Below, piece after piece: positions 1 through 64,000 of a stretch of DNA of 64,000 nucleotides. The stretch's first letter is position 1. Each line of letters opens with the position of its first letter. Both the position numbers and the translations under genes were made by a program. Origin of the DNA: Hyphomicrobiales bacterium (GTDB lineage Bacteria; Pseudomonadota; Alphaproteobacteria; Rhizobiales; RI-29). The stretch spans positions 248,001 through 312,000 of the forward strand of contig WGLQ01000004.1 of assembly GCA_016125495.1 (NCBI GenBank), written 5' to 3'. A model generated the notes under the pieces. It saw nothing but the letters and a program-made list of their open reading frames with translations. It was not told the DNA's origin and did not search any database.

Positions 1-359
1 TCGGTGACGAGCCGCTCCGGCGCCACGTAGAGCAGATCCAGTTCGCCGCGCATGAGGTCGTCCTCGACGACGCGTTGCGCCCACGGCTCGATGCTCGAAT
101 TGAGGAATGCCGCGCGCACGCCGAGTGCGGCGAGCGCATTGACCTGGTCCTGCATCAGGGCGATGAGTGGCGAGACGACGACGCCGACCCCGTCTCGGAC
201 CAGGGCCGGAATCTGGTAGCAGAGCGACTTGCCGCCGCCGGTCGGCATCAATGCGAGGACATCGCGTCCGGCGAGCACCGCCTCGATGATGCCGGACTGC
301 TCCAGCCTGAAGGAGCGGTATCCGAAGACGCGCTCGAGAATCTCTTGGGCCCGCTGCAT
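1..359 (-). CDS. recQ: ATP-dependent DNA helicase RecQ, N-terminal part (cut by window edge)
   Basis: Only the first ~119 residues are inside the window; the gene continues beyond base 1. The translation starts MQRAQEILERVFGYRSFR and carries the RecQ form of Walker A (LMPTGGGKSLCYQIP, near residue 40) followed by motif Ia (VVSPLIALMQDQV). RecQ enzymes are 3'-5' DNA helicases acting in recombination and repair of stalled forks. The ATG at 359 is the first after an in-frame stop at 369-371, so the start is secure. The family assignment from the helicase motifs is strong. The Zn-binding and HRDC domains cannot be checked. Confidence 0.9.
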   Translation of the reverse strand, partial: MQRAQEILERVFGYRSFRLEQSGIIEAVLAGRDVLALMPTGGGKSLCYQIPALVRDGVGVVVSPLIALMQDQVNALAALGVRAAFLNSSIEPWAQRVVEDDLMRGELDLLYVAPERLVT

Positions 360-591
360 GACTCGTCGCTAGCAGAGCCCGGCCGGCGCTTCGACCGCCG
401 CGACAGTGCTTTCCACCAGTTCGTCGCCATTCAGTGGCGGTTCATCGCCCCGCGGCTAGTCTTCTTCGTGAGCCTGCAAGACCGTCCGTCGCGATGGTCA
501 CTGGTGTGAGTTCAAACGGTCGCCGAAACCGGCTAGTCTAGTGCTGTCGCAAGGCGGTTACGGTAAGACCGAGCAACGCGAGAGGGATGAC

Positions 592-867
592 ATGACGATG
601 ATGACCCGCGGTTTGCTGACGATCGTGGCGACGGCCGGGCTTTCGGTACTGCTCGCCGCCCCGAGCTTCGCCGACGCCAACTGCAAGGCCTATGCGCTGG
701 CTTCCGCCAAGCAGGCCAAGGACAACGAGGACCGCCGTTGCGGCTTCACCGGCGACGACTGGTCCAAGGACATCGCCGTGCACGAGGCCTGGTGCGAGAC
801 CGTGACGCCCGACGAGTGGCGCGCCAAGCTCGCCGAGCGCACGCAGAGCCTTGCTGGCTGCAAGTAG
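592..867 (+). CDS. Small secreted protein with four cysteines, unknown function
   Basis: This 91-residue protein begins MTMMTRGLLTIVATAGL and has a clear signal peptide with a probable cleavage site after the SFADA segment. The mature part is about 65 residues, charged, with four cysteines (in NCKAY, RRCGF, AWCET and AGCK) that could form two disulphides in the periplasm. The start at 592 follows a purine-rich site (GAGAGGG, 580-586); an upstream in-frame GTG at 541 has no ribosome site and would bury the signal peptide. I recognise no family. It stands alone, transcribed away from recQ and toward groEL, from which a shared hairpin separates it. Confidence 0.7.
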   Translation: MTMMTRGLLTIVATAGLSVLLAAPSFADANCKAYALASAKQAKDNEDRRCGFTGDDWSKDIAVHEAWCETVTPDEWRAKLAERTQSLAGCK

Positions 868-961
868 CCCCGCCCGCGCAATTCGGGATTCGGTTGGACG
901 ACAGGCACTCGAGTTGTCGCGACCTGAAGACCGCGAACGGTTCCAAGCTCCACCAGCAATG

Positions 962-990
962 AAAAAGGGCGGCCACAGGGGCCGCCCTTT
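962..990 (-). terminator. Bidirectional rho-independent terminator between groEL and the small secreted protein gene
   Basis: An 11-bp perfect stem (964-974 with 980-990) closes a 5-base loop. Read on the minus strand it ends in five T residues, the classic terminator for groESL. Read on the plus strand it is followed by CTTTCGTCTTG, a weaker T-rich tail that may also stop the 592-867 transcript. Confidence 0.85.
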
Positions 991-1017
991 CGTCTTGTTC
1001 CGATTGTGCGGAACGTC

Positions 1018-2664
<1,647 letters not shown>

Positions 2665-2766
2665 GTTCATTACTCCTTCAGTGGGCACGAGCAGGGGGGA
2701 TCGCGCGCGCTGGCGGCGCGAATGCCCGTGCGTTTGCGTCATTCAGGTGGGAGGCGACGTGGTGGG

Positions 2767-3081
2767 TCAGGCGGCCTTCTTGGCGCTCGCGGCACCTTCG
2801 ATGACGCCCATGATGTCGCTTTCCTTCATGATAAGGACTTCCTTACCATCGATCTTGACCTCGGTGCCGGACCACTTGCCGAACAGCACCCGGTCACCCA
2901 CCTTCACGTCCATGGGGATGTACTTGCCATCCTCGTCGCGCGCGCCGGGGCCGACGGCGACCACTTCGCCCTGCTGCGGCTTCTCGGCTGCGGTGTCTGG
3001 GATGATGATCCCGCCGGCAGTCTTCGTCTCCTCCTCGACGCGCCGAACGACGACGCGATCCTGAAGCGGACGGAATTTCAT
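2767..3081 (-). CDS. groES: Co-chaperonin GroES (10 kDa)
   Basis: GroES is the heptameric lid of the GroEL chamber. The 104-residue product ([18 protein letters not shown]) has the mobile-loop segment [11 protein letters not shown] and the conserved [15 protein letters not shown] core, and is the expected length apart from a short Ala/Lys tail. A ribosome site (GGAG) lies seven bases before the ATG at 3081. It is the first gene of the groESL operon. The promoter and the CIRCE operator lie 50-115 bp upstream, so HrcA-type repression and heat induction are expected. Confidence 0.97.
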
Positions 3082-3133
3082 GGGAAATCTCCGGTTCGTT
3101 TCGATTTGCTGATTTGTCTGTCTGGATGGTCTG

Positions 3134-3160
3134 TTAGCACTCCCCGAGGGCGAGTGCCAG
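3134..3160 (-). promoter_or_regulatory. CIRCE operator (HrcA binding site) of groESL
   Basis: TTAGCACTC, nine bases, then GAGTGCCAG: the left arm matches the CIRCE consensus exactly, while the right arm differs from GAGTGCTAA at two positions. It begins seven bases downstream of the -10 hexamer and so overlaps the predicted transcription start. CIRCE is known to bind the HrcA repressor. The hrcA gene itself is not in this window. Confidence 0.92.
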
Positions 3161-3167
3161 TGAGCGC

Positions 3168-3196
3168 GAAATAGTTCATCGCCGCCGCGCTGTCAA
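3168..3196 (-). promoter_or_regulatory. Sigma-70 type promoter of groESL
   Basis: On the minus strand TTGACA (3196-3191) is followed after exactly 17 bases by TATTTC (3173-3168). The -35 is perfect and the -10 has four of six matches. Transcription should begin around 3161, at the edge of the CIRCE element. A housekeeping promoter with CIRCE fits HrcA control rather than a sigma-32-only promoter. Confidence 0.8.
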
Positions 3197-3264
3197 GGGT
3201 GCCGAAGGCGATCCGCGAGACTTGTCGCGGCGATCGCCGACCGCTAGAGGATGGTCCGGCGCCT

Positions 3265-3338
3265 TGGGCTGTCGTCTAATGGTAGGACAACTGGTTTTGG
3301 TCCAGTTAATCTAGGTTCGAGTCCTAGCGGCCCAGCCA
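3265..3338 (+). tRNA. tRNA-Gln (anticodon TTG)
   Basis: The acceptor arms TGGGCTG and CGGCCCA pair with one G-T, the anticodon stem ACTGG/CCAGT encloses the loop TTTTGGT with anticodon TTG, and the T arm carries GGTTCGAGTCC. CCA is encoded at 3336-3338. It reads CAA and, by wobble, CAG codons. It lies 100 bp upstream of the asparaginase gene on the same strand. Confidence 0.97.
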
Positions 3339-3438
3339 ATTCTGCCCCCATCGACCGCGACGTTGTGGTCGATCGCGTGCCGCGCGTCGGCGGCGGAGAT
3401 CGCGGCGCTGCGTGGGTTGTCGGAACCGGAGGCCGCCG

Positions 3439-4443
3439 ATGGCACTCGTCGAAGTGACGCGCGGCGGCATCGTCGAATCCGCGCACGCTGGCCGTCTCGT
3501 GGTCGCCCGCTCCTCGGGCGAGGTGCTCCTGTCGTTCGGCGACGTGAATGGTCCGGTCTTTCCCCGTTCCGCCATCAAGCTCATCCAGGCGTTGCCGCTG
3601 GTCGAAAGCGGTGCGGCGGACGCTTTTCGCTTCGATGCGCGCGCCCTGGCTCTCGCCACGGCTTCCCATGGGGGCGAGCCCCGCCATGCCACCTGTGCGG
3701 CCACGATGCTGGCCGCTGCCGGAGCGGGTCCCGAGGCGCTGGAGTGCGGCGCCCACATGCCGACGACGCCGTCGGCGGCCAAGGCCCTGCGCGCCGCTGG
3801 CGAACGCTGCACCGCGCTTCACAACAATTGCTCGGGCAAGCACGCCGGCATGATCGCGACGGCCCGCCACCTCGGAGAGGTCCATTCGGGCTACGTCGAA
3901 CGGGATCACGCCGTCCAGCAGCGTATCCGCTCCACGTTCGAGGAGGTCTGCGACGTCGACCTCGCCGCCGCTCCGGTCGGTGTCGATGGCTGTTCGGTCC
4001 CGACCTGGGCCATGCCGCTCCGATCGCTCGCGACCGGTTTCGCTCGGCTGTCCGATGGCCGCGGCCTCGGCGCCGTCCGCCTCGCCGCCGCCGCTCGGCT
4101 CATCGCCGCCGGCCTCGCAGAGCCCGCCTACGTCGCTGGCGAAGGACGTTTCTGCACCGGCGTCATGGAACTGCTCGCGGGTGCGGCCTACGTCAAGACC
4201 GGTGCCGAAGGTGTCTTCTGCGGCCTCCTGCCGGATCGCGGCATCGCCATCGCACTCAAGGTGGACGACGGGGCGACGCGTGCGTCCGAAGTCGCGATGG
4301 CGGCAGTGCTCGCGGCTCTGCTGCCCAACGAGCGCACCCGGCTCGCGCGTTACACGCAGCTCCGCCTGACCAACTGGACCGGGCGCGACGTCGGCGAAAT
4401 CCGTCCCTCGGCTGCCCTCAACCAGGCGCTCTCCGGCCTGTGA
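3439..4443 (+). CDS. L-asparaginase of the Rhizobium etli AnsA type (asparaginase II family)
   Basis: Members of this family (PF06089) hydrolyse L-asparagine to aspartate and ammonia in the cytoplasm and are unrelated to E. coli AnsA/AnsB. The 334-residue protein keeps the family's catalytic pattern: RSAIK with Ser44 and Lys47, NNCSGKHAGM with Cys131 and Lys134, and GVDGCSVPTW with Cys185. The ATG at 3439 has a strong site (GGAGG) six bases upstream. It follows tRNA-Gln and converges on the C15 peptidase gene, with 26 bp of 3' overlap. The residue pattern makes the assignment good; substrate preference is inferred from the family. Confidence 0.88.
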   Translation: MALVEVTRGGIVESAHAGRLVVARSSGEVLLSFGDVNGPVFPRSAIKLIQALPLVESGAADAFRFDARALALATASHGGEPRHATCAATMLAAAGAGPEALECGAHMPTTPSAAKALRAAGERCTALHNNCSGKHAGMIATARHLGEVHSGYVERDHAVQQRIRSTFEEVCDVDLAAAPVGVDGCSVPTWAMPLRSLATGFARLSDGRGLGAVRLAAAARLIAAGLAEPAYVAGEGRFCTGVMELLAGAAYVKTGAEGVFCGLLPDRGIAIALKVDDGATRASEVAMAAVLAALLPNERTRLARYTQLRLTNWTGRDVGEIRPSAALNQALSGL

Positions 4444-5137
4444 CCGCACGCTTGCCGCGCATTCCTTCGCGCGCCATGTCGACGACGAGCGCTGTAAGGC
4501 GCACGAGCCCCCTGCGCACCTCCTCGAACGTCGCCGGGCCATCACTTTCGAGGTCAGCCGGAATGTGCACGAAAATGACGGTGCCGCCCCGCCGGTCGAG
4601 GTCCGTCACCCCGAGGCCGTGGTAGTAGACCGCGTTGCAGAGATAGCCGCCGGCATCGCGTGATATGCGGCACGCCCCGACCGCGCCGACGTCGCCAGCC
4701 GCCATCCGGCGGGCGATCTCGGCGACATCGAAGCGCGGCCGCCTCGACTCGGGCCGCCATTGCTCCGTGGCAACCTTTGGAGGCAGGCGGCCCGCCGCGT
4801 CGGCCAGCGCCTGCGAACGGCGCCGTCCGACCGCCTCGATCTCGATCCCACGCCCCGCCCTGCTGACGCCGAGGCTGATGACGATGTCCGGCGAGAGTTC
4901 CGCAAGCGCGCGTGAAAAACTTTCCTCGGCCTCGCCCCAGATCGTTGCAAGCGGCCGCGCGACGGCCCTGGTGACACCCTCGATCGCGCCGACCTGCTGC
5001 TCCAGGGCCTGCGCCATGTCCCAGGAAACGTTGTGCTCGACACCGGGGAATGGTCCGAATCCGGTCAGCAGCACGACGAGGCCGTCCCCGTCCGTCGCGC
5101 GACCCATCCGGGGCCTGCTGCGCCGTGTGGTTGTCAT
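4418..5137 (-). CDS. Pyroglutamyl-peptidase I-like cysteine peptidase (family C15)
   Basis: C15 enzymes remove N-terminal pyroglutamate from peptides. The 239-residue protein has the N-terminal family signature LTGFGPFPGVEHN and all three catalytic positions: Glu in GRGIEIEAVG (about 101), Cys167 in GGYLCNAVYYHG, and His191 in FVHIP. It starts on the ATGA shared with the stop of the upstream meaB gene, so the two are translationally coupled, an odd pairing for a peptidase and a B12 GTPase. The N-terminal 18 residues are basic and may be unstructured. The fold assignment is firm; the true substrate is open. Confidence 0.85.
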   Translation of the reverse strand: MTTTRRSRPRMGRATDGDGLVVLLTGFGPFPGVEHNVSWDMAQALEQQVGAIEGVTRAVARPLATIWGEAEESFSRALAELSPDIVISLGVSRAGRGIEIEAVGRRRSQALADAAGRLPPKVATEQWRPESRRPRFDVAEIARRMAAGDVGAVGACRISRDAGGYLCNAVYYHGLGVTDLDRRGGTVIFVHIPADLESDGPATFEEVRRGLVRLTALVVDMAREGMRGKRAVTGRRAPG

Positions 5138-6135
5138 CGCTCCATGATCTCGGCGAGACGGGCGACGGCCATGGCCGGCGAAAGCGAGCCATCCCGCACC
5201 TGCGCCTCCAGTACCGGGAGCTGCTCGGCGACACGCCGGTTCGAGAGGGCTCGGGTCATGATGTGGTCCTCGAGCATGTCGTGCATCCAGCGCACCGCCT
5301 GTCGGCGACGGCGCTCGTCGAAGAGCCCGCGCTCGGTCATCACCCGGCGATGCTCAAGGATCGTGCGCCAGAGTTCATCGAGCCCCATGTTGGCGAGCCC
5401 GGAGACGGTGAGCACGGGCGTCGGCCAGGGCGCATCGTGCGGCGTCAGGATGTTGAGCGCTGCCCGGTATTCGCCGGCCGCGCGTTCTGCGCGCACCTTG
5501 TTGTCTCCGTCGGCCTTGTTGACCGCGATGATGTCCGCGAGTTCGAGGATGCCCTTTTTGATCCCCTGCAACTCGTCGCCCGCTCCCGGCAATGCGAGCA
5601 CCAGGAAGACGTCGACCATGTCGGCGACCGCCGTCTCCGACTGCCCGACTCCGACTGTCTCGACGATCACCACGTCGAAGCCCGCCGCCTCGCAAAGTGC
5701 CATGGTCTCGCGCGTGCGCCGCGTCACGCCGCCGAGCGTGCCGGCCGTCGGCGAAGGGCGGATGAAGGCCGAAGGCTCGGTGACGAGCTGCGCCATTCGT
5801 GTCTTGTCGCCGAGGATCGAGCCGCCCGTGCGCGACGATGTCGGATCGACCGCTAGCACGGCCACTCGGTGGCCAGCGCCCGTTAGGTTCGTTCCGAATT
5901 GGTCGATGGTGGTCGATTTGCCGACGCCCGGAACCCCCGTGACGCCGATCCTGTGGGCCCGCCCCGTATACGTCAGCAGCGCCTGCATCAGCGCCTCTGC
6001 AAGCCGGCGGTGCTGTGGTTTGGAGCTCTCCACCAGCGTGATCGCGCGCGCCAGAACCGCGCGGTCGCCAGCCAGCACGCCATTGACGTAATCCTCGAGT
6101 TCGAGCGGCTTGCGCAGCGGTTGAGAGAGGATCAT
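5134..6135 (-). CDS. meaB: MeaB/ArgK-type GTPase, methylmalonyl-CoA mutase chaperone
   Basis: MeaB-type GTPases (ArgK, MMAA) bind methylmalonyl-CoA mutase, gate the delivery of adenosylcobalamin and protect or reactivate the enzyme. The 333-residue protein has a P-loop (GVPGVGKS, residues 67-74), the segment VDPTSSRTGGSILGDKTRM typical of the family, ETVGVGQSE and an NKADG specificity motif. It is 3.7 kb from the mutase genes rather than in their operon, but in the same orientation. The stop overlaps the start of the C15 peptidase by four bases. Annotation as an arginine/ornithine transport kinase would be an old misnomer for this family. Confidence 0.93.
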   Translation of the reverse strand: MILSQPLRKPLELEDYVNGVLAGDRAVLARAITLVESSKPQHRRLAEALMQALLTYTGRAHRIGVTGVPGVGKSTTIDQFGTNLTGAGHRVAVLAVDPTSSRTGGSILGDKTRMAQLVTEPSAFIRPSPTAGTLGGVTRRTRETMALCEAAGFDVVIVETVGVGQSETAVADMVDVFLVLALPGAGDELQGIKKGILELADIIAVNKADGDNKVRAERAAGEYRAALNILTPHDAPWPTPVLTVSGLANMGLDELWRTILEHRRVMTERGLFDERRRRQAVRWMHDMLEDHIMTRALSNRRVAEQLPVLEAQVRDGSLSPAMAVARLAEIMER

Positions 6136-6336
6136 GCGTGGTCGGGCTCGCGTTTCGCATGAGGGTCACGCACCGCGCGCCCTTGCCACGAGGATGAGCT
6201 TGCGGGATGGTCCTTTCAAGGTGGGCGAAAGACCTATGCTCCCGTCATGTTGCTGTCAAACGGGGGTGCTCTGACGCCGAGGCGACGTGCCCCCGGTGCG
6301 TGCCCACCCGGCGCTCGTGTTGTGAGGATGGCAGCC

Positions 6337-8187
6337 ATGTTGGACCAACTCGCCGAACTGCCCTTTGCCGACATCGTGTTCTCGCCTGTCGCGGCGACGA
6401 CACTCGCGGTTTTCGCGGTTCTCTATGCGCTCTGGTTGATCGTTCGCCGCTCGCGCTATTCTTCGCTCGGTTACGCAGGCGGCTGGTTTGCGGTGTTCGG
6501 CGCCGCTGGCTTCGCGCTGGCCATTGCCATCTTCACTATCGGCGACGGCGCCTACATGTCCGCGCCGATGGAGGAGCGTGCGCCCAGCATGTCGAGGGAC
6601 GACGGCGAGGCGGTGGCACCGCGCCGCGGGCCCACTGCTGCCCCCTCCCGCCCGGCGGCGCCCGGCGGCGGTTCCGGCGGCAGTGATTTCACCGGCCTCG
6701 GCCGAGGCGGCACCGGCGACGGCGGCGGCGGCACGTCCACCGGCACGATCGGAGGCGGAGAGGCTGCCGGTGGCGAGAGTGCCGGCGAAGGCGCGAGCGA
6801 GAGCGTCGAGGAGAGCGAGCCCGCACCCCGTCCCAAGCGGCGAAAAATTGCCGAGCCCGTCGAGCAACCGGCAACCAGCGTGCCCAAGGCCCTGCCGAAG
6901 TCGCTCGAACGCGAATTCGTCGCGCCCGGCGCTCCCCGCTCCTCGCCGTCGCGCGATGTGGTTCTGGCGCCGCCGGCCGAGATCGAACCTCCCGCCGAGA
7001 GCGCGCCGCCGGAATCGGGCGCTGAGCCCTCGGTGGGCGCCTCTCCACGGACGGGGGCCCAGCCATTCGAGATGGCGCCCCGTTCGCTGACACCGCCCGC
7101 CGACAGCCAGGAGGTGGTATCTGAGCCGGCCCCGGAACCGTTCGAGACCGTCCGGGTCTTCTTCGGCACCGACCGGGCCGATGCTCCCGTCGAGCGTTCC
7201 GGCGTGATGTCGGTCGGCTACGGGTCCGAGCGCGGCCGGCGCCTCGCGCTCGGGGCTGCCAACGTCACCGTACCCTCCACGGTGCACCAGGCCGGCGAGG
7301 TCGAGCGACCGTTCGAACTGACGATCCTCGGTGTGACGATCTACCGCGAGAAGGAGGATCCGGCGAAGCACTTCACGATCGCCGATATCGCCACCATGAG
7401 CCCGGACGAGTTCGTTGCGGCCGTCAACGCCAAGCTTGCGGGCTCGCGGCACTACGAAGGCCACGCCATCGTTTTCGTCCACGGCTACAACGTCGCCTTC
7501 GATTCCGCGCTCTATCGCACCGCACAGATCGCCTACGACCTCGGTTTCGACGGTGCGCCGTTCCTCTATTCCTGGCCCTCCAATGGCTCGCTCGGGAGCT
7601 ACGAGAGCGATCAGAACAACTCCGAGCAGGCCGAGCGCTATCTGCGCGAGTTCATCGATCTGGTTCTGCAGCGCACCAACGCCCGCCACGTCTCCTTCAT
7701 CGCCCACTCGATGGGCAACAAGCCACTGCTCAAGGTGCTGAAGGAAATGCAGATCGCCGCCGAGGTGCGCTCTGATCTCAAGGTCAACCAGATCATCCTC
7801 GCGGCGCCCGACATCGACCGCGACGTCTTTGCCGATCTCGTTGCCGAGGTCGCCCCCCTCGGCCAGGGTGTCACGCTTTATGCCTCCGCCAACGACCGCG
7901 CCATGGTCGCATCGCGTGCCTACGCTGGCGGCATTCCGCGTGCCGGCGACATCTCGGAACTCGGCCCCGTCCTTGAGCAGGGCCTCGATACCATCGATGT
8001 CAGTGCCCAGAGCACTGCCGTCCTGGCATTGAACCACTCGACATACGCCGAGAAATCCGATCTCCTGGCCGATATCGGACGGTTGATCCTCGAGGGCGTG
8101 CGCCCGCCGCGCCAGCGCACCCCTGCCCTGGAGGAAAAAGAGCTCGACCGCCGCATCTACTGGCGCTTTCCACCGACCGGCAATTGA
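6337..8187 (+). CDS. Membrane-anchored alpha/beta hydrolase of the DUF900 family with a long disordered linker
   Basis: The 616-residue protein has three parts. Two hydrophobic helices (about residues 14-35 and 45-67) anchor it in the inner membrane. A low-complexity stretch of about 200 residues, rich in Gly, Pro, Ser, Ala and Glu, follows. A C-terminal DUF900 alpha/beta-hydrolase domain holds the oxyanion segment FVHGYNVAF and a nucleophile elbow AHSMG with Ser458. The family is esterase-like with unknown substrate. The ATG at 6337 has GAGG nine bases upstream; 6328 and 6247 are alternative in-frame starts. Two helices followed by a soluble domain suggest a short hairpin anchor. The next gene is 25 bp downstream. 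Confidence 0.8.
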   Translation: MLDQLAELPFADIVFSPVAATTLAVFAVLYALWLIVRRSRYSSLGYAGGWFAVFGAAGFALAIAIFTIGDGAYMSAPMEERAPSMSRDDGEAVAPRRGPTAAPSRPAAPGGGSGGSDFTGLGRGGTGDGGGGTSTGTIGGGEAAGGESAGEGASESVEESEPAPRPKRRKIAEPVEQPATSVPKALPKSLEREFVAPGAPRSSPSRDVVLAPPAEIEPPAESAPPESGAEPSVGASPRTGAQPFEMAPRSLTPPADSQEVVSEPAPEPFETVRVFFGTDRADAPVERSGVMSVGYGSERGRRLALGAANVTVPSTVHQAGEVERPFELTILGVTIYREKEDPAKHFTIADIATMSPDEFVAAVNAKLAGSRHYEGHAIVFVHGYNVAFDSALYRTAQIAYDLGFDGAPFLYSWPSNGSLGSYESDQNNSEQAERYLREFIDLVLQRTNARHVSFIAHSMGNKPLLKVLKEMQIAAEVRSDLKVNQIILAAPDIDRDVFADLVAEVAPLGQGVTLYASANDRAMVASRAYAGGIPRAGDISELGPVLEQGLDTIDVSAQSTAVLALNHSTYAEKSDLLADIGRLILEGVRPPRQRTPALEEKELDRRIYWRFPPTGN

Positions 8188-8212
8188 TCGCCGGCAGAAC
8201 GGGGAGGTCGGC

Positions 8213-9736
8213 TTGGGCTCCATGGTCGCTGGGAACGGGAAGCATGTGGCCACCACGATGGCGCCGGCCAGCGCCGACGTGGTCCTTCGCGGCGGCGAAG
8301 TGATCGATGGCACGGGTGCGCCGCGCTATCGTGCGGACGTCGCCATCTCGGGCGATCGCATCTTGGCGATCGGCGATCTCTCGGCCACCACCGCATTCCG
8401 CGACCTCGATGCCACCGGCCTCGTCGTTTCGCCGGGCTTCATCGACGCGCACACCCACGACGACCGCGCGCTCTGCGAAACGCCCGACATGACCCCCAAG
8501 CTCAGCCAGGGTGTGACGACCGTCGTTGCCGGCAACTGCGGCATCAGTCTCGCGCCGCTGGTGTTGGACCGTTTTCCGCCTCCGCCGATGCACCTTCTCG
8601 GTGACGAGCGGTTTTATCGCTTCGACAGCTTTTCCGCCCTCGCCGAACACCTCGGGCGCGACCGTGCGACCGTGAACTCGGCCATCCTCGTCGGCCACAC
8701 GACGCTGCGCCACCGCCGCTTCGAAGGCTCGCTCGAGCGCCCGGCGCGCGATGGCGAACTCGCGGCGATGGTAGCCGATGTCGAGGAGGCGATGGCCCAA
8801 GGCGCGATCGGCTTGTCCACCGGGCTCGACTATCCCGAGAGCATCAAGGCCCCGTCCGAGGAGGTCTGCGCGCTCGCCCGTGCCGCGGCGCGCCACGGCG
8901 GGATCTATGCCAGCCACACCCGTGACTATTTCGTCGACATCGAGGGAGCGATAACGGAGGCCATCGACACCGCCCGCGATGCCGGCCTGCCGCTCGTCCT
9001 CTCCCACCACCAGGTTTCCGGCGCCGCCAACTTCGGGCGCAGCGTGAAAACGCTCGCCCTCGTCGCCGACGCCATCGCGCGCCAGGACGTCAGCCTCGAC
9101 GTCTATCCCTACAACGCCTCCTCCAAGACCCTCGATCCGCAGCGCTGCCAGCCGGGCGTGCGCGTGCTCGTCACCTGGTCCGACCGCCATCCCGAGATGG
9201 CCGGCAAGGAGATCTCCGAGGTCGCCGCGATCTGGGGCACGGCAAGCAACATCGAGGCGGCCGAACGTCTCATCCCCGCCGGCGCGGTTTATTTCCAGCT
9301 CGACGAGGCCGATGTTCAGCGCATTCTGCGCTTTCCGCACGCCATGATCGGTTCGGACGGCATTCCCTTCGACAAGTTCCCCCACCCGCGCCTCTGGGGA
9401 ACGTTCCCGCGCGTGCTCGGTCACTACGCTCGCGAGCTGAAGCTCTTTTCCCTCGAAGAGGCGGTGCACCGCATGACCGGCCTCACGGCGCGCAATTTCG
9501 GGCTGGCCGGGCGCGGCGTCGTGCGCGAGGGGGCTTATGCCGATCTCGTGCTTTTCGATCCGGCGACCGTGCTCGACCGGGCAACCTTCACCGATCCCCG
9601 CCAGACGGCGGCGGGCATCGTGGAGGTTTTCGTGAACGGCATGTCGTCGTGGTCGGGCGGTCGCCTGACGGGAGAGCGTGCCGGCCGCGTGCTCCGCCGG
9701 GAGGGGCGGCCCAACGCCGGCGCTGGCCTGCACTGA
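8213..9736 (+). CDS. N-acyl-D-amino-acid deacylase (D-aminoacylase) family amidohydrolase
   Basis: These zinc amidohydrolases cleave N-acyl-D-amino acids. The 507-residue protein has the metal pair FIDAHTHDD (His80, His82), the bridging Cys109 in VAGNCGIS, His235 in YASHTRDYF, His265/266 in LSHHQVSG, and the catalytic Asp in MIGSDGIPFD, all as in D-aminoacylase. The frame opens at TTG 8213 with GGGGAGG five bases upstream; ATG codons at 8222 and 8258 are alternatives with poorer spacing. It is probably cotranscribed with the preceding hydrolase. Family members vary in substrate (D-Glu, D-Asp and others), which cannot be read here. Confidence 0.88.
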   Translation: MGSMVAGNGKHVATTMAPASADVVLRGGEVIDGTGAPRYRADVAISGDRILAIGDLSATTAFRDLDATGLVVSPGFIDAHTHDDRALCETPDMTPKLSQGVTTVVAGNCGISLAPLVLDRFPPPPMHLLGDERFYRFDSFSALAEHLGRDRATVNSAILVGHTTLRHRRFEGSLERPARDGELAAMVADVEEAMAQGAIGLSTGLDYPESIKAPSEEVCALARAAARHGGIYASHTRDYFVDIEGAITEAIDTARDAGLPLVLSHHQVSGAANFGRSVKTLALVADAIARQDVSLDVYPYNASSKTLDPQRCQPGVRVLVTWSDRHPEMAGKEISEVAAIWGTASNIEAAERLIPAGAVYFQLDEADVQRILRFPHAMIGSDGIPFDKFPHPRLWGTFPRVLGHYARELKLFSLEEAVHRMTGLTARNFGLAGRGVVREGAYADLVLFDPATVLDRATFTDPRQTAAGIVEVFVNGMSSWSGGRLTGERAGRVLRREGRPNAGAGLH

Positions 9737-9814
9737 CGGCAAAGAGAGCCGGCAGGCAAGGCCGAGGCGGGCAGGCCGACGTCATCGGAGTCGGCCAGCG
9801 GCCGCCGCCGTTCC

Positions 9815-11995
9815 CTACTCCGCCGCCTCCTTGGGCCCATAGCCGAGTTCGGCATTGAGCTTGGCAATGAGGTCGCCGGCCGCCTCGACGATGTTGGTTC
9901 CCGGTCCGAATACGGCCTTTGCCCCGAGCTTCAGCAGCGTCTCGTAGTCCTCCGGCGGAATGACCCCGCCGACCACGATCATGATGTCGCCTCGCCCCTG
10001 GAGTTCCAGTTCGGCCTTGAGTTCCGGCACGAGTGTCAGGTGCCCGGCCGCGAGCGAGGAGGCACCGATGATGTGCACGTCGTTCTCGATCGCCTGGCGT
10101 GCCGCCTCCGCGGGGGTCTGGAACAGCGGACCGATATCCACGTCGAAGCCGAGGTCCGCGAACGCCGAGGCGATCACCTTCTGCCCCCGGTCGTGGCCGT
10201 CCTGGCCCATCTTGGCGATCAGGATGCGTGGGCGCCGTCCCTCGTCGGCCTCGAAGGCCTCCACCAGTCTCTGCACCCGCGCCATGGCCTTGCCCATGGT
10301 GCCAACCTCCGTCTTGTAGATTCCGGCCACGGTCTTGATCTCCGCGCGATGCCGGCCATAGACCTCCTCGAGAGCGAGCGAGATTTCGCCGACCGTCGCC
10401 TGCGCACGCGCCGCCTCGACCGAGGCGGCCAGCAGATTTCCGCTCCCCGTCCGGGCGCACTGCGTGAGCGCGGCGAGCGCCGCCCGGCAATCCGCCTCTT
10501 TCCTTCGCGAGCGAAGCTCGGAGAGCTTTTCGATCTGACGCCGCCTGACGGCCGCATTGTCCACCTTGAGGATTTCGATCTTGCTCTCATCGGCGACGGC
10601 GAACTTGTTGACGCCGACGATGGTCTGGCGTCCGGAATCGATCCGGGCCTGGGTTCGGGCCGCGGCTTCCTCGATCCGGAGCTTGGGTATCCCCTGTTCG
10701 ATCGCGCGCGCCATTCCGCCGAGTTCCTCGATCTCCCCGATGTGTTTCGAGGCACGTGTGGCGAGGTCGAGCGTCAGGCGCTCCATGAAATGGCTTCCGC
10801 CCCAGGGGTCGATCGTCCGGCAGGTGCCGGATTCCTTCTGGAGGACGAGCTGGGTGTTGCGTGCGATCCGGGCGGAAAAATCGGTCGGCAGGGCAAGCGC
10901 CTCGTCGAGCGCGTTCGTGTGCAGCGACTGCGTGTGACCCTGGGTGGCGGCCATGGCCTCGATGCAGGTGCGCGTGACGTTGTTGAAGACGTCCTGCGCG
11001 GTGAGGCTCCAACCGGAGGTCTGCGAATGCGTCCGCAGCGACAGCGATCGCGGATCCTTGGGCGCGAACCGTGTCATGAGGCGCGACCAGAGCAGGCGGG
11101 CGGCCCGCAGCTTGGCGACCTCCATGTAGAAATTCATCCCGATGGCCCAGAAGAAGCTGAGCCGGGGCGCGAAGGCATCGACGTCGAGGCCCGCATCGAG
11201 CCCGGCGCGCACGTATTCGATGCCATCCGCGAGCGTGTAGGCGAGTTCGAGGTCCGCCGTCGCTCCCGCCTCCTGCATGTGATAGCCCGAGATCGAGATG
11301 GAATTGAACTTCGGCATTTTCTCGGAGGTGTAGGCGAAGATGTCCGAAATGATCCGCAGCGAGGGTGACGGAGGATAGATATAGGTGTTGCGGACCATGA
11401 ACTCCTTGAGAATGTCGTTCTGGATGGTCCCGGAAAGCTGGGCGGGTGTCACGCCCTGCTCCTCGCCCGCCACGATGAACAGCGCGAGGATCGGCAGCAC
11501 CGCGCCGTTCATGGTCATGGAGACGGAAATTCGATCGAGCGGGATGCCGTCGAACAGCGTGCGCATGTCGAGGATGGAATCGATCGCGACGCCCGCCATG
11601 CCGACGTCGCCCTTCACGCGTTCGTGGTCGGAATCGTAGCCGCGGTGGGTCGCGAGATCGAAGGCGATCGAGACGCCTTGCTGGCCGGCCGCGAGGTTGC
11701 GCCGATAAAAGGCGTTCGATTCCTCGGCTGTCGAGAACCCGGCATACTGGCGGATGGTCCAGGGTCGCTGCGTGTACATGGTCGGATAGGGACCACGCAC
11801 GAACGGGGCGAGCCCCGGCCAGCTGTCGAGGAACGCGATGCCGGCCGTGTCGTCCGCCGTGTGCCGCGACTTGACCGCGAGCCCTTCGGGTGTGACCCAG
11901 GTCGCGATATCCTCTCCGCGTCCCGCAGGCGCGCCAGCGCTCGCCCGTCCGGTGCTCCGGAGGGCGACTTCGGCGAAGTTCGGGAGTGACGACAT
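9815..11995 (-). CDS. mutB: Methylmalonyl-CoA mutase, large (catalytic) subunit
   Basis: It interconverts methylmalonyl-CoA and succinyl-CoA with adenosylcobalamin, the last step of propionyl-CoA assimilation. The 726-residue protein has the full TIM barrel and a C-terminal B12 domain with DGHDRG (His601, the lower axial ligand), SSL and the VVGG motif in correct order. The ATG at 11995 has GGGAG seven bases upstream and lies 10 bp after the small-subunit gene, so the two form an operon. A longer frame to 12295 overlaps mutA and is not supported. Propionyl-CoA carboxylase and the epimerase are not in this window. Confidence 0.96.
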
Positions 11996-12005
11996 TTTGC
12001 TCTCC

Positions 12006-13961
12006 CTAGGTCCGATGAGCGCCGGCTGCATCCCGTCCAGCGTCCGCGAGCAATCGCGCAACGACCTCCGAGAGCACCTCGACCCGGTTGCTGCGGGCGT
12101 GAACGAATGCCTCGACGCCAGCGCCCGCAAGCTCCCCCTCGATCGCGCCGGGCTTGCCGGCGAGCATGACGAACCCGGCTCCGCCCGCCTTTGCCCGCCG
12201 CGCCGCCTCGCTCGCGCCGACCGCATAGTCGGCATCGCTGCCGCAAATGCACACCACCGCCGCTCCCAGTTCATCATCGGCAGGGCCGCTGCCATCGGCC
12301 GCCAGCTCGAGGTTGTGGCAGGCGATCCCGGCGGCCCCGAGGAGGTTGCGCATGAAGCCTTCGCGCGCCCCGTGGTCGGCCCGGCGACCGAGGCAGACGA
12401 GGGTTACGCCAGGTCGCTCCGCGCCGTGCGCGGCCGCCGCAGCTTCGATGCGCGCGCGCAGGTCCTCGAATTGCGCTCCGTCGCGGAACGGGGTGAGCGG
12501 CACCGCCTCGCGCTCGCTACGCCGCGTCCCGCCTGCGACCGGGTGCGGTTCGACCGCCCCGCTCGCTCCGCCGAGGTCGGCGAACCCGGTCATGCCGATC
12601 AGTTCCTCCCGGCCCCCCGCTTGGCGCTCGGCCCGGCGTTCGGCGGTCCGCGCGATCCGCTCCTGCACGATGCCATCGAGCAGCGCATGCTCCATGCCGC
12701 CGCGCCGCTCGATGTCCTGGAACAGCTCCCACGCCCGCGCGGCGAGCGCATCCGTCAGGCTCTCGACGTACCAGCTCCCCGCCGCCGGGTCCGTGACGCG
12801 GTCGAGACAGGCTTCCTCCTGGAGGATGATCTGGGTGTTGCGCGCCATGCGCCGCGCATGCCCGTCCGGCTGTCCGACGGACCAGGTATGAGGCAGCACA
12901 CTGATCGCGTCCGCGCCGCCGAAGGCCGCAGCCGCAACGGCGATCGTGTTGCGCAGCATGTTCACATGGGTCTCGTGCCTGGCCAGCATGCGCTCGGAGG
13001 TTTCAGCCAAGATTTCGATCAGCCCCGGCCGCTGTTCGACGCCCGAAGCCTCGAGCACGCGTGCGAGCGTCGACCGCAGGGCACGCAGTTTGGCGATGAC
13101 CAGGAACTGGTCGGCATCGGCCCCGACAACCACTGCGAGCGCCGAAAACGACTTGGCCGGCGAGACGCCTTCGCGCTCGAGGGCACGCGCGTACGCAACC
13201 GCCGTTGCAAGCACCGCCGCGATTTCCTCGGCCTCGCTCGCCCCGGCGTTGTGGTAGGGCCGCCCGTCCGCCAGCAGCAAACGCACACCCGGCCGGCGGC
13301 CGACGTTGGCGGCCGCGAAAAGCGCGAGCGTCTGTAGGGCATCGTGCGCCCGATCCTCGAGTACGCCGACCCGTGCGAGCGCGCCGAGCGGATCGGCATT
13401 GATGGCGCCGCGCGCCACGCCGTCGGCGATCCCGCGCTCCTGCCAGATCGCGGCGAGCGACTGCGCCGCCCCGAGGTAGTCTTCGCCCGCCTCGAGGCCG
13501 ATCGAAATCATGTCGAGATGGACGCCCTCGAGCGCGGCCGCGATCGCCTCGTGACGCGGCCTGAGCCCGAACTGCCCGGGTGCCTCGAGCCGCAGGGTGA
13601 TCGAGGTGACGCCACCGGCAAGATCCTCGAGGATCGCCGCGTTCGTGGCTTGGGCATCGGGTGAGGCATGCAGCTGTCGGATATCCCAGGCGCGCCGCCC
13701 GTCGGGCCAGACCGCGCGCCCATCGACCAGCGCCGGGGCCGGGCGCGCAACATCCGCCCGTTCATAGAGCGGCCGCACCTTGATGCCATCGAGTGTTTCG
13801 ATCGCGAGGCTCTGGTTCGGATCGCGACCGCCGAGCGCTTTGCTGGCGAGTGCCAGCCACGTATCGCGCGAGCCGGCGGACGCACTCGCGGCAAGCATCG
13901 CTCTGATATCGTTGTCGCCCGGCTTCATCCTGCCATCCCATGGGAGCCCGGCATCGACCAT
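12006..13961 (-). CDS. mutA: Methylmalonyl-CoA mutase, small (non-catalytic) subunit
   Basis: This 651-residue protein aligns over barrel and B12 domain with the catalytic subunit. Its C-terminal domain lacks the cobalamin DxHxxG motif: the equivalent stretch reads ADHGAREG, and the later CICGSDADY replaces the glycine pair. That is expected for the structural subunit of the heterodimeric (Propionibacterium-type) mutase. The start is uncertain: ATG 13961 and ATG 13928 ([12 protein letters not shown]) are both possible, neither with a strong ribosome site. It is the first gene of the mutAB pair. Many alphaproteobacteria instead carry one homodimeric mutase. Confidence 0.93.
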
Positions 13962-14142
13962 GCCGATCGCCGGTCCGAACCGATCGCGGACAAGTCGTTG
14001 TCTGGTTGCGATCGACCGGGCCGGCTGCTCGGCTGGAACTCCTGCTCCGTACCGCCGGGCTCTATGGAAGATGTATAGCCGAACACCGAAGGCGAAAGAA
14101 TGCGGCCTTCGATCAACGGGGACCCTGCACCTGCGCCGAGGG

Positions 14143-14550
14143 TCAATACGTCATGATCGCCGGCAGTTCCTTGGCCTGTGCGACCCACTTTTCGACCTGC
14201 TTCAGGCTCGGCAGCTGCCGCACCATCTTACGCTTGGCGTTCGCCTCGACCATGGCCTTGTGGAGGTTGTCGGGCTTGCGCATTTTCAGCTCCTTGACGG
14301 TGTCGACACCCGCCGCCTCGAGCAGCTCCGAGTATTCCTCGCCGACGCCGCGAATGCGCATCAGATCGCAGAAGTTCGTCCACTTGAGGATGAGCTTCTC
14401 GTCGATGCCCACCACATCGGCCAGTTCCTTGCGCCCTTTCTTGGAGGCGCCCCGTTCCAGGAGCTGATCGGTTCTCTTGACGCCGGCCTGGCGCAGCTTT
14501 TCGCCATAGACCTTGGCAATGCCTTCCACAGTCTCGATTTTGTAGCGCAT
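14143..14550 (-). CDS. DUF4332-type helix-hairpin-helix protein, unknown function
   Basis: The 135-residue protein starts [19 protein letters not shown] at an ATG with GGAGG five bases upstream; longer in-frame extensions look spurious. It contains two helix-hairpin-helix-like repeats ([16 protein letters not shown]-like and [21 protein letters not shown]), the DUF4332 arrangement related to DNA-binding HhH units of polymerases and ligases. DNA binding is therefore possible but unproven. It lies 65 bp downstream of the Gly-rich small protein gene on the same strand, and 181 bp separate it from mutA. Confidence 0.75.
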
Positions 14551-14615
14551 CGGTGCCTCCAATGGCGCGGTCGATTGCCCGTTCGGGCGGGATGACGGGC
14601 CGTACCGGCGGTCCG

Positions 14616-15065
14616 TCAAAGTACGGAACGCAACCCTGGAACCGCAGCGAGGAGCTGATCGACGACATCGTCCCCGGCCCGTTCGCGGGCGAACGAAACA
14701 ACTTCGGACCCGGCCGCCTTGGCCTGGTCGATACTCAATCCTTCGGCGTTCAGCTTGCCGAGCGCCTCGGTCAGCGGGTTGCCGCCGGCCATCGCCCCGA
14801 GAGCGCCGCCGAGCAATCCCCCGAGACCGCCGCCACCGCCGCCGAGCAATCCGCCGATTCCGCCGGCAGCCGCCTGCGGTGCCTCGACCGCCTGCTGAGC
14901 GCGCTCGATCAGCGCGCCGGCTTCCGGCATCGCCGCAACCAGGTTCTTCAGCGGACCCTCACCGGCCTCGCTCTGGAAGAGACCGAGGATGATGCCGACA
15001 ACACGCTCGGCCACGTCGGGCGCGATACCGACCTTCTCTACGATCCTCGAAATCAGTTCTTCCAT
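14616..15065 (-). CDS. Small Gly-rich protein, possible DUF2780/DUF937-like fold
   Basis: This 149-residue protein begins [20 protein letters not shown]. Its first 60 residues form amphipathic helices, the middle (about residues 65-95) is a run of Gly-Leu repeats, and the C-terminus is helical again. The pattern of short helices around a GGLLGG linker resembles DUF2780 or DUF937 proteins, which have no firm function. The chosen ATG has GGAG about 11 bases upstream; ATG 15101 is an alternative. It is divergent from the HerA-like gene. Confidence 0.6.
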
Positions 15066-15248
15066 GCCTGCCGATTCTCCTCTGACGACCGTTTGGCTCA
15101 TGCCCGATTCATCCAATGCCGCATAGCCCAAAGGTGTCAACACGTTGCCATCGGTTGTTTGCAATTCGCCGCTCAGCGACTAAGCCTCTTGTTGAAACCA
15201 GCGGAGTTCGGCGCACGATCGCGCCTCGCCAACAGCGCCGGGGGAGCC

Positions 15249-16805
15249 ATGCTGACGCAAACCGACATCTATCTCGGCACGAGCATCAAGCCGGAATATC
15301 TTTCTCTCAAGCTCGCCAATCGCCACGGTCTGATCACCGGCGCGACCGGCACTGGCAAGACCGTCACGCTCCAGATCTTGGCGGAGGGCTTCTCCAATCA
15401 CGGCGTCCCGGTCTTCTGCGCCGACGTCAAGGGCGACCTCTCCGGGGTCGCGATGCCTGGCGTTTCGAAGGACTTCCTCGAAAAGCGCGCCAAGAAGATC
15501 GGTCTCGAGGAGTACGCCTACGAGGCCTGCCCGACGGTGTTCTGGGATCTGTTCGGCGAGCAGGGCCACCCCATCCGCGCGACCGTCGAGGAGATGGGGC
15601 CGCTCCTCCTCTCGCGCCTGCTGGATCTGAACGAGACGCAGGAAGGCGTTCTCAACATCGGTTTCAGGATCGCCGACGAGGAAGGCTTGCCGCTGCTCGA
15701 TCTCAAGGATCTGCGCGCGCTGTTGGTCAACATCGGTGAGCGCTCCAAGGACCTGTCCCTCGAGTACGGCAACATCTCCACCGCCTCGGTCGGCGCCATC
15801 CAGCGCCGCCTCCTGGTGATCGAGGAGGAAGGTGCGTTCAACTTCTTCGGCGAGCCCGCGCTCGATATCCGCGATTTCATGCGCACGACCCGGGACGGGC
15901 GCGGCATGGTCAACGTTCTCGCCGCCGACAAGCTCATGCAGAGCCCGCGGCTCTATGCGACGTTCCTGCTCTGGCTGCTGACCGAGCTGTTCGAGGAACT
16001 GCCCGAGGTGGGCGATCCCGAAAAGCCGCGCCTCGTCTTCTTCTTCGACGAGGCGCACCTCTTGTTCAGCGAGGCACCGAAGGCGCTGCTCCTCAAGGTC
16101 GAGCAGGTCGTGCGCCTCATCCGCTCCAAGGGCGTCGGCGTCTATTTCGTCACGCAGAACCCGCTCGATGTGCCCGATACCGTTTCGAGCCAGCTCGGCA
16201 ACCGCGTGCAGCACGCGCTGCGCGCCTTCAGTCCGCGCGAGCAGAAGGCGGTGAAGGCCGCCGCCAGCACCTTCCGCCCCAACCCCGAACTCGACACGGA
16301 GCGCGTCATCATGGAGCTCGGCGTCGGCGAGGCGCTCGTCTCGACGCTGGAGAACAAGGGAACGCCGTCGATCGTCCAGCGGACGCTGATTCGTCCGCCG
16401 TCCTCGCGCCTCGGACCGGTGACGGCCGAGGAGCGCAAATCGATCATCCAGCAGAGCCCTGTTCTCGGACAGTACGACAAGAGCGTGGACCGCGAGTCCG
16501 CCTACGAGATCCTCCAGCGCCGGACGACTGAGATCGAGGAACGCCGCACCGAGGCCGGCAGCGGCACGCTCGGCGGTCGCCGCGACATCGAGTACGAGCG
16601 GCACGGCGAGTTCCGGGTTCCCTCGACGCGTCGCGGCACCCGTCCCGAGGAGCCGCAATCGCGAGGGCGTACGACGTCGACATCGCGCTCGCGAGGCGGT
16701 CAGTCCATGGGCGATGCGTTTTCCAAGTCGTTGATCCGGTCGCTCGGTACGGCGATCGGCGGCGCCCTCGGGCGCATGCTGGGCGGTGGCCGGCGGCGTC
16801 GCTGA
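15249..16805 (+). CDS. HerA-like bipolar DNA helicase/ATPase (DUF853 family)
   Basis: DUF853 proteins belong to the HerA/FtsK ATPase superfamily and are presumed hexameric DNA-translocating motors; their role in proteobacteria is unsettled. The 518-residue protein has Walker A (GATGTGKT, residues 31-38), Walker B ([12 protein letters not shown]) and a downstream sensor-like segment [12 protein letters not shown]. The C-terminal ~100 residues are basic and Ser/Arg-rich, then form a short glycine helix ([12 protein letters not shown]) before a run of arginines. The ATG at 15249 follows GGGGGAG closely. The long in-frame extension upstream overlaps the opposite-strand gene and is rejected. Confidence 0.87.
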
Positions 16806-16887
16806 TCGCCATCCCCGTGCGTTGCCGGCTCGCCCGCGGCGCGGTCCGCTCGTGTCCGTCATCCCTTCGTCGAGACCGCAGCGAGCT

Positions 16888-16901
16888 TTGATCGAGGTCA
16901 A
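16888..16901 (+). promoter_or_regulatory. FNR/FixK-type box upstream of the YeeE/YedE gene
   Basis: TTGATCGAGGTCAA matches TTGA-N6-TCAA exactly and differs from TTGAT-N4-ATCAA at one base. After 22 bases a weak -10 candidate (GAGAGT, 16924-16929) sits at the spacing of a class II FNR promoter. The gene starts at 17010. An identical 14-mer precedes the DUF2892 gene at 52739. Confidence 0.7.
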
Positions 16902-17009
16902 GGCTCGCTGACCGGCACGCGCCGAGAGTGCTCGCCGTTCGGCGAGATCGACCGCGTGGCAGGGGGCTGCGGAGCTGCTCGCCCGGTGGTCCGTGGAGGG
17001 ACGCGGCAA

Positions 17010-18092
17010 GTGGATCTCGCGGCGCTGACCAATCGGCTGGGCGACGAAGTGACGCTCGCGCTCGCCGGCTTGGCGATCGGGTTGGCCTTCGGCGCCCTCG
17101 CTCAGCGCAGCCGGTTCTGCTTGCGCGCGGCCACCATCGAGTTCGCTCGAGGCGAACTCGGTCCGAAGGTGGCGATTTGGCTCCTTGCGTTCTTTTCCGC
17201 CGTCGCCGCGACACAGACCGCGATCGTCCTCGAATGGCTCGACGTCGGCGAGGCGCGTCAGCTCACCGCGCGCGGCAGCATCTCTGGCGCCATCATCGGC
17301 GGCGTGATGTTCGGGGCCGGCATGATCCTGGCGCGTGGTTGCGCCAGTCGGCTGCTGGTGCTCTCGGCGACCGGCAATCTGCGTGCCCTCCTCACCGGCC
17401 TCGTCCTGACGGTGGTGGCGCAGGCCTCGTTGCGGGGCATCCTCGCGCCCTCGCGTGAGTACCTGGCCGGGCTTTGGACCGTCGAGGGCGGCGACGTGCG
17501 TAATCTGCTCACCGCCGTTGGCACTGGTCCGCTCACCGGCGCCCTCCTTGGGTTCGCTGGCCTTGCCCTCGGCCTCTCGCTGGCACGCCGACGCGGCGTG
17601 GCGCCGATCGAAGGATTGTCGGCCGCGGCGCTGGGCACTGTCGTCGCCGCCGGCTGGCTGACGACCTATGGCCTCTCCCAGGTCGCCTTCGAACCCGTCC
17701 GCGTCGGCAGCGTCAGCTTCACCGGCCCTGCCGCCGACACGCTCATGGCCTTCATCAACGAGCGCTCCATTCATTTGAGTTTTGATCTCGGCCTCGTTCC
17801 GGGTGTGTTTGCCGGTTCGTTGCTCGCGGCGTTGGCGGCCCGTGAGCTGTCGCTGCAAGGCTTTTCAGGTGGCCCGAGCATGCTGCGCTACATCGCGGGC
17901 GCCGTGCTGATGGGCTATGGCGGCATGCTGGCGGGAGGTTGCGCGGTCGGCGCGGGTGTGACGGGTGGGGCCATCTTCGCGGTCACCGCATGGTTGGCGC
18001 TCGCCGCGATGTGGGCTGGGGCGATGCTGACCGACCGCATCGTCGATGGCCCGGCGCCCGCCGCGCACGAGCCTGCCCCCGCGAGGCCCTGA
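17010..18092 (+). CDS. YeeE/YedE family transporter (thiosulfate/sulfur transport type)
   Basis: The 360-residue polytopic protein has about nine hydrophobic helices and the family's duplicated cysteine motifs: QRSRFCLRAA near the N-terminus, MILARGCASR in the middle, and MLAGGCAVGAGVTG near the C-terminus. In the related TsuA transporter such cysteines line the thiosulfate path. The GTG at 17010 has GGAGGG nine bases upstream; a GTG at 16956 would add 18 unrelated residues. The C-terminal 20 residues are Pro/Ala-rich. An FNR-type box lies 109-122 bp upstream, suggesting low-oxygen control. The substrate (thiosulfate or another sulfur species) is inferred from the family. Confidence 0.85.
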   Translation: MDLAALTNRLGDEVTLALAGLAIGLAFGALAQRSRFCLRAATIEFARGELGPKVAIWLLAFFSAVAATQTAIVLEWLDVGEARQLTARGSISGAIIGGVMFGAGMILARGCASRLLVLSATGNLRALLTGLVLTVVAQASLRGILAPSREYLAGLWTVEGGDVRNLLTAVGTGPLTGALLGFAGLALGLSLARRRGVAPIEGLSAAALGTVVAAGWLTTYGLSQVAFEPVRVGSVSFTGPAADTLMAFINERSIHLSFDLGLVPGVFAGSLLAALAARELSLQGFSGGPSMLRYIAGAVLMGYGGMLAGGCAVGAGVTGGAIFAVTAWLALAAMWAGAMLTDRIVDGPAPAAHEPAPARP

Positions 18093-18166
18093 GAGCAGGG
18101 ACCGCCTCGACCGGCGGCCCCTGTGTGGTCGGTCCCACCTCGGCGGGCGATCAGGTCGCTTTGCGT

Positions 18167-19330
18167 CTAGCTCACGTCGCCTAGCCCCGTCGCCCGGCTC
18201 GAGGGATGCATGCTCTTGCCGAGAATGTGGTCGCCCTTGCTGATCACGTCGCTGCTCGAGCCGACGATCAGTGGGTCGGGTCGCCCGACGACCCGCTCGT
18301 TCTTGCCCGTGTAGGGCAGCGTCGAAAGGAAATGCTTCATACAGTTGAGGCGCGCCCGCTTCTTGTCGTCCGATTTGACGATCGACCAGGGCGCGTCGGC
18401 GGTGTCGGTATAAAAGAACATCGCCTCCTTGGCTTCGGTGTAGTCGTCCCATTTGTCCAGCGACTGCCGGTCGATCGGCGAAAGCTTCCATTGCTTGAGC
18501 GGTTCGTGTTCACGAGCTGTGAACCGGCGCATCTGCTCCTCGCGGGTCACCGAGAACCAGTATTTGAAGAGGTGGATGCCGCTGCGCACCAGCATGCGCT
18601 CGAGTTCCGGGGCCTCGCGCATGAACTCGAGGTATTCGTTCGGCGTGCAAAAGCCCATGACGCGCTCGACCCCGGCCCGATTGTACCAGGAGCGGTCGAA
18701 CAGCACGATTTCGCCACCGGCCGGCAGGTGCTGGATGTAACGTTGGAAATACCACTGCGTGCGCTCGCGCTCGGTCGGCTTGTCGAGCGCGACCACGCGC
18801 GCGCCGCGCGGGTTGAGATGCTCCATGAAGCGCTTGATGGTGCCGCCCTTGCCGGCGGCATCTCGCCCCTCGAAGATCAGGACCACTTTGGCGCTCGTGG
18901 CTTTGACCCAATCCTGCACCTTGAGCAATTCGATCTGCAGCTCCGCCTTGTGGCGCTCGTAGGCCGGGCGGCGCATCGGTTCGCGATAAGGGTATTCGCC
19001 GGTCTCGAAGATGCGCCGGATCGCCTCGGCGTCGTGGCGGAGCGCGGCGATCCGTTGTGCACCTGGTGAGGCATCATGCGGGGCCGTCGCCCCGATGCCA
19101 TCGCCCATCGATGGCGCGGCCGCGGGTGGATCGTCGCTTCTCGCGGGCGGGTTCGCGTCGGGCGCGGATTTTGCGGTCGCCTGCGCCTCTGGCAGCGTCG
19201 GTGCGACGCCTTCGGCCTCGCCGGCCGCTCCGTTCGCGGCCGCGGCCTTGGCCTGCGCGGGCTTGCTCTCGACCGGGTTGGCGCCACTGTTGGCAGTTCG
19301 CGTGCCGCGACGTGGAGGCTCCGTGCTCAT
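18167..19330 (-). CDS. ppk2: Polyphosphate kinase 2
   Basis: PPK2 enzymes transfer phosphate between polyphosphate and nucleotides, usually favouring NDP or NMP phosphorylation. The 387-residue protein has Walker A (GRDAAGKGG, 155-163), Walker B (FDRSWYNRAGVE, Asp212) and the lid segment TREEQMRRF, in the standard single-domain layout. An N-terminal extension of about 90 residues, rich in Ala, Pro, Ser and Gly, is unusual for the family and probably disordered. The ATG at 19330 has AGGGAG five bases upstream. A consensus FNR box with a correctly spaced -10 lies upstream (19411-19452), so expression at low oxygen is likely. Confidence 0.93.
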   Translation of the reverse strand: MSTEPPRRGTRTANSGANPVESKPAQAKAAAANGAAGEAEGVAPTLPEAQATAKSAPDANPPARSDDPPAAAPSMGDGIGATAPHDASPGAQRIAALRHDAEAIRRIFETGEYPYREPMRRPAYERHKAELQIELLKVQDWVKATSAKVVLIFEGRDAAGKGGTIKRFMEHLNPRGARVVALDKPTERERTQWYFQRYIQHLPAGGEIVLFDRSWYNRAGVERVMGFCTPNEYLEFMREAPELERMLVRSGIHLFKYWFSVTREEQMRRFTAREHEPLKQWKLSPIDRQSLDKWDDYTEAKEAMFFYTDTADAPWSIVKSDDKKRARLNCMKHFLSTLPYTGKNERVVGRPDPLIVGSSSDVISKGDHILGKSMHPSSRATGLGDVS

Positions 19331-19410
19331 CGTCTCTCCCTCGAGAACCGGGTTTTCGAACGGCTCGTCGCTCGTGCACGCGACGACGGCGCATGCGACG
19401 AGTTCGTGAC

Positions 19411-19452
19411 AGTCTACCACGCTGAAATTCGAGGCGACTTGATCGGGATCAA
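19411..19452 (-). promoter_or_regulatory. FNR-dependent class II promoter of ppk2
   Basis: TTGATCGGGATCAA (19439-19452) is a perfect TTGAT-N4-ATCAA box. Reading on the minus strand, 22 bases separate it from TAGACT (19416-19411), a -10 with four of six matches. That places the box at -41.5, exactly the class II FNR geometry. Transcription should start near 19404, leaving a leader of about 74 bases before ppk2. Confidence 0.78.
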
Positions 19453-19496
19453 AGGTCGAGCGACGAGCGCGGGAACACACCGTCGGGCCGATGGAA

Positions 19497-19527
19497 CGAA
19501 AACGCCCGGACCGCACGGGCCCGGGCG
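19497..19527 (-). terminator. Rho-independent terminator of the SOD gene
   Basis: On the minus strand CGCCCGG (19527-19521) pairs with CCGGGCG (19509-19503) around an 11-base loop and is followed by TTTTCGTT. It lies 38 bp past the SOD stop codon and before the ppk2 promoter. Confidence 0.75.
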
Positions 19528-19564
19528 ATGCTGTCGTCATCCGTTCGCAGTTCGCGGCGGGACG

Positions 19565-20161
19565 TCAGATGCCGTCGCACATGCCGGCGACGTAGTCCCA
19601 GTTCACCAGCTTGTCGAACCAGGCTTCGAGATACTTCGGCCGGGCATTGCGATAATCGATGTAATAGGAATGCTCCCAGACGTCACAGCCGAGGATCGGA
19701 TCGGCGCCGTGCATCAGCGGGTTCTCACCGTTCGGGGTCTTCATGACGACCAGCGCGCCGTTCTTGACCGCGAGCCAAGCCCAGCCGGAGCCGAACTGCG
19801 TGACGCCGGCGTTGATGAAGTCGGCACGCACCTTGTCGTAGCCGCCGTAACCGGCAACCAGCTTCTCGACCTTGCCCGGCAGCTTGCTGCCACCACCGTT
19901 CGGCTTCATCCAGTTCCAGAAGTGCAGGTGGTTGTAGTGCTGGCCGGCGTTGTTGACGAGCCCGGCGTTCTTCTCCGCGAACGCCTTGCGGCAGATCTTG
20001 CTGAGCGAGAGCTGGGCGTAGTCGGTCCCGGCGGCCAGCTTGTTGCCGTTCTCGACGTAGGCGTTGTGGTGCTTGTCGTGGTGGAACTCGAGCGTCTCGC
20101 GCGACATGTGCGGTGCGAGCGCGTCGTAGGCGTAGGGCAGCGGGGGGAGCGCGAAGGCCAT
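19565..20161 (-). CDS. sodB: Superoxide dismutase, Fe type (possibly Fe/Mn)
   Basis: It disproportionates superoxide to oxygen and hydrogen peroxide in the cytoplasm. The 198-residue protein has all four metal ligands (His27, His78, Asp160, His164). The active-site Gln lies in the N-terminal half (Gln74 in NAGQHYNH), the position used by iron enzymes, and the later segment reads TQFGSGWAWL, also Fe-type. The ATG at 20161 has GGAG seven bases upstream; a 13-residue extension is unlikely. It is a single gene with its own terminator at 19497-19527. Confidence 0.94.
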   Translation of the reverse strand: MAFALPPLPYAYDALAPHMSRETLEFHHDKHHNAYVENGNKLAAGTDYAQLSLSKICRKAFAEKNAGLVNNAGQHYNHLHFWNWMKPNGGGSKLPGKVEKLVAGYGGYDKVRADFINAGVTQFGSGWAWLAVKNGALVVMKTPNGENPLMHGADPILGCDVWEHSYYIDYRNARPKYLEAWFDKLVNWDYVAGMCDGI

Positions 20162-20311
20162 CTTGCTTCTCCGGCGTTGCTGGATGTTGGTGATGAGCAT
20201 CGAAAGTCAGCGGGACGGTAGCTGCTCGCCGGCCGAGGCACAAGCGGACGCCACCCCGATGGGTTGCACGCCGGGTCTTCCCACATTCGCCGCCTCGGGC
20301 GCTCGCCGGGG

Positions 20312-21313
20312 CTAACGTTCGGTGAGGTTGCGCTCGCGCCAGAGTGCGGCCTCGCGTTCGGCGGCGCCGCGTTCGGCCTCGTTGAGGCGCATCAAGTAGC
20401 GATCGAGGGAGGGGTCCGTTGCGCCCCGCGCCCGCGCGAGGAGATACCATTTGGCGGCTTGGACGATGTCGGGCTCGACGATGTCGCCATAGGCATAGAG
20501 GCGGGCCAGCCGTGCCTGCGCCGGAGCGCTGCCAGCTTCCGCCGAGGCCGTCAGGTAGCGCACGGCCTTGGGCAAATCCTTGGCCACGCCCTCGCCCTTG
20601 GAGAGCATGATTGCGTATTCGAGCTGTGCTTCCGGCAAGCCGCGATCGGCTGCCCGCGCGATCCAGTAGGCGGCCCGCTCGGCACTCTTTTCGACGCCTT
20701 CGCCGCTGAGATAGAGGGCGCCGAGATCGTATTGTGCCGCCGCGTGGCGCTGCATGGCGGCCTTCTCCAGCCAGTGAGCCGCCGCCGCCATGTCGAGCGC
20801 ACGCCCGTTGCCGCTCGCATGCAAGAGCGCGAGATTGTATTGCGCCTCCGCGATCCCCGCCTCGGCCGCCTCTGCAAAGAGACTGCCGGCCACGTCGTGG
20901 TCACGCGCGACACCCTGGCCGCGCACCAGCAGCATGGCGAGCGCGAACTTGGCGTTGACGTCGCCCCGTTTCGTGCCCTCGACGTAGTAGCCCGCCGCCT
21001 TCTCGAAATTCTGGGCAATGCCGAGCCCCTCCTCGTGCAGCCGACCGAGAAGCGTGAAGGCGGCGGCCTCGCCGCGCGCCGCCGCCGCCTCGGCTTGCGC
21101 GCGCGCGGCCAGATAACGGCCTTCATCGAACGCCGCAAAGGCCGGGTCCGCGATGGTCGCCGGTTGCTGCTGATCGGACCCGGTCCGCGTTACGTTGGCG
21201 GTCGGCACGGGCGGCTCGGCCGCCGACGCCCGCGGGCAGAACGGCCACCCGGCGAGGCTCGCAGCGAGTGTGCCGGTCAGCGCGGCTGCCGCGATGGAGA
21301 GCCGCCGCATCAT
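20312..21313 (-). CDS. Secreted Sel1-repeat (SLR/TPR-like) protein
   Basis: The 333-residue protein has an N-terminal signal peptide (MMRRLSIAAAALTGTLAASL, cleavage probably after ASAAE) and about six Sel1 repeats between residues 75 and 300, each with the A-x-x-x-LG-x-LY-x-x-G-x-GV pattern (for example YDLGALYLSGEGVEKS). Sel1 solenoids are protein-interaction scaffolds, often periplasmic. Its ATG overlaps the stop of the upstream ThiE-like gene by four bases (ATGA), showing translational coupling. The function is unknown. Confidence 0.85.
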   Translation of the reverse strand: MMRRLSIAAAALTGTLAASLAGWPFCPRASAAEPPVPTANVTRTGSDQQQPATIADPAFAAFDEGRYLAARAQAEAAAARGEAAAFTLLGRLHEEGLGIAQNFEKAAGYYVEGTKRGDVNAKFALAMLLVRGQGVARDHDVAGSLFAEAAEAGIAEAQYNLALLHASGNGRALDMAAAAHWLEKAAMQRHAAAQYDLGALYLSGEGVEKSAERAAYWIARAADRGLPEAQLEYAIMLSKGEGVAKDLPKAVRYLTASAEAGSAPAQARLARLYAYGDIVEPDIVQAAKWYLLARARGATDPSLDRYLMRLNEAERGAAEREAALWRERNLTER

Positions 21314-22038
21314 CCGCTCATATCGTCGATGGCGCCTTGGACGGCCCTGAGGAACGCCTCCGATTGCGCGCTCTGCGTGGCCGGTAGCCGCAGCGCGAGG
21401 AAGTCCGCGCCGGCCTCGAGCGCCTCGCCGGCTTCAGCGACCGTCGTCACGTCCCAGGCCACCACCGGCACCTGGAAGAGGTCCGACCACCAGGCGATCA
21501 TGCGCTCGTCGGGCATCGGCTCCCCGCCGTCGCCGTCCGCCCGGGTAGGCTGGCCGGAGTCTTCGCCGACATCCTCGGACTCCGTGCGCACCCACGCATC
21601 GACCCGAAAGGCGATGTAGTCGGCTCCTTCCTCGGCGAGCGTCATAGCGAGATCGCGCGTCTCACCGACGAGACAACCGACGACGCCGTCCCGCCCGACC
21701 CGCGCCCGCGCCGCCCGGTAATGCGCAAGCGCGACTTCTGGATCGAGATCGATGGCCGAAAGATCGAGGTGCACGCCATCCGCTGCGCTCGCCTCGAAGC
21801 CCTGCAGATTCGCAGGGTCGCTCGCCGGCACCGCAAGCAGCACTGCCGCACCGCCCGCCTGCAAATCGCCGATCCGATCCGGCTCGACCGGCGTCGTCAG
21901 TCCGCCGTCGCCTGCGTCCAGCAGCACGCAGGCGACGTCCAGCGTCCGCAGCAGGTCCGCGAGCCGCTCGTCGTTCGCGGGCGCGGCCGCTCCCGACAGC
22001 AGCAAATACAACCTCGGGGGTTGCGGATTGTCGTCCAT
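21310..22038 (-). CDS. ThiE/TenI-like TIM-barrel protein, probably not a true thiamine-phosphate synthase
   Basis: The 242-residue protein (MDDNPQPPRLYLLL) has the strand-helix rhythm of a thiamine-phosphate synthase barrel: LYLLLSG, VACVLLDAGDG, AVLLAVPASD, GVHLDLSA, VVGCLVGETRDLA and GADFLALRLP. The diphosphate-binding and pyrimidine-binding signatures of active ThiE are not evident, and an acidic insertion sits around residues 160-185. The ATG at 22038 has GGAG nine bases upstream; the longer frame opens at TTG 22059. It is coupled to the Sel1 gene and 183 bp downstream of the aldolase gene. Function is uncertain. Confidence 0.65.
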   Translation of the reverse strand: MDDNPQPPRLYLLLSGAAAPANDERLADLLRTLDVACVLLDAGDGGLTTPVEPDRIGDLQAGGAAVLLAVPASDPANLQGFEASAADGVHLDLSAIDLDPEVALAHYRAARARVGRDGVVGCLVGETRDLAMTLAEEGADYIAFRVDAWVRTESEDVGEDSGQPTRADGDGGEPMPDERMIAWWSDLFQVPVVAWDVTTVAEAGEALEAGADFLALRLPATQSAQSEAFLRAVQGAIDDMSG

Positions 22039-22221
22039 CGCTCGCTGCTCCGGTCGCAAATGATGGCATCATTTCCGGCGATCTGCCATCGCCGGCCGGT
22101 CACCTGCCGTCCCTATTGGCCGCCAGATGGACGAAACGATGACACCGGGCGAGCGGTCACTGACCCAGCCCGGCGTCCCTCATGCCACTTGCCGTTCGTC
22201 GCCGGGCGGCGCCTGGCCCCC

Positions 22222-23280
22222 TCAGGCGGCCTTTTCGAGACCCGACGACCACTTGCCCGCCGCCGCCAGACCGTTCATGCGCGCGCGGTGCGAGAACGCG
22301 GCCTGACCGGCGCCGACGTTTGCCGACTTGCCACCCCAGGCCTTCAGCGCGGCCGCCTGCAGCGCGCGGCCGTAGGAGAACGTCAGCTTCCAGGGCAGCC
22401 CCCCGAGCGCGTTCATGGCCGAGAGGTGGGCTGTCGCCTCCTCGTCGGACTGCCCGCCCGAGAGGAATGCGATGCCCGGCACGCTGGAAGGCACGGTCGC
22501 CTTGAGGCAGCGTACGGTCTCCTCGGCTACATCCTCGACGCGAGCCTTCTGTCCAGAGAGCTGGCCCGGCACGATCATGTTGGGCTTCAGCACGATGCCG
22601 TCGAGCGCGACGCCCGCCTCGAAGAGTTCATCGAACACGGTGTTGAGCGTCCATTCGGTGACGCGGTAGCAGGTCGCCATGTCGTGCTTGGCATCCGGCC
22701 CGTCCATCAGCACTTCGGGTTCGACGATCGGCACGATGCCCGCTTCCTGGCAGAGCGCGGAATAGCGAGCCAGAGCATGCGCGTTCGCCTTGATGCACGA
22801 CCAGCTCGGCCGCCCGCCGTCGCCGATCGTGATCACGGCGCGCCACTTGGCGAAACGCGCCCCGAGCTTGTGGTATTCCGCGAGCCGTCCGCCGAGGCCG
22901 TCGAGACCTTCGGTGATCTTTTCGCCCGAACGGCCGGCCATGTCCTTGGCGCCCGCATCCACCTTGATGCCCGGAACGGCGCCCGACGCCTTGATGATTT
23001 CGACGAGCGGCGTGCCGTCGGCGGCCTTCTGTCGCAGCGTTTCGTCGAAGAGGATCACGCCGGAGATGCAGTCGCGCATGGCGGGCGCCCGGAACAGCAT
23101 CTCGCGGTAGTCTCGCCGGTTCGCCTCGGTGCACTCGGCGCCGATCGAGTCGAACCGCTTCTTGATGGTGCCGGAGCTTTCGTCGGCGGCCAGGATGCCC
23201 TTGCCGTCGGCCACCATGGCCCTTGCTATACCGTTCAGCGTTTCGCCCATTGTCGCCATCCCGAGTTCCTGAGTTGACAT
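22222..23280 (-). CDS. fba: Fructose-bisphosphate aldolase, class I
   Basis: Class I aldolase cleaves fructose-1,6-bisphosphate through a lysine Schiff base, in glycolysis, gluconeogenesis and the Calvin cycle. The 352-residue protein has GILAADESSGTIKKRF, ARFAKWRAV (Lys145) and the Schiff-base lysine in GIVLKPNMIVPG (Lys232), and has the length of the animal-type class I family. The start is not certain: ATG 23280 has no clear ribosome site, while ATG 23259 (AGGA seven bases upstream) and 23250 would match family N-termini about as well. It belongs to the same strand block as the ThiE-like gene. Confidence 0.95.
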   Translation of the reverse strand: MSTQELGMATMGETLNGIARAMVADGKGILAADESSGTIKKRFDSIGAECTEANRRDYREMLFRAPAMRDCISGVILFDETLRQKAADGTPLVEIIKASGAVPGIKVDAGAKDMAGRSGEKITEGLDGLGGRLAEYHKLGARFAKWRAVITIGDGGRPSWSCIKANAHALARYSALCQEAGIVPIVEPEVLMDGPDAKHDMATCYRVTEWTLNTVFDELFEAGVALDGIVLKPNMIVPGQLSGQKARVEDVAEETVRCLKATVPSSVPGIAFLSGGQSDEEATAHLSAMNALGGLPWKLTFSYGRALQAAALKAWGGKSANVGAGQAAFSHRARMNGLAAAGKWSSGLEKAA

Positions 23281-23384
23281 CCGTGATTGCCGTGCGTTTT
23301 AGCGCCAACCCGGCGAGAGGGCCAGCATTCGGGCGGAAACAACGGTGGGCAATCCGGCAAGGCGGTAAACCGTCCGCTGCGCCC

Positions 23385-23918
23385 TCAGTTGGCGCTTTCG
23401 AGTCCGTTCGTTTCGCTGCGCCGCTCGAGCAGGACGACGTCGCGCCAGCGCCCCGCCATGGGCCCGCCGAGCGGGGCGGGTGCCATGCGGGCGAGCCGCA
23501 CGCGCACGCCCACCTCGCGAAAGCCGTGTGCCATGTGGAGCGTGATGCTGGCACTGTTCTCGGGGAACACCTGCGCCTGCAGCGTCCAGAACCCCGCGCC
23601 TTCCGCGTGCGCGACGAGGGCGCCCAGCAGGCCGTGCCCGATACCGCGCCCGCGTGCCGCCTCGGCGACGTAGATCGTGACTTCCGCCACCCCGCGATAG
23701 ACCGCCCGCGCCGAGACCGGCGAAAGCGCGGCAAAGCCGACGACCTCGCCCCCCTCGCCGGTCGCAACGAGGCGGGTGCCGTCGATACGCGACGTCCACC
23801 ATTTCTCGAAGGTCGGCACCGCGCTTTCGTATGTCGCGTGCCCCGTTGCGATGCCCTGCCCGTAAATCTCGAGGACGGCCGGCCCGTCCGTCTCCACCAT
23901 CGGCCTCACAGCCAGCAT
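23385..23918 (-). CDS. GNAT acetyltransferase of the phosphinothricin/methionine sulfoximine type
   Basis: The 177-residue protein starts MLAVRPMVETDGPAVLEIY and matches the Pat/Bar/MddA group: it has the motif A acetyl-CoA site (EAARGRGIGHGLLGALV), the family-typical YESAVPTFEKWW region and FPENSASITLHMAHGF. Relatives acetylate phosphinothricin or methionine sulfoximine. In most genomes the natural substrate is a toxic amino-acid analogue. GAGG eight bases upstream supports ATG 23918; the frame is open further upstream without similarity. Confidence 0.85.
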   Translation of the reverse strand: MLAVRPMVETDGPAVLEIYGQGIATGHATYESAVPTFEKWWTSRIDGTRLVATGEGGEVVGFAALSPVSARAVYRGVAEVTIYVAEAARGRGIGHGLLGALVAHAEGAGFWTLQAQVFPENSASITLHMAHGFREVGVRVRLARMAPAPLGGPMAGRWRDVVLLERRSETNGLESAN

Positions 23919-24061
23919 GTCGCGCGCCTCGCTCCAACGACCGCACCCCGATGAACCGCGGATGAACGGGCTCTGAGGGTTCCATTCATCTCGCAGATCA
24001 CGGGCCTGCCGCCAAGCGCCTGCGGGCAGCAAGCCGGGCCGGGTAACCAGGGAGATACGAG

Positions 24062-24514
24062 ATGCGTTTCTTGAGAACGATCGTCGCCGCGGCAGCCGCG
24101 ACCATGGCGGTTGCCGGAGCCAGCGCCCCCGCGTCGGCGGGCAAGATTCCGATCGTCTGGAGCACGGCCGAGAAGGTCATCAAGGTTGCCGATCTGCCGG
24201 CCACGAGCGAGTTCACGTTGAAGGACGGCACGCATCTCGATGCCGGCTATCGCTACACCACCTTTTCGGTGCTCTGGCTGCCGATCTGGGACTACGATCA
24301 CAAGTGGACCGGCTACGTTGGTCGCGACGACCAGTACGTGGAACTCTCCGAGGAAACGCTGCGCGGGCTGGCAAAGGGCGTCGGCGTGACATTGCCGGCC
24401 GCGGTCTCCCTGCCGTTCTGGGACAAGTGGGGCGGCAAATTGGCTCTGGCGCTCGGCGTTCTGGCCTTCGTCGGCTGGTGCGTCAGGGGCCGACGTGAGG
24501 AAGCGAAGGCCTGA
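24062..24514 (+). CDS. Secreted, C-terminally membrane-anchored protein, unknown function
   Basis: The 150-residue protein has a signal peptide (MRFLRTIVAAAAATMAVAG, cleavage near SASAG), a compact middle domain rich in Trp and Tyr (VLWLPIWDYDHKWTGY) and one C-terminal hydrophobic helix (LALALGVLAFVGWCV) before a charged end. It should therefore sit in the periplasm, tethered to the inner membrane. A purine-rich stretch (CAGGGAGATACG) precedes the ATG. I recognise no family. It converges on the nitrile hydratase-like operon. Confidence 0.7.
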   Translation: MRFLRTIVAAAAATMAVAGASAPASAGKIPIVWSTAEKVIKVADLPATSEFTLKDGTHLDAGYRYTTFSVLWLPIWDYDHKWTGYVGRDDQYVELSEETLRGLAKGVGVTLPAAVSLPFWDKWGGKLALALGVLAFVGWCVRGRREEAKA

Positions 24515-24598
24515 TCTCCGGGGCCGCCTTCTTCCTCGGAGCCGTCGGCTCTCGCGTGCGGTTCATGGGCTCACCGCACCGAGCGGCCGGCGGCTCCG

Positions 24599-25264
24599 CT
24601 ACGTCGTCAGGTTGGCTCCCGGGCCAGGCAACGCCGGCACCGCCGTCCCGATCAAGCAGTCGCGCGTGACGAGGCCCTCGAGGCGCTCCGGCGACCAGCC
24701 CTCGGTGCCGGGCGGGCGCAGCGGGAGGACGAAACATCTGATCTCCGCGGTCGAATCGTGCACCCGCACTTCGGTGCCCTCGGCGATGTGCGTGCCGAAT
24801 TCCGCCAATACGCCGCGCGGATCGCGTACGGTCCGGCTGCGGTAGGCGAGGCTCTTGTACCAGGCCGGCGGGATGCCGAGCAGCATCTTGGGATAGCAAG
24901 AGCAGAGCGTGCAGACGACGACGTTGTGCACCTCCGGCGTATTCTCGACCACGCGGTATTCGGCGAGCGAGCCGATGTCGACGCCCATCTCCGCGAGCGC
25001 CTCGCGGGTGCCCGAAAGGAGCCGCTCGCGATAGCCGTCATCCGTCCAGGCGCGCGCGACGACCCGAGCCCCGAGTGCCGGAGAGCGCGTGTCGATCACC
25101 TCCATCTGCGCGCGAATTTCCTCGGGGCCGACAACCCCTTTTTCCACCATCAGCTCGGCGAGCGCCGTGGCCAACACCTCGTAGGGCGTCGCCGGGCCGC
25201 GATCGTGGTCCGGCTGCGGCGGGGCGTGATGGTCATGATCTCCATGATCGTGCGCGTCGTGCAT
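24599..25264 (-). CDS. Nitrile hydratase alpha / thiocyanate hydrolase gamma-like subunit, cobalt type
   Basis: The 221-residue protein holds the metal claw VCTLCSC (118-123). The Thr in CTLCSC is the cobalt-type signature; iron enzymes have Ser. Downstream segments (PAWYKSLAYRSRTVRDPRGVLAEFG) are typical of the family. The two outer-sphere cysteines would be oxidised to sulfinic and sulfenic acids in the mature enzyme. The first 20 residues contain seven histidines interleaved with Asp, an unusual tail that could bind cobalt. The ATG at 25264 has GGAG nine bases upstream and follows the middle gene by 14 bp. Nitrile hydration and thiocyanate hydrolysis cannot be told apart by eye. Confidence 0.88.
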   Translation of the reverse strand: MHDAHDHGDHDHHAPPQPDHDRGPATPYEVLATALAELMVEKGVVGPEEIRAQMEVIDTRSPALGARVVARAWTDDGYRERLLSGTREALAEMGVDIGSLAEYRVVENTPEVHNVVVCTLCSCYPKMLLGIPPAWYKSLAYRSRTVRDPRGVLAEFGTHIAEGTEVRVHDSTAEIRCFVLPLRPPGTEGWSPERLEGLVTRDCLIGTAVPALPGPGANLTT

Positions 25265-25278
25265 GTCGATCGTCTCCG

Positions 25279-25578
25279 TCAGGCCGTCACCAGCCAATTG
25301 CCCGCGATGTCCGCCTCGAGGTGCTCGCCCTTGGGACCGACGTAGTCCGGCCAGAGGTCGTGCTGGCGAAATCGCACCTTGTAGAACACCTGCCGCGGTA
25401 GCCCGGGCTTGTGATAGGCGAGCCGCTCGGGATCGTGGAATTCACCCTGGATCGCAACGACCGTTCCGGTGTGGCCACGCAGGTAGAGCGGTGTCCGGCA
25501 ATGTCCGAGCGCCGCCCTTTCGTCGACCCGGACGCGCTCGCCGATCCGAAAACGGCCCACGGCCGCGGGCCCCGTCAC
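25279..25578 (-). CDS. Nitrile hydratase beta C-terminal-half / thiocyanate hydrolase alpha-like subunit
   Basis: The 99-residue protein corresponds to the SH3-like C-terminal half of nitrile hydratase beta: GRFRIGERVRV, a GHCRTPLYLRGHTGTVV core (in the usual subunit GHxRxPxYVRGxxG) and VRFRQHDLW. It starts at GTG 25578 within a GTGA overlap with the stop of the upstream gene, with GAGG six bases before. The longer ATG-initiated frame (25665) would run 30 codons inside the neighbour. As a free-standing half-subunit it matches the three-subunit layout of thiocyanate hydrolase and toyocamycin nitrile hydratase. Confidence 0.85.
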   Translation of the reverse strand: MTGPAAVGRFRIGERVRVDERAALGHCRTPLYLRGHTGTVVAIQGEFHDPERLAYHKPGLPRQVFYKVRFRQHDLWPDYVGPKGEHLEADIAGNWLVTA

Positions 25579-25979
25579 CGCGCGCCTCGATCGCCATCGG
25601 CCGGCACCCCGCCCGCGATCACCTCGCGCCCCGCGGCCCGCATCACGGCCGCTACCTCCGCGCATTTGGCCTCGATCTCCTCCATGGTGACGATTTCCTG
25701 CTCGATCAGCAGGTTACGGATGGCGCGCACCCATTTCTCGTAGTAGGTCGTCGCATCGTAGTCCTGCTCGCTGTAGCTCTCGATCACCCGCCGCAGCGCG
25801 TCGATCTTGAAGGCACCCTTGCGCGTCGCCAGCAGCATCAGCAGGGCATCGATCCGGCGTTCCCAGTGCGCGAGATCGTGCTCGTGCCGGTCGATCGGCC
25901 CGAAATCGAGCCCTCCGACGTCGTGCACGGCGCGCCCGCCGCTCCCCGAACGCTCGCTGTTGAACCGCTCCGTGCTCAT
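25575..25979 (-). CDS. Nitrile hydratase beta N-terminal-half / thiocyanate hydrolase beta-like subunit
   Basis: The 134-residue protein has the beta-subunit N-terminal signature HDVGGLDFGPIDRHEHD, followed by helices (ALRRVIESYSEQDY, YYEKWVRAIRNLLIEQEIVT) that match the helical part of nitrile hydratase beta. It ends where the SH3-like half would begin, and that half is encoded by the next gene in a different frame with a 4-bp overlap. The ATG at 25979 has AGGAG about nine bases upstream. It is the first gene of the three-gene operon. Nitrile hydratase activator proteins resemble this same domain, so an activator role cannot be excluded by sequence alone, but the gene order argues for a subunit. 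Confidence 0.85.
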   Translation of the reverse strand: MSTERFNSERSGSGGRAVHDVGGLDFGPIDRHEHDLAHWERRIDALLMLLATRKGAFKIDALRRVIESYSEQDYDATTYYEKWVRAIRNLLIEQEIVTMEEIEAKCAEVAAVMRAAGREVIAGGVPADGDRGAR

Positions 25980-26030
25980 GCCGGCGTGCTCCTGGTGTCG
26001 GGCAGGAATGAAATCGACCTGCGGTCATCA

Positions 26031-26068
26031 AACACCAAGAGGCGCCCCGTGCCAACTGGAGCGCCTCT
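26031..26068 (-). terminator. Probable terminator after the GAPDH gene
   Basis: AGAGGCGC (26038-26045) pairs with GCGCCTCT (26061-26068) around a 15-base loop. On the minus strand it is followed by TGGTGTTTG, a short T-rich tail. It separates gap from the nitrile hydratase-like operon 52 bp further on. Confidence 0.5.
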
Positions 26069-26107
26069 CGGCCGATCCGGACGATCGCTTTGCCCGCGGC
26101 GGCGCGC

Positions 26108-27115
26108 TCAGCCGAGCTTGCCCATTGCGACGGCCGTGTCGAGCATGCGGTTCGAGAAGCCCCATTCGTTGTCGTACCAGCTCAGCACGCGGATGAGCCG
26201 CCCGTCGACGACCTGCGTCTGCGTCGCATCGAAGGTCGAGGAGGCGGGGTTGTGGTTGAAATCGACGGAGACCAGCGGCTCCTCGGTGACCGCAAGCACG
26301 CCCTTCAGCTCGCCTTTCGCCGCTGCCGTCATCGCCGCGTTGATCTCCTTGGCCGTCGCCTGACGGGACGGAATGACCTTGAGGTCGATCATCGAGACGT
26401 TCTGCGTCGGCACACGGATGGCGGTGCCGTCGAGTTTGCCGTTGAGCGCCGGAAGCACGAGGCCGACGGCGCGCGCCGCCCCCGTCGAGGTCGGGATCAT
26501 CGAGACCGCCGCCGAGCGCGCCCGCCGCATGTCGCTGTGCGGAGCATCGAGGATGCGCTGGTCGGAAGTGTAGGCGTGCACCGTCGTCATGAAGCCCTGC
26601 TCGATACCGACCAGTTCATGAAGCACCTTGGCGACCGGCGCGAGACAGTTCGTCGTGCACGAGGCATTCGAGACGACCTTGTGCTCCGGCTTCAGCGCCT
26701 GATGGTTGACGCCGTAGACCACGGTGAGGTCGGCCCCCGTCGAAGGCGCCGAGACGAGCACGCGCTTTGCCCCCGCCTCGAGGTGGGCGACCGCCTTCAC
26801 TTTGTCGGTGAAAATACCGGTGCACTCCATGACGACATCGATGCCCATCGCACCCCACGGCGCCTCGGCCGGATTGCGCACGGTGGTGATCTTGATCGGA
26901 CCGGTCCCGACATCGATCGAGTCGCCGTCGAGCTTCACCGTTCCGTGGAATGGGCCGTGCGCTGAGTCGTAGCGAAAGAGGTGCGCCAGCGTCTCGGCCG
27001 GCGCGATGTCGTTGACGGCCACGACCTGGAGATCCTTGCGCCCGGATTCGGCGAGCGCGCGCAATATGTTGCGGCCGATGCGGCCGAAGCCGGAGATGGC
27101 GACTTTGACGGTCAT
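26108..27115 (-). CDS. gap: Glyceraldehyde-3-phosphate dehydrogenase, type I
   Basis: It oxidises glyceraldehyde-3-phosphate to 1,3-bisphosphoglycerate with NAD. The 335-residue protein has the N-terminal GFGRIGRN nucleotide fold, the catalytic Cys153 in [12 protein letters not shown], His180, and the C-terminal [13 protein letters not shown]. Asn35-Asp36 after the second strand favours NAD over NADP. The ATG at 27115 has GGAG six bases upstream; the 110-residue extension to 27445 overlaps the zapA promoter region and is not real. The divergent neighbour is zapA, a frequent alphaproteobacterial pairing around the tkt-gap locus, though tkt is absent here. Confidence 0.97.
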
Positions 27116-27428
27116 GATGAGCTCCGTGGCGTGAAAGCGGGGCGCGGCGCCCGGCGGGCGCTCCCCACAGCGCGCAGGACCGTTCCAGCGGCGCCCGCGT
27201 GCTGCGGCATGCGCGGCCGATAGCGCATCGCGCGCGCTGTTTCCAGTGGCCACGCGTCGGTCGGTTGACAGCCATGTCGGCCGCGCGCATCGCGTCGCGC
27301 TGGCGTCCTGGCGCGACGGCGATTGCATGTTTGGAATGGAGCCGGCGAGCCGGCATAATCGATCGCGAGATGTCGGGTGATTCGCGGGTGCGCCTTTCGG
27401 CGCGACGGGCCGGGCGGGGATCGGGATC

Positions 27429-27935
27429 ATGACGCAGACTTCCATTCGCGTGAACGGGCGCGTCTATCGCATCGGCTGTGAGCCGGGAGGCGAGGAGCGG
27501 CTGAAGGACCTCGCCGCGATCATCGACCAGCACATCGCCACCATCACCGCGGAATTCGGTCGCCAGGCCGACGAGCGTCTTCTCTTGATGGCCGCGCTCA
27601 CCGTGGCAGACGAGTTGCTCGATGCCCGCGCACGGATCGCGGAGTTGAAGGCGGCGCTCGCCGACAGAACCGTTCCATCCCGCCAGCAGCGGCCGGAGGA
27701 CGGGCAGCCACGGGCAACCGTCGCACCGGCGGGCGCCGCGGGTCGTCACGAGGCCCCTTCGCCGTCGGGGCGTACGACCACGGGTTCGGCTGGCCCGGGC
27801 CAGTCGCCGCTGAAACCGCTCACCCTGACGACGCCGATGACCGAAGGGGATCTTTTTCCCCGCGATGAGCCGGTCGAGCTCCTCGAACTCGGTGCGGCGG
27901 TGGCCGCCGGCCGCTCCGGCAAGGCCAAAGGCTGA
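27429..27935 (+). CDS. zapA: Cell division protein ZapA
   Basis: ZapA binds FtsZ and stabilises the Z ring at midcell. The 168-residue protein has the ZapA domain in residues 1-80: [22 protein letters not shown], then [13 protein letters not shown] and a coiled-coil helix [28 protein letters not shown] (shown here only as its family pattern). The C-terminal half is Pro/Gly-rich with no similarity and is longer than in most ZapA proteins. The gene is divergent from gap, with 313 bp between the two starts; that interval shows no recognised operator or RNA. Confidence 0.9.
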
Positions 27936-27998
27936 TCGTCTGCGCTCGCGCGGGCGTGTCACGCCGGCAGGCTCTGCAGCCGGCCGGCGCTGACTGGC

Positions 27999-28628
27999 TC
28001 AGTAATTCTGCGGCCTGAGAAAGCGCGTGTTCACCCAGCCGGTGAACTCGTGGTTGGCCGTTTCGCACCAGTTACCCTGGCAGCGGCCGGTTCCGTAGAT
28101 GCCGCAGTAGCCGTTCGAGTAGCTGCCGACGACCTCGTAGCCGGTCCCTGGGCCGGAACGCGCATTGAGGTGGTCGCCGGGCGGCACGTTCACGCACCAC
28201 GGCAGGTCACCGAGGTGTCCGCCGCCATGGCCGCCACCCGAGCCATCGCCGTAGCCGCCGCCAGAACCGTCGCCGTAGCCGCCACCATGGCCGCCGCCCG
28301 AGCCGTCGCCTTCATACCCGCCACCGGGCGCCAGGAAGCGCGTGTTGGCCCAGCCGTGCAGACCTTCATAAACCACGCGGCACCAGTTGCCCTGGCACTG
28401 GTCCAGAACCTGGACGCCGCACGCGTCGTGCGGGATCGTATAGTTGATGCTGGCGTGCTTGGACGGGCTCGCGCGCACGTTGAGGACGTCGTAGGGCGAG
28501 ACATCGACCACGCAATAGGTATTCGCCGTCGGCGCCACATAGGTCAGCGCTTCGGCCGTCGTGGTCGTGAGCGCACCAGCCGTTGTCATCATTGCGATGA
28601 GGCCCGCGGCTGTCATCCTGCTGAACAT
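27999..28628 (-). CDS. Secreted protein with two bacterial SH3 domains joined by a Gly-rich repeat linker
   Basis: The 209-residue protein has a signal peptide (MFSRMTAAGLIAMMTTAGAL, cleavage near AEA). Two SH3b domains follow, residues 30-100 and 145-209, each with a VLNVRASP- or LNARSGPG-type strand, a CQGNWC disulphide motif and a GW(A/V)NTRFL end. Between them lies a 37-residue linker of YGDGSGGG/HGGG repeats. Such domains usually bind cell-wall peptides. The ATG at 28628 has GGAG seven bases upstream. It converges on zapA, leaving 63 bp between the stops. Confidence 0.85.
   Translation of the reverse strand: MFSRMTAAGLIAMMTTAGALTTTTAEALTYVAPTANTYCVVDVSPYDVLNVRASPSKHASINYTIPHDACGVQVLDQCQGNWCRVVYEGLHGWANTRFLAPGGGYEGDGSGGGHGGGYGDGSGGGYGDGSGGGHGGGHLGDLPWCVNVPPGDHLNARSGPGTGYEVVGSYSNGYCGIYGTGRCQGNWCETANHEFTGWVNTRFLRPQNY
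28215..28325 (-). repeat. Tandem Gly-codon repeat inside the SH3 protein gene
   Basis: These bases encode the linker, residues 102-138, made of alternating GYGDGSGG and HGGG units. The DNA itself is repetitive (units such as GCCGTAGCCGCC), so its length could vary between strains through slippage without changing frame when units of three are lost. Confidence 0.7.
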
Positions 28629-28822
28629 CTCGTTTCTCCGTTTCGTGGACACCTCGAGCGTGTCCTGGAGTGATGATGGAAGCGGGAGACGCGTTCACGC
28701 GATTGTGAACCCGAAATGAACGGGGCACCGCCGCCAGGATCGGCGGCTTGCGTGCGCATTCACGCGCGCGCCGCGCCGTGCCATTGTCACGGCACGTGCC
28801 GTCCTTCCCGATGAGGTCTCCC

Positions 28823-30472
28823 GTGTTGCCCGAGAACCGCCCCTTCGAGTTGAGCGGCCCTGGCCGTGCCGAGCGCCCCAATGTCATCCTCGTGCTCGTC
28901 GACGACATGGGCTTTTCCGATCTCGGCCTCATGGGCTCGGAGATACGAACGCCCAACATCGATGCGCTGGCCAAGAGCGGCCTGACGCTCTCGGCCATGT
29001 ACAACTGCGCGCGTTGCTGCCCGACGCGGGCCGCGCTGTTGACCGGCCTCTACCCCCACAAGGCCGGCATCGGCCACATGGGCGCCAACCTCGGCACACC
29101 GGCCTACCAGGGCTTCCTGCGCAACGACGCCGCCACGATCGCAGAATTGCTGCGCCCGGCCGGCTATCGTACGTTGATGAGTGGGAAATGGCACGTCGGC
29201 GGTGATTTCTGGGCCCGCCTCGTGGACACTTGGCGCGTCGGCGACGTCGACCGCCCGACGCCCCGCCAGCGCGGCTTCGACCGCTTCTACGGGATCATCG
29301 ACGGCGTCACTCATTTCTTTTCCCCGCACTACATCATGGAGGACGATGCGCGCGCCGAGGTTTCGCCGACGGACTTCTATTTCACCGACGCCATCACCGA
29401 CAAGGCGATCGGCATGATCGAGGAGAGCGTCGCGCTCGACCAGCCCTTCTTCCTCTATTTGGCGCACGCCGCGCCGCACTGGCCTCTGCACGCCCACGAG
29501 GAGGATATCGCGCGCTATTCGGGCGTCTATTCGAAGGGCTGGGACGCCATCCGCACGGCGCGCCACGAGGAGATGCTCTCGCGCGGCGTCCTGCAACACC
29601 GCTGGGCGATCTCGCCTCGCGACGAGGCGGCCCCCGCCTGGGGCGACGTTGCCGAAAGGGACTGGGAGGCGAGTCGTATGGAGGTTTATGCGGCGATGAT
29701 CGACCGCATGGACCAGTCGATTGGCCGCGTCATCGCCACGCTCGAGCGCCTCGGCCAGCGCGAGGACACCCTCATTCTGTTCCTCTCCGACAACGGAGGC
29801 TGCGCCGAGTTCATGGCCGAGGACGGTTGGGCCAAGTTCATGCCGGACATCCACAACGACGGGCGCAAGATCGAGATGGGCAACCGCCCGTGCCTGCGCC
29901 CAGGCGGACCGCTGACCTACATGAGCTACGATCTGCCCTGGGCGAACGTCTCGAACGCTCCCTTCCGCCTGTTCAAGCACTGGGTGCACGAGGGAGGGAT
30001 TTCAACGCCGATGATCGTCAACTGGCCCAAGCGCCTTGCCGACCCGCGCATCGCGCACGCCCCGTGCCACGTCGTCGACGTCCTGCCCACCATCCTCGAG
30101 GCGACCGGCGTTCGCTATCCGGACGAACTCGGAGGCGGCGCGATCCAGGCGCTCGACGGAGAGAGCCTCATGGGCCTCATCGAGGGCAGGGCCTGGCAGC
30201 GCGAGCGACCGATCTTCTGGGAGCACGAGGGAAATTCCGCCGTTCGCATCGGCAACTTCAAGCTGGTGCGCAAGTTCAACCAGCCCTGGGAGCTCTACGA
30301 CATGGAGCGTGACCGCACGGAGCTGGACGACCTCGCCATGCGCAACGCCCCGCTCGCGAGCATGTTGCAGCGCGAGTACGAGGGCTGGGCGGAAAAAGCC
30401 GGCGTCCTCGACTGGAATGTCGCTTTGCCTCGCCTGCTTGCCGCCTGGCAGATGGACGACGCCCACGGGTGA
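28823..30472 (+). CDS. Arylsulfatase-type sulfatase
   Basis: Type I sulfatases hydrolyse sulfate esters using a formylglycine made from Cys by FGE or an anaerobic maturase. The protein of about 550 residues has the metal pair in VLVDDMGFSD, the active-site motif CCPTRAALLTG (first Cys modified), SGKWHVGG and a late SDNGGC metal segment. No signal peptide is evident, so it looks cytoplasmic. GTG 28823 has GATGAGG six bases upstream; ATG 28811 and TTG 28748 are in-frame alternatives. No sulfatase-maturing gene is nearby. Alkyl- or choline-sulfatase-like activity is possible, and the substrate is open. Confidence 0.9.
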   Translation: MLPENRPFELSGPGRAERPNVILVLVDDMGFSDLGLMGSEIRTPNIDALAKSGLTLSAMYNCARCCPTRAALLTGLYPHKAGIGHMGANLGTPAYQGFLRNDAATIAELLRPAGYRTLMSGKWHVGGDFWARLVDTWRVGDVDRPTPRQRGFDRFYGIIDGVTHFFSPHYIMEDDARAEVSPTDFYFTDAITDKAIGMIEESVALDQPFFLYLAHAAPHWPLHAHEEDIARYSGVYSKGWDAIRTARHEEMLSRGVLQHRWAISPRDEAAPAWGDVAERDWEASRMEVYAAMIDRMDQSIGRVIATLERLGQREDTLILFLSDNGGCAEFMAEDGWAKFMPDIHNDGRKIEMGNRPCLRPGGPLTYMSYDLPWANVSNAPFRLFKHWVHEGGISTPMIVNWPKRLADPRIAHAPCHVVDVLPTILEATGVRYPDELGGGAIQALDGESLMGLIEGRAWQRERPIFWEHEGNSAVRIGNFKLVRKFNQPWELYDMERDRTELDDLAMRNAPLASMLQREYEGWAEKAGVLDWNVALPRLLAAWQMDDAHG

Positions 30473-30506
30473 TGCCCCGACGGGGGGCGCCGCCCTTGTC
30501 GCTGTC

Positions 30507-32216
30507 CTATGTGCTGGCCGAGCCGCCCGGCGTCGCGAGCCATCCGCTGGCGGGCGCCCGGGTCGGCATTTCCTCGCTCTCCTTGAGCCGGCTGTCGAGC
30601 AGTTCGCCGTGCGCCTCGAGGATCGGGTAGGCGACCGACGTCAAGTGACTGTTGATGCGCTTGAGGTCGCGGATGATATCGAGATGGATGCCGCTGGTCT
30701 CGATCGATTCCGGCCGCCCCGCGCGCAATCGCGCAAAGTGGCTTTCGGAGGCCTGCCGCTCGAAGTCGCGCACGATGAGTTTTTCCGCCAGCAGCCGGCG
30801 CGCGAGCGCCAGATCCTGCATGGTGAGGACATTGAAGGACAGCTTGAGGTTCTGCTGCACCCGTTCGTGGAAGCGCTGCAGCTCGGCGAGGCCTTCGTCC
30901 GAGAAAGTGTAGCGGTTGCGGATTTTCTTGGCGGCCAGCTCCATCAGGTTCTTGTCGATGATATCCCCGACATGCTCGAGGTTGGTGACGAACGTCAGCA
31001 ATTCGGCATGCCGCCGACTTTCCTCCTCGCTCATTTCGGCTCCCGAGGCCTTCACGAGGTAGAGCTTGATTGCCTCGTAGAGCTTGTCGATGTCGTCGTC
31101 GATGTGCTCGACCTGTTTGAGCAGTTGCTGGTCGTCGCGCCGGAAGACGTCGATGCTGAGGCTGAGCATTTCCGCAACGAGGTCACCGAGCCGCAGCGTC
31201 TCGCGCGTGGCGCAGGCGATGGCTTCGCTCGGCGAGGCGATGACGGTCGCATCCAGATAACGGGGCTTGCCGAGGTCCGGGGCGGCCAGGCGGTCGGGCA
31301 GGAGCCGTGTCGCCAGCCATGCGACCGGGCCGACGAGTGGCAGGAAAAGAGCTGCCGTGGCCAGGTTGAAGGCGGCATGGAAAACCAGAACGTCGGTTCC
31401 GGGATTTGGCACGAGCCAGGCCAACAATGCCGTCGCGGGTGCCAGGAACACGGCGAGCACGACCACGGCCATGCTGGTCCGCATCATCAGGTTCGCCACC
31501 AGCACGCGCCGCACGGTCGGATCGAGACCCATCTGCGCGATCACCGGCGCGAGGCTACCGCCGATGTTGGCGCCGATGACGAGCGCCGCGGCGAGCGGCA
31601 GCGAGACGAGGCCCGCTGCCGTGAGCGACATCAGGAGGATGACGACGGAAAGCGACGAGTGGGCCAGCCAAGCGACCAGCGCTCCGATGACCGCCGCGAT
31701 GACCGGCTGCCCATCGGCGACTTCGAGCAGCTTGGTGAGCGTCTCCGACTGCCTGAGGCCGGCCGATGCCTCTCCGATGAGACCGAGTGACAGCAGCGCG
31801 AGGCCGAGCCCGATTGCGATTCGCCCGAGGTTGCGGCGCTTGTCGGATCCCGAGCCGAGGAATCCGATGACGCCGAGCGCCAGAAGGAGTGGTGGCAGCC
31901 AGCTGATTTTCATGGAGAAGACGAAGGCCGCGAGCGCTGTGCCGACGTCCGCGCCGAGCATCACGGCGATCGCCGTCGCCAGGGTCACGAGACCGCGCCC
32001 GGCGAACGAGGAGAGCACCATGCCGGTTGCCGTGCTCGATTGTAGGATGACGGTGACGCCGAGGCCCGAGAGGAAGGCGCGCAACCGACCGCGCGTGCCG
32101 ATCGCCAGCACCCGGCGCATGGGTGCCAGGAACGAGCGCGTCACGCCGGTGCGGATCATCCGGATCCCCCACACCAGCAGCGCGACGTAGCCCGCCAGCG
32201 TGATGAGCAGCTCCAT
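30507..32216 (-). CDS. Na+/phosphate cotransporter (NptA/PNaS family) with PhoU-like C-terminal domain
   Basis: The 569-residue protein has the two inverted repeats of the family, each with a QSS-type motif (VILQSSTATG near residue 56 and AHSSLSVVILL about 150 residues later), eight or more membrane helices, and a cytoplasmic helical PhoU-like domain after residue 340 (DDDIDKLYEAIKLYL, FVTNLEHVGDIIDKNL). It should move phosphate with sodium across the inner membrane. The ATG at 32216 starts MELLITLAGYVALLVWG with only a weak AGAAGAAGAA ribosome site. The 52-residue extension to 32372 is basic and has no similarity. A Pho box at 32442-32459 points to PhoB control. Confidence 0.92.
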   Translation of the reverse strand: MELLITLAGYVALLVWGIRMIRTGVTRSFLAPMRRVLAIGTRGRLRAFLSGLGVTVILQSSTATGMVLSSFAGRGLVTLATAIAVMLGADVGTALAAFVFSMKISWLPPLLLALGVIGFLGSGSDKRRNLGRIAIGLGLALLSLGLIGEASAGLRQSETLTKLLEVADGQPVIAAVIGALVAWLAHSSLSVVILLMSLTAAGLVSLPLAAALVIGANIGGSLAPVIAQMGLDPTVRRVLVANLMMRTSMAVVVLAVFLAPATALLAWLVPNPGTDVLVFHAAFNLATAALFLPLVGPVAWLATRLLPDRLAAPDLGKPRYLDATVIASPSEAIACATRETLRLGDLVAEMLSLSIDVFRRDDQQLLKQVEHIDDDIDKLYEAIKLYLVKASGAEMSEEESRRHAELLTFVTNLEHVGDIIDKNLMELAAKKIRNRYTFSDEGLAELQRFHERVQQNLKLSFNVLTMQDLALARRLLAEKLIVRDFERQASESHFARLRAGRPESIETSGIHLDIIRDLKRINSHLTSVAYPILEAHGELLDSRLKESEEMPTRAPASGWLATPGGSAST

Positions 32217-32441
32217 GGTTCTTCTTCTTCTTGCCCGGTGTTTCGATCGAAGCAAACGCTTCGGTTCCGGTTGGCGTCGGTCCGCCGCATGATCCGCAGG
32301 ACGTGCCCTCCGGGCCGGCCCGGAGGTGCAAATCCCGCGGCTATCCGCCTGCGCAACCGCCGCCAACGCCATGCGTCGACCGGGTCGTCGGCCCGGTCAA
32401 CCGCATCAGACTAGCAGCAATCGCTTGCGTCGGCATCAAGT

Positions 32442-32459
32442 ATGACAGTTTTGTGACAG
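32442..32459 (-). promoter_or_regulatory. Pho box (PhoB binding site)
   Basis: On the minus strand it reads CTGTCACAAAACTGTCAT, two CTGTCA repeats exactly 11 bases apart, as in the PhoB consensus of rhizobia. It is oriented toward the Na/Pi cotransporter gene. I see no convincing -10 at the usual distance. Confidence 0.78.
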
Positions 32460-32580
32460 TCTCGCCGTGCACTGTGCCGCGCCCGCAACCAAGTGGCGCG
32501 GATCGGCTCGGCGTTCACTGTCGGCCGTGGCACGGGCGGTATGCCCGAGCGCCTGGGGCCCGTGCCGGGGGCTGGAAACA

Positions 32581-32612
32581 AGACGGGGCCGCGACGCACC
32601 CGCCGCGGCCCC
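32581..32612 (-). terminator. Terminator hairpin after ilvC
   Basis: GGGGCCGCG (32585-32593) pairs perfectly with CGCGGCCCC (32604-32612) around a 10-base loop. On the minus strand it is followed by GTCTTGTTT, a modest T-rich tail. It lies 42 bp past the ilvC stop. Confidence 0.65.
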
Positions 32613-32653
32613 ATCGGCTTGGTTGGACAGCCCTTGCCGTCCCTTTTGTTCCC

Positions 32654-33781
<1,128 letters not shown>

Positions 33782-33840
33782 CTACTTGGCCCGGCGCGCG
33801 AGTTCAACGAAAACGCGCAGGCCCGTTTCGTCTGGTCCCG

Positions 33841-34677
33841 TCACGTGCGCTCGGCGACGAGGATCACCGGCTCGATCTGGTGGGCGTCGAGCGCGGCTGC
33901 ATAGTTGGTGAACTTCTCGCGGGCATTGGCGCCTGTCAGCAGATGCAGCCCGAGGGGGGGTGGCCCGTCGGCCGCGGCCGCCTTTGCGAACACCTCTCGA
34001 AAGAAGCCGATCGCGAAGTCGCGCATGTTGTTCTCCGAAGCGAGCCGGAACCCGGCCGCCGCCAGCAGCGCCACGGTCTCGTTCCGCGAAAAGAGGAAAC
34101 TCGTCGCCTCGGTTTCGGCCCATGGCACGGGATAACGCATGCCTGGTCCGGGCCCCTTCATCACATCGAAGACGCAGAGTGGACCGCCCGGTCGAACGAC
34201 CCGCGCCAATTCACTGTAGAAGCGGGCTCGATCGGGCACGTTCATGGCGACATGCATGGTGACGGCGCCATCGAATGCGCCGGCTGCGAAAGGCAGGTTC
34301 AGCACACTGGCGACCTGGAAGCTGCATCGCTCGCCTCCTGCCATCCGGCTGCTGAGGAGACGCGCCGTTTCGATGAATTCCGGGGTGAGGTCGACGCCCG
34401 TCACCCGGCATCCGTACTCGATGGCGAGGCAACGTGCCGTGCCGCCGATCCCGCAGCCGGCGTCGAGCAGATGCATGCCATCGGCGAGCGGCATTTCAGC
34501 GAGAGCTTGCAGCGTTGCGATCCGCCCCGCCGTATGGAACTCGTCGACCGGTGCGAGATCGCTCGGGGTAAGGGCCTCGAGGTTCGCGCCGCTGGCGGTG
34601 AGCCCCCTCGTGATGTCCTCGAACAGATTCCGACGTGCATAGTGGCGGGTGACCGCCTCCTCGATTTCGCTGGTCAT
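33841..34677 (-). CDS. Class I SAM-dependent methyltransferase, sarcosine/dimethylglycine or UbiE-like
   Basis: The 278-residue protein has motif I LLDAGCGIGGTARCLA, motif II VTGVDLTPEFIETA and motif III LARVVRPGGPLCVFDVM. The sequence resembles small-molecule N- or C-methyltransferases of the glycine/sarcosine/dimethylglycine group. The N-terminus EIEEAVTRHYARRNLFEDI also fits that group. The ATG at 34677 has CGGAG eight bases upstream. It sits between two branched-chain amino-acid genes, to which it has no obvious link. The substrate is unknown. Confidence 0.82.
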   Translation of the reverse strand: MTSEIEEAVTRHYARRNLFEDITRGLTASGANLEALTPSDLAPVDEFHTAGRIATLQALAEMPLADGMHLLDAGCGIGGTARCLAIEYGCRVTGVDLTPEFIETARLLSSRMAGGERCSFQVASVLNLPFAAGAFDGAVTMHVAMNVPDRARFYSELARVVRPGGPLCVFDVMKGPGPGMRYPVPWAETEATSFLFSRNETVALLAAAGFRLASENNMRDFAIGFFREVFAKAAAADGPPPLGLHLLTGANAREKFTNYAAALDAHQIEPVILVAERT

Positions 34678-34828
34678 GATCGTCGCTCCGGAATAGGCGC
34701 CGTCCCCCCTTCCGTGCGCGGTTGCGATGCCAGAGACTATGTCATGGGGCGCTAGGCAGCCAGCGATCAGGCGTCGCGACCCTGCAATCTTCCGTGAGCG
34801 GCACTGTTCACGAATCGGGCCAGCGCGA

Positions 34829-35413
34829 TCAACCTGCCGCAGTCCGGTCGCGGAGCGCGCCCTCGCCGCGCGAGATCGCGGCAACCCCGGTGCGAGCGAC
34901 CTCGACGAGCCCGAGCGGCTGCATCAGCACGATGAACTGCTCGACCTTGGAGATGCGTCCGGTGATTTCGAAGATGAAGTGCGAGGTCGAGGCATCGACG
35001 ACCTGCGCGCGAAAGGCTTCGGCAAGGCGCAGCGCCTCGACCCTGTGCTCGCCCTTGCCGGCCACCTTGACGAGGGCGAGTTCGCGCTCGAGCGGCTTTT
35101 CCTGACCCGACTGGCGCGCCAGCGTGGTGAGGTCGTCGACACCGTGCACCGGCACCAGCCGCTCGAGCTGATGCTTGATCTGCTCGATGACCATCGGCGT
35201 TCCGGTCGTCACGATGGTGATGCGCGAGAGATGGCGCTCGTGGCTGACCTCGCCGACCGTGAGGCTCTCGATGTTGTAGCCCCGGCCGGAAAAGAGCCCG
35301 ATGACGCGCGCGAGCACACCCGGCTCGTTGTCGACGAGCACCGACAATGTGTGGCTCTCCGGCGTCTCGATGCGGGTTTGCGTCGGATAGTGGGTCGAAG
35401 CGGGTTGCGACAT
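34829..35413 (-). CDS. ilvH: Acetolactate synthase small (regulatory) subunit
   Basis: IlvH binds IlvI and confers valine feedback inhibition. The 194-residue protein has an N-terminal ACT domain (HTLSVLVDNEPGVLARVIGLFSGRGYNIESL, family pattern, residues 22-95) and a C-terminal half ending EVARTGVAAISRGE. The ATG at 35413 has AGGAG about ten bases upstream. The catalytic ilvI gene, usually directly upstream, is missing: tRNA-Glu and a transporter lie there instead. The subunit must pair with an IlvI encoded elsewhere. Confidence 0.95.
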   Translation of the reverse strand: MSQPASTHYPTQTRIETPESHTLSVLVDNEPGVLARVIGLFSGRGYNIESLTVGEVSHERHLSRITIVTTGTPMVIEQIKHQLERLVPVHGVDDLTTLARQSGQEKPLERELALVKVAGKGEHRVEALRLAEAFRAQVVDASTSHFIFEITGRISKVEQFIVLMQPLGLVEVARTGVAAISRGEGALRDRTAAG

Positions 35414-35562
35414 CGGGTTGGCACTCCTCGGCGGATTGGTCGGCGGGCTCGGCGGCGCGTGGCCATTCTCCAGCACGCCAATCAGCCCGCTCAATACGCC
35501 GGCCAGCCCGCGACGGCCAGTGGTTCGTGGTGGGGGAGCGGTGGAGAGCAAGGGGTGGAAAA

Positions 35563-35638
35563 TGGCGCTCCCAAGGGGACTCGAACCCCTGTTTTCGCCG
35601 TGAGAGGGCGACGTCCTGGGCCACTAGACGATGGGAGC
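35563..35638 (-). tRNA. tRNA-Glu (anticodon CTC)
   Basis: On the minus strand the acceptor GCTCCCA pairs with TGGGAGC, the anticodon stem TCGCC/GGCGA encloses CTCTCAC with anticodon CTC, the T loop is GGTTCGAGTCC, and CCA is encoded (35565-35563). It reads GAG. It lies 149 bp upstream of ilvH. Confidence 0.97.
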
Positions 35639-35734
35639 GTCCGGCGCCGAACCCCTCAGATAGTCCGCCCGCGCGCATCATGCAAGCGCGAGATGGGGCG
35701 CTAGAAGGTCGGTCATGGCGAGCGTGGGCCAGCC

Positions 35735-36700
35735 TCAGGGCGAGCCGGCCGCCAGTCTGCGCTGTCGTGCCCCGAGCCACTGACCGAGCCCGATCCCGGC
35801 GATCACCAGCGCTGCTCCGGCGAGTTGCCCAATCCCAGGCCGGATGCCGAGCGCGAGGCCGACGGCGATGGCGACCACGGGAATGAGGTTGAGGTGCAGG
35901 GAAGTGAGCGTCAGGCCGAGACGCGAGACGCTGAGGTTCCACATCACGACCCCGAGAATGAGGGCGCCGAAGGTGAGCTGCGTGAACAACGCGGCATCCC
36001 AGAGCGGGCTGGTGACCCAGTCGTGGCGCGTCAGCCCCGCGAAGTCGGCAACGACATAGGTGGCGATCGCGAACGGGCAGGCATAGAGGAAGGAAATCGC
36101 CGTGATCGCAACTTGCGAGGCACCGCGCATCCAGCGCTGGGCGAGGAGCGAATAAAGCGCCCAGTTGAGCTGGCCGAAGACCAGCAACAGGGCCCCCTCG
36201 ACCACCATTGTGGCGCCCGTTGCCGGCTTACCGGCTCCGAGCGAAGCGAGCACCGCGCCGGGCAGGACGAGCGAGAGCGCGAGGATGTGCGCACGGCTCG
36301 GCCGCTGGCCATCGAGCCCCCAGGCGATCAGCGTCGCCGTCAGAGGCGCCGAGGCCGCCACGATGGCATTCGTCACAGGATCGCCGATCGCGAGCCCGAG
36401 GGTGAAGAACACCGCGAAGATGGTGATGAAAAGCCCGAGCGTCAGGCGGCGCGCCAGTGAGGGCGCGTGCGCTTTGGCGAGATTCGCCCGCCCGCCCATC
36501 GCCAGCACCAGCCCGATCAGCACCACCGTGCCGATCGGATAGCGCACGATGATCTGGGTGAAGATGTCCCAGCGCTGTGAGAGGTCGTGGGTCAGGGGGT
36601 ACTGCGAGCCCCAGAGCACCATCGTAAGGACCACCGCGAAGCGGGCGGCCGTTTCCGAGAGGTCGTTCGCGGCCGGTTGGGCGTCGGTGCGGGTGATCAT
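35735..36700 (-). CDS. EamA/DMT family transporter
   Basis: The 321-residue protein has ten hydrophobic helices in two EamA repeats (first VVLTMVLWGSQYPLTHDLS, second WALYSLLAQRWM and FGALILGVVMWNLS). It is a likely exporter of small metabolites, but the substrate is unknown. The ATG at 36700 starts MITRTDAQPAAND; the longer frame to 36871 has a Cys/Pro/Arg-rich extension of no likeness. About 200 bp without visible features separate it from the aminopeptidase gene. Confidence 0.85.
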   Translation of the reverse strand: MITRTDAQPAANDLSETAARFAVVLTMVLWGSQYPLTHDLSQRWDIFTQIIVRYPIGTVVLIGLVLAMGGRANLAKAHAPSLARRLTLGLFITIFAVFFTLGLAIGDPVTNAIVAASAPLTATLIAWGLDGQRPSRAHILALSLVLPGAVLASLGAGKPATGATMVVEGALLLVFGQLNWALYSLLAQRWMRGASQVAITAISFLYACPFAIATYVVADFAGLTRHDWVTSPLWDAALFTQLTFGALILGVVMWNLSVSRLGLTLTSLHLNLIPVVAIAVGLALGIRPGIGQLAGAALVIAGIGLGQWLGARQRRLAAGSP

Positions 36701-36901
36701 GGGTGCGGGCCGTTCGGGAACGAGGCAGGGCGGTGGCCCCTCGCAGGGCCCTTCTCGGCAGCCCAGACGCCAGCGCCGCTTCGAGGGATAGCAGGCGCAG
36801 TGGCTCCGGCATAGCGCCAGCACGGGGTCACGCCGCGACCAGTGGGACTGGGCAAGACTTCGGCGGCGCAACGCTGGCGTGTCGTGCCACTGGCCTCGCC
36901 A

Positions 36902-38722
36902 TTACCCGATCGGCGCCGTCGCCTGTTCGAGGAACGTCCGCGTCTCGGCATCGAGATGCGGACAGAGGGTGTCTCGGACCCGGGCGTGATAGGCGTCGAG
37001 CCAGGCTCGTTCCTCTGCCGTCAGCAGCGCTCCCTCCACCAGCTGCCGGTCGATCGGCGCCAGCGTCACGGTCTCGAAGCCGTGCATGGGGCGATCACCT
37101 CCCTCGATCGGCTCGGCCGGCCGGACCAGAACGAGGTTCTCGATGCGGATGCCATAGTGTCCTTCGCGGTAGTACCCGGGCTCGTTCGAGACGAGCATTC
37201 CGGCCTCGAGGGTCGAAGTGTTGCGCTTGGAGATGCCGGGCGGGCCTTCGTGGACCGAGAGGTAGCTGCCGACCCCGTGCCCCGTGCCATGTTCGTAATC
37301 GAGGCCGGCCTGCCAGAGGGCGCGGCGCGCGAAGGCATCGATGTCGACACCTCGCGTTCCTGGCGGAAAGCGGGTCGTGGCAATGGCGATATGGCCCTTC
37401 AGCACCAGCGTGAAGTGGCGCCGCATGTCCGTCGTCGGCTGGCCGACCGCCACCGTGCGGGTGATGTCCGTGGTCCCGTCGAGATACTGGCCGCCGCTGT
37501 CGACGAGATAGAGTTCGCCCGGCACGAGCGTCCGGTTGGTCGCCGACGTCACGCGATAGTGCACGATGGCGCCGTTCGGTCCGCTGCCCGAGATGGTGTC
37601 GAAGCTCAGATCCGCGAGTTCGTCCGTCGCCTCGCGATAGCCCTCGAGCGCGCGAGCGGCTGCGATCTCGTCGAGGCCGCCGAGCGGCGCCGTCCGGTCG
37701 AGCCAGGCGAGGAAGCGCGTCATGGCGATGCCGTCGCGCACGTGGGCGCGTCGAATCCCGGCGATTTCTGCCGGTGTCTTGATAGCCCGACCTCTCGCGA
37801 CGAGGTCGACGCCTTCCTCGATCGTCCCGCCTGCCGAAACGATCACCCGCGCGCTGGCCGCTGGCGTTGCTTCACCGCTGATCCGAACCTTCAGCCCCCG
37901 TCGCCCGGCCTCGGCGAGCACCCCGGCAAAGTCCGCCGGCTCGACGATGCGAGCGAGCGAGGAGAGCGTGGCCGCGACCTCGCCAGAAAGCTTTTCGCGC
38001 GCGATGGCGAGCACAGCGGTCCCGTCGCGGTGCACGAGAGCCATCGCCAGCGCCACTGGGATGCGTGCGATGTCACCGCCCCGGATGTTGAACAGCCAGG
38101 CCACCGCATCGCTGTGGCTGACCAGCGCCGCATCCTGTCCGGCCGCCGAGAGTTCGCCCGCCAGCGCATCGAGTTTCTCGCGCGCGCTGCGCCCTGCCCG
38201 CTCGATCGGATGGAGCCGGACGGGCTCCTTCGGTGGCGCCGGGCGGTCGCTCCAGAGACCATCGATGGGGTTCTGCTCGATCGGCACGAGCGTGAGGCCT
38301 CTCTTGCCCAGCGCCTTTTCGAGACCCTCGATCATCGCCAGGGGGTGCAGCGCCGGATCGTAGCCGATGCGCCCGCCCGTCGGTGCATGGTCGGCGATCC
38401 AGGTGGCGAGGCGAACCTCCGGCACCTTGATGATTTCGAAGAGGTCGAGGTCGACCTGGGCCGCCGCCTGCGCCGTGTAGCGCCCATCGACGAAGAGTCC
38501 GGCACGCTCGGTGAGGACGACCGCCGTGCCTGCCGAGCCCGTGAAGCTGGTCAGCCATGCGAGCCGTTCGGCCGACGCCGGAACGTATTCGCCGAGGTAT
38601 TCGTCGCCGCGCGGCACGATGAACCCATCGATATTCGCAATTTGCATGACACATCTGAGGGCGGCAACTCGGGGAGCCGACGTCTCGGGCCTCGCTGAAA
38701 CGTCAAATGATTGAAATGGCAT
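36902..38722 (-). CDS. Xaa-Pro aminopeptidase (aminopeptidase P, M24B)
   Basis: It removes N-terminal residues preceding proline. The 606-residue protein has the long three-domain form. The C-terminal pita-bread domain shows all five dimetal ligands: two Asp in LVDSGGQYLDGTTDITRT, His in GHGVGSYLSVHEGP, Glu in NEPGYY, and Glu in GIRIENLV. The ATG at 38722 (MPFQSFDVSARP) has only a weak AGG nine bases upstream; the first ~25 residues may be leader. It is alone on its strand between the EamA transporter and a DUF1127-like gene. Confidence 0.93.
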   Translation of the reverse strand: MPFQSFDVSARPETSAPRVAALRCVMQIANIDGFIVPRGDEYLGEYVPASAERLAWLTSFTGSAGTAVVLTERAGLFVDGRYTAQAAAQVDLDLFEIIKVPEVRLATWIADHAPTGGRIGYDPALHPLAMIEGLEKALGKRGLTLVPIEQNPIDGLWSDRPAPPKEPVRLHPIERAGRSAREKLDALAGELSAAGQDAALVSHSDAVAWLFNIRGGDIARIPVALAMALVHRDGTAVLAIAREKLSGEVAATLSSLARIVEPADFAGVLAEAGRRGLKVRISGEATPAASARVIVSAGGTIEEGVDLVARGRAIKTPAEIAGIRRAHVRDGIAMTRFLAWLDRTAPLGGLDEIAAARALEGYREATDELADLSFDTISGSGPNGAIVHYRVTSATNRTLVPGELYLVDSGGQYLDGTTDITRTVAVGQPTTDMRRHFTLVLKGHIAIATTRFPPGTRGVDIDAFARRALWQAGLDYEHGTGHGVGSYLSVHEGPPGISKRNTSTLEAGMLVSNEPGYYREGHYGIRIENLVLVRPAEPIEGGDRPMHGFETVTLAPIDRQLVEGALLTAEERAWLDAYHARVRDTLCPHLDAETRTFLEQATAPIG

Positions 38723-38915
38723 GGAAATAAACCTGATCTGTTGCTGGCGCCGCAGCGAATGTGACGGCTGATAGGGCCTGTGCATCCCGAATTTCGCATT
38801 GCTGCGTTGCGAGATAGACGGTACCGCAGCGCAGCAATCACGCTCATGTTTCGTGTCGTGAGCCCGGGATCATGAGCAAACAACCGGGCCGAAAGACAGA
38901 AAACGGAGCATGATC

Positions 38916-39137
38916 ATGGCAGTTCTGACCGCCGATCGCACCACCCATCACACCTCCGCCATCGAGCCGATGACGGTGGTCTTTCGCCGCGCGATCGCGC
39001 GCCTCATCGAGGCACGCGAGCACCAGGCCAAGCGCCGGGTTGCCGACCATGTCGCCAGCCTCGATGCAGCGAGCCTGAAGCAGATCGGCTTTTCGCCCGA
39101 CGAGCTGGCCGAGCTGCTCTCGCACCGTTCGCGCTGA
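38916..39137 (+). CDS. Small DUF1127-like (YjiS-type) protein
   Basis: The 73-residue protein ends RRVADHVASLDAASLKQIGF followed by SPDELAELLSHRSR; the basic helix and the D-x-x-L-x-x-IG-x-S-x-x-E pattern are typical of DUF1127. In alphaproteobacteria such proteins bind RNA and affect small-RNA-linked phosphate and carbon responses. The ATG at 38916 has GGAG seven bases upstream; ATG 38910 is too close to it. It converges on prmA with 53 bp between stops. Confidence 0.72.
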   Translation: MAVLTADRTTHHTSAIEPMTVVFRRAIARLIEAREHQAKRRVADHVASLDAASLKQIGFSPDELAELLSHRSR

Positions 39138-39190
39138 GCCATCGGCGGCCGGGCGGTGGAACCTTCCAACCACCGGCCGGCCGCGGCCGT

Positions 39191-40072
39191 TCAAATCCGC
39201 GCCAGCGTCAGTGTCGTCCACTGGCCGATCTCGCGCCGCCGTTCGAGCCGGAAGCCGGCGGCCCGATAGCGCGCGAGGACGCTGCGTGCCTGGCGGGTCA
39301 GGATGCCCGAAAGGATCAGCCGGCCACCCGCTTCCGTGGCGCCCGCGAAATCCCCCGCCATGCCCATGAGCGGGCGGGCGAGGATGTTGGCAACCATGAG
39401 GTCGAAGGGGCGCATGCGGCGATAGGCTGGGTGCGCGAGGCCCGTGCAGGCCTCCACCTCGATCCTGCCCGAGCAACCGTTGAGCCGCACATTCTGCCTC
39501 GCGACCTCGACCGCGATCGGGTCGATGTCGCTGGCGAGCACGCGCGTCGCCGGCATGGATTTGGCGATCGCGATGGCCAGCACCGCTGTTCCCGCGCCGA
39601 CATCGGCCGCCCGCTCCGCCTCGCCGGTGCGCGCCAGCAGATCGATCGCCTCGAGACAGCCGACGGTCGTTTCGTGGTGCGCTGTTCCGAACGCCTGTCC
39701 CGCGTCGATCTCGATCGCATTTCGCGACAGCCGTCCGCGGGCCCGGTCATGGCTGCCGTGCACGACGAACCGTCCGGCAATGACGGGCTTCAGATAGCGT
39801 TGCGAACTGGCGACCCAGTCCGCCTCTGCGACGGGCTCGGCAACGATCCCCTCGCCGCCCTGCCCGACGACGTCGCGCACGATCGAGGCGATGCCTTCCA
39901 CGGCTTCGGGCACCAGAACCAGGACCTCGATCTCGCTCGGCGCCCCGTCGTCGCGGTCGAGGAACAGAGAAACCGTGGCCAGTGCCGGGTCGACGATCTC
40001 ACAGAGGATCGCATGGTGGTCGTGCGCGATCGCGGGTGCACCGCGCCACCTGAGCGCCGTCGCTTCGGTCAT
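39191..40072 (-). CDS. prmA: Ribosomal protein L11 methyltransferase
   Basis: PrmA methylates several lysines and the N-terminus of ribosomal protein L11. The 293-residue protein has AFGTAHHETTVGCLEAI upstream of motif I (AADVGAGTAVLAIAIAK), motif II VLASDIDPIAVEVA, and the family motif DLMVANILARPL. The usual Gly-Thr-Gly of motif I reads Gly-Ala-Gly-Thr-Ala here, a mild change. The ATG at 40072 follows a G-rich stretch; the next gene upstream ends 49 bp away on the same strand. Confidence 0.92.
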   Translation of the reverse strand: MTEATALRWRGAPAIAHDHHAILCEIVDPALATVSLFLDRDDGAPSEIEVLVLVPEAVEGIASIVRDVVGQGGEGIVAEPVAEADWVASSQRYLKPVIAGRFVVHGSHDRARGRLSRNAIEIDAGQAFGTAHHETTVGCLEAIDLLARTGEAERAADVGAGTAVLAIAIAKSMPATRVLASDIDPIAVEVARQNVRLNGCSGRIEVEACTGLAHPAYRRMRPFDLMVANILARPLMGMAGDFAGATEAGGRLILSGILTRQARSVLARYRAAGFRLERRREIGQWTTLTLARI

Positions 40073-40121
40073 GCCGGCCCCCCTCGGTGTCCCCGCGTTG
40101 CGAGAGAGCACGGGCCGCCGC

Positions 40122-41639
40122 TCACGAGGTCACCACGTTCTCGCCGCTCGTATCGGCGCCTGAAGGCGGATCGAAGAACGGCGCTGTGTCGAGATAGAGA
40201 TCCCACATCCGATCGACGTGCAGGGCCGCCTCGCGGGGCGGCATGGCGTAAAGGGCCTGATCGGCGCCACGCGTGACGACGCCGTCCGCCAACAGCCGCT
40301 GCAACGCATCCTCGAGGTCGAAGCGCACCTGGACGCCGAACTCCTCGTCGAGGAATGTCTCGATCGCCTCGCGCGCCTCGCCGAGGTCCTGTTCGAGCAG
40401 CGGCTCCTTCGCGATCAGCGAGTAGAGCAGCATCTCCTCCTTGACGTCCTCCTCCTCCGCTCTGTCGCAGAGCAGGGTCAGCACGCCACGGTTGTCGGCC
40501 AGCGTGTGGAAGTAGAGGTTCTGGGCCAGGACCATCATGTACTGGTTGCGTTGATTGAAGAACTTCATCACCTGCCGGAAGATGACGCCGACGAGTCCGA
40601 TGATCGCCATCACGATGCTGACGGGGTTCACTGCGGCAAGCACCTTGGTCAGCGTGGTGGCAACGCTGGCGATCGTGCCACCGCCAGCCGTGACACCGAG
40701 CTTGATCTTGTCCCAAAGCCTGAATTCGACCCGCGTGTTCGGAAACATCATTTGCAGGTCGGCACGCGGAATCTGCTTGAAAAGCTTGAGATAGATGAAA
40801 TCCGAGGAGACGCTGTCGGGCACCATGCTGCGCAGCTTGCGCAGCTTGCGCAGGGTGCGCTTGGCCTTGGCCCGGCTGACATCCTCCTGGCGCATGATCT
40901 CGCCGATCCGCGTCTCCTCGTCCTTGAGCTTCAAGAGCAGCAGCAGGCGCTGATAGATCGGCACCTCGCGCACGGCATGACCCAGCCAGAGCTTGCGCCA
41001 GGTGCGCTGGCGCAGCGTCTTGCTCGAGGCGCCGCGGCAAAAGATCAGCAGTTCCTCGAACTCGTCGAGATCGACACTGAGTTCGAGGCCGTAGGCGCTG
41101 TCCTCGGCGAAGATCTGGTTGAGCTGATCGCGGGTGATCGGTCGGTAGTTCGCGCGCTCGAGGAGTTCCACGACCAGTTTGATCGTGCGTTCCTGGAGCA
41201 CCGGCAGCTCCGAGGCCGGCACGCTCTCGAGCTTGATCGTGTCGCGGTCGGGACTGAAATTGAGATAGGCGTCCTTCAGCTTGAGCAACCGCTCCATGTA
41301 CGCTTGGTGACGCCAGGCCGCGAGGTACTTGAAGAACCGCCTTACCTCGGCGGCCTCGCCGGGCGCCCAGGCACTCGCGGCTGTGAGACGTTCGAAGACG
41401 TCGAGGCGCGAGACGGGGATGAAGGTCTCGCGCTCGCTCTCCAGCCCGACGACGCCCGTCGTTCGCTTGCCGGCATCGCGCCCGCCATCGGAGATGGGGG
41501 CGCTCGCATGCCCCTTTTCGTCGCGGCTGTCGTTGCGAGGGGCATGATCCGCCTCGCCATTCGCCTCGGTCTCGAGTTCCGTGGCCGCACCATTCGGCGG
41601 GCGACGACGAGCAACGTGTTCGGTTTCCGTCATGCTCAT
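40122..41639 (-). CDS. DUF3754 (TMEM143-like) membrane protein, unknown function
   Basis: The 505-residue protein has a charged, probably disordered N-terminus (about 75 residues), a helical domain with FIPVSRLDVFERL, and a stretch ADLQMMFPNTRVEFRL leading to two hydrophobic helices (near residues 325-365). The segment after them, FFNQRNQYMMVLAQNLYFHTLADN (pattern), is the hallmark of DUF3754, related to mitochondrial TMEM143. A C-terminal domain of about 100 residues follows. The start may be ATG 41639 or 41633. It lies 152 bp downstream of the 659-residue membrane protein gene, on the same strand. Confidence 0.78.
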   Translation of the reverse strand: MSMTETEHVARRRPPNGAATELETEANGEADHAPRNDSRDEKGHASAPISDGGRDAGKRTTGVVGLESERETFIPVSRLDVFERLTAASAWAPGEAAEVRRFFKYLAAWRHQAYMERLLKLKDAYLNFSPDRDTIKLESVPASELPVLQERTIKLVVELLERANYRPITRDQLNQIFAEDSAYGLELSVDLDEFEELLIFCRGASSKTLRQRTWRKLWLGHAVREVPIYQRLLLLLKLKDEETRIGEIMRQEDVSRAKAKRTLRKLRKLRSMVPDSVSSDFIYLKLFKQIPRADLQMMFPNTRVEFRLWDKIKLGVTAGGGTIASVATTLTKVLAAVNPVSIVMAIIGLVGVIFRQVMKFFNQRNQYMMVLAQNLYFHTLADNRGVLTLLCDRAEEEDVKEEMLLYSLIAKEPLLEQDLGEAREAIETFLDEEFGVQVRFDLEDALQRLLADGVVTRGADQALYAMPPREAALHVDRMWDLYLDTAPFFDPPSGADTSGENVVTS

Positions 41640-41791
41640 GAATGCGCTCTCTCCGGCGTTGCGCCGATCGCCGGCATGGGCTCCGTCGCGTCCGTTCATC
41701 GCCTAGCTTCGGCTTCGTACCTTTTCATGACCGCGAGAGAAAGACCGTGCGCCTTCGCACGTGCCCGACCCGTCCGCCCGAACGGTCCCGT

Positions 41792-43771
41792 TCAGCTCCC
41801 CTCGATGAGGCCGCCGGTCGGCCGGCCGGTGCCCGCTTGTCCGGGTGTGACATCGCGCATGGCCCGTTCGCCGCCGTCCCCGCCTTCGCTCCGTCCCTTT
41901 GCCGGCTGGCCCCTGCGCTGCAGGTCGCCGAAGCTCGGATCGTTGAGCACCATGAGGAGTGGAGTGAGGCCGCGCGTCTCGGTCAGGCGGAAGATCTCCA
42001 TGTCCGCCATGGCGTGCGACGTCCAGCCGGTGAGCTGCAACATGCGCTCGGCTTTGGAGAACAGCCCGTGGTTGCGCGTGACGGGAGCGGCCTTGATGCG
42101 CTCGGCGAGGGCCTTGTCGACGGCCCCGCCGTGCACCTCCTCCGCCGCCACCCATTGCTTGCGCAGGGCGGCGAGATCGGTATCGCTCGGTTTCGTCTCC
42201 TCGAGTTTCAGCTCCTTCATCTCGTCTTTCTTGGGCCAGCGCAGCAGGCCGAGATCCATGAGCACGCCCGCAAGCTGGTTCATGGCGAGGCCGCGCGCCG
42301 ATTCGATCTCGTTCAGCTCGGCGACGCTCGCCGCCTCGATGTTGGCGTGCCTTCGTTTGAGTTCGGCGAATTCCTCCTCGGTCAGACTGCCGCAACCGTA
42401 GAGGTTCGGGATGACGAGGTAGGCTCCGTCGTTGTGGTGGATGAGGTGGCGGCGGATCCACTCGACGTCGCCGTCGGGCGCGCGTTGCACCGCCGTGGTG
42501 ATGGCGTCGCGCACCTGGCGTATGACGGCCGGGCTCGGCCTCTCGAGCAGGATCAGCGAGGGCGGATTGAGCACGGTGAGGGCGAAAAGGCCGAGGTCGA
42601 TGCCAATGGTCGCCAGCAGCGCGATGAGGTCACGCCCCGTGATGCCTTCGCCATCGCCGCCCTCCGGCCAGACCCCGCCGCTCGCAACGAACGCGAAGAC
42701 CGCCCCGACGCCGCTGCCGATGTTGCCCCAGAGGCGCTTGACCGCATTGGCGACGCCCGCCGGCCCCTCGTTGAAGGAGGCCTCCCGCAACTGGATCGCG
42801 GCCGGGATCGAGGCCTGGTTCGCCGCCTGGCGCAGACGATCGGCGAGCGTCGGATCGTAGCAGGAAAAACCGGCCTCTCCCGGCGCGACGGACACCTGAT
42901 CGGCGAGCGCGCGCATTTCCGCCGCCGTCGACTTGCCGAGTTCGTCGCTGCGCACCGCGATCGAGCGCGCCCGCCCGCGAATGTCGGAGGCGAGCGCCTC
43001 GAAGGCCTGCTGGCGGGCCGCCACCGTATCGCCCTCGAGCTGCGTCACCGAGCGCCGCAGCTGATCGAGGTTGCCCTGTACGGGCGTCACCCAGGCGTCC
43101 ACGACGCTGTCACGCAGCGAGGCGATCGCGTCGCGCACGCTGCGCCGCGCGTTGTAGAGTGGGCCACGTCCCGCCCCTGATGGCCGCCCGCAACTGCCCC
43201 CGCTCGTTTCCTCGCGCGCCATCTGCGTTTCGGACCACGAGACGACGCTGTCGATCTGCACGCGAACCGCATCGAGCCGCGCCGCGATCGCATTGCCGGC
43301 ATCGCGCGCATCCTCCTGAAGGGCGGCCATGCTGTTGCGCGTCGCCTCCTCGCCGGCGATGAGGCTCCACCAGAAGCCGTAACCGAAGCCGATCGACCAG
43401 AGAGCGAGGAAGCCATAGAGCAGGAACGTGATGAGCCGCTCGTGCCATCGGGCCTGCGGATTCGGCCGGAAGCTCTCGCGCAAGGCGATCCACATCAGGA
43501 ACGTCAGCGCGACGACGATCGCGATCACCAGCAGTTCGTTCGAGACGGAAAGACCGAAGCCGCCAGGCAGGTCGCGCGATTGGCTGGCCGGCGAGGTCGA
43601 TACGCCCACGATGAAATCGTTCATGCCGCTCCACGTGGCATAGCCCGAAATCACCAGCAGCATCAGCGAGGCGAGCCCGATCAGCTCGTTGCGACCGAAA
43701 AGATAGGCCACGAATGCTTGGAATCGTCGCTGCAGCCCGGGCCGTTCGGTGTCGTACTCCTGCTCCGCCAT
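41792..43771 (-). CDS. Large membrane protein with coiled-coil-like ectodomain, unknown family
   Basis: The 659-residue protein (MAEQEYDTERPGLQRRFQAFV) has three N-terminal membrane helices (near residues 32-48, 78-98 and 110-132), a helical region of about 190 residues (150-340) with long runs of A, R, E, Q and D likely to form coiled coils, a fourth and possibly fifth hydrophobic stretch (about 370-425, LIALLATIGIDLGLFALTVL), and a C-terminal soluble domain with many Glu/Lys helices. I recognise no family. The ATG at 43771 has a strong AAGGAGG five bases upstream. Longer frames to 44209 are spurious. It may be cotranscribed with the DUF3754 gene. Confidence 0.75.
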   Translation of the reverse strand: MAEQEYDTERPGLQRRFQAFVAYLFGRNELIGLASLMLLVISGYATWSGMNDFIVGVSTSPASQSRDLPGGFGLSVSNELLVIAIVVALTFLMWIALRESFRPNPQARWHERLITFLLYGFLALWSIGFGYGFWWSLIAGEEATRNSMAALQEDARDAGNAIAARLDAVRVQIDSVVSWSETQMAREETSGGSCGRPSGAGRGPLYNARRSVRDAIASLRDSVVDAWVTPVQGNLDQLRRSVTQLEGDTVAARQQAFEALASDIRGRARSIAVRSDELGKSTAAEMRALADQVSVAPGEAGFSCYDPTLADRLRQAANQASIPAAIQLREASFNEGPAGVANAVKRLWGNIGSGVGAVFAFVASGGVWPEGGDGEGITGRDLIALLATIGIDLGLFALTVLNPPSLILLERPSPAVIRQVRDAITTAVQRAPDGDVEWIRRHLIHHNDGAYLVIPNLYGCGSLTEEEFAELKRRHANIEAASVAELNEIESARGLAMNQLAGVLMDLGLLRWPKKDEMKELKLEETKPSDTDLAALRKQWVAAEEVHGGAVDKALAERIKAAPVTRNHGLFSKAERMLQLTGWTSHAMADMEIFRLTETRGLTPLLMVLNDPSFGDLQRRGQPAKGRSEGGDGGERAMRDVTPGQAGTGRPTGGLIEGS

Positions 43772-44024
43772 GCCCCCCTCCTTGCCGCTGATACTCGTTC
43801 GCCCCGGAGCTACGGCGCGCTCGCGCCGCCGCCACTGGATCGGACATACAACAAAGTGCGCCGGCTGTCCCTCCCGCCTCGGTCGGCACGTGCGCCGATG
43901 CGCATGGAAGCTGCGCGCCGGCACGACTGGCGCACGCGTGCGATTGCCGCTACCGAGGCAAGGTGACCTCGGGCGGCCGGTGATGGCGGATGGCGCCCGC
44001 CCGCAGAAGCCTTGAGGTGCCCAT

Positions 44025-44927
44025 TTGAGCAACATTGCCGCCGCGCCGGATCGTCCAGCCAACCCCCTCGTTGCCGTCGGTTGGATGGCCGGAACGCTCG
44101 CCTCGTTCGCGCTCCTGGCGGTGGCCGGCCGCGAGGTGATGCGCGAGGTCGACGTGATCGTGGTGATGCTGTTGCGCAGCATCATCGGCGTCGCGCTGGT
44201 CGCCTCCATCGCGCTCCTCGTCGATGGAGGCTTCGGGCGTCTGGTGACGCGGCGCCCAGGCCTTCAGCTGGCGCGCAACGTCGTGCATTTCATCGGCCAG
44301 TACTGCTGGTTCGTCGCCCTGACGCTGATCCCCCTGGCGCAGCTCTTTGCAATCGAGTTCACCGCGCCGCTGTGGGTCGCCCTGCTCGCCCCCCTCTTGC
44401 TCGGCGAGCGCTTCAGCAGGACGCGCCTCCTTGCGGCCCTCGTCGGCTTTGCCGGCGTCCTCCTGGTCATTCGGCCCGGCGCAGTTCCTGTCAGCACCGG
44501 CTCGCTCGTCATGCTGGTCGGCGCCGTCGCCTTCGCGCTCTCGATCCTCAGCGTCAAACGCCTGCTGGTGACCGACGACCCGCTCGCCATCCTGTTCTAC
44601 ATGAGCCTCCTGCAGATCCCGATGGCGCTCGTTCCCGCCAGCTTCGTCTTCGTCTGGCCGAACCTCGAGCAGTTCGGCTGGATCGGTTTGATTTCCCTCA
44701 CCGCCCTCTCGGCCCACTTCTGCATGGCTCGCGCCATGCGTGTTGCCGACGCCGCCTTCGTTGCGCCCATGGACTTCCTGCGCTTGCCGATCATCGCCGT
44801 CGTCGGTGCGCTGCTTTACGGCGAGGCGTTCGACCCCTGGGTGATCGCGGGCGGAGCCGTGATCTTCGCGGCCAATCTCATGAACATCTTCACCGAGCGC
44901 CGCCGCCGCTCGAGGGCTAACGCATGA
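44025..44927 (+). CDS. EamA/RhaT-type DMT transporter
   Basis: The 300-residue protein has ten hydrophobic helices in two EamA repeats, with the pattern ARNVVHFIGQYCWFVAL and AIEFTAPLWVALLAPLLLGE typical of S-adenosylmethionine-uptake-like or RhaT-like DMT members. The start is TTG 44025, with GAGG seven bases upstream. It is divergent from the 659-residue membrane protein gene and its 3' end overlaps cobS by 11 bp, tail to tail. Substrate unknown. Confidence 0.85.
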   Translation: MSNIAAAPDRPANPLVAVGWMAGTLASFALLAVAGREVMREVDVIVVMLLRSIIGVALVASIALLVDGGFGRLVTRRPGLQLARNVVHFIGQYCWFVALTLIPLAQLFAIEFTAPLWVALLAPLLLGERFSRTRLLAALVGFAGVLLVIRPGAVPVSTGSLVMLVGAVAFALSILSVKRLLVTDDPLAILFYMSLLQIPMALVPASFVFVWPNLEQFGWIGLISLTALSAHFCMARAMRVADAAFVAPMDFLRLPIIAVVGALLYGEAFDPWVIAGGAVIFAANLMNIFTERRRRSRANA

Positions 44928-45681
44928 CCACGGCCGCCACGGCGAGGACCGCGAGCAGCATGGTTTCGGTCACTTCGACGCTCGCCCCGAGGCAGTCGCC
45001 CGTGATGCCGCCGAGACGTCTGCGCCAATAGACGGCATGCAGCAGTATGATCGCCAGCGCGGCCAGCAGCACGGGGTCGGCGACCGCGCTGACGAGCCCG
45101 AGCCCGATCCCCGACCCGAGCGTCCAGCGCCGGTCGATGCCCTTGGAAAAGCGTGCCCCGAGCCCCTCGCGATAAGGCGGCACGGTGAGGCTCCAGACGA
45201 GCGTTCCAAAGCGCGCCCATGCGGGCACGAGTGCGAGCGCCAGCCCGGCGAGCAGCCAGCCGGCCACGCCCTGCCCGGGCAGATGGGTCAACAGGACGGC
45301 GAGCAGGACGAGTTTGCCGGCGATCTGCAGCGCGATGGCCTGTGCCCCGAACGAGCCGATCCTCGGGTCCCGCAGCACTTCCGTGAACCGTTCCGGTCCG
45401 CCATGCGCCGCCCCGAGCGCATCCGACACGTCCGCGAGACCGTCGAGATGCAAGCCACCTGTGACCCAGACCCAGGCCAGCAATCCGGCGAGCGCCCCGA
45501 GCCACGGCTCGACCAGCGCCCCGCCGAGCGCGGCGCCCGCCACCACGAGGCCGATGATGAAGCCGACGAGCGGGTAGTACGCGGCCGAGCGCGTCAGATC
45601 GTCCGCCTTGACGTCGGGGATCGCCGGCACCGGCAGCCGGGTGAGGAATTGCAGCGCGACCAACAGGCCCCTCAGCCGCAT
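44917..45681 (-). CDS. cobS: Adenosylcobinamide-GDP ribazoletransferase (cobalamin synthase)
   Basis: This membrane enzyme joins adenosylcobinamide-GDP and alpha-ribazole to give adenosylcobalamin (or its phosphate). The 254-residue polytopic protein has the family core HLDGLADVSDALGA and the later YREGLGARFSKG segment, with about six hydrophobic helices. The ATG at 45681 follows a G-rich site. It is 25 bp downstream of cobT on the same strand, so the two final lower-ligand steps form an operon. The equivalent name in aerobic-pathway organisms is cobV. Confidence 0.94.
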   Translation of the reverse strand: MRLRGLLVALQFLTRLPVPAIPDVKADDLTRSAAYYPLVGFIIGLVVAGAALGGALVEPWLGALAGLLAWVWVTGGLHLDGLADVSDALGAAHGGPERFTEVLRDPRIGSFGAQAIALQIAGKLVLLAVLLTHLPGQGVAGWLLAGLALALVPAWARFGTLVWSLTVPPYREGLGARFSKGIDRRWTLGSGIGLGLVSAVADPVLLAALAIILLHAVYWRRRLGGITGDCLGASVEVTETMLLAVLAVAAVVMR

Positions 45682-45706
45682 CCGGGTGTCCCCCCCACCG
45701 GCCGCA

Positions 45707-46813
45707 TCACGACGCGCTGCGCCCGGCGACGGCAGCCTCCTCGAACGTCGCCATGCCGTCGTGGACGGCGAGAGCGAGCCTGACGATGGAGAGCGCGACC
45801 GCCGCCCCGGAGCCTTCGCCGAGCCGCATGGCGAGGTCGACGAGCGGGCGCGCATCGAGCGCTTCGAGCACGATGGCGTGGCCGGCCTCCTGCGAGCGGT
45901 GCGAATAGAGCAGCCAGTCGCCGGCCGACGGGTTGAGCCGCAAGGCCGCGAGCGCCGCCACCGTCACGATGAAGCCGTCGACGAGTACCGGTAGACCGGC
46001 CTGCGCTGCCCGCACGATGGCCCCGCTCAGCGCCGCGATCTCGAGCCCGCCGACCGCCTCCAGCACGGCGAGGGCATGGTCTGCCTCCCGTCCGCTGGCA
46101 ACCGCGCCGGGTCCGGCAAGCAGGCCGTGGTGCGCGAGCGCTGCGGCGACCACCGAGGCCTTGTGCGCGACGCCGGCTTCATCGAGCCCGGTACCGCGTC
46201 CGACCAGTTGTTCGGGGGCCCGCCCAGTGAGCGCGGCCGCGATCGCTGCCGCCGTGGTGGTGTTGGCGATGCCCATCTCGCCGAGGATCATGAGGTCCGC
46301 CCCGTCGGCGATGGCGCGCCCGACCGCACGGCGTCCGGCGCCGAGTGCGTGTGCGAGTTCGCGACGTGTCAGCGCCGCCGTCCGGCTGAAGTCGCGCGTG
46401 CCGCAGCAGGGCTTGTCGGTGATGGCGCCGGGAATCGGCGAGCTGGCGAGCGTACCGGCATCGACGACCGATAGCCGTGCCCCCTGCGCCCGTGCCAGCA
46501 CCGAGATCGCCGCACCACCGTTGACGAAATTGGCGATCATCTGAACGGTGACTTCGGCCGGATAGGCCGAGACACCCTGCGCCGCGATCCCATGATCGCC
46601 GGCAAAGACGATCACTTCGGGTCGCTCGATGCGGGGGCGCTCGCGGCGCTGTTGGCCGGCGAGCCGGATCGCGATTTCCTCGAGCCGTCCGAGGGCGCCC
46701 GCCGGCTTGGTCAGCTGGCCCTGGCGGGCCGCCGCCGCCGCCGCATGCTCGCGCGATGGCGTGGGCACGGGTGCCGCGAGCCATCCGAAAGCGTTCCCGA
46801 CGTCGTCGCCCAT
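45707..46813 (-). CDS. cobT: Nicotinate-nucleotide--dimethylbenzimidazole phosphoribosyltransferase
   Basis: It makes alpha-ribazole-5'-phosphate, the lower ligand of B12. The 368-residue protein has GRLEEIAIRLAGQQ, the active-site region ILGEMGIANTTTAAAI, and the catalytic-Glu segment AMRLGEGSGAAVAL near the C-terminus. The ATG at 46813 has GAGG eight bases upstream; longer frames open at 46834 and 46921. The 270-bp leader upstream shows none of the conserved boxes of a cobalamin riboswitch. It is called cobU in some aerobic-pathway organisms. Confidence 0.95.
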   Translation of the reverse strand: MGDDVGNAFGWLAAPVPTPSREHAAAAAARQGQLTKPAGALGRLEEIAIRLAGQQRRERPRIERPEVIVFAGDHGIAAQGVSAYPAEVTVQMIANFVNGGAAISVLARAQGARLSVVDAGTLASSPIPGAITDKPCCGTRDFSRTAALTRRELAHALGAGRRAVGRAIADGADLMILGEMGIANTTTAAAIAAALTGRAPEQLVGRGTGLDEAGVAHKASVVAAALAHHGLLAGPGAVASGREADHALAVLEAVGGLEIAALSGAIVRAAQAGLPVLVDGFIVTVAALAALRLNPSAGDWLLYSHRSQEAGHAIVLEALDARPLVDLAMRLGEGSGAAVALSIVRLALAVHDGMATFEEAAVAGRSAS

Positions 46814-47029
46814 GCCCGTTGCCTCGAATACCATTGCCCCGACCAACGCCGAATCCGTCTCGCCCTTCCATTCTCGGAGTGTCCAGGCGAGGGTGCCGGA
46901 GCCGAGGTCGAGGGGGACCAACCCCGAACTCTCATCATGAGTGCACCGTCCCAGCCACAGCCCGACGATGGCACCCCGCCGGACCCTCTACTCCTCCTCC
47001 CCCGAGCATGCACCCCCCGGCATGCGTTG

Positions 47030-47062
47030 CCCCGGATCGAATGATCCGGGGCCATTCTTTTT
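47030..47062 (+). terminator. Rho-independent terminator on the plus strand with no matching gene
   Basis: CCCCGGATC (47030-47038) and GATCCGGGG (47043-47051) form a perfect 9-bp stem with loop GAAT, followed by CCATTCTTTTT. It faces plus, yet neighbours on both sides are minus-strand genes. A 35-codon frame (46937-47044) ends exactly in the loop. The minus-strand reading lacks a T run. Confidence 0.72.
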
Positions 47063-47084
47063 CGTGTCGGGAGCGGGCCGTGCC

Positions 47085-47753
47085 CTATTGTGCGGGGATC
47101 TCGTCCTTCACCTCTTCGCACTTCTTTTCGATGAAGCTGTTCACGATGTCGACCACCTGACCGGAGAAGACGCCGAAGGTGTTGTCGAGCTTGGCGGCCG
47201 GCCAGATCACGCTCTTGGCGACGGCCGGCGCCTCGATGTCGCCGAAGCGGATTTCGGCCTTCTTGGCGCGCCCGTTCTCGAAAGTGACGAGCGGGTCGAC
47301 CGTCACCTTGATCTCGTAGGGTTCGCCCTCGTCACGCAGCACCGAGCACGTCACCGTGTGCGCCCCGAGTTGGAACTCGTAGTTCGGCTTGGTGAGTGCG
47401 TCGGCGAGCGCGGCGCGCGAGAAGGCGAGGTTCGTCTTGCAGCTCGCGTGCCCCCAGGGCCAGGAGATCTGGCTCGCCTTGATGATGCGGTCGAGATGTG
47501 GCTTGGGCATCGTCTTGACGACCTCGCAGGCGATGTCGTCGCCAGCGCGCGCCGGATGGTAGATGATCGTGCAGATGTCGATCTTGCAGGCCTTGCGCGC
47601 GGCCTTCTCGGCGGCAAGCATCTCGACGAGTTCGGCCGGCAGCTCGATCTCTTCCTCTTGTGTCGCGGCGATCGAGGCGGTGCCTCCGCTACTGAGGGAG
47701 AGGGCGTAGACGATGGCGGCAGTGAGGGTGAGCCGGCTGACGGGTCGAGGCAT
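47085..47753 (-). CDS. Secreted protein of unknown family
   Basis: The 222-residue protein has a signal peptide (MPRPVSRLTLTAAIVYALSL, cleavage near IAATQ) and a mature domain with five or six cysteines (KACKIDICTI, ACEVV, SCKTN, TCSV, KKCEEV). It looks periplasmic and disulphide-bonded. Cys-rich charged segments such as RKACKIDICTIIYHPA are conserved in unnamed alphaproteobacterial proteins as far as I can judge, but I can name no domain. The ATG at 47753 has CGGAG six bases upstream. It follows the TadG-like gene on the same strand after a hairpin. Confidence 0.72.
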   Translation of the reverse strand: MPRPVSRLTLTAAIVYALSLSSGGTASIAATQEEEIELPAELVEMLAAEKAARKACKIDICTIIYHPARAGDDIACEVVKTMPKPHLDRIIKASQISWPWGHASCKTNLAFSRAALADALTKPNYEFQLGAHTVTCSVLRDEGEPYEIKVTVDPLVTFENGRAKKAEIRFGDIEAPAVAKSVIWPAAKLDNTFGVFSGQVVDIVNSFIEKKCEEVKDEIPAQ

Positions 47754-47931
47754 GTGGGGCTCCGTGCTGAGGACGGGCTGGCAGGCGGCCTTTCGGGCCC
47801 GTCCGTGAAACGCGACTGGCGCCCCATCGATAGCGGGATTTCCGGGCATGTCCACGACCGCCGGCGCGCCGAGCGACAATCCGTGTGCGAGCGTTGCGGC
47901 GGAACGAGGGCGCGCCGTTCCGAAATGCGGC

Positions 47932-47961
47932 GGGACCGCCGGCAGGGCTGCCGACGGTCCC
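47932..47961 (-). terminator. Stable hairpin after the TadG-like gene
   Basis: A 13-bp stem (47932-47944 with 47949-47961, one G-T pair) closes a 4-base loop 32 bp beyond the stop of the TadG-like gene. The tail GCCGCATTTCGG is only weakly T-rich, so it may be a terminator or an mRNA-stabilising structure. Confidence 0.5.
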
Positions 47962-47992
47962 GTCGTCGTTCGATCACGAGTGTGTCGCTCGC

Positions 47993-49801
47993 TCAGTGGA
48001 CGAGACGGATCTTCGTGATGTGCTCGCCGATCGTGCCGAACGCCTCTTCGAGTTCGCCGACCGTAGCCGCCGAATAGTGGTAGGGCGGCTCGCTCGCGCA
48101 CTGTTCATAGAGCGCCTCGGTCGCGGCATCGATGTTTCCGAAAGTGATCGTGTAGATTGTGATGTCGTCCGCCTTGGCGTTCGTGCAGGCCTGCAGCATG
48201 CGGGCATCGAGATGTTCGCGGTAGGCCTGATAGGTCTTCGGCGCGATGCGTCCGTGTTGCAGGTATCCGTAGGCCGAGAAGTCGGACCAGGTGGTATCGG
48301 TGGCCTGATCGACGATGCCGTTCATGCCGTCGGTCATCAGCACCATGATTTTCTTGGTCTGGCCTGCCGGCTTGCCCTGCGTGAACGGCTCGCCCGGAGA
48401 AAGCACGCGCCAGCCCCACACGACGCCCTGCGCCCCGTTCGTGCCCGAGCCGAACCAGTGGCTGAGCCCGTTGATCTTGTTCAAGACCTGAACTTTGGGT
48501 GATCCGAGCGGCAGGATCGGGTCCGGGCAGGCCTTGTTGGGACCGGTCGTCTCGGGCCCGGTTTCGTCGATCACCGCGGCCGTGCCATTGTATTTGCCCT
48601 GCCAATAGGTGTGGAAGTACTGGCTGCCGTTGAAGCTGAACGGGGCCGGGACCTGCGACTCGTCCTCGGGCAGGTAGTCGTTCGGGAAGGGATAGACCCA
48701 CGTCTCGAAACGGTCGGACTCGTCCGGCCAGAAGTACGGCACCCAACGGGTGTCGGGATTGCTGTTCGAGGGCGGCGTGTCGTCGGCGTCGAATGGCTCC
48801 GGGCGGGCTTCGACGCATCCCTTCCACGTCGCATTCGGAATGGCGTCGAAGAGATCGAAAAGATTGATCGTGTGGCTGTTGATCAGATAGCAGCCGTCGC
48901 TCGACACGTCATAGCCGGCGGGCGGATTGTCGGGGTCCCCGGCCCGGGCGCTGGGCACCGCGAAAAATCCAGCGACGCTTTCGCCGAGCCGCTCGATGAT
49001 ACCCCCGAGGAACGCCGTGCGGTCGCCGCCGCCCGTGCCGGGTCCAGGGTCTTCACCGCCGCCGCCACCGCCCGGTGTGCAGCTCGGATCGAACGCCACC
49101 CAGCGGCTGCGCAGCCAATAGGCGTGATACTGCGCCTGCCCTCCGGTATCGAGCCAGGAGAGCGGAGCATTGGAACCGATGTTGACGGCGCCGTTGAAAG
49201 GCACCACGGCGACGTCGACATTCTGTTCCCCGCCTCGGTCATAGAGCATCTCGACGAGGTCCGTGGCACCGCTCCTGAGCGATGCCATGTGGCTAGCCAT
49301 CGACCCGGTATTGTCGAGCACCAGCGCGACCTCGACGGGAGACGACTGGAATGCCGCCCGCGAAATCACCTCCGCCTCGACCGTCTCGATGCCGGCCACC
49401 GCGAGGAAAGTCGTCTCGACGTTGGCGCGAACCCGAACGGTCGTGACGCCGTCGGCCCGCGTCGCGGAGAAATGGGTAATTGCTTGCGCGGCGCCGGACA
49501 CCAGGTTCTGGTCGAAATGGCTCCGCGCGGTGGTGATGAGGTCGTTGCCCTGGAGCGCGGCCTGCCGTCCTGCCGCGAGGACGGCCGCGTCCGCTGCCGC
49601 CTGCATCTCGCCGCGTAGGTTGCTGGTCCGCCCGTAGTCGATCATCGCCCCGACGGCGACCAGCAGGACGGCGGCTACGCCGGCGAAGATGATGGCCGTG
49701 GAGCCGGAGTTCTCGCGCGCGAGCCGAGCGAGGACGCCTGTCCCGCCCGGACGTGCCCGTTCGGTGGTCCGGTCCCACATCGTTTCGATCCTAAGCGCCA
49801 T
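47993..49801 (-). CDS. TadG-like pilus-assembly protein with von Willebrand A domain
   Basis: The 602-residue protein has a TadE/TadG-type N-terminal membrane helix (GSTAIIFAGVAAVLLVAVGA, residues 33-52) followed by MIDYGR, and a vWA domain whose metal site reads VLDNTGSMAS (Asp163, Thr165, Ser167) with a later MVLMTDGMNG. A Gly/Pro-rich insertion sits near residue 260. TadG proteins are linked to Flp pili and are exported. The ATG at 49801 follows GGGGAAGAA; ATG 49861 is an alternative. No other tad genes are in the window. Confidence 0.87.
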   Translation of the reverse strand: MALRIETMWDRTTERARPGGTGVLARLARENSGSTAIIFAGVAAVLLVAVGAMIDYGRTSNLRGEMQAAADAAVLAAGRQAALQGNDLITTARSHFDQNLVSGAAQAITHFSATRADGVTTVRVRANVETTFLAVAGIETVEAEVISRAAFQSSPVEVALVLDNTGSMASHMASLRSGATDLVEMLYDRGGEQNVDVAVVPFNGAVNIGSNAPLSWLDTGGQAQYHAYWLRSRWVAFDPSCTPGGGGGGEDPGPGTGGGDRTAFLGGIIERLGESVAGFFAVPSARAGDPDNPPAGYDVSSDGCYLINSHTINLFDLFDAIPNATWKGCVEARPEPFDADDTPPSNSNPDTRWVPYFWPDESDRFETWVYPFPNDYLPEDESQVPAPFSFNGSQYFHTYWQGKYNGTAAVIDETGPETTGPNKACPDPILPLGSPKVQVLNKINGLSHWFGSGTNGAQGVVWGWRVLSPGEPFTQGKPAGQTKKIMVLMTDGMNGIVDQATDTTWSDFSAYGYLQHGRIAPKTYQAYREHLDARMLQACTNAKADDITIYTITFGNIDAATEALYEQCASEPPYHYSAATVGELEEAFGTIGEHITKIRLVH

Positions 49802-50154
49802 TTCTTCCCCACCACCACGGAAGCCTCGATAATCAGCGTTATCTGATACTTGAAACATCATGAGGGCTGCTTTATGAGGGAGTGATAATTTGTTGCGAAT
49901 TGTTCGCTTTCCGCGGCGGTGCCGGCAATTCGTTGACAGCTTGTCGCGCTGGTGCGGCCGCGCACCGGCGGCGGAAAGGCGTCGAGTGCGCGCACGAATT
50001 CTTCCCGGCCGCGCGCCCGCGCCGCATCGCCGGGAAGCTGCGGCGGCCTCGGGCTTTCCTTTGCGGTATTAGCATTACCCGTCGATCGTGCGAACGCGCC
50101 GGGGCGTTTCGGTCGGCGGGGCGAATGCTCGGATAGGGAAACCCTGGTCCCGCC
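49802..50154. other. 353-bp gene-free interval upstream of the TadG-like gene
   Basis: It separates the end of uvrD from the start of the TadG-like gene, both on the minus strand. Bases 49850-49915 are noticeably richer in A+T than the surroundings and probably contain the promoter. No -35/-10 pair, operator or RNA stands out. The remainder shows nothing I can name. Confidence 0.5.
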
Positions 50155-52560
50155 TCAAACCGCCGTAACGAAGCTGTCCACCACGTGCTTGCGGCCGGCA
50201 TCGTCGAAGTCGATCACCAGCTTGCTGCCGTCGACCTGGGCGACCGTGCCGAGACCGAACTTGGCATGATTGACGCGCGAGCCGGTCTTGAAGCGCCCGC
50301 TCTGGCGTGTCGAGGAGGCGACGATCTCGCCGTCGATGGTGCGCGGGCCTGCGTCGCGCCGCCGCTCCGGCTCGGCATTCCATTGCTTTTGCGCCCGCTG
50401 CCAGCCGGGCGTCGCATAGGTGTTCGCAAAGCCGGCCGCGGGCGTCTCGAACCGCGAAAGGCCATAGCCGCCGTGGCGCGCACCACTCCGCGCCGCCTCG
50501 ATGACATCGACGTGCGCTTCGGGCAATTCGTCGACGAATCGCGAGGGGATCGCCGACTGCCAGAGCGCATGCACGCGTCGGTTCTGCGCAAAGGAGATGT
50601 GCGCCCGCTTGCGCGCCCGGGTGACGCCGACATAGGCGAGCCTGCGCTCTTCTTCGAGGCCCGCCTGCCCGCTTTCGTCGAGCGCGCGCTGATGCGGAAA
50701 CAATCCCTCCTCCCATCCGGGAAGATAAACCGTGTCGAACTCCAGTCCCTTGGCGGCGTGCAGCGTCATCAGGCTGACCCTGTCGCCGTCGCTGTCGGCC
50801 TCCGCGTCCATCACCAGCGAGACGTGCTCGAGAAAGCCGGCGAGGGTGTCGAAAGCCCCCATGAAGCGCACCAGTTCCTTGAGGTTCTCGAGCCTGGTGT
50901 GGGCCTGCGGACTCTTGTCGGCCTGCCACATGGCGGTATAGCCGCTCTCGTCGAGGATGATTTCGGCAAGGTCGGTGTGGCTCATCTCGCCCGCCAGTTT
51001 CCGCCAGCGCGCGCACTGCCCGAGGAGGTCGGCGAGCGATTTTCGGGTCTTGCCCGTCAGTTCCTCGCTCTGTGACATTTCCACTGCCGCGTCGTGGAGG
51101 GAAATGCCGCGGCTGCGCGCATGCGTGATGATGCGCCGGACGCTGGTCTCGCCGATGCCGCGCTTCGGCACGTTGACGATGCGCTCGAGCTTGATGTCGT
51201 TGGCGGGGTTGAGCGTCACCTCGAGGTAGGCGATGGCGTCCTTGATCTCCTGGCGCTCGTAAAAGCGCGGTCCGCCGATGACGCGGTATGGCAGCCCGGT
51301 CGTCACGAAGCGGTCCTCGAAGGCGCGCATCTGGAAGGAGGCGCGAACCAGGATCGCCACCTCGTTGAGCTTGTGGCCGGTGCGCCGCAGCGATTCGATC
51401 CCCTCGCCGATGGTGCGCGCTTCCTCTTCGTCGTCCCAGACCCCCGTGACCGTCACCCTTTCGCCCGGTGCCCCGTCGGTGCGCAGCGTTTTGCCGAGCC
51501 GGCCGCGATTGTGCGCGATGAGCCCCGATGCGGCCGCCAGGATATGGCCCGTGGAGCGGTAATTGGTCTCCACCCTGAACACCCTGGCGCCCGGAAAGTC
51601 GGCCTCGAAGCGCAGGATGTTGTCGACCTCCGCCCCGCGCCAGCCATAGATCGACTGGTCGTCGTCGCCGACACAGCACACGTTGTTGCTGCCCTGCGCC
51701 AGCAGCCGCAGCCAGAGGTATTGCGCGACGTTGGTGTCCTGGTACTCGTCGACCAGCAGGAACCGGAAGCGCCGATGGTATTCGGCGAGCACGTCCGGAT
51801 GCTCGAGAAAGAGCCGCGTGCATTCGAGCAGCAGATCGCCGAAATCGACGGCGTTGAGCTCCTTGAGCCGCACCTGATACTGCCGGTAGAGGTCTCCGCC
51901 CTTGCCGTCGGCGAACGCCAGCGCCTCGCCGGCTGGCACCCTCGCCGGAGTGAGACCGCGGTTCTTCCAGCCGTCGATGAGGTTCGCGAGCTGACGTGCC
52001 GGCCAGCGCTTGGCATCGAGCCCCTCGGCCTCGATGAGCTGTTTGAGGAGGCGGATCTGGTCGTCGGTATCGAGGATCGTGAAACCGGACTTGAGGTCGA
52101 CCAGTTCGGCATGGCGGCGCAGGATCTTGACACCGATCGAATGGAACGTTCCGAGCCAGGGCATGCCTTCGACGGCGCCGCCGACGATGCGCCCGATGCG
52201 CTCCTTCATTTCGCGTGCGGCCTTGTTGGTGAACGTGACGGCGAGGATCTGCGAGGGCCAGGCCCGCCCGCTCGCCAGGATGTGCGCGATGCGCGTGGTC
52301 AGCACGCGCGTCTTGCCGGTGCCGGCGCCGGCCAGCACCAGAACCGGCCCCTCCAGCGTTTCGACCGCCGCCCGCTGTTCCGGATTGAGGCCTTCGAGAT
52401 AGCTCGCGCTGCCTTGTGCCCGGCCGGCCGCCGCCAGCGCGCGTTCGGAGATCGAAAGCGCGCGCGTGTGTCCGCCGATGGGCTCGCCCCCTTCTTCCGA
52501 GAAGCCCGGTGCCTCGTCGCTATCGGGGTACCGTCCGGCGGGCCGCGCGCCATGAGCCAT
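50155..52560 (-). CDS. uvrD: UvrD/PcrA-type ATP-dependent DNA helicase
   Basis: It is a superfamily 1A 3'-5' helicase in excision and mismatch repair. The 801-residue protein has Walker A (GAGTGKT, 78-84), LAVTFTNKAAREM, LLVDEYQDTN, GDDDQSIYGWRGA, TLHAAKGLEFDTVY and AYVGVTRARKRAHI in order, and a C-terminal Tudor-like tail (VNHAKFGLGTVAQVDG) that binds RNA polymerase in relatives. The ATG at 52560 has GGAG seven bases upstream. About 50 residues precede the helicase core, longer than usual. Confidence 0.95.
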   Translation of the reverse strand: MAHGARPAGRYPDSDEAPGFSEEGGEPIGGHTRALSISERALAAAGRAQGSASYLEGLNPEQRAAVETLEGPVLVLAGAGTGKTRVLTTRIAHILASGRAWPSQILAVTFTNKAAREMKERIGRIVGGAVEGMPWLGTFHSIGVKILRRHAELVDLKSGFTILDTDDQIRLLKQLIEAEGLDAKRWPARQLANLIDGWKNRGLTPARVPAGEALAFADGKGGDLYRQYQVRLKELNAVDFGDLLLECTRLFLEHPDVLAEYHRRFRFLLVDEYQDTNVAQYLWLRLLAQGSNNVCCVGDDDQSIYGWRGAEVDNILRFEADFPGARVFRVETNYRSTGHILAAASGLIAHNRGRLGKTLRTDGAPGERVTVTGVWDDEEEARTIGEGIESLRRTGHKLNEVAILVRASFQMRAFEDRFVTTGLPYRVIGGPRFYERQEIKDAIAYLEVTLNPANDIKLERIVNVPKRGIGETSVRRIITHARSRGISLHDAAVEMSQSEELTGKTRKSLADLLGQCARWRKLAGEMSHTDLAEIILDESGYTAMWQADKSPQAHTRLENLKELVRFMGAFDTLAGFLEHVSLVMDAEADSDGDRVSLMTLHAAKGLEFDTVYLPGWEEGLFPHQRALDESGQAGLEEERRLAYVGVTRARKRAHISFAQNRRVHALWQSAIPSRFVDELPEAHVDVIEAARSGARHGGYGLSRFETPAAGFANTYATPGWQRAQKQWNAEPERRRDAGPRTIDGEIVASSTRQSGRFKTGSRVNHAKFGLGTVAQVDGSKLVIDFDDAGRKHVVDSFVTAV

Positions 52561-52738
52561 CGGATCACTCCAAGCCGCCGAGCATGATCGGATCATGGTC
52601 GGGTGTTTTCGATTCGTTTCTCCACCGCTCAACTATAGCATCAAGCCGGCGCCTCCAAGGCAGCACCCGCCCCGTTGTCCCCGGCAGAGACCGCACCGGT
52701 GCATTTCACCGGAACGTGATCGTCGGACGGCGCCCGGC

Positions 52739-52752
52739 TTGATCGAGGTCAA
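52739..52752 (+). promoter_or_regulatory. FNR/FixK-type box upstream of the DUF2892 gene
   Basis: TTGATCGAGGTCAA, identical in all 14 bases to the box at 16888. The class II -10 position (52775-52780) reads GAATTT, a poor match. The gene starts 128 bp downstream. Confidence 0.65.
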
Positions 52753-52770
52753 AGTTGCCCTGGAGGGCGC

Positions 52771-52786
52771 ATGCGAATTTTCGCAT
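52771..52786. promoter_or_regulatory. Perfect palindrome, possible repressor operator
   Basis: ATGCGAATTTTCGCAT consists of 7-bp arms with a TT centre, 18 bp past the FNR-type box, over the predicted -10 and start region. Its position would suit a repressor site. No protein is assigned. Confidence 0.45.
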
Positions 52787-52879
52787 ATGACGTTTGGAAC
52801 GGCGCTGGCTGTTCGATCGTCCTCGCCACCGCGGCCGGACCATCGGCGCCGGGCGAGCGCTGAATGGAGGAGCACGAAG

Positions 52880-53074
52880 ATGATGACGAATGTTGGCGGC
52901 ATCGACCGCATTCTGCGGATCGTGGTGGGGCTGGGGTTGATCGCGCTGGTCTTCGTCGGTCCGAAGACGATGTGGGGCTGGATCGGTGTGATCCCGCTGG
53001 TCACGGGCTTGATCGGCAGTTGTCCGGCGAATTCGCTGCTCGGCGTCAACACCTGCCCGCGCAAGGGCGCCTGA
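52880..53074 (+). CDS. DUF2892 (YgaP C-terminal-like) membrane protein
   Basis: The 64-residue protein begins MMTNVGGIDRILRIVVGLGL and has two membrane helices separated by GPKTMWGWIG, ending LTGLIGSCPANSLLGVNTCP (pattern). This is DUF2892, the membrane half of the YgaP rhodanese. It has the family's conserved GSCPxxxxLGxxTC. Stand-alone copies occur near sulfur-handling or FNR-controlled genes. GGAGG nine bases upstream supports ATG 52880; ATG 52883 is equally near. An FNR-type box and a palindrome precede it. Confidence 0.85.
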   Translation: MMTNVGGIDRILRIVVGLGLIALVFVGPKTMWGWIGVIPLVTGLIGSCPANSLLGVNTCPRKGA

Positions 53075-53145
53075 CGCGGCTCCATGGGACCGCCGCTGCC
53101 GGGTGCTCGTTGCACCCTGCGGCGGCGTACGCCGGGCGCGCCCGT

Positions 53146-54894
53146 TCAGCGGTGCTCCTCGACGTGCGCTTCGACCAGCGCCCGATTGTAGATGTGCAGC
53201 GCATCGACATGATAGGCGTGCCCGATGACGCGATGAATGTCGTTGTCGTGCACGATGGGGATGATCTGTTCGCCCGAGCGGTCGAAGGCCCTCAGCGCGG
53301 ATTCCACCGTGTCGCCCATCAGCAGCCAGGGCCCCTGGTCGTCGGGCGCCCGTCGGCGTTCCTCCGCGTCGTCGGCCGGCACGAGGCGGGCGAAATCGCG
53401 CACCGTCAGTTTTCGCATGATCTCCTTGTGCGGTCCTTCGCCGAGGAAGAGGCCGCGCGTGGCGAGCTGCCAGTGAAAGAAGCTCTCGCCGAGCACGGCG
53501 ATCGTCGCCCCGTTGGCGATCGAGACCGTGAGCAGGATGGCGATCGCCATGGCATAGCCCTCGGTCAGCTCGAAGACGATCATCGTGGTCGAGATCGGCG
53601 CGCCGAGCACCGCGGCCGCGACGCCCCCCATGCCCAGAATGGCATAGAGGCCGTTGCTCGAGGCCGCCTGCGGCACGATCGACTCGGCGATGATCCCGAA
53701 GGCACCACCCGCCATGGCCCCGAGATAGAGCGAGGGCGAAAAGACGCCGCCGCCGAAGCGGCTGGCCAGCGAGATCGCTGTCGCCGCGGTCTTGGCGACC
53801 AGCAGCGCCAGGAGCAGGAGCAAGGGCAGTTGCTGCTTGAGCGCCATGTCGGTCGCCTCGTAGCCGACACCGAGCACGTGCGGAAAAGCGAGCGCGATGA
53901 GGCCGACGGCGAATCCTCCGATCATCGGGCGCACCCAGAGCGGCATTCGGATGCCCCAAAGCAGCCGCTCGGTCACCATCAGCGAGGACTGGAAGAGGAT
54001 CGCCACGGCCGCGCACGTCAGTCCGAGCAGCACGAAGGCCGGGAATTCGAGGTAGGAGGTGATCTGGTACTGCGGGATGATGAAGGCGGGGAAATCGCCG
54101 AGGTGCATCCGGGCGATCGCCGTGCCCGCCACGCTCGCGATCACGATCGGCACGAACGCGCTCATGGCGTAATGCCGCAGGATCACCTCGCAAGCAAAGA
54201 GGACGCCTGCCATGGGCGCATTGAACGAGGCCGAGACGGCGGCCGCCACGCCCGCTGCCAGCAGGGTGCGCCGTGCCGCGGCCGGCAGCTGCATGTAGTT
54301 CTCGATCGCCGAAGCGATGGTCGCGCCGAGGTGCACGACCGGTCCCTCCCGCCCGACACTCGCCCCGCAGCCGATCGAGATCGCCGAGATGAGGGCGCTC
54401 CAGAGGCCGGTCCGGGTTTGCATCTGGCAATCGCGCAGCGCCCGCGCCTCGATCACGTCGGCGACGCCGTGCGCGCGCCTGCCGGGGACGTGGTTCTGCA
54501 GCAGGTAGCCGATGACGAGGCCCCCTGCCGCCGGTGCCAGCAGGATGACCGGCCATGGGACGTAGGCGGCTGCCGTAACCACGCTTTCGTGCATCGTGCC
54601 GAGCCAAGCGAGCTGGACGAGGCCGATGAGTGTGCGGAACAGGATGGCGGCATAGGCGACGCCCGCTCCGATGATGAGAGCGAGCAGCCAGACCTGGAGC
54701 GTGCGTGCCTCAACAAAGGCGTTAATGCTTGGAATGATGCGGTCGAGCACGACCGAGCGGAACCAGCTTGCCATCGAGGCGGGCTCGCCCGTCCGCTCGA
54801 CGGGGAAGGCGTGAACCAGGGAGCGGCGAATCGCGCGAAGGCGATCACGCCAGCGGCCTCCGGAAGGGTCGCGCGCGTGGCTCGGTCGTGTCAT
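53146..54894 (-). CDS. ClC-type chloride channel/antiporter with CBS domain
   Basis: The 582-residue protein has ten or more membrane helices and the ClC ion-path motifs GREGPVV (gating Glu183), FNAPMAGVLFACEV and GGGVFSPSLYLGAMAGG. A cytoplasmic CBS-like pair occupies about residues 455-575 (LLMGDTVESALRAFDR, IPIVHDNDIHRVIG). The canonical GSGIP motif near helix D is replaced by GRRAHGVADVIEA, a common variant in this subgroup. The start ATG 54894 has a weak site; an internal ATG at 54774 is the alternative. It converges on the DUF2892 gene. Confidence 0.92.
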   Translation of the reverse strand: MTRPSHARDPSGGRWRDRLRAIRRSLVHAFPVERTGEPASMASWFRSVVLDRIIPSINAFVEARTLQVWLLALIIGAGVAYAAILFRTLIGLVQLAWLGTMHESVVTAAAYVPWPVILLAPAAGGLVIGYLLQNHVPGRRAHGVADVIEARALRDCQMQTRTGLWSALISAISIGCGASVGREGPVVHLGATIASAIENYMQLPAAARRTLLAAGVAAAVSASFNAPMAGVLFACEVILRHYAMSAFVPIVIASVAGTAIARMHLGDFPAFIIPQYQITSYLEFPAFVLLGLTCAAVAILFQSSLMVTERLLWGIRMPLWVRPMIGGFAVGLIALAFPHVLGVGYEATDMALKQQLPLLLLLALLVAKTAATAISLASRFGGGVFSPSLYLGAMAGGAFGIIAESIVPQAASSNGLYAILGMGGVAAAVLGAPISTTMIVFELTEGYAMAIAILLTVSIANGATIAVLGESFFHWQLATRGLFLGEGPHKEIMRKLTVRDFARLVPADDAEERRRAPDDQGPWLLMGDTVESALRAFDRSGEQIIPIVHDNDIHRVIGHAYHVDALHIYNRALVEAHVEEHR

Positions 54895-55081
54895 CCTGGC
54901 TGCCTAGACGAGGCGGATGGCGTCCGCAATGGGCCGCGGGGCGAAGGAATGCGCATGGCGGCCTATGGTTCGGCGTGGCTACTGGAGTTGTCGGTGCCGG
55001 TTTGCTAGTTCGTTCGATGCTCCGAAGGCGTTGGGGTGTCGCCCCGCTGCGCTCGGAAGAAGGAGGTCGAGGGTAGGTACG

Positions 55082-58000
55082 ATGAACTCGTTCCTGTTGA
55101 CGCTCGCCACGCTGGTCGTGCTGGTTCTCGGCGCACTTTTCGCCGTGCCGCTTTTCGTCGACTGGAACACCTACCGGGCAGCCATCGAGCAGCAGGCCAG
55201 CGAGATCGTCGGGCGCGAGGTGCGCATTGGTGGCCAGGTTTCGCTCAGCCTGCTGCCCGCGCCCTATCTCGACCTCGAGAACATTCGCGTCGCCGACGTT
55301 TCAGGCCGCTTCGACAACGCCTTCCTGCGACTCGAGCGGGCAACCGTCTGGCTCTCGATACCGCCTTTGCTCCAGGGGCGTGTGGAAGCGCGCAAGGTCG
55401 CGCTCGTCGAACCCCGCCTGCGCCTGGCCATCGATTCCGAGGGGCGTGGCAACTGGGAAGGTCTCGGCGATACCGCGCGCTTCAACCTGGACGCTGGCGA
55501 CATCGCCCTGCAGTCAGTCGTGATCGAGGATGGCCGGATCAGTCTCCACGCCCCCTCGAATGAACGAATCCTCGACTTCGACAAGCTCTCGGGTGAGTTG
55601 TCCGCCGCCACGCTCGATGGCCCCTTCCGTTTCAGAGGCACCACCGAACGATCCGGCATCGAGCACGAGGTCTGGCTGACGACGGGGCGCCGCGAGCCGA
55701 CCGGTGGCATCAAGTTCTCGTCCGGCATGAAGCCCGCCACACGCGCGAGCGGCTCCGGCGACTACAGTTTCGCCGGCGAACTGATCGTCGGGACCGATGG
55801 CGCCCGCATCGAGGGAGGACTGGTTTCCCGCCACGCCATCCCGATCGGGTGGACGGCGGGGAGCATACGGTCGCAGGCCCTCCCCGCGGATCGCGGCGCG
55901 GTCCTTCCGGCCGAACTTCGTGCCACCGTCGAAGCCGATGGCTCGGCCCTGCGTTTCGGCCAGATCGCCTTGACCTTCGAGAGCGGCGGTCGCCCGCAGC
56001 TGGTGAGCGGCGAGGCGACACTGGACTGGCGCGAGAAGCTGACGCTCGATTCGAGCTTTTCCGCGCGCTGGCTCGATCTCGATCGCCTCGCCAGCCCGGC
56101 CGTCGGATCCTCGGGCGCCGATAGCGGCAGCGAGGGCGACACCGGGCAGGACGTCACGGTCGGCAACGCCGTTGCACTCGCTCGCCCGCTCGCCGGTCTC
56201 GAAGCGATCGCCGAGGCGATCCTCGCCGGCGCCGTGTTGGACGGCGATGCGCGCTATCGTCTCGCCGTCGAAAAGCTCAACCTCGGTGGCGATCTCGTCG
56301 ATGGTCTCTCGCTCGAGGTGCGCCGTCGCAGTCCGACCCAGCCCGTCGAGATCGTCGGATTGCGCGCGGCCCTGCCGGGCTCGAGCCACCTCGCGATCGA
56401 GGGACGCTTGACCGGCCGACCGTCTGGCGGTGTCGCCTTCGGCGGTACCGTCGAATTGCACGGTGCCAATCTGGCGCGAGTGCTGAAATGGGCCGGCGGC
56501 GACGAGGTTTCGCAGCTGCTGCACATGCCGGAGGTCGAGGACCACTTCGCGATCGCCGCCAGTCTGGCCGTCGACGAGGCGGCCATCGCACTGCGCGAAG
56601 CCTACGGCGAGCTTGGCCAGAATGCCTTCAGGGGCGCCATTCAGGTCGGCGCCGGTTCCGAAGGAAAGCTGCAGCTGCGCCTCGAGAGCGACCGCCTCGA
56701 CCTGCGCCGGATCGCTCCGGGCGACTTCCACCTCGCCGCGCTCGGCACCGAACTCGGCATCATCGCCGACCTCGAGGGCGATGCCGCTGGCGGGCTGCCG
56801 CTGGCCCGTCGTCTGGCCGGCCGTGACGCCCGCCTCGATATCGAGATCGGCGAGATCGTTCTGCCGGACCGAACGTTGAGCGACGTGATCGCCAAACTGG
56901 GGTTGGAGTCCGATCGCCTGCAGGTCGACCGCCTCTCGCTGGTCTCGAGTGACGGCATCGAGCTGTCGCTGGAGGGGCTCGTCGAGGATGCCCGGCGCGA
57001 GCCGCGCGGCAACTTGCGTTATGTGGTGGCCGGCGCGACCCCTGCCGCCGTCGAGGAACTTCTCTCGGGTAGCTCCGACCTCCTGGCCGATCGCATCCGC
57101 ACCCGCCTTGCCGGCACGCTTGCCCCTATGCGCCTCGCCGGCGTTGCGAGTTTCGGTCAGCGCGGGGCGGCGACCCTCGATCTGTCAGCCGACGGCGCCG
57201 CGGGCGCGAGCCGCATCGTCGCCCTGGTACGCAGCGACACCCCGGGCGGCAGCCTTTCCGAGGGCCTCCTCGATGTCACCGTGTCGGCCGAGACCGAGCG
57301 TCCCGCCGATCTCCTCGTCCAACTCGCCCCATCGCGGCGGCGCGAGCGCCTCGCGCGCGTCCTGGCGGACGGGTCGGGCTCGGCGCGAGCATCGGCGCGG
57401 GCGAACGGCTTCCTGTCGTTGCGCGCGACCGGCCGCCTCGTCGATGGCATGGCGACCGTCTTCGGTGTCGAAGCAGGACCGCTCACCGCCGGGTTCGCGG
57501 GGACCACCGGTCTCGCCGATGGCGAGATCGAGCTCTCCGGCACCGCTGAATTGAGCACCAGCAACGCCGTTGCGGCCCTCGCGATCCTCGATGCCGACGC
57601 CGCTGGTTTCGTGCATCCCGGCCCGCTCGCCTTCAAGTCGGGCCTGACCGCCAGCCGTCGGCGCATCGCGCTCGCCTCGGGAGCGGTTCGCGGCGATGGC
57701 CTCATCGTCGATGGCGACGGACAGGTGTCCTTCGACGACGATGTGACGCGCATCGACGGTTCGATCCGCTTTGCCGACGTCTCCCTCGGTGCCCTCATGG
57801 CGTTGAGCGTTGCCCCGTCGGGCAGTACCGCCCAGGAAACCGCCATCGGCCGGTTGCAGGGTGGGCTCGCCGGTCGCGCGGCGGCGATCGGTGGCGACGA
57901 TGGTGACGTCACCACCCTCGCGCGGTCCCCGGAGCCGCAGGGCGGCTGGCTGAGCGACGATCCCTTCGATTTCTCTCCTCTCGCCGGCGTATCGGCCGAA

Positions 58001-59560
58001 ATCCGGGTGTTCGCGGATCGCCTCGAGGTGGCCCCCGACCTCGTCGTCGAGGATGCCCGCATGGGGGTCCGCCTCGAGGAAGGCGCCATCACGGTTTCGG
58101 CGCTCGAGGCCAGGGCCCTCGGTGGAACCCTCGCGGCTCGCGGCGCGATCACGAAGGTTCCGGCCGGCGCCGACTTGCGCCTCGAGGTTCGCGGCGAGGC
58201 CATGAAGATCGCCGCGCTGCTGTCGGCCGCCTCCGGCGAACGCCTTGTCGGCAGCGTCGAGCCGACGGCGGGCAGCCCGGCGGCGTTCGGGGTTGCGGCG
58301 CCGGTCGTTCCTTTGCCTTCGCCAGCTTCGCGGCGGCAGACTATCGAGACGGTGGCGGCAGCAGGCCCCGTGCGCGAACGCGTAGTAGCGGCGGGACCCG
58401 ACGATGCCGCTGGTGGGGCGGACGAGGATGCCGCTCAGGGCACCTTCGATGTGGAGGTGCAGGCGGGTGGCCGCGGCCTCAGCCCGCGCGGCGTTGCCAC
58501 CGTTCTCGCCGGCACCGGGCGTCTCGAACTGTCTGCGGGCTGGCTGGTCGGGGCATCCCCTGGCGCCGTCTCCGAGGAGAGCCGCAACGCCATCGAGGCC
58601 GAGGAGGCCGTGAGCGAGGAGCGTCTCGCCGAGCGGCTCCGCGAGCGGCTGCGCGACGCGCGCTTTCCGTTCCCCGGCTTCGAGCTGCCCTTCGTCATCG
58701 AGGATGGCACGGCGCGGGTCCGTGGCGTGCGGATCGCTGCGGCCGACGGGCGAGCGGCGCTGACGATGGACACCTATCTCGATTTCGCTCGCCTCGCCTA
58801 CGACAGCGAGTGGACACTGACCGAGCAGCCTGACATCGGCGAGCGCGGCATCCTCACCTTGCCGCCCGTGACCATCGTGCATTCGGGGCCATTGAACGGC
58901 CTCGGTCGCCACGAGCCACGCATCGAGATCGGCGCGCTGGCGCGCGAGTTGACCGTTCGCCAGATGGAAACCAACGTCGAGCGCCTCGAAGCGCTGCGCC
59001 GGGCAACGGAAGGCCTGGCAGCGACCGGGAGGGAGCAGGCTGGTGAATCCGGACAGCCCGCGGCTCCGCCGGCCGGGTCCGTCGCCGTGCAAAGGGCCCC
59101 GGATTCCTCTTTGCGAGAGCCGGCAGTTTCCGAAACTGTCGTGCCCAAGCCGCTCATCGTGTTCGACCCGGCCGCCGCCGCCGTCACCATCGGCGGGCGG
59201 ACCGCTGGCAGCTCTGGTATCACCGTTGCGCCGCTCGCGCCGCCGCCATCCTCGTTTCCCGAGACGTGGCAGGCCGCACCGAGCGCCGTTCCGAAACGGG
59301 CGGCCGATTCCGCGCTCGAGAGTTCGCGCATCGCCCCGCCGACGACCGCGCTCATTTCCGATTGGCGCGCCGCTCCCGAGGCGACGCAAACAACCGGTTC
59401 GGGCGGCTCGGTGGAGTTGCCGACCGGGACCAGGGCCGCTCCCGAGGCGGTTGATGCGAGCCCACGCGCGGCACGGCGCGAGCCCGAGCCCGTGCGGCGC
59501 CAATCCGGCAGCACGCGCCGCACCCGCGCTCCGTCGGATGCCTTCAATTCCGAGAGGTGA
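55082..59560 (+). CDS. AsmA family protein, very large (about 1492 residues)
   Basis: AsmA-like proteins bridge or act near the inner and outer membranes and move phospholipids or tune outer-membrane assembly. The protein begins with one membrane helix (MNSFLLTLATLVVLVLGALF), then LFVDWNTYRAAIEQQ and a long beta-groove region built of LDLENIRVADVSG-like repeats, with the AsmA_2 signature (VQAGGRGLSPRGVATVLAGTG pattern near residue 1130). The last 220 residues are Pro/Ala/Ser-rich and likely disordered. ATG 55082 follows GAGGGTAGG. It is longer than typical AsmA (600-1200). It converges on the RHH gene. Confidence 0.9.
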   Translation: MNSFLLTLATLVVLVLGALFAVPLFVDWNTYRAAIEQQASEIVGREVRIGGQVSLSLLPAPYLDLENIRVADVSGRFDNAFLRLERATVWLSIPPLLQGRVEARKVALVEPRLRLAIDSEGRGNWEGLGDTARFNLDAGDIALQSVVIEDGRISLHAPSNERILDFDKLSGELSAATLDGPFRFRGTTERSGIEHEVWLTTGRREPTGGIKFSSGMKPATRASGSGDYSFAGELIVGTDGARIEGGLVSRHAIPIGWTAGSIRSQALPADRGAVLPAELRATVEADGSALRFGQIALTFESGGRPQLVSGEATLDWREKLTLDSSFSARWLDLDRLASPAVGSSGADSGSEGDTGQDVTVGNAVALARPLAGLEAIAEAILAGAVLDGDARYRLAVEKLNLGGDLVDGLSLEVRRRSPTQPVEIVGLRAALPGSSHLAIEGRLTGRPSGGVAFGGTVELHGANLARVLKWAGGDEVSQLLHMPEVEDHFAIAASLAVDEAAIALREAYGELGQNAFRGAIQVGAGSEGKLQLRLESDRLDLRRIAPGDFHLAALGTELGIIADLEGDAAGGLPLARRLAGRDARLDIEIGEIVLPDRTLSDVIAKLGLESDRLQVDRLSLVSSDGIELSLEGLVEDARREPRGNLRYVVAGATPAAVEELLSGSSDLLADRIRTRLAGTLAPMRLAGVASFGQRGAATLDLSADGAAGASRIVALVRSDTPGGSLSEGLLDVTVSAETERPADLLVQLAPSRRRERLARVLADGSGSARASARANGFLSLRATGRLVDGMATVFGVEAGPLTAGFAGTTGLADGEIELSGTAELSTSNAVAALAILDADAAGFVHPGPLAFKSGLTASRRRIALASGAVRGDGLIVDGDGQVSFDDDVTRIDGSIRFADVSLGALMALSVAPSGSTAQETAIGRLQGGLAGRAAAIGGDDGDVTTLARSPEPQGGWLSDDPFDFSPLAGVSAEIRVFADRLEVAPDLVVEDARMGVRLEEGAITVSALEARALGGTLAARGAITKVPAGADLRLEVRGEAMKIAALLSAASGERLVGSVEPTAGSPAAFGVAAPVVPLPSPASRRQTIETVAAAGPVRERVVAAGPDDAAGGADEDAAQGTFDVEVQAGGRGLSPRGVATVLAGTGRLELSAGWLVGASPGAVSEESRNAIEAEEAVSEERLAERLRERLRDARFPFPGFELPFVIEDGTARVRGVRIAAADGRAALTMDTYLDFARLAYDSEWTLTEQPDIGERGILTLPPVTIVHSGPLNGLGRHEPRIEIGALARELTVRQMETNVERLEALRRATEGLAATGREQAGESGQPAAPPAGSVAVQRAPDSSLREPAVSETVVPKPLIVFDPAAAAVTIGGRTAGSSGITVAPLAPPPSSFPETWQAAPSAVPKRAADSALESSRIAPPTTALISDWRAAPEATQTTGSGGSVELPTGTRAAPEAVDASPRAARREPEPVRRQSGSTRRTRAPSDAFNSER

Positions 59561-59649
59561 GCCATCGCTCGTGACAGCGCCTTCTGGCGCCGTGCGATGA
59601 GGTCACGTCACGAGCGGGCATCGGAACGGAAATGACCGCGTCGGGCCGC

Positions 59650-60114
59650 TCACTGTCGGCTCGCGGCGTCCCCCGCCTCGCCGTTGGCACCGGCCCCCGA
59701 CCTGTCGACCAGCCAGAGGAGCGCGGCCACCCGGAGCGCCCCCGAAAGACCCGCCGAGCCTTGCCCGGCAACGATCGACTCGCGTTCGCCTGCCTGGAGC
59801 CGTTCACCATCCACGCGGGCAGCGAGGGCGTTGAGCGAGAGCCCCTCGTCCTCGGCCATCGCCCGCAGCACCAGCCAGAACGCTTCCTCGAGAGAAACCG
59901 ATGTCCGGTGTCCGGCGATGGTGAGGGAGCGCTTCGCGGGCCGCGCGAGCTGTCGTGCCGAGCGCCGCGCCGGTCGGCCCACGGAGGCATCAGGGGCACG
60001 TCCTGCGCCCTCCCCTGGCGGATCGGACGCCAGTTCGGCGAGCACCCGCGCAAGCGGTGAGCGCTCATTCGCCCGCGGTTCCGCGTCCTTGTCCGCGCTC
60101 CCCGCCCGGCTCAC
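59650..60114 (-). CDS. Ribbon-helix-helix domain protein (RHH_4)
   Basis: The 154-residue protein has a PF13467-type core [20 protein letters not shown] followed by [21 protein letters not shown] (about residues 62-103), flanked by Ala/Arg/Pro-rich tails. RHH_4 proteins occur downstream of fumC in many alphaproteobacteria, and DNA binding is presumed. The start is GTG 60114 within a GTGA overlap with the fumC stop, so translation is coupled. The long N-terminal tail is poorly conserved in composition. Confidence 0.82.
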
Positions 60115-61508
60115 GTCGACGACGGCCCGATCATCTTTTCAGGCACGACGATGGCATCGAAATCCTCGGCCGCAATGCCGTCGCGCACCGCTTCCTCGCG
60201 CAGCGTCGTGCCGTTCTTGTGCGCGGTCTTGGCGATCCTCGCGGCGCGGTCGTAGCCGTATTTCTCCTTGAGCGGCGTGACCAGCATCAGCGAATTCTCC
60301 AGACCCCGCTTGATGTTGTCGAGGCGCGGTTCGATCCCGACGACGCAGTTGTCGGTGAACGAGACGGCGGCATCGGCCAGCAGACGCACCGACTGGAGGA
60401 AATTGTAGGCCATCATCGGATTGAAGACGTTGAGTTCGAAATGGCCCTGGCTGCCGGCGAAGGTGATGGCGGCATTGTTGCCGTGAATGTGGGCCGCGAC
60501 CTGCGTCAACGCCTCCGACTGGGTCGGGTTGACCTTGCCCGGCATGATCGAGGAGCCGGGCTCGTTCTCCGGCAACGCCAGCTCGCCGAGACCGGCGCGG
60601 GGGCCGGAGCCGAGGAAGCGGATGTCGTTGGCGATCTTGAAGCAGCTCATCGCGACGGTCGTGATGGCGCCGTGCGTCATGACCATGGCGTCGTGCGCCG
60701 CCAGTGCCTCGAATTTGTTCGGGGCGGTTTTGAAATCGAGACCGGTGATTTCGGCGATTCGCTCGGCGACCTTCTCGGCGAAACCGACCGGCGCCGCGAG
60801 ACCCGTGCCGACGGCGGTGCCGCCCTGGGCCAGCTCCATCAGCTCCGGCATGGTGGACTGGATCCGCAGAATGCCATTCTCGATCTGTTTGGCGTAGCCG
60901 GAAAACTCCTGGCCGAGTGTGATCGGGGTCGCGTCCTGGGTGTGTGTTCGGCCGATCTTGATGATGTGCCCCCACGCCTTCGCCTTGGCATCGAGCGCGG
61001 CGTGCAGCTTGCGCAGCGCCGGGATGAGCCGGTGGACGATCTCCTCGGCGCAAGCGATGTGCATTGCGGTCGGGAAGGTGTCGTTCGACGACTGGCTCAT
61101 GTTGACGTGGTCATTGGGGTGGATCGGCTTCTTGGAGCCCATCTCGCCGCCCATCATCTCGATGGCGCGGTTCGAGATCACCTCGTTGGCATTCATGTTC
61201 GATTGTGTGCCCGAGCCGGTCTGCCAGACGACGAGGGGGAAGTGGGCGTCGAGCTTGCCCTCGATCACCTCGTCGGCGGCCGCGACGATCACGGCGCCGA
61301 GCGCGGGATCGAGCTTGCCGAGCGCCATGTTGGCTTCGGCCGCCGCCTTTTTGACGATACCGAGCGCCCGGATGATCGGGACGGGCTGCTTTTCCCAGCC
61401 GATCTTGAAGTTGCCGAGCGAGCGTTGCGCTTGGGCGCCCCAGTAGCGGTTGGCCTCGACCTCGATGGGACCGAACGTATCGGTCTCGGTGCGGGTTGCT
61501 GAGGTCAT
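60111..61508 (-). CDS. fumC: Fumarate hydratase, class II
   Basis: It interconverts fumarate and malate in the TCA cycle without an iron-sulfur cluster. The 465-residue protein has [13 protein letters not shown], the substrate-site [11 protein letters not shown] and the signature [11 protein letters not shown]. The length and both active-site loops are standard. It is the first gene of a two-gene unit with the RHH protein. A 165-bp interval separates it from the GNAT gene. Confidence 0.98.
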
Positions 61509-61673
61509 GGCTCACTTGCCTCCTGGTGTGATGGGACGGCACATTGCGGGCCGAAGCGCCCATGGAACTGCGCTTGGCGGCCCGCCGCGCGGATGTGCGG
61601 GACTATAGTCGTGACCCCGCCTCTTGGAGAAGTGAGCCGTTCGGATTGCCGCCGCCATGGTTCTGCGAACGCC

Positions 61674-62174
61674 TTACGTCGGCGTCGGGGCATCGACTTG
61701 CCGCCAGAGCCGGTCGACATAGCGCGTGAATCCCAGTCCCTCGAAGAACGCGATCGAGGCTCGATTGAAGGACCATACGTTGGCCGTGATCATCGTGGCT
61801 CCGAGGCGGCGGGCATGCCCGGCGAGCGGGGCTGCGAGCGCGCTGGCCATGCCGCGCCGTCGCTTGTTGGCCGCGACCGCGAGGTGATGGACGAGCAGCG
61901 CCTTGTATGACCGCGTGAGGGTGGTCTCCGGCAGCTCCATCAGCTCGGCAAAGAGGTAGCCTTCGACCTGATCGCCGTCGAGTGCGACCAGCATAATGAC
62001 GCCGGGCTTCTGGATGAGGTCGACGATCTCCGCACTCGCAAGGCCGCCCGGCTTGAACAGCCAGCCGCAATTGGCGACGTGCAACGCCTGGACATCCCGG
62101 TTGAGCCGCGCGATGGCTGCTGCGTCACCTGCTGCTGCGACCCTCACCTCGTAGCTCGGGACGGCGCTCGCCAT
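61674..62174 (-). CDS. GNAT family N-acetyltransferase
   Basis: The 166-residue protein has the GNAT layout: strand VRVAAAGDAAAIARLNRDVQ, the acetyl-CoA loop VAANKRRRGMASALAAPLAG (motif A with R-x-x-G-x-A) and the C-terminal NVWSFNRASIAFFEGLGF. The substrate is unknown. Its start ATG is five bases past the fnrL stop, on the same strand, so it is probably cotranscribed with the regulator. Confidence 0.85.
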   Translation of the reverse strand: MASAVPSYEVRVAAAGDAAAIARLNRDVQALHVANCGWLFKPGGLASAEIVDLIQKPGVIMLVALDGDQVEGYLFAELMELPETTLTRSYKALLVHHLAVAANKRRRGMASALAAPLAGHARRLGATMITANVWSFNRASIAFFEGLGFTRYVDRLWRQVDAPTPT

Positions 62175-62178
62175 CGCG

Positions 62179-62931
62179 TCACTCGCCTTCGGCGGCTGCC
62201 ACGAGGCGTTCGAAGGCCGGCACCTGGATTTCCCGGCTCGAACCGATCGAGATGATGCCCTCGCCGTTCAGCTTCGACATCTGCCGGCTGACCGTCTCGA
62301 TGGTCATGCCGAGGTACTCGGCGATTTCGGCGCGGGTGAGCGGCAGCCGCAGAACGATGCTGTTGGAGTCCGCATCGCCCATCGCCCGCCGCGCGAGCAG
62401 CACGAGGAAGCTCGCGACCTTCTCGCGCGCCGTCTTGCGTCCGAGCAAGAGCATCCAGTCGCGCGCCGCATCGAGTTCGTCCAGCGTCATTTCGAGCAGC
62501 CGGCTCTCGAGCTGGACGGTCTCTTTCAGTATGCGGTTGAAGGGCTTCTTCTGGAATAGGCAGAGCGTGACCTCCGTGGCCGCGATCGCATCGTAGGCTT
62601 GCAGCCGGCGGTGCGCGTTGCCGACGAAGTCGGAGGGAAACAGCAACCCGACCATCTGCGTGCGGCCATCCGCGAGGGTCTTGGTCAACTTGACCACACC
62701 GGTCACGATACTGCCGACGAAGTCCGTCTCCTCGCCGGAAGCGACGATTTCCTGGCCGGGCGCATAGGTTTTGTAGCTCTTGATCGGGTTCAGTCGGTTC
62801 AGCTCCGCCTCACCGCAATAGGCACAAACCGCGCGCTCGCGGATCGGGCATTCGCCGCACTTGAGGTGTGTACGCTTGGATCCGATCGGCGGCTCGGCCG
62901 CCCCGGTGGGTTTATGCTCCATGGCGCTCAT
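62179..62931 (-). CDS. fnrL: Crp/Fnr-family oxygen-sensing regulator, FnrL type
   Basis: FnrL senses oxygen through a [4Fe-4S] cluster and controls low-oxygen genes. The 250-residue protein has an N-terminal Cys cluster KCGECPIRERAVCAYCG (Cys25, 28, 36, 39) plus Cys124 in VTLCLFQKK, matching the FnrL ligand pattern. The C-terminal HTH has Glu212, Ser215 and Arg216 in IETVSRQMSK, the E-x-x-SR set that reads TTGAT half-sites. The ATG at 62931 has GAGG four bases upstream, short but usable. It precedes the GNAT gene. Candidate targets are the boxes at 16888, 19439 and 52739. Confidence 0.9.
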   Translation of the reverse strand: MSAMEHKPTGAAEPPIGSKRTHLKCGECPIRERAVCAYCGEAELNRLNPIKSYKTYAPGQEIVASGEETDFVGSIVTGVVKLTKTLADGRTQMVGLLFPSDFVGNAHRRLQAYDAIAATEVTLCLFQKKPFNRILKETVQLESRLLEMTLDELDAARDWMLLLGRKTAREKVASFLVLLARRAMGDADSNSIVLRLPLTRAEIAEYLGMTIETVSRQMSKLNGEGIISIGSSREIQVPAFERLVAAAEGE

Positions 62932-63201
62932 TCAACCTCGCATAGCCCGAGAGCGGGGCGCATCGGGTTCGCAACCGCCGTGCCCCGTTTGGGGCGGCTC
63001 GACGGTCGAGGCCGGCAGAGGGGTGCTGCGGTCGCGCGTCACGAAGTCGCGATGGATCCTCTCGGCGTACATCCGAGATCGGGTGACGCTCCACAGCCGC
63101 ACTCCTTGCGCACAATAGCTTTATCGTCTGGGTACGCAAACCCTCTTCTCGCGGTTGTCAGCTGCACCGGTTCTGCACGGCCGGCCACACCAACCACACC
63201 G

Positions 63202-64000
63202 CTAGACCTGCCAAATCCGATCGAGCGCCGCATGATAAATCCGGTCGGCGAGCGTCTCGCCCTCTGGATGCCATGAAACGACGTTCTCGAGCATGATGCC
63301 GGCGTTGATCTCCATCACGCGTTCACCGTCGGGGGCCGCGGCGATGTCGACCGAGCAAAAGCGTGCCCCCGCCGCCGCCTGTGCACGGCGCGCGAGATCG
63401 ATCGTCTCGGCGATTTCGGGGCCCTCGAGGTCGTAGAGCCGCGCTCGCGCTCCCATTCCGAGATTGTGCCGCCATTGGATCGCCACCACCTCGCCAGCCG
63501 CCGGGACGGCGCCGAGTTCGCAGGAAATCGCGCTCCAGGCGTCCTCCGACAGCGCGAGTTCGCCCTCCGCGATTCGCCGCTCGATGAGCTGGCGGTTGCT
63601 CGCCCGCCCGTCGCCGACGACCACCGGCCTCTCCTTGCCGTAGGCCAGCAGCGGCTCGCCATCGAGCAGCATCACACGCACTTCGCGGCCGAGATCCATG
63701 AACGGGCTGACCGCGACCGCCCTGGCTCGCTCGAACAGCTTTGTGACGGCCCGCTCGTAGGTCGCCGGATCACGCGCCAACAGCACTTCGCGGCCACCTG
63801 TGCCGTTGTTGTCCTTGACCACGACGTTGCGATCGAAAGCCTCGAAGGCCTCGAGAAGCCCGCGCCAGTTGCCCGGCACGTGGACGAACGGAAAGATTTC
63901 GGGATGGACGAACAGCCGGTGCGGAACGTGTGCCACCCCGGATCGAGCGAGGACCTCGGCCGTCGCCGCCTTGTCGTCGCAGAGCTTCAGCACGCTCGAG
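63202..64000 (-). CDS. ATP-grasp domain protein (RimK-like), 5' end outside window
   Basis: The frame is still open at base 64000. Its ~265 visible residues start inside the ATP-grasp lead (LKLCDDKAATAEVLARSGV), and show FDRNVVVKDNNGTGGREVLLA (ATP-binding loop pattern), EVRVMLLDGEPLLAYGKE and the metal segment FCSVDIAAAPDGERVMEINAG. This is the fold of RimK and glutathione-synthetase-like ligases, which form amide bonds using ATP. The GTG at 63993 is likely not the start. The stop is at 63202-63204. Substrate unknown. Confidence 0.8.
   Translation of the reverse strand, partial: SSVLKLCDDKAATAEVLARSGVAHVPHRLFVHPEIFPFVHVPGNWRGLLEAFEAFDRNVVVKDNNGTGGREVLLARDPATYERAVTKLFERARAVAVSPFMDLGREVRVMLLDGEPLLAYGKERPVVVGDGRASNRQLIERRIAEGELALSEDAWSAISCELGAVPAAGEVVAIQWRHNLGMGARARLYDLEGPEIAETIDLARRAQAAAGARFCSVDIAAAPDGERVMEINAGIMLENVVSWHPEGETLADRIYHAALDRIWQV

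Follow-up and report, generated by a model that had tools for sequence, protein, structure and literature searches.

A gene trio of the nitrile hydratase family with a split beta subunit and no separate activator gene found in its Hyphomicrobiales genome

Introduction

Thiocyanate hydrolase genes stand in the order scnB-scnA-scnC, and a split order of this kind, taken alone, invites the thiocyanate hydrolase label. Three genes in such an order lie on a contig of a Hyphomicrobiales bacterium (WGLQ01000004.1; the window, below, is the whole 64,000-nt stretch analysed). They raise the question of whether the encoded protein converts thiocyanate to COS and NH3, or whether it belongs elsewhere in the nitrile hydratase (NHase) superfamily.

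Results

Three adjacent genes with a split beta subunit

The initial annotation had read positions 24599-25979 as three adjacent minus-strand ORFs of the cobalt-type NHase family, with the beta subunit divided between the first two (Table 1). Domain searches agree: ORF1 matches NHase_beta_N at 73.8 bits (Pfam cut-off 21.5), ORF2 matches NHase_beta_C at 71.4 bits (cut-off 27.7), and ORF3 matches NHase_alpha at 249.3 bits (cut-off 27.2). The beta chain is therefore split into an N-half (PF21006 in ORF1) and a C-half (PF02211 in ORF2), and the ORF positions together with the domain matches give the scnB-scnA-scnC-like order that had been proposed. Two further details are exact in the sequence: the stop of ORF1 (TGA) and the start of ORF2 (GTG) share bases in GTGA, and 14 bp separate the ORF2 stop from the ORF3 ATG at 25264, for which an in-frame TTG at 25297 is a possible alternative. 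Read by eye, a Shine-Dalgarno-like purine-rich stretch precedes each of the three starts. ORF3 has a His-rich N-terminus and contains CTLCSC (Cys118, Cys121 and Cys123), which we take to be the cobalt-type metal motif; with the three Pfam domains, its presence upholds the family assignment.

Table 1. Positions of the three genes and of the upstream hairpin in the window
Feature	Position	Strand	Length or extent	Assignment	Basis
ORF1	25575..25979	-	134 aa	N-terminal half of NHase beta (ScnB/AnhD type)	PF21006
ORF2	25279..25578	-	99 aa	C-terminal half of NHase beta (ScnA/AnhE type)	PF02211
ORF3	24599..25264	-	221 aa from ATG 25264	NHase alpha subunit	PF02979
Hairpin	26025..26085	-	within the 128-bp GAPDH-ORF1 gap		RNA fold

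In a PDB search, ORF1 and ORF2 matched NHase beta at its two ends, as well as ScnB and ScnA. Of the 146 distinct loci in the comparison (see below), 57 have the same order of N-half, C-half and alpha, and two further loci combine it with an extra N-type gene. Because the layout recurs in this way, the split is not a sequencing error.

Family scores of the alpha chain

The best PDB matches of ORF3 were alpha chains of cobalt-type NHases, with that of Pseudomonas putida (3qxe_A) at E 7.7e-58, and ScnC (2dd4_C) ranked sixteenth at E 3.3e-49. Sequence identity points the same way, at 50% to the P. putida NHase alpha chain versus 43% to ScnC. Against the NCBIfam equivalog models, ORF3 scored 244.4 bits for nitrile hydratase alpha, just under the cut-off of 249.85, and 198.9 bits for the thiocyanate hydrolase gamma model TIGR03887, under its cut-off of 291.45, and so reached neither. 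The TIGR03887 cut-off is a strict one, since none of the 398 genomes of a phylum-level sample passed it.

Placement of the alpha chain among its homologues

An alpha homologue was present in 99 of the 199 genomes of an order-level sample, the window's own genome included. From the sampled genomes and from named genome contigs we gathered 152 loci, in which the beta-N, beta-C and alpha domains were marked by profiles made from the window proteins. The contigs were scanned with six peptides of the window protein, one of them from the His-rich tail, and the best 80 of 250 loci were kept; since loci were selected in this manner, the group sizes given below are not natural frequencies. Dropping identical copies left 141 distinct alpha chains, or 146 with five plasmid loci. 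Excluding rows that contained X or were shorter than 170 aa left 144, thinning at 78% identity reduced these to 84, and four references brought the IQ-TREE set to 88 alpha chains. The tree is unrooted, and by a group we mean the rows to one side of a branch; support is given as bootstrap/SH-aLRT.

Three main layouts were seen among the loci: alpha, fused beta and an activator-like gene, which is the classical arrangement; N-half, C-half and alpha; and C-half, alpha and N-half. A few loci have the N-half fused to alpha, among them L012:1066-2115, L037:1141-2139 and L087:3154-4152, where the N-half joins the front of alpha in one ORF; in the last two the C-half is a separate ORF.

A phylogeny that set ORF3 against ScnC and classical alpha chains had been proposed with the initial annotation, and in it ORF3 fell outside both; for ScnC, this is the outcome that the initial annotation had named as counting against its own reading. 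The classical chains, recognized by an aromatic pocket residue (see below), make up 33 rows on one side of a branch (100/99). ScnC lies in a group of seven rows (100/94) with L144, L102, L153, L011, L154 and L156, of which L011, L154 and L156 have the order C-half, alpha, N-half. The window alpha chain is among the remaining 48 rows, and its sister is L073 (100/86; 66% identity), from a metagenome-assembled genome titled uncultured Rhizobiales. When the motif columns were removed, the same three groups were recovered with SH-aLRT values of 98 and 99 (99 for the ScnC group). For the counts that follow, each of the 146 alpha chains took the group of the tree row that was its best BLAST match.

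Two pocket positions and the case for thiocyanate hydrolase

According to one study, ScnC Arg136 and ScnB Arg90 reportedly set substrate choice. Arg136 directly follows CTLCSCYP in ScnC; in the alignment its position is taken by Lys126 of ORF3 and by Trp in NHases. The 3vyg chain has Trp there, so that the Arg136-to-Trp exchange has already been made and solved. In ORF1, Leu62 aligns with ScnB Arg90, and Arg63 aligns with ScnB Arg91 and with the conserved Arg of the P. putida NHase beta motif.

Basic residues occupy both positions in all 16 loci of the ScnC group, versus 1 of the 63 in the window's group that could be read. The ScnC group has Arg at the alpha position without exception, and Lys (14 loci) or Arg (2 loci) at the ScnB Arg90 position. 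In the window's group (69 loci), the alpha position is Arg in 63, Lys in 4 and unread in 2, and the ScnB Arg90 position, readable in 63 N-halves, is uncharged in 56, His in 6 and Arg in 1. The aromatic group (61 loci) has Trp in 55 at the alpha position, His in 3, Phe in 2 and Leu in 1; the gene taken as beta in two of its loci, L145 and L136, is probably an activator, and L140, alone in the group, combines Trp with an Arg at the ScnB Arg90 position.

These residues bear directly on whether the trio is a thiocyanate hydrolase. The scnBAC-like order and Lys126, at a position where the aromatic group mostly has Trp, both speak for that activity, as does the lack of a downstream amidase, which the initial annotation had rightly noted: Pfam matched no amidase among the ten neighbouring ORFs, one of which had no match at all. 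However, Leu62 departs from the Lys or Arg found in every ScnC-group locus, the ScnC group excludes the alpha chain with or without the motif columns, and both its TIGR03887 score and its identity to ScnC are low beside the corresponding NHase values. Moreover, the window has no second N-type gene, yet L144 and L151, the loci nearest ScnC, carry one. We consider thiocyanate hydrolase unlikely, and the special tie to that enzyme suggested at the outset is not supported, given the tree, the higher nitrile hydratase alpha score and Leu62.

Several loci of the ScnC group merit separate mention. ScnC-like and ScnB-like Arg residues occur together in L144:5418-7037 (Mycobacteriaceae bacterium 1482268.1) and L151:5406-7031 (Nocardia vinacea), in each of which the second N-type gene lies downstream; the L144 alpha chain is 65% identical to ScnC. 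Both loci are promising candidates for genuine actinobacterial thiocyanate hydrolases. Pfam identified an aquaporin (MIP) gene directly behind the hydratase genes in L108:6974-7747, L115:6901-7662 and L133:6862-7638; one is also annotated behind them in L153:5236-9008 and L156:4439-8114, and L155 has a similar ORF. Annotations near L153, L154 and L156 include cobalt transporters (CbtA/CbtB or HoxN), and L156 also has an annotated cytochrome P460 gene. The order C-half, alpha, N-half, combined with two basic pocket residues, may define an unrecognized thiocyanate hydrolase-like family.

Search for a separate activator gene

The window genome (G000), a draft of 36 contigs that is 99.35% complete, holds one alpha gene and one PF21006 gene. 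The activator model TIGR03889 found no match in it, and ORF1 scored 19.8 bits against this model (cut-off 46). Among 12 chosen genomes TIGR03889 matched in six (G060, G019, G035, G059, G096 and G116), each with a classical operon, and found nothing in G000, G002, G004, G009, G034 and G192. A broader profile, built from 11 rows of N-halves and activator-like genes, was applied to the same 12 genomes. Its sole matches in G000 were ORF1 and, weakly, a stretch inside ORF3 (E 0.002); no separate activator was found, a point that the initial annotation had not raised. G002, G004, G009 and G034 yielded a single N gene each, and every one of the seven genomes with a fused-beta operon yielded two or three N-type genes. 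Homologues of the cobalt/nickel transporters CbtA and NicO are encoded elsewhere in the window genome.

Along with a split locus, G192 has a second locus (L165:590-2697) in which a fused beta and an alpha chain with Arg after CTLCSCYP are followed by an N-type gene. This gene was found by the broader profile and went unreported by TIGR03889, indicating that the latter misses some activators. The L165 layout is intermediate, and it breaks a simple rule that would join Arg, a split beta and the lack of an activator.

The locus comparison follows a similar division, with the proviso that loci L001-L072 have flanks of only about 1.5 kb, so that a more distant activator would escape these counts. 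In the window's group, 62 of 69 loci had exactly one N-type gene, 6 had none readable, and one, L146, which lies beside another operon, had three. At least two N-type genes were found in 58 of the 61 aromatic-group loci, and a second N gene in 2 of the 16 ScnC-group loci.

Two related readings were tried and rejected. ORF1 is not a lone activator: it scored 127.7 bits against a profile of split N-halves, 66.7 against fused beta and 27.5 against activators, and it keeps the beta Arg. Most activator-like genes lack this Arg, although those of L127, L132, L144, L146 and L151 have Arg in the column. Nor does the His-rich tail of alpha replace the activator: each of the three groups has a median of 6 His in the N-terminal stretch counted, with no difference between the window's group and the classical group (p 0.94; 17 and 41 loci, with 5 more of the ScnC group).

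The same evidence bears on a second explanation, that of an ordinary cobalt NHase in which the activator was lost and the beta gene underwent a recent split. The nitrile hydratase alpha score, which exceeds that of the ScnC model, would fit this origin, and a beta carried as two ORFs does occur within the Trp group, in L052, L137 and L138. However, the classical enzymes form a separate group in the tree, and the split layout must be old, since it is common to 57 loci and several phyla are named in their record titles. In addition, Trp is replaced by Arg or Lys throughout the window's group as far as read (67 of 69 loci, the other two being unread). A recent split of an ordinary NHase is thus very unlikely. 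The three Trp-group loci have the order alpha, N, C, N, with a further N-type gene present, and their two-ORF beta could be a second, independent split or the result of frameshifts.

Genomic surroundings

The co-directional gene upstream of ORF1 is GAPDH (Pfam), and the gap between them contains a hairpin with a folding energy of -34.2 kcal/mol (z -4.14). A terminator consensus scan did not call this hairpin a terminator; it is possible that the GAPDH transcript ends there, which would leave the trio as a separate unit. Downstream, a 150-aa ORF without a Pfam match lies on the opposite strand. Taken together, the upstream hairpin and the change of strand suggest that the trio is its own unit. 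The trio is flanked by genes for a class I fructose-bisphosphate aldolase (22225-23280) and GAPDH (26111-27112); a GNAT gene and the unmatched ORF also lie in this interval, with no evident functional link to the trio.

Pfam matches among the ten neighbouring ORFs were to GAPDH, ZapA, fructose-bisphosphate aldolase, GNAT, PPK2 and similar families, and gave no firm pointer to a substrate. ToyJKL is a three-subunit enzyme, and a comparable biosynthetic NHase for a secondary metabolite would share that composition with the window trio, the two being compared by description only, yet none of these ten neighbours is a biosynthetic gene and we find this origin hardly credible.

We also clustered the flanks of 85 loci and listed the 45 largest clusters; some of these were annotated, as were ORFs of four N-half/C-half/alpha loci. 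Synteny was seen within Rubrobacter and within Nisaea, and the clusters that were annotated, a part of those listed, held no partner gene widely common to the window's group. A TctC-type periplasmic receptor adjoins the split trio, at 24-247 bp, in L086, L089 and L092 and, below the cut-off, in L095. Such receptors are very numerous in bacteria of this kind, and none was found among the ten tested neighbours of the window trio; we set this receptor aside as a substrate clue.

Discussion

Among characterised enzymes, the closest parallel in layout is AnhD-AnhE-AnhA from Streptomyces canus CGMCC 13662. It shares with the window the order N-half, C-half, alpha and a genome in which no activator gene was found, and AnhD, like ORF1, is homologous to the beta N-terminus; the two are likened by layout and missing activator. 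The S. canus study (PMC7329996) gives the order anhD-anhE-anhA in a genome without an activator gene and describes AnhD as both the beta N-half and a metal and subunit-swapping chaperone. According to the same study, Holo-AnhD2A brought apoenzyme activity to 54% of that of the holoenzyme, cobalt and DTT alone gave 36%, and AnhA by itself took up cobalt at 0.57 mol/mol (PMC7329996). Because AnhA alone binds cobalt, an N-half chaperone is not strictly needed even in S. canus, and the AnhDEA chaperone model is the work of one laboratory. Acetamiprid, thiacloprid and BN are named there as compounds hydrated by AnhDEA; the study also calls the S. rimosus TNHase, and with it ToyJKL, three-subunit, and reports ToyJ as active alone (PMC7329996). 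A 2026 review has the S. canus enzyme branching with the NHase of Streptomyces rimosus (PMC13243292).

The window trio resembles ScnB-ScnA-ScnC of Thiobacillus thioparus (PDB 2dd4) in gene order, split beta, CTLCSC and a basic residue at the ScnC Arg136 position. It differs in the placement of alpha outside the ScnC group, in Leu versus ScnB Arg90, in falling below the TIGR03887 cut-off and in that no separate activator was found in its genome. With the classical cobalt NHase of P. putida (PDB 3qxe, with P14K) it has in common the alpha family, the metal motif, about 50% identity and the beta Arg; in contrast, that enzyme has a single-chain beta, a separate activator and Trp at the pocket position.

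We think it probable that the trio encodes a heterotrimeric, cobalt-containing hydratase of the NHase family that matures without a separate activator, as AnhDEA does, that it hydrates a small nitrile or cyano compound at its C-N triple bond, and that ORF1 serves as chaperone. This reading draws on the sequence for the three genes, the motif, the pocket residues, the place in the tree and the failure of our searches to find an activator; from these we infer the cobalt, the oxidation of cysteines, the chaperone role and the reaction. The alpha subunit would hold a non-corrin Co(III) through Cys118, Cys121 and Cys123 of CTLCSC, two of them presumably oxidised. ORF1 and ORF2 together would rebuild the beta subunit and supply its conserved Arg residues; as in NHase structures, Arg from the two halves would steady the oxidised Cys. 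By homology, Co(III) would polarise the C-N triple bond or hold the attacking water, and the most likely outcome would be addition of water to that bond in a small nitrile or cyano compound. ORF1 is probably the metal and subunit-swapping chaperone, since no other gene of that kind was found, and the single basic pocket residue, Lys126, suggests that the substrate is polar or partly anionic.

A broader proposal is tentative. The window trio may represent a large and for the most part uncharacterised third branch of the NHase superfamily, between thiocyanate hydrolases and classical NHases, with a split beta, no separate activator and one basic pocket position. Its members might act on a small polar or anionic cyano substrate of their own, neither thiocyanate nor an ordinary neutral nitrile, with the N-half as both subunit and chaperone, and the classical activator might then be a duplicated beta N-half. 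The split-beta, activator-free layout as such, although little studied, has already been published for S. canus, and the window adds another member. In the titles and abstract beginnings searched we found no description of the window's branch, which is weak evidence since most subscription papers lie outside that literature; a 2023 study, which presents trees of NHases and SCNases, may include sequences of this branch (PMC10098168).

For annotation, a test of the two pocket residues combined with a test for an activator distinguishes for the most part between the ScnC group, the classical hydratases and the split group without an activator, and may prove of help. Enzymes of the latter group also lend themselves to the questions of how cobalt can be loaded with no helper protein and whether the beta N-half gave rise to activators.

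One minor observation concerns the N-half itself. Profiles of the N-half weakly match the N-terminal helices of alpha chains, in ORF3 at window positions 25085-25204 (E 0.002), and ORF1 (25578-25979) matches a Bacillus alpha chain at E of about 0.5. These similarities hint at an old duplication that may link the N-half to the N-terminus of alpha.
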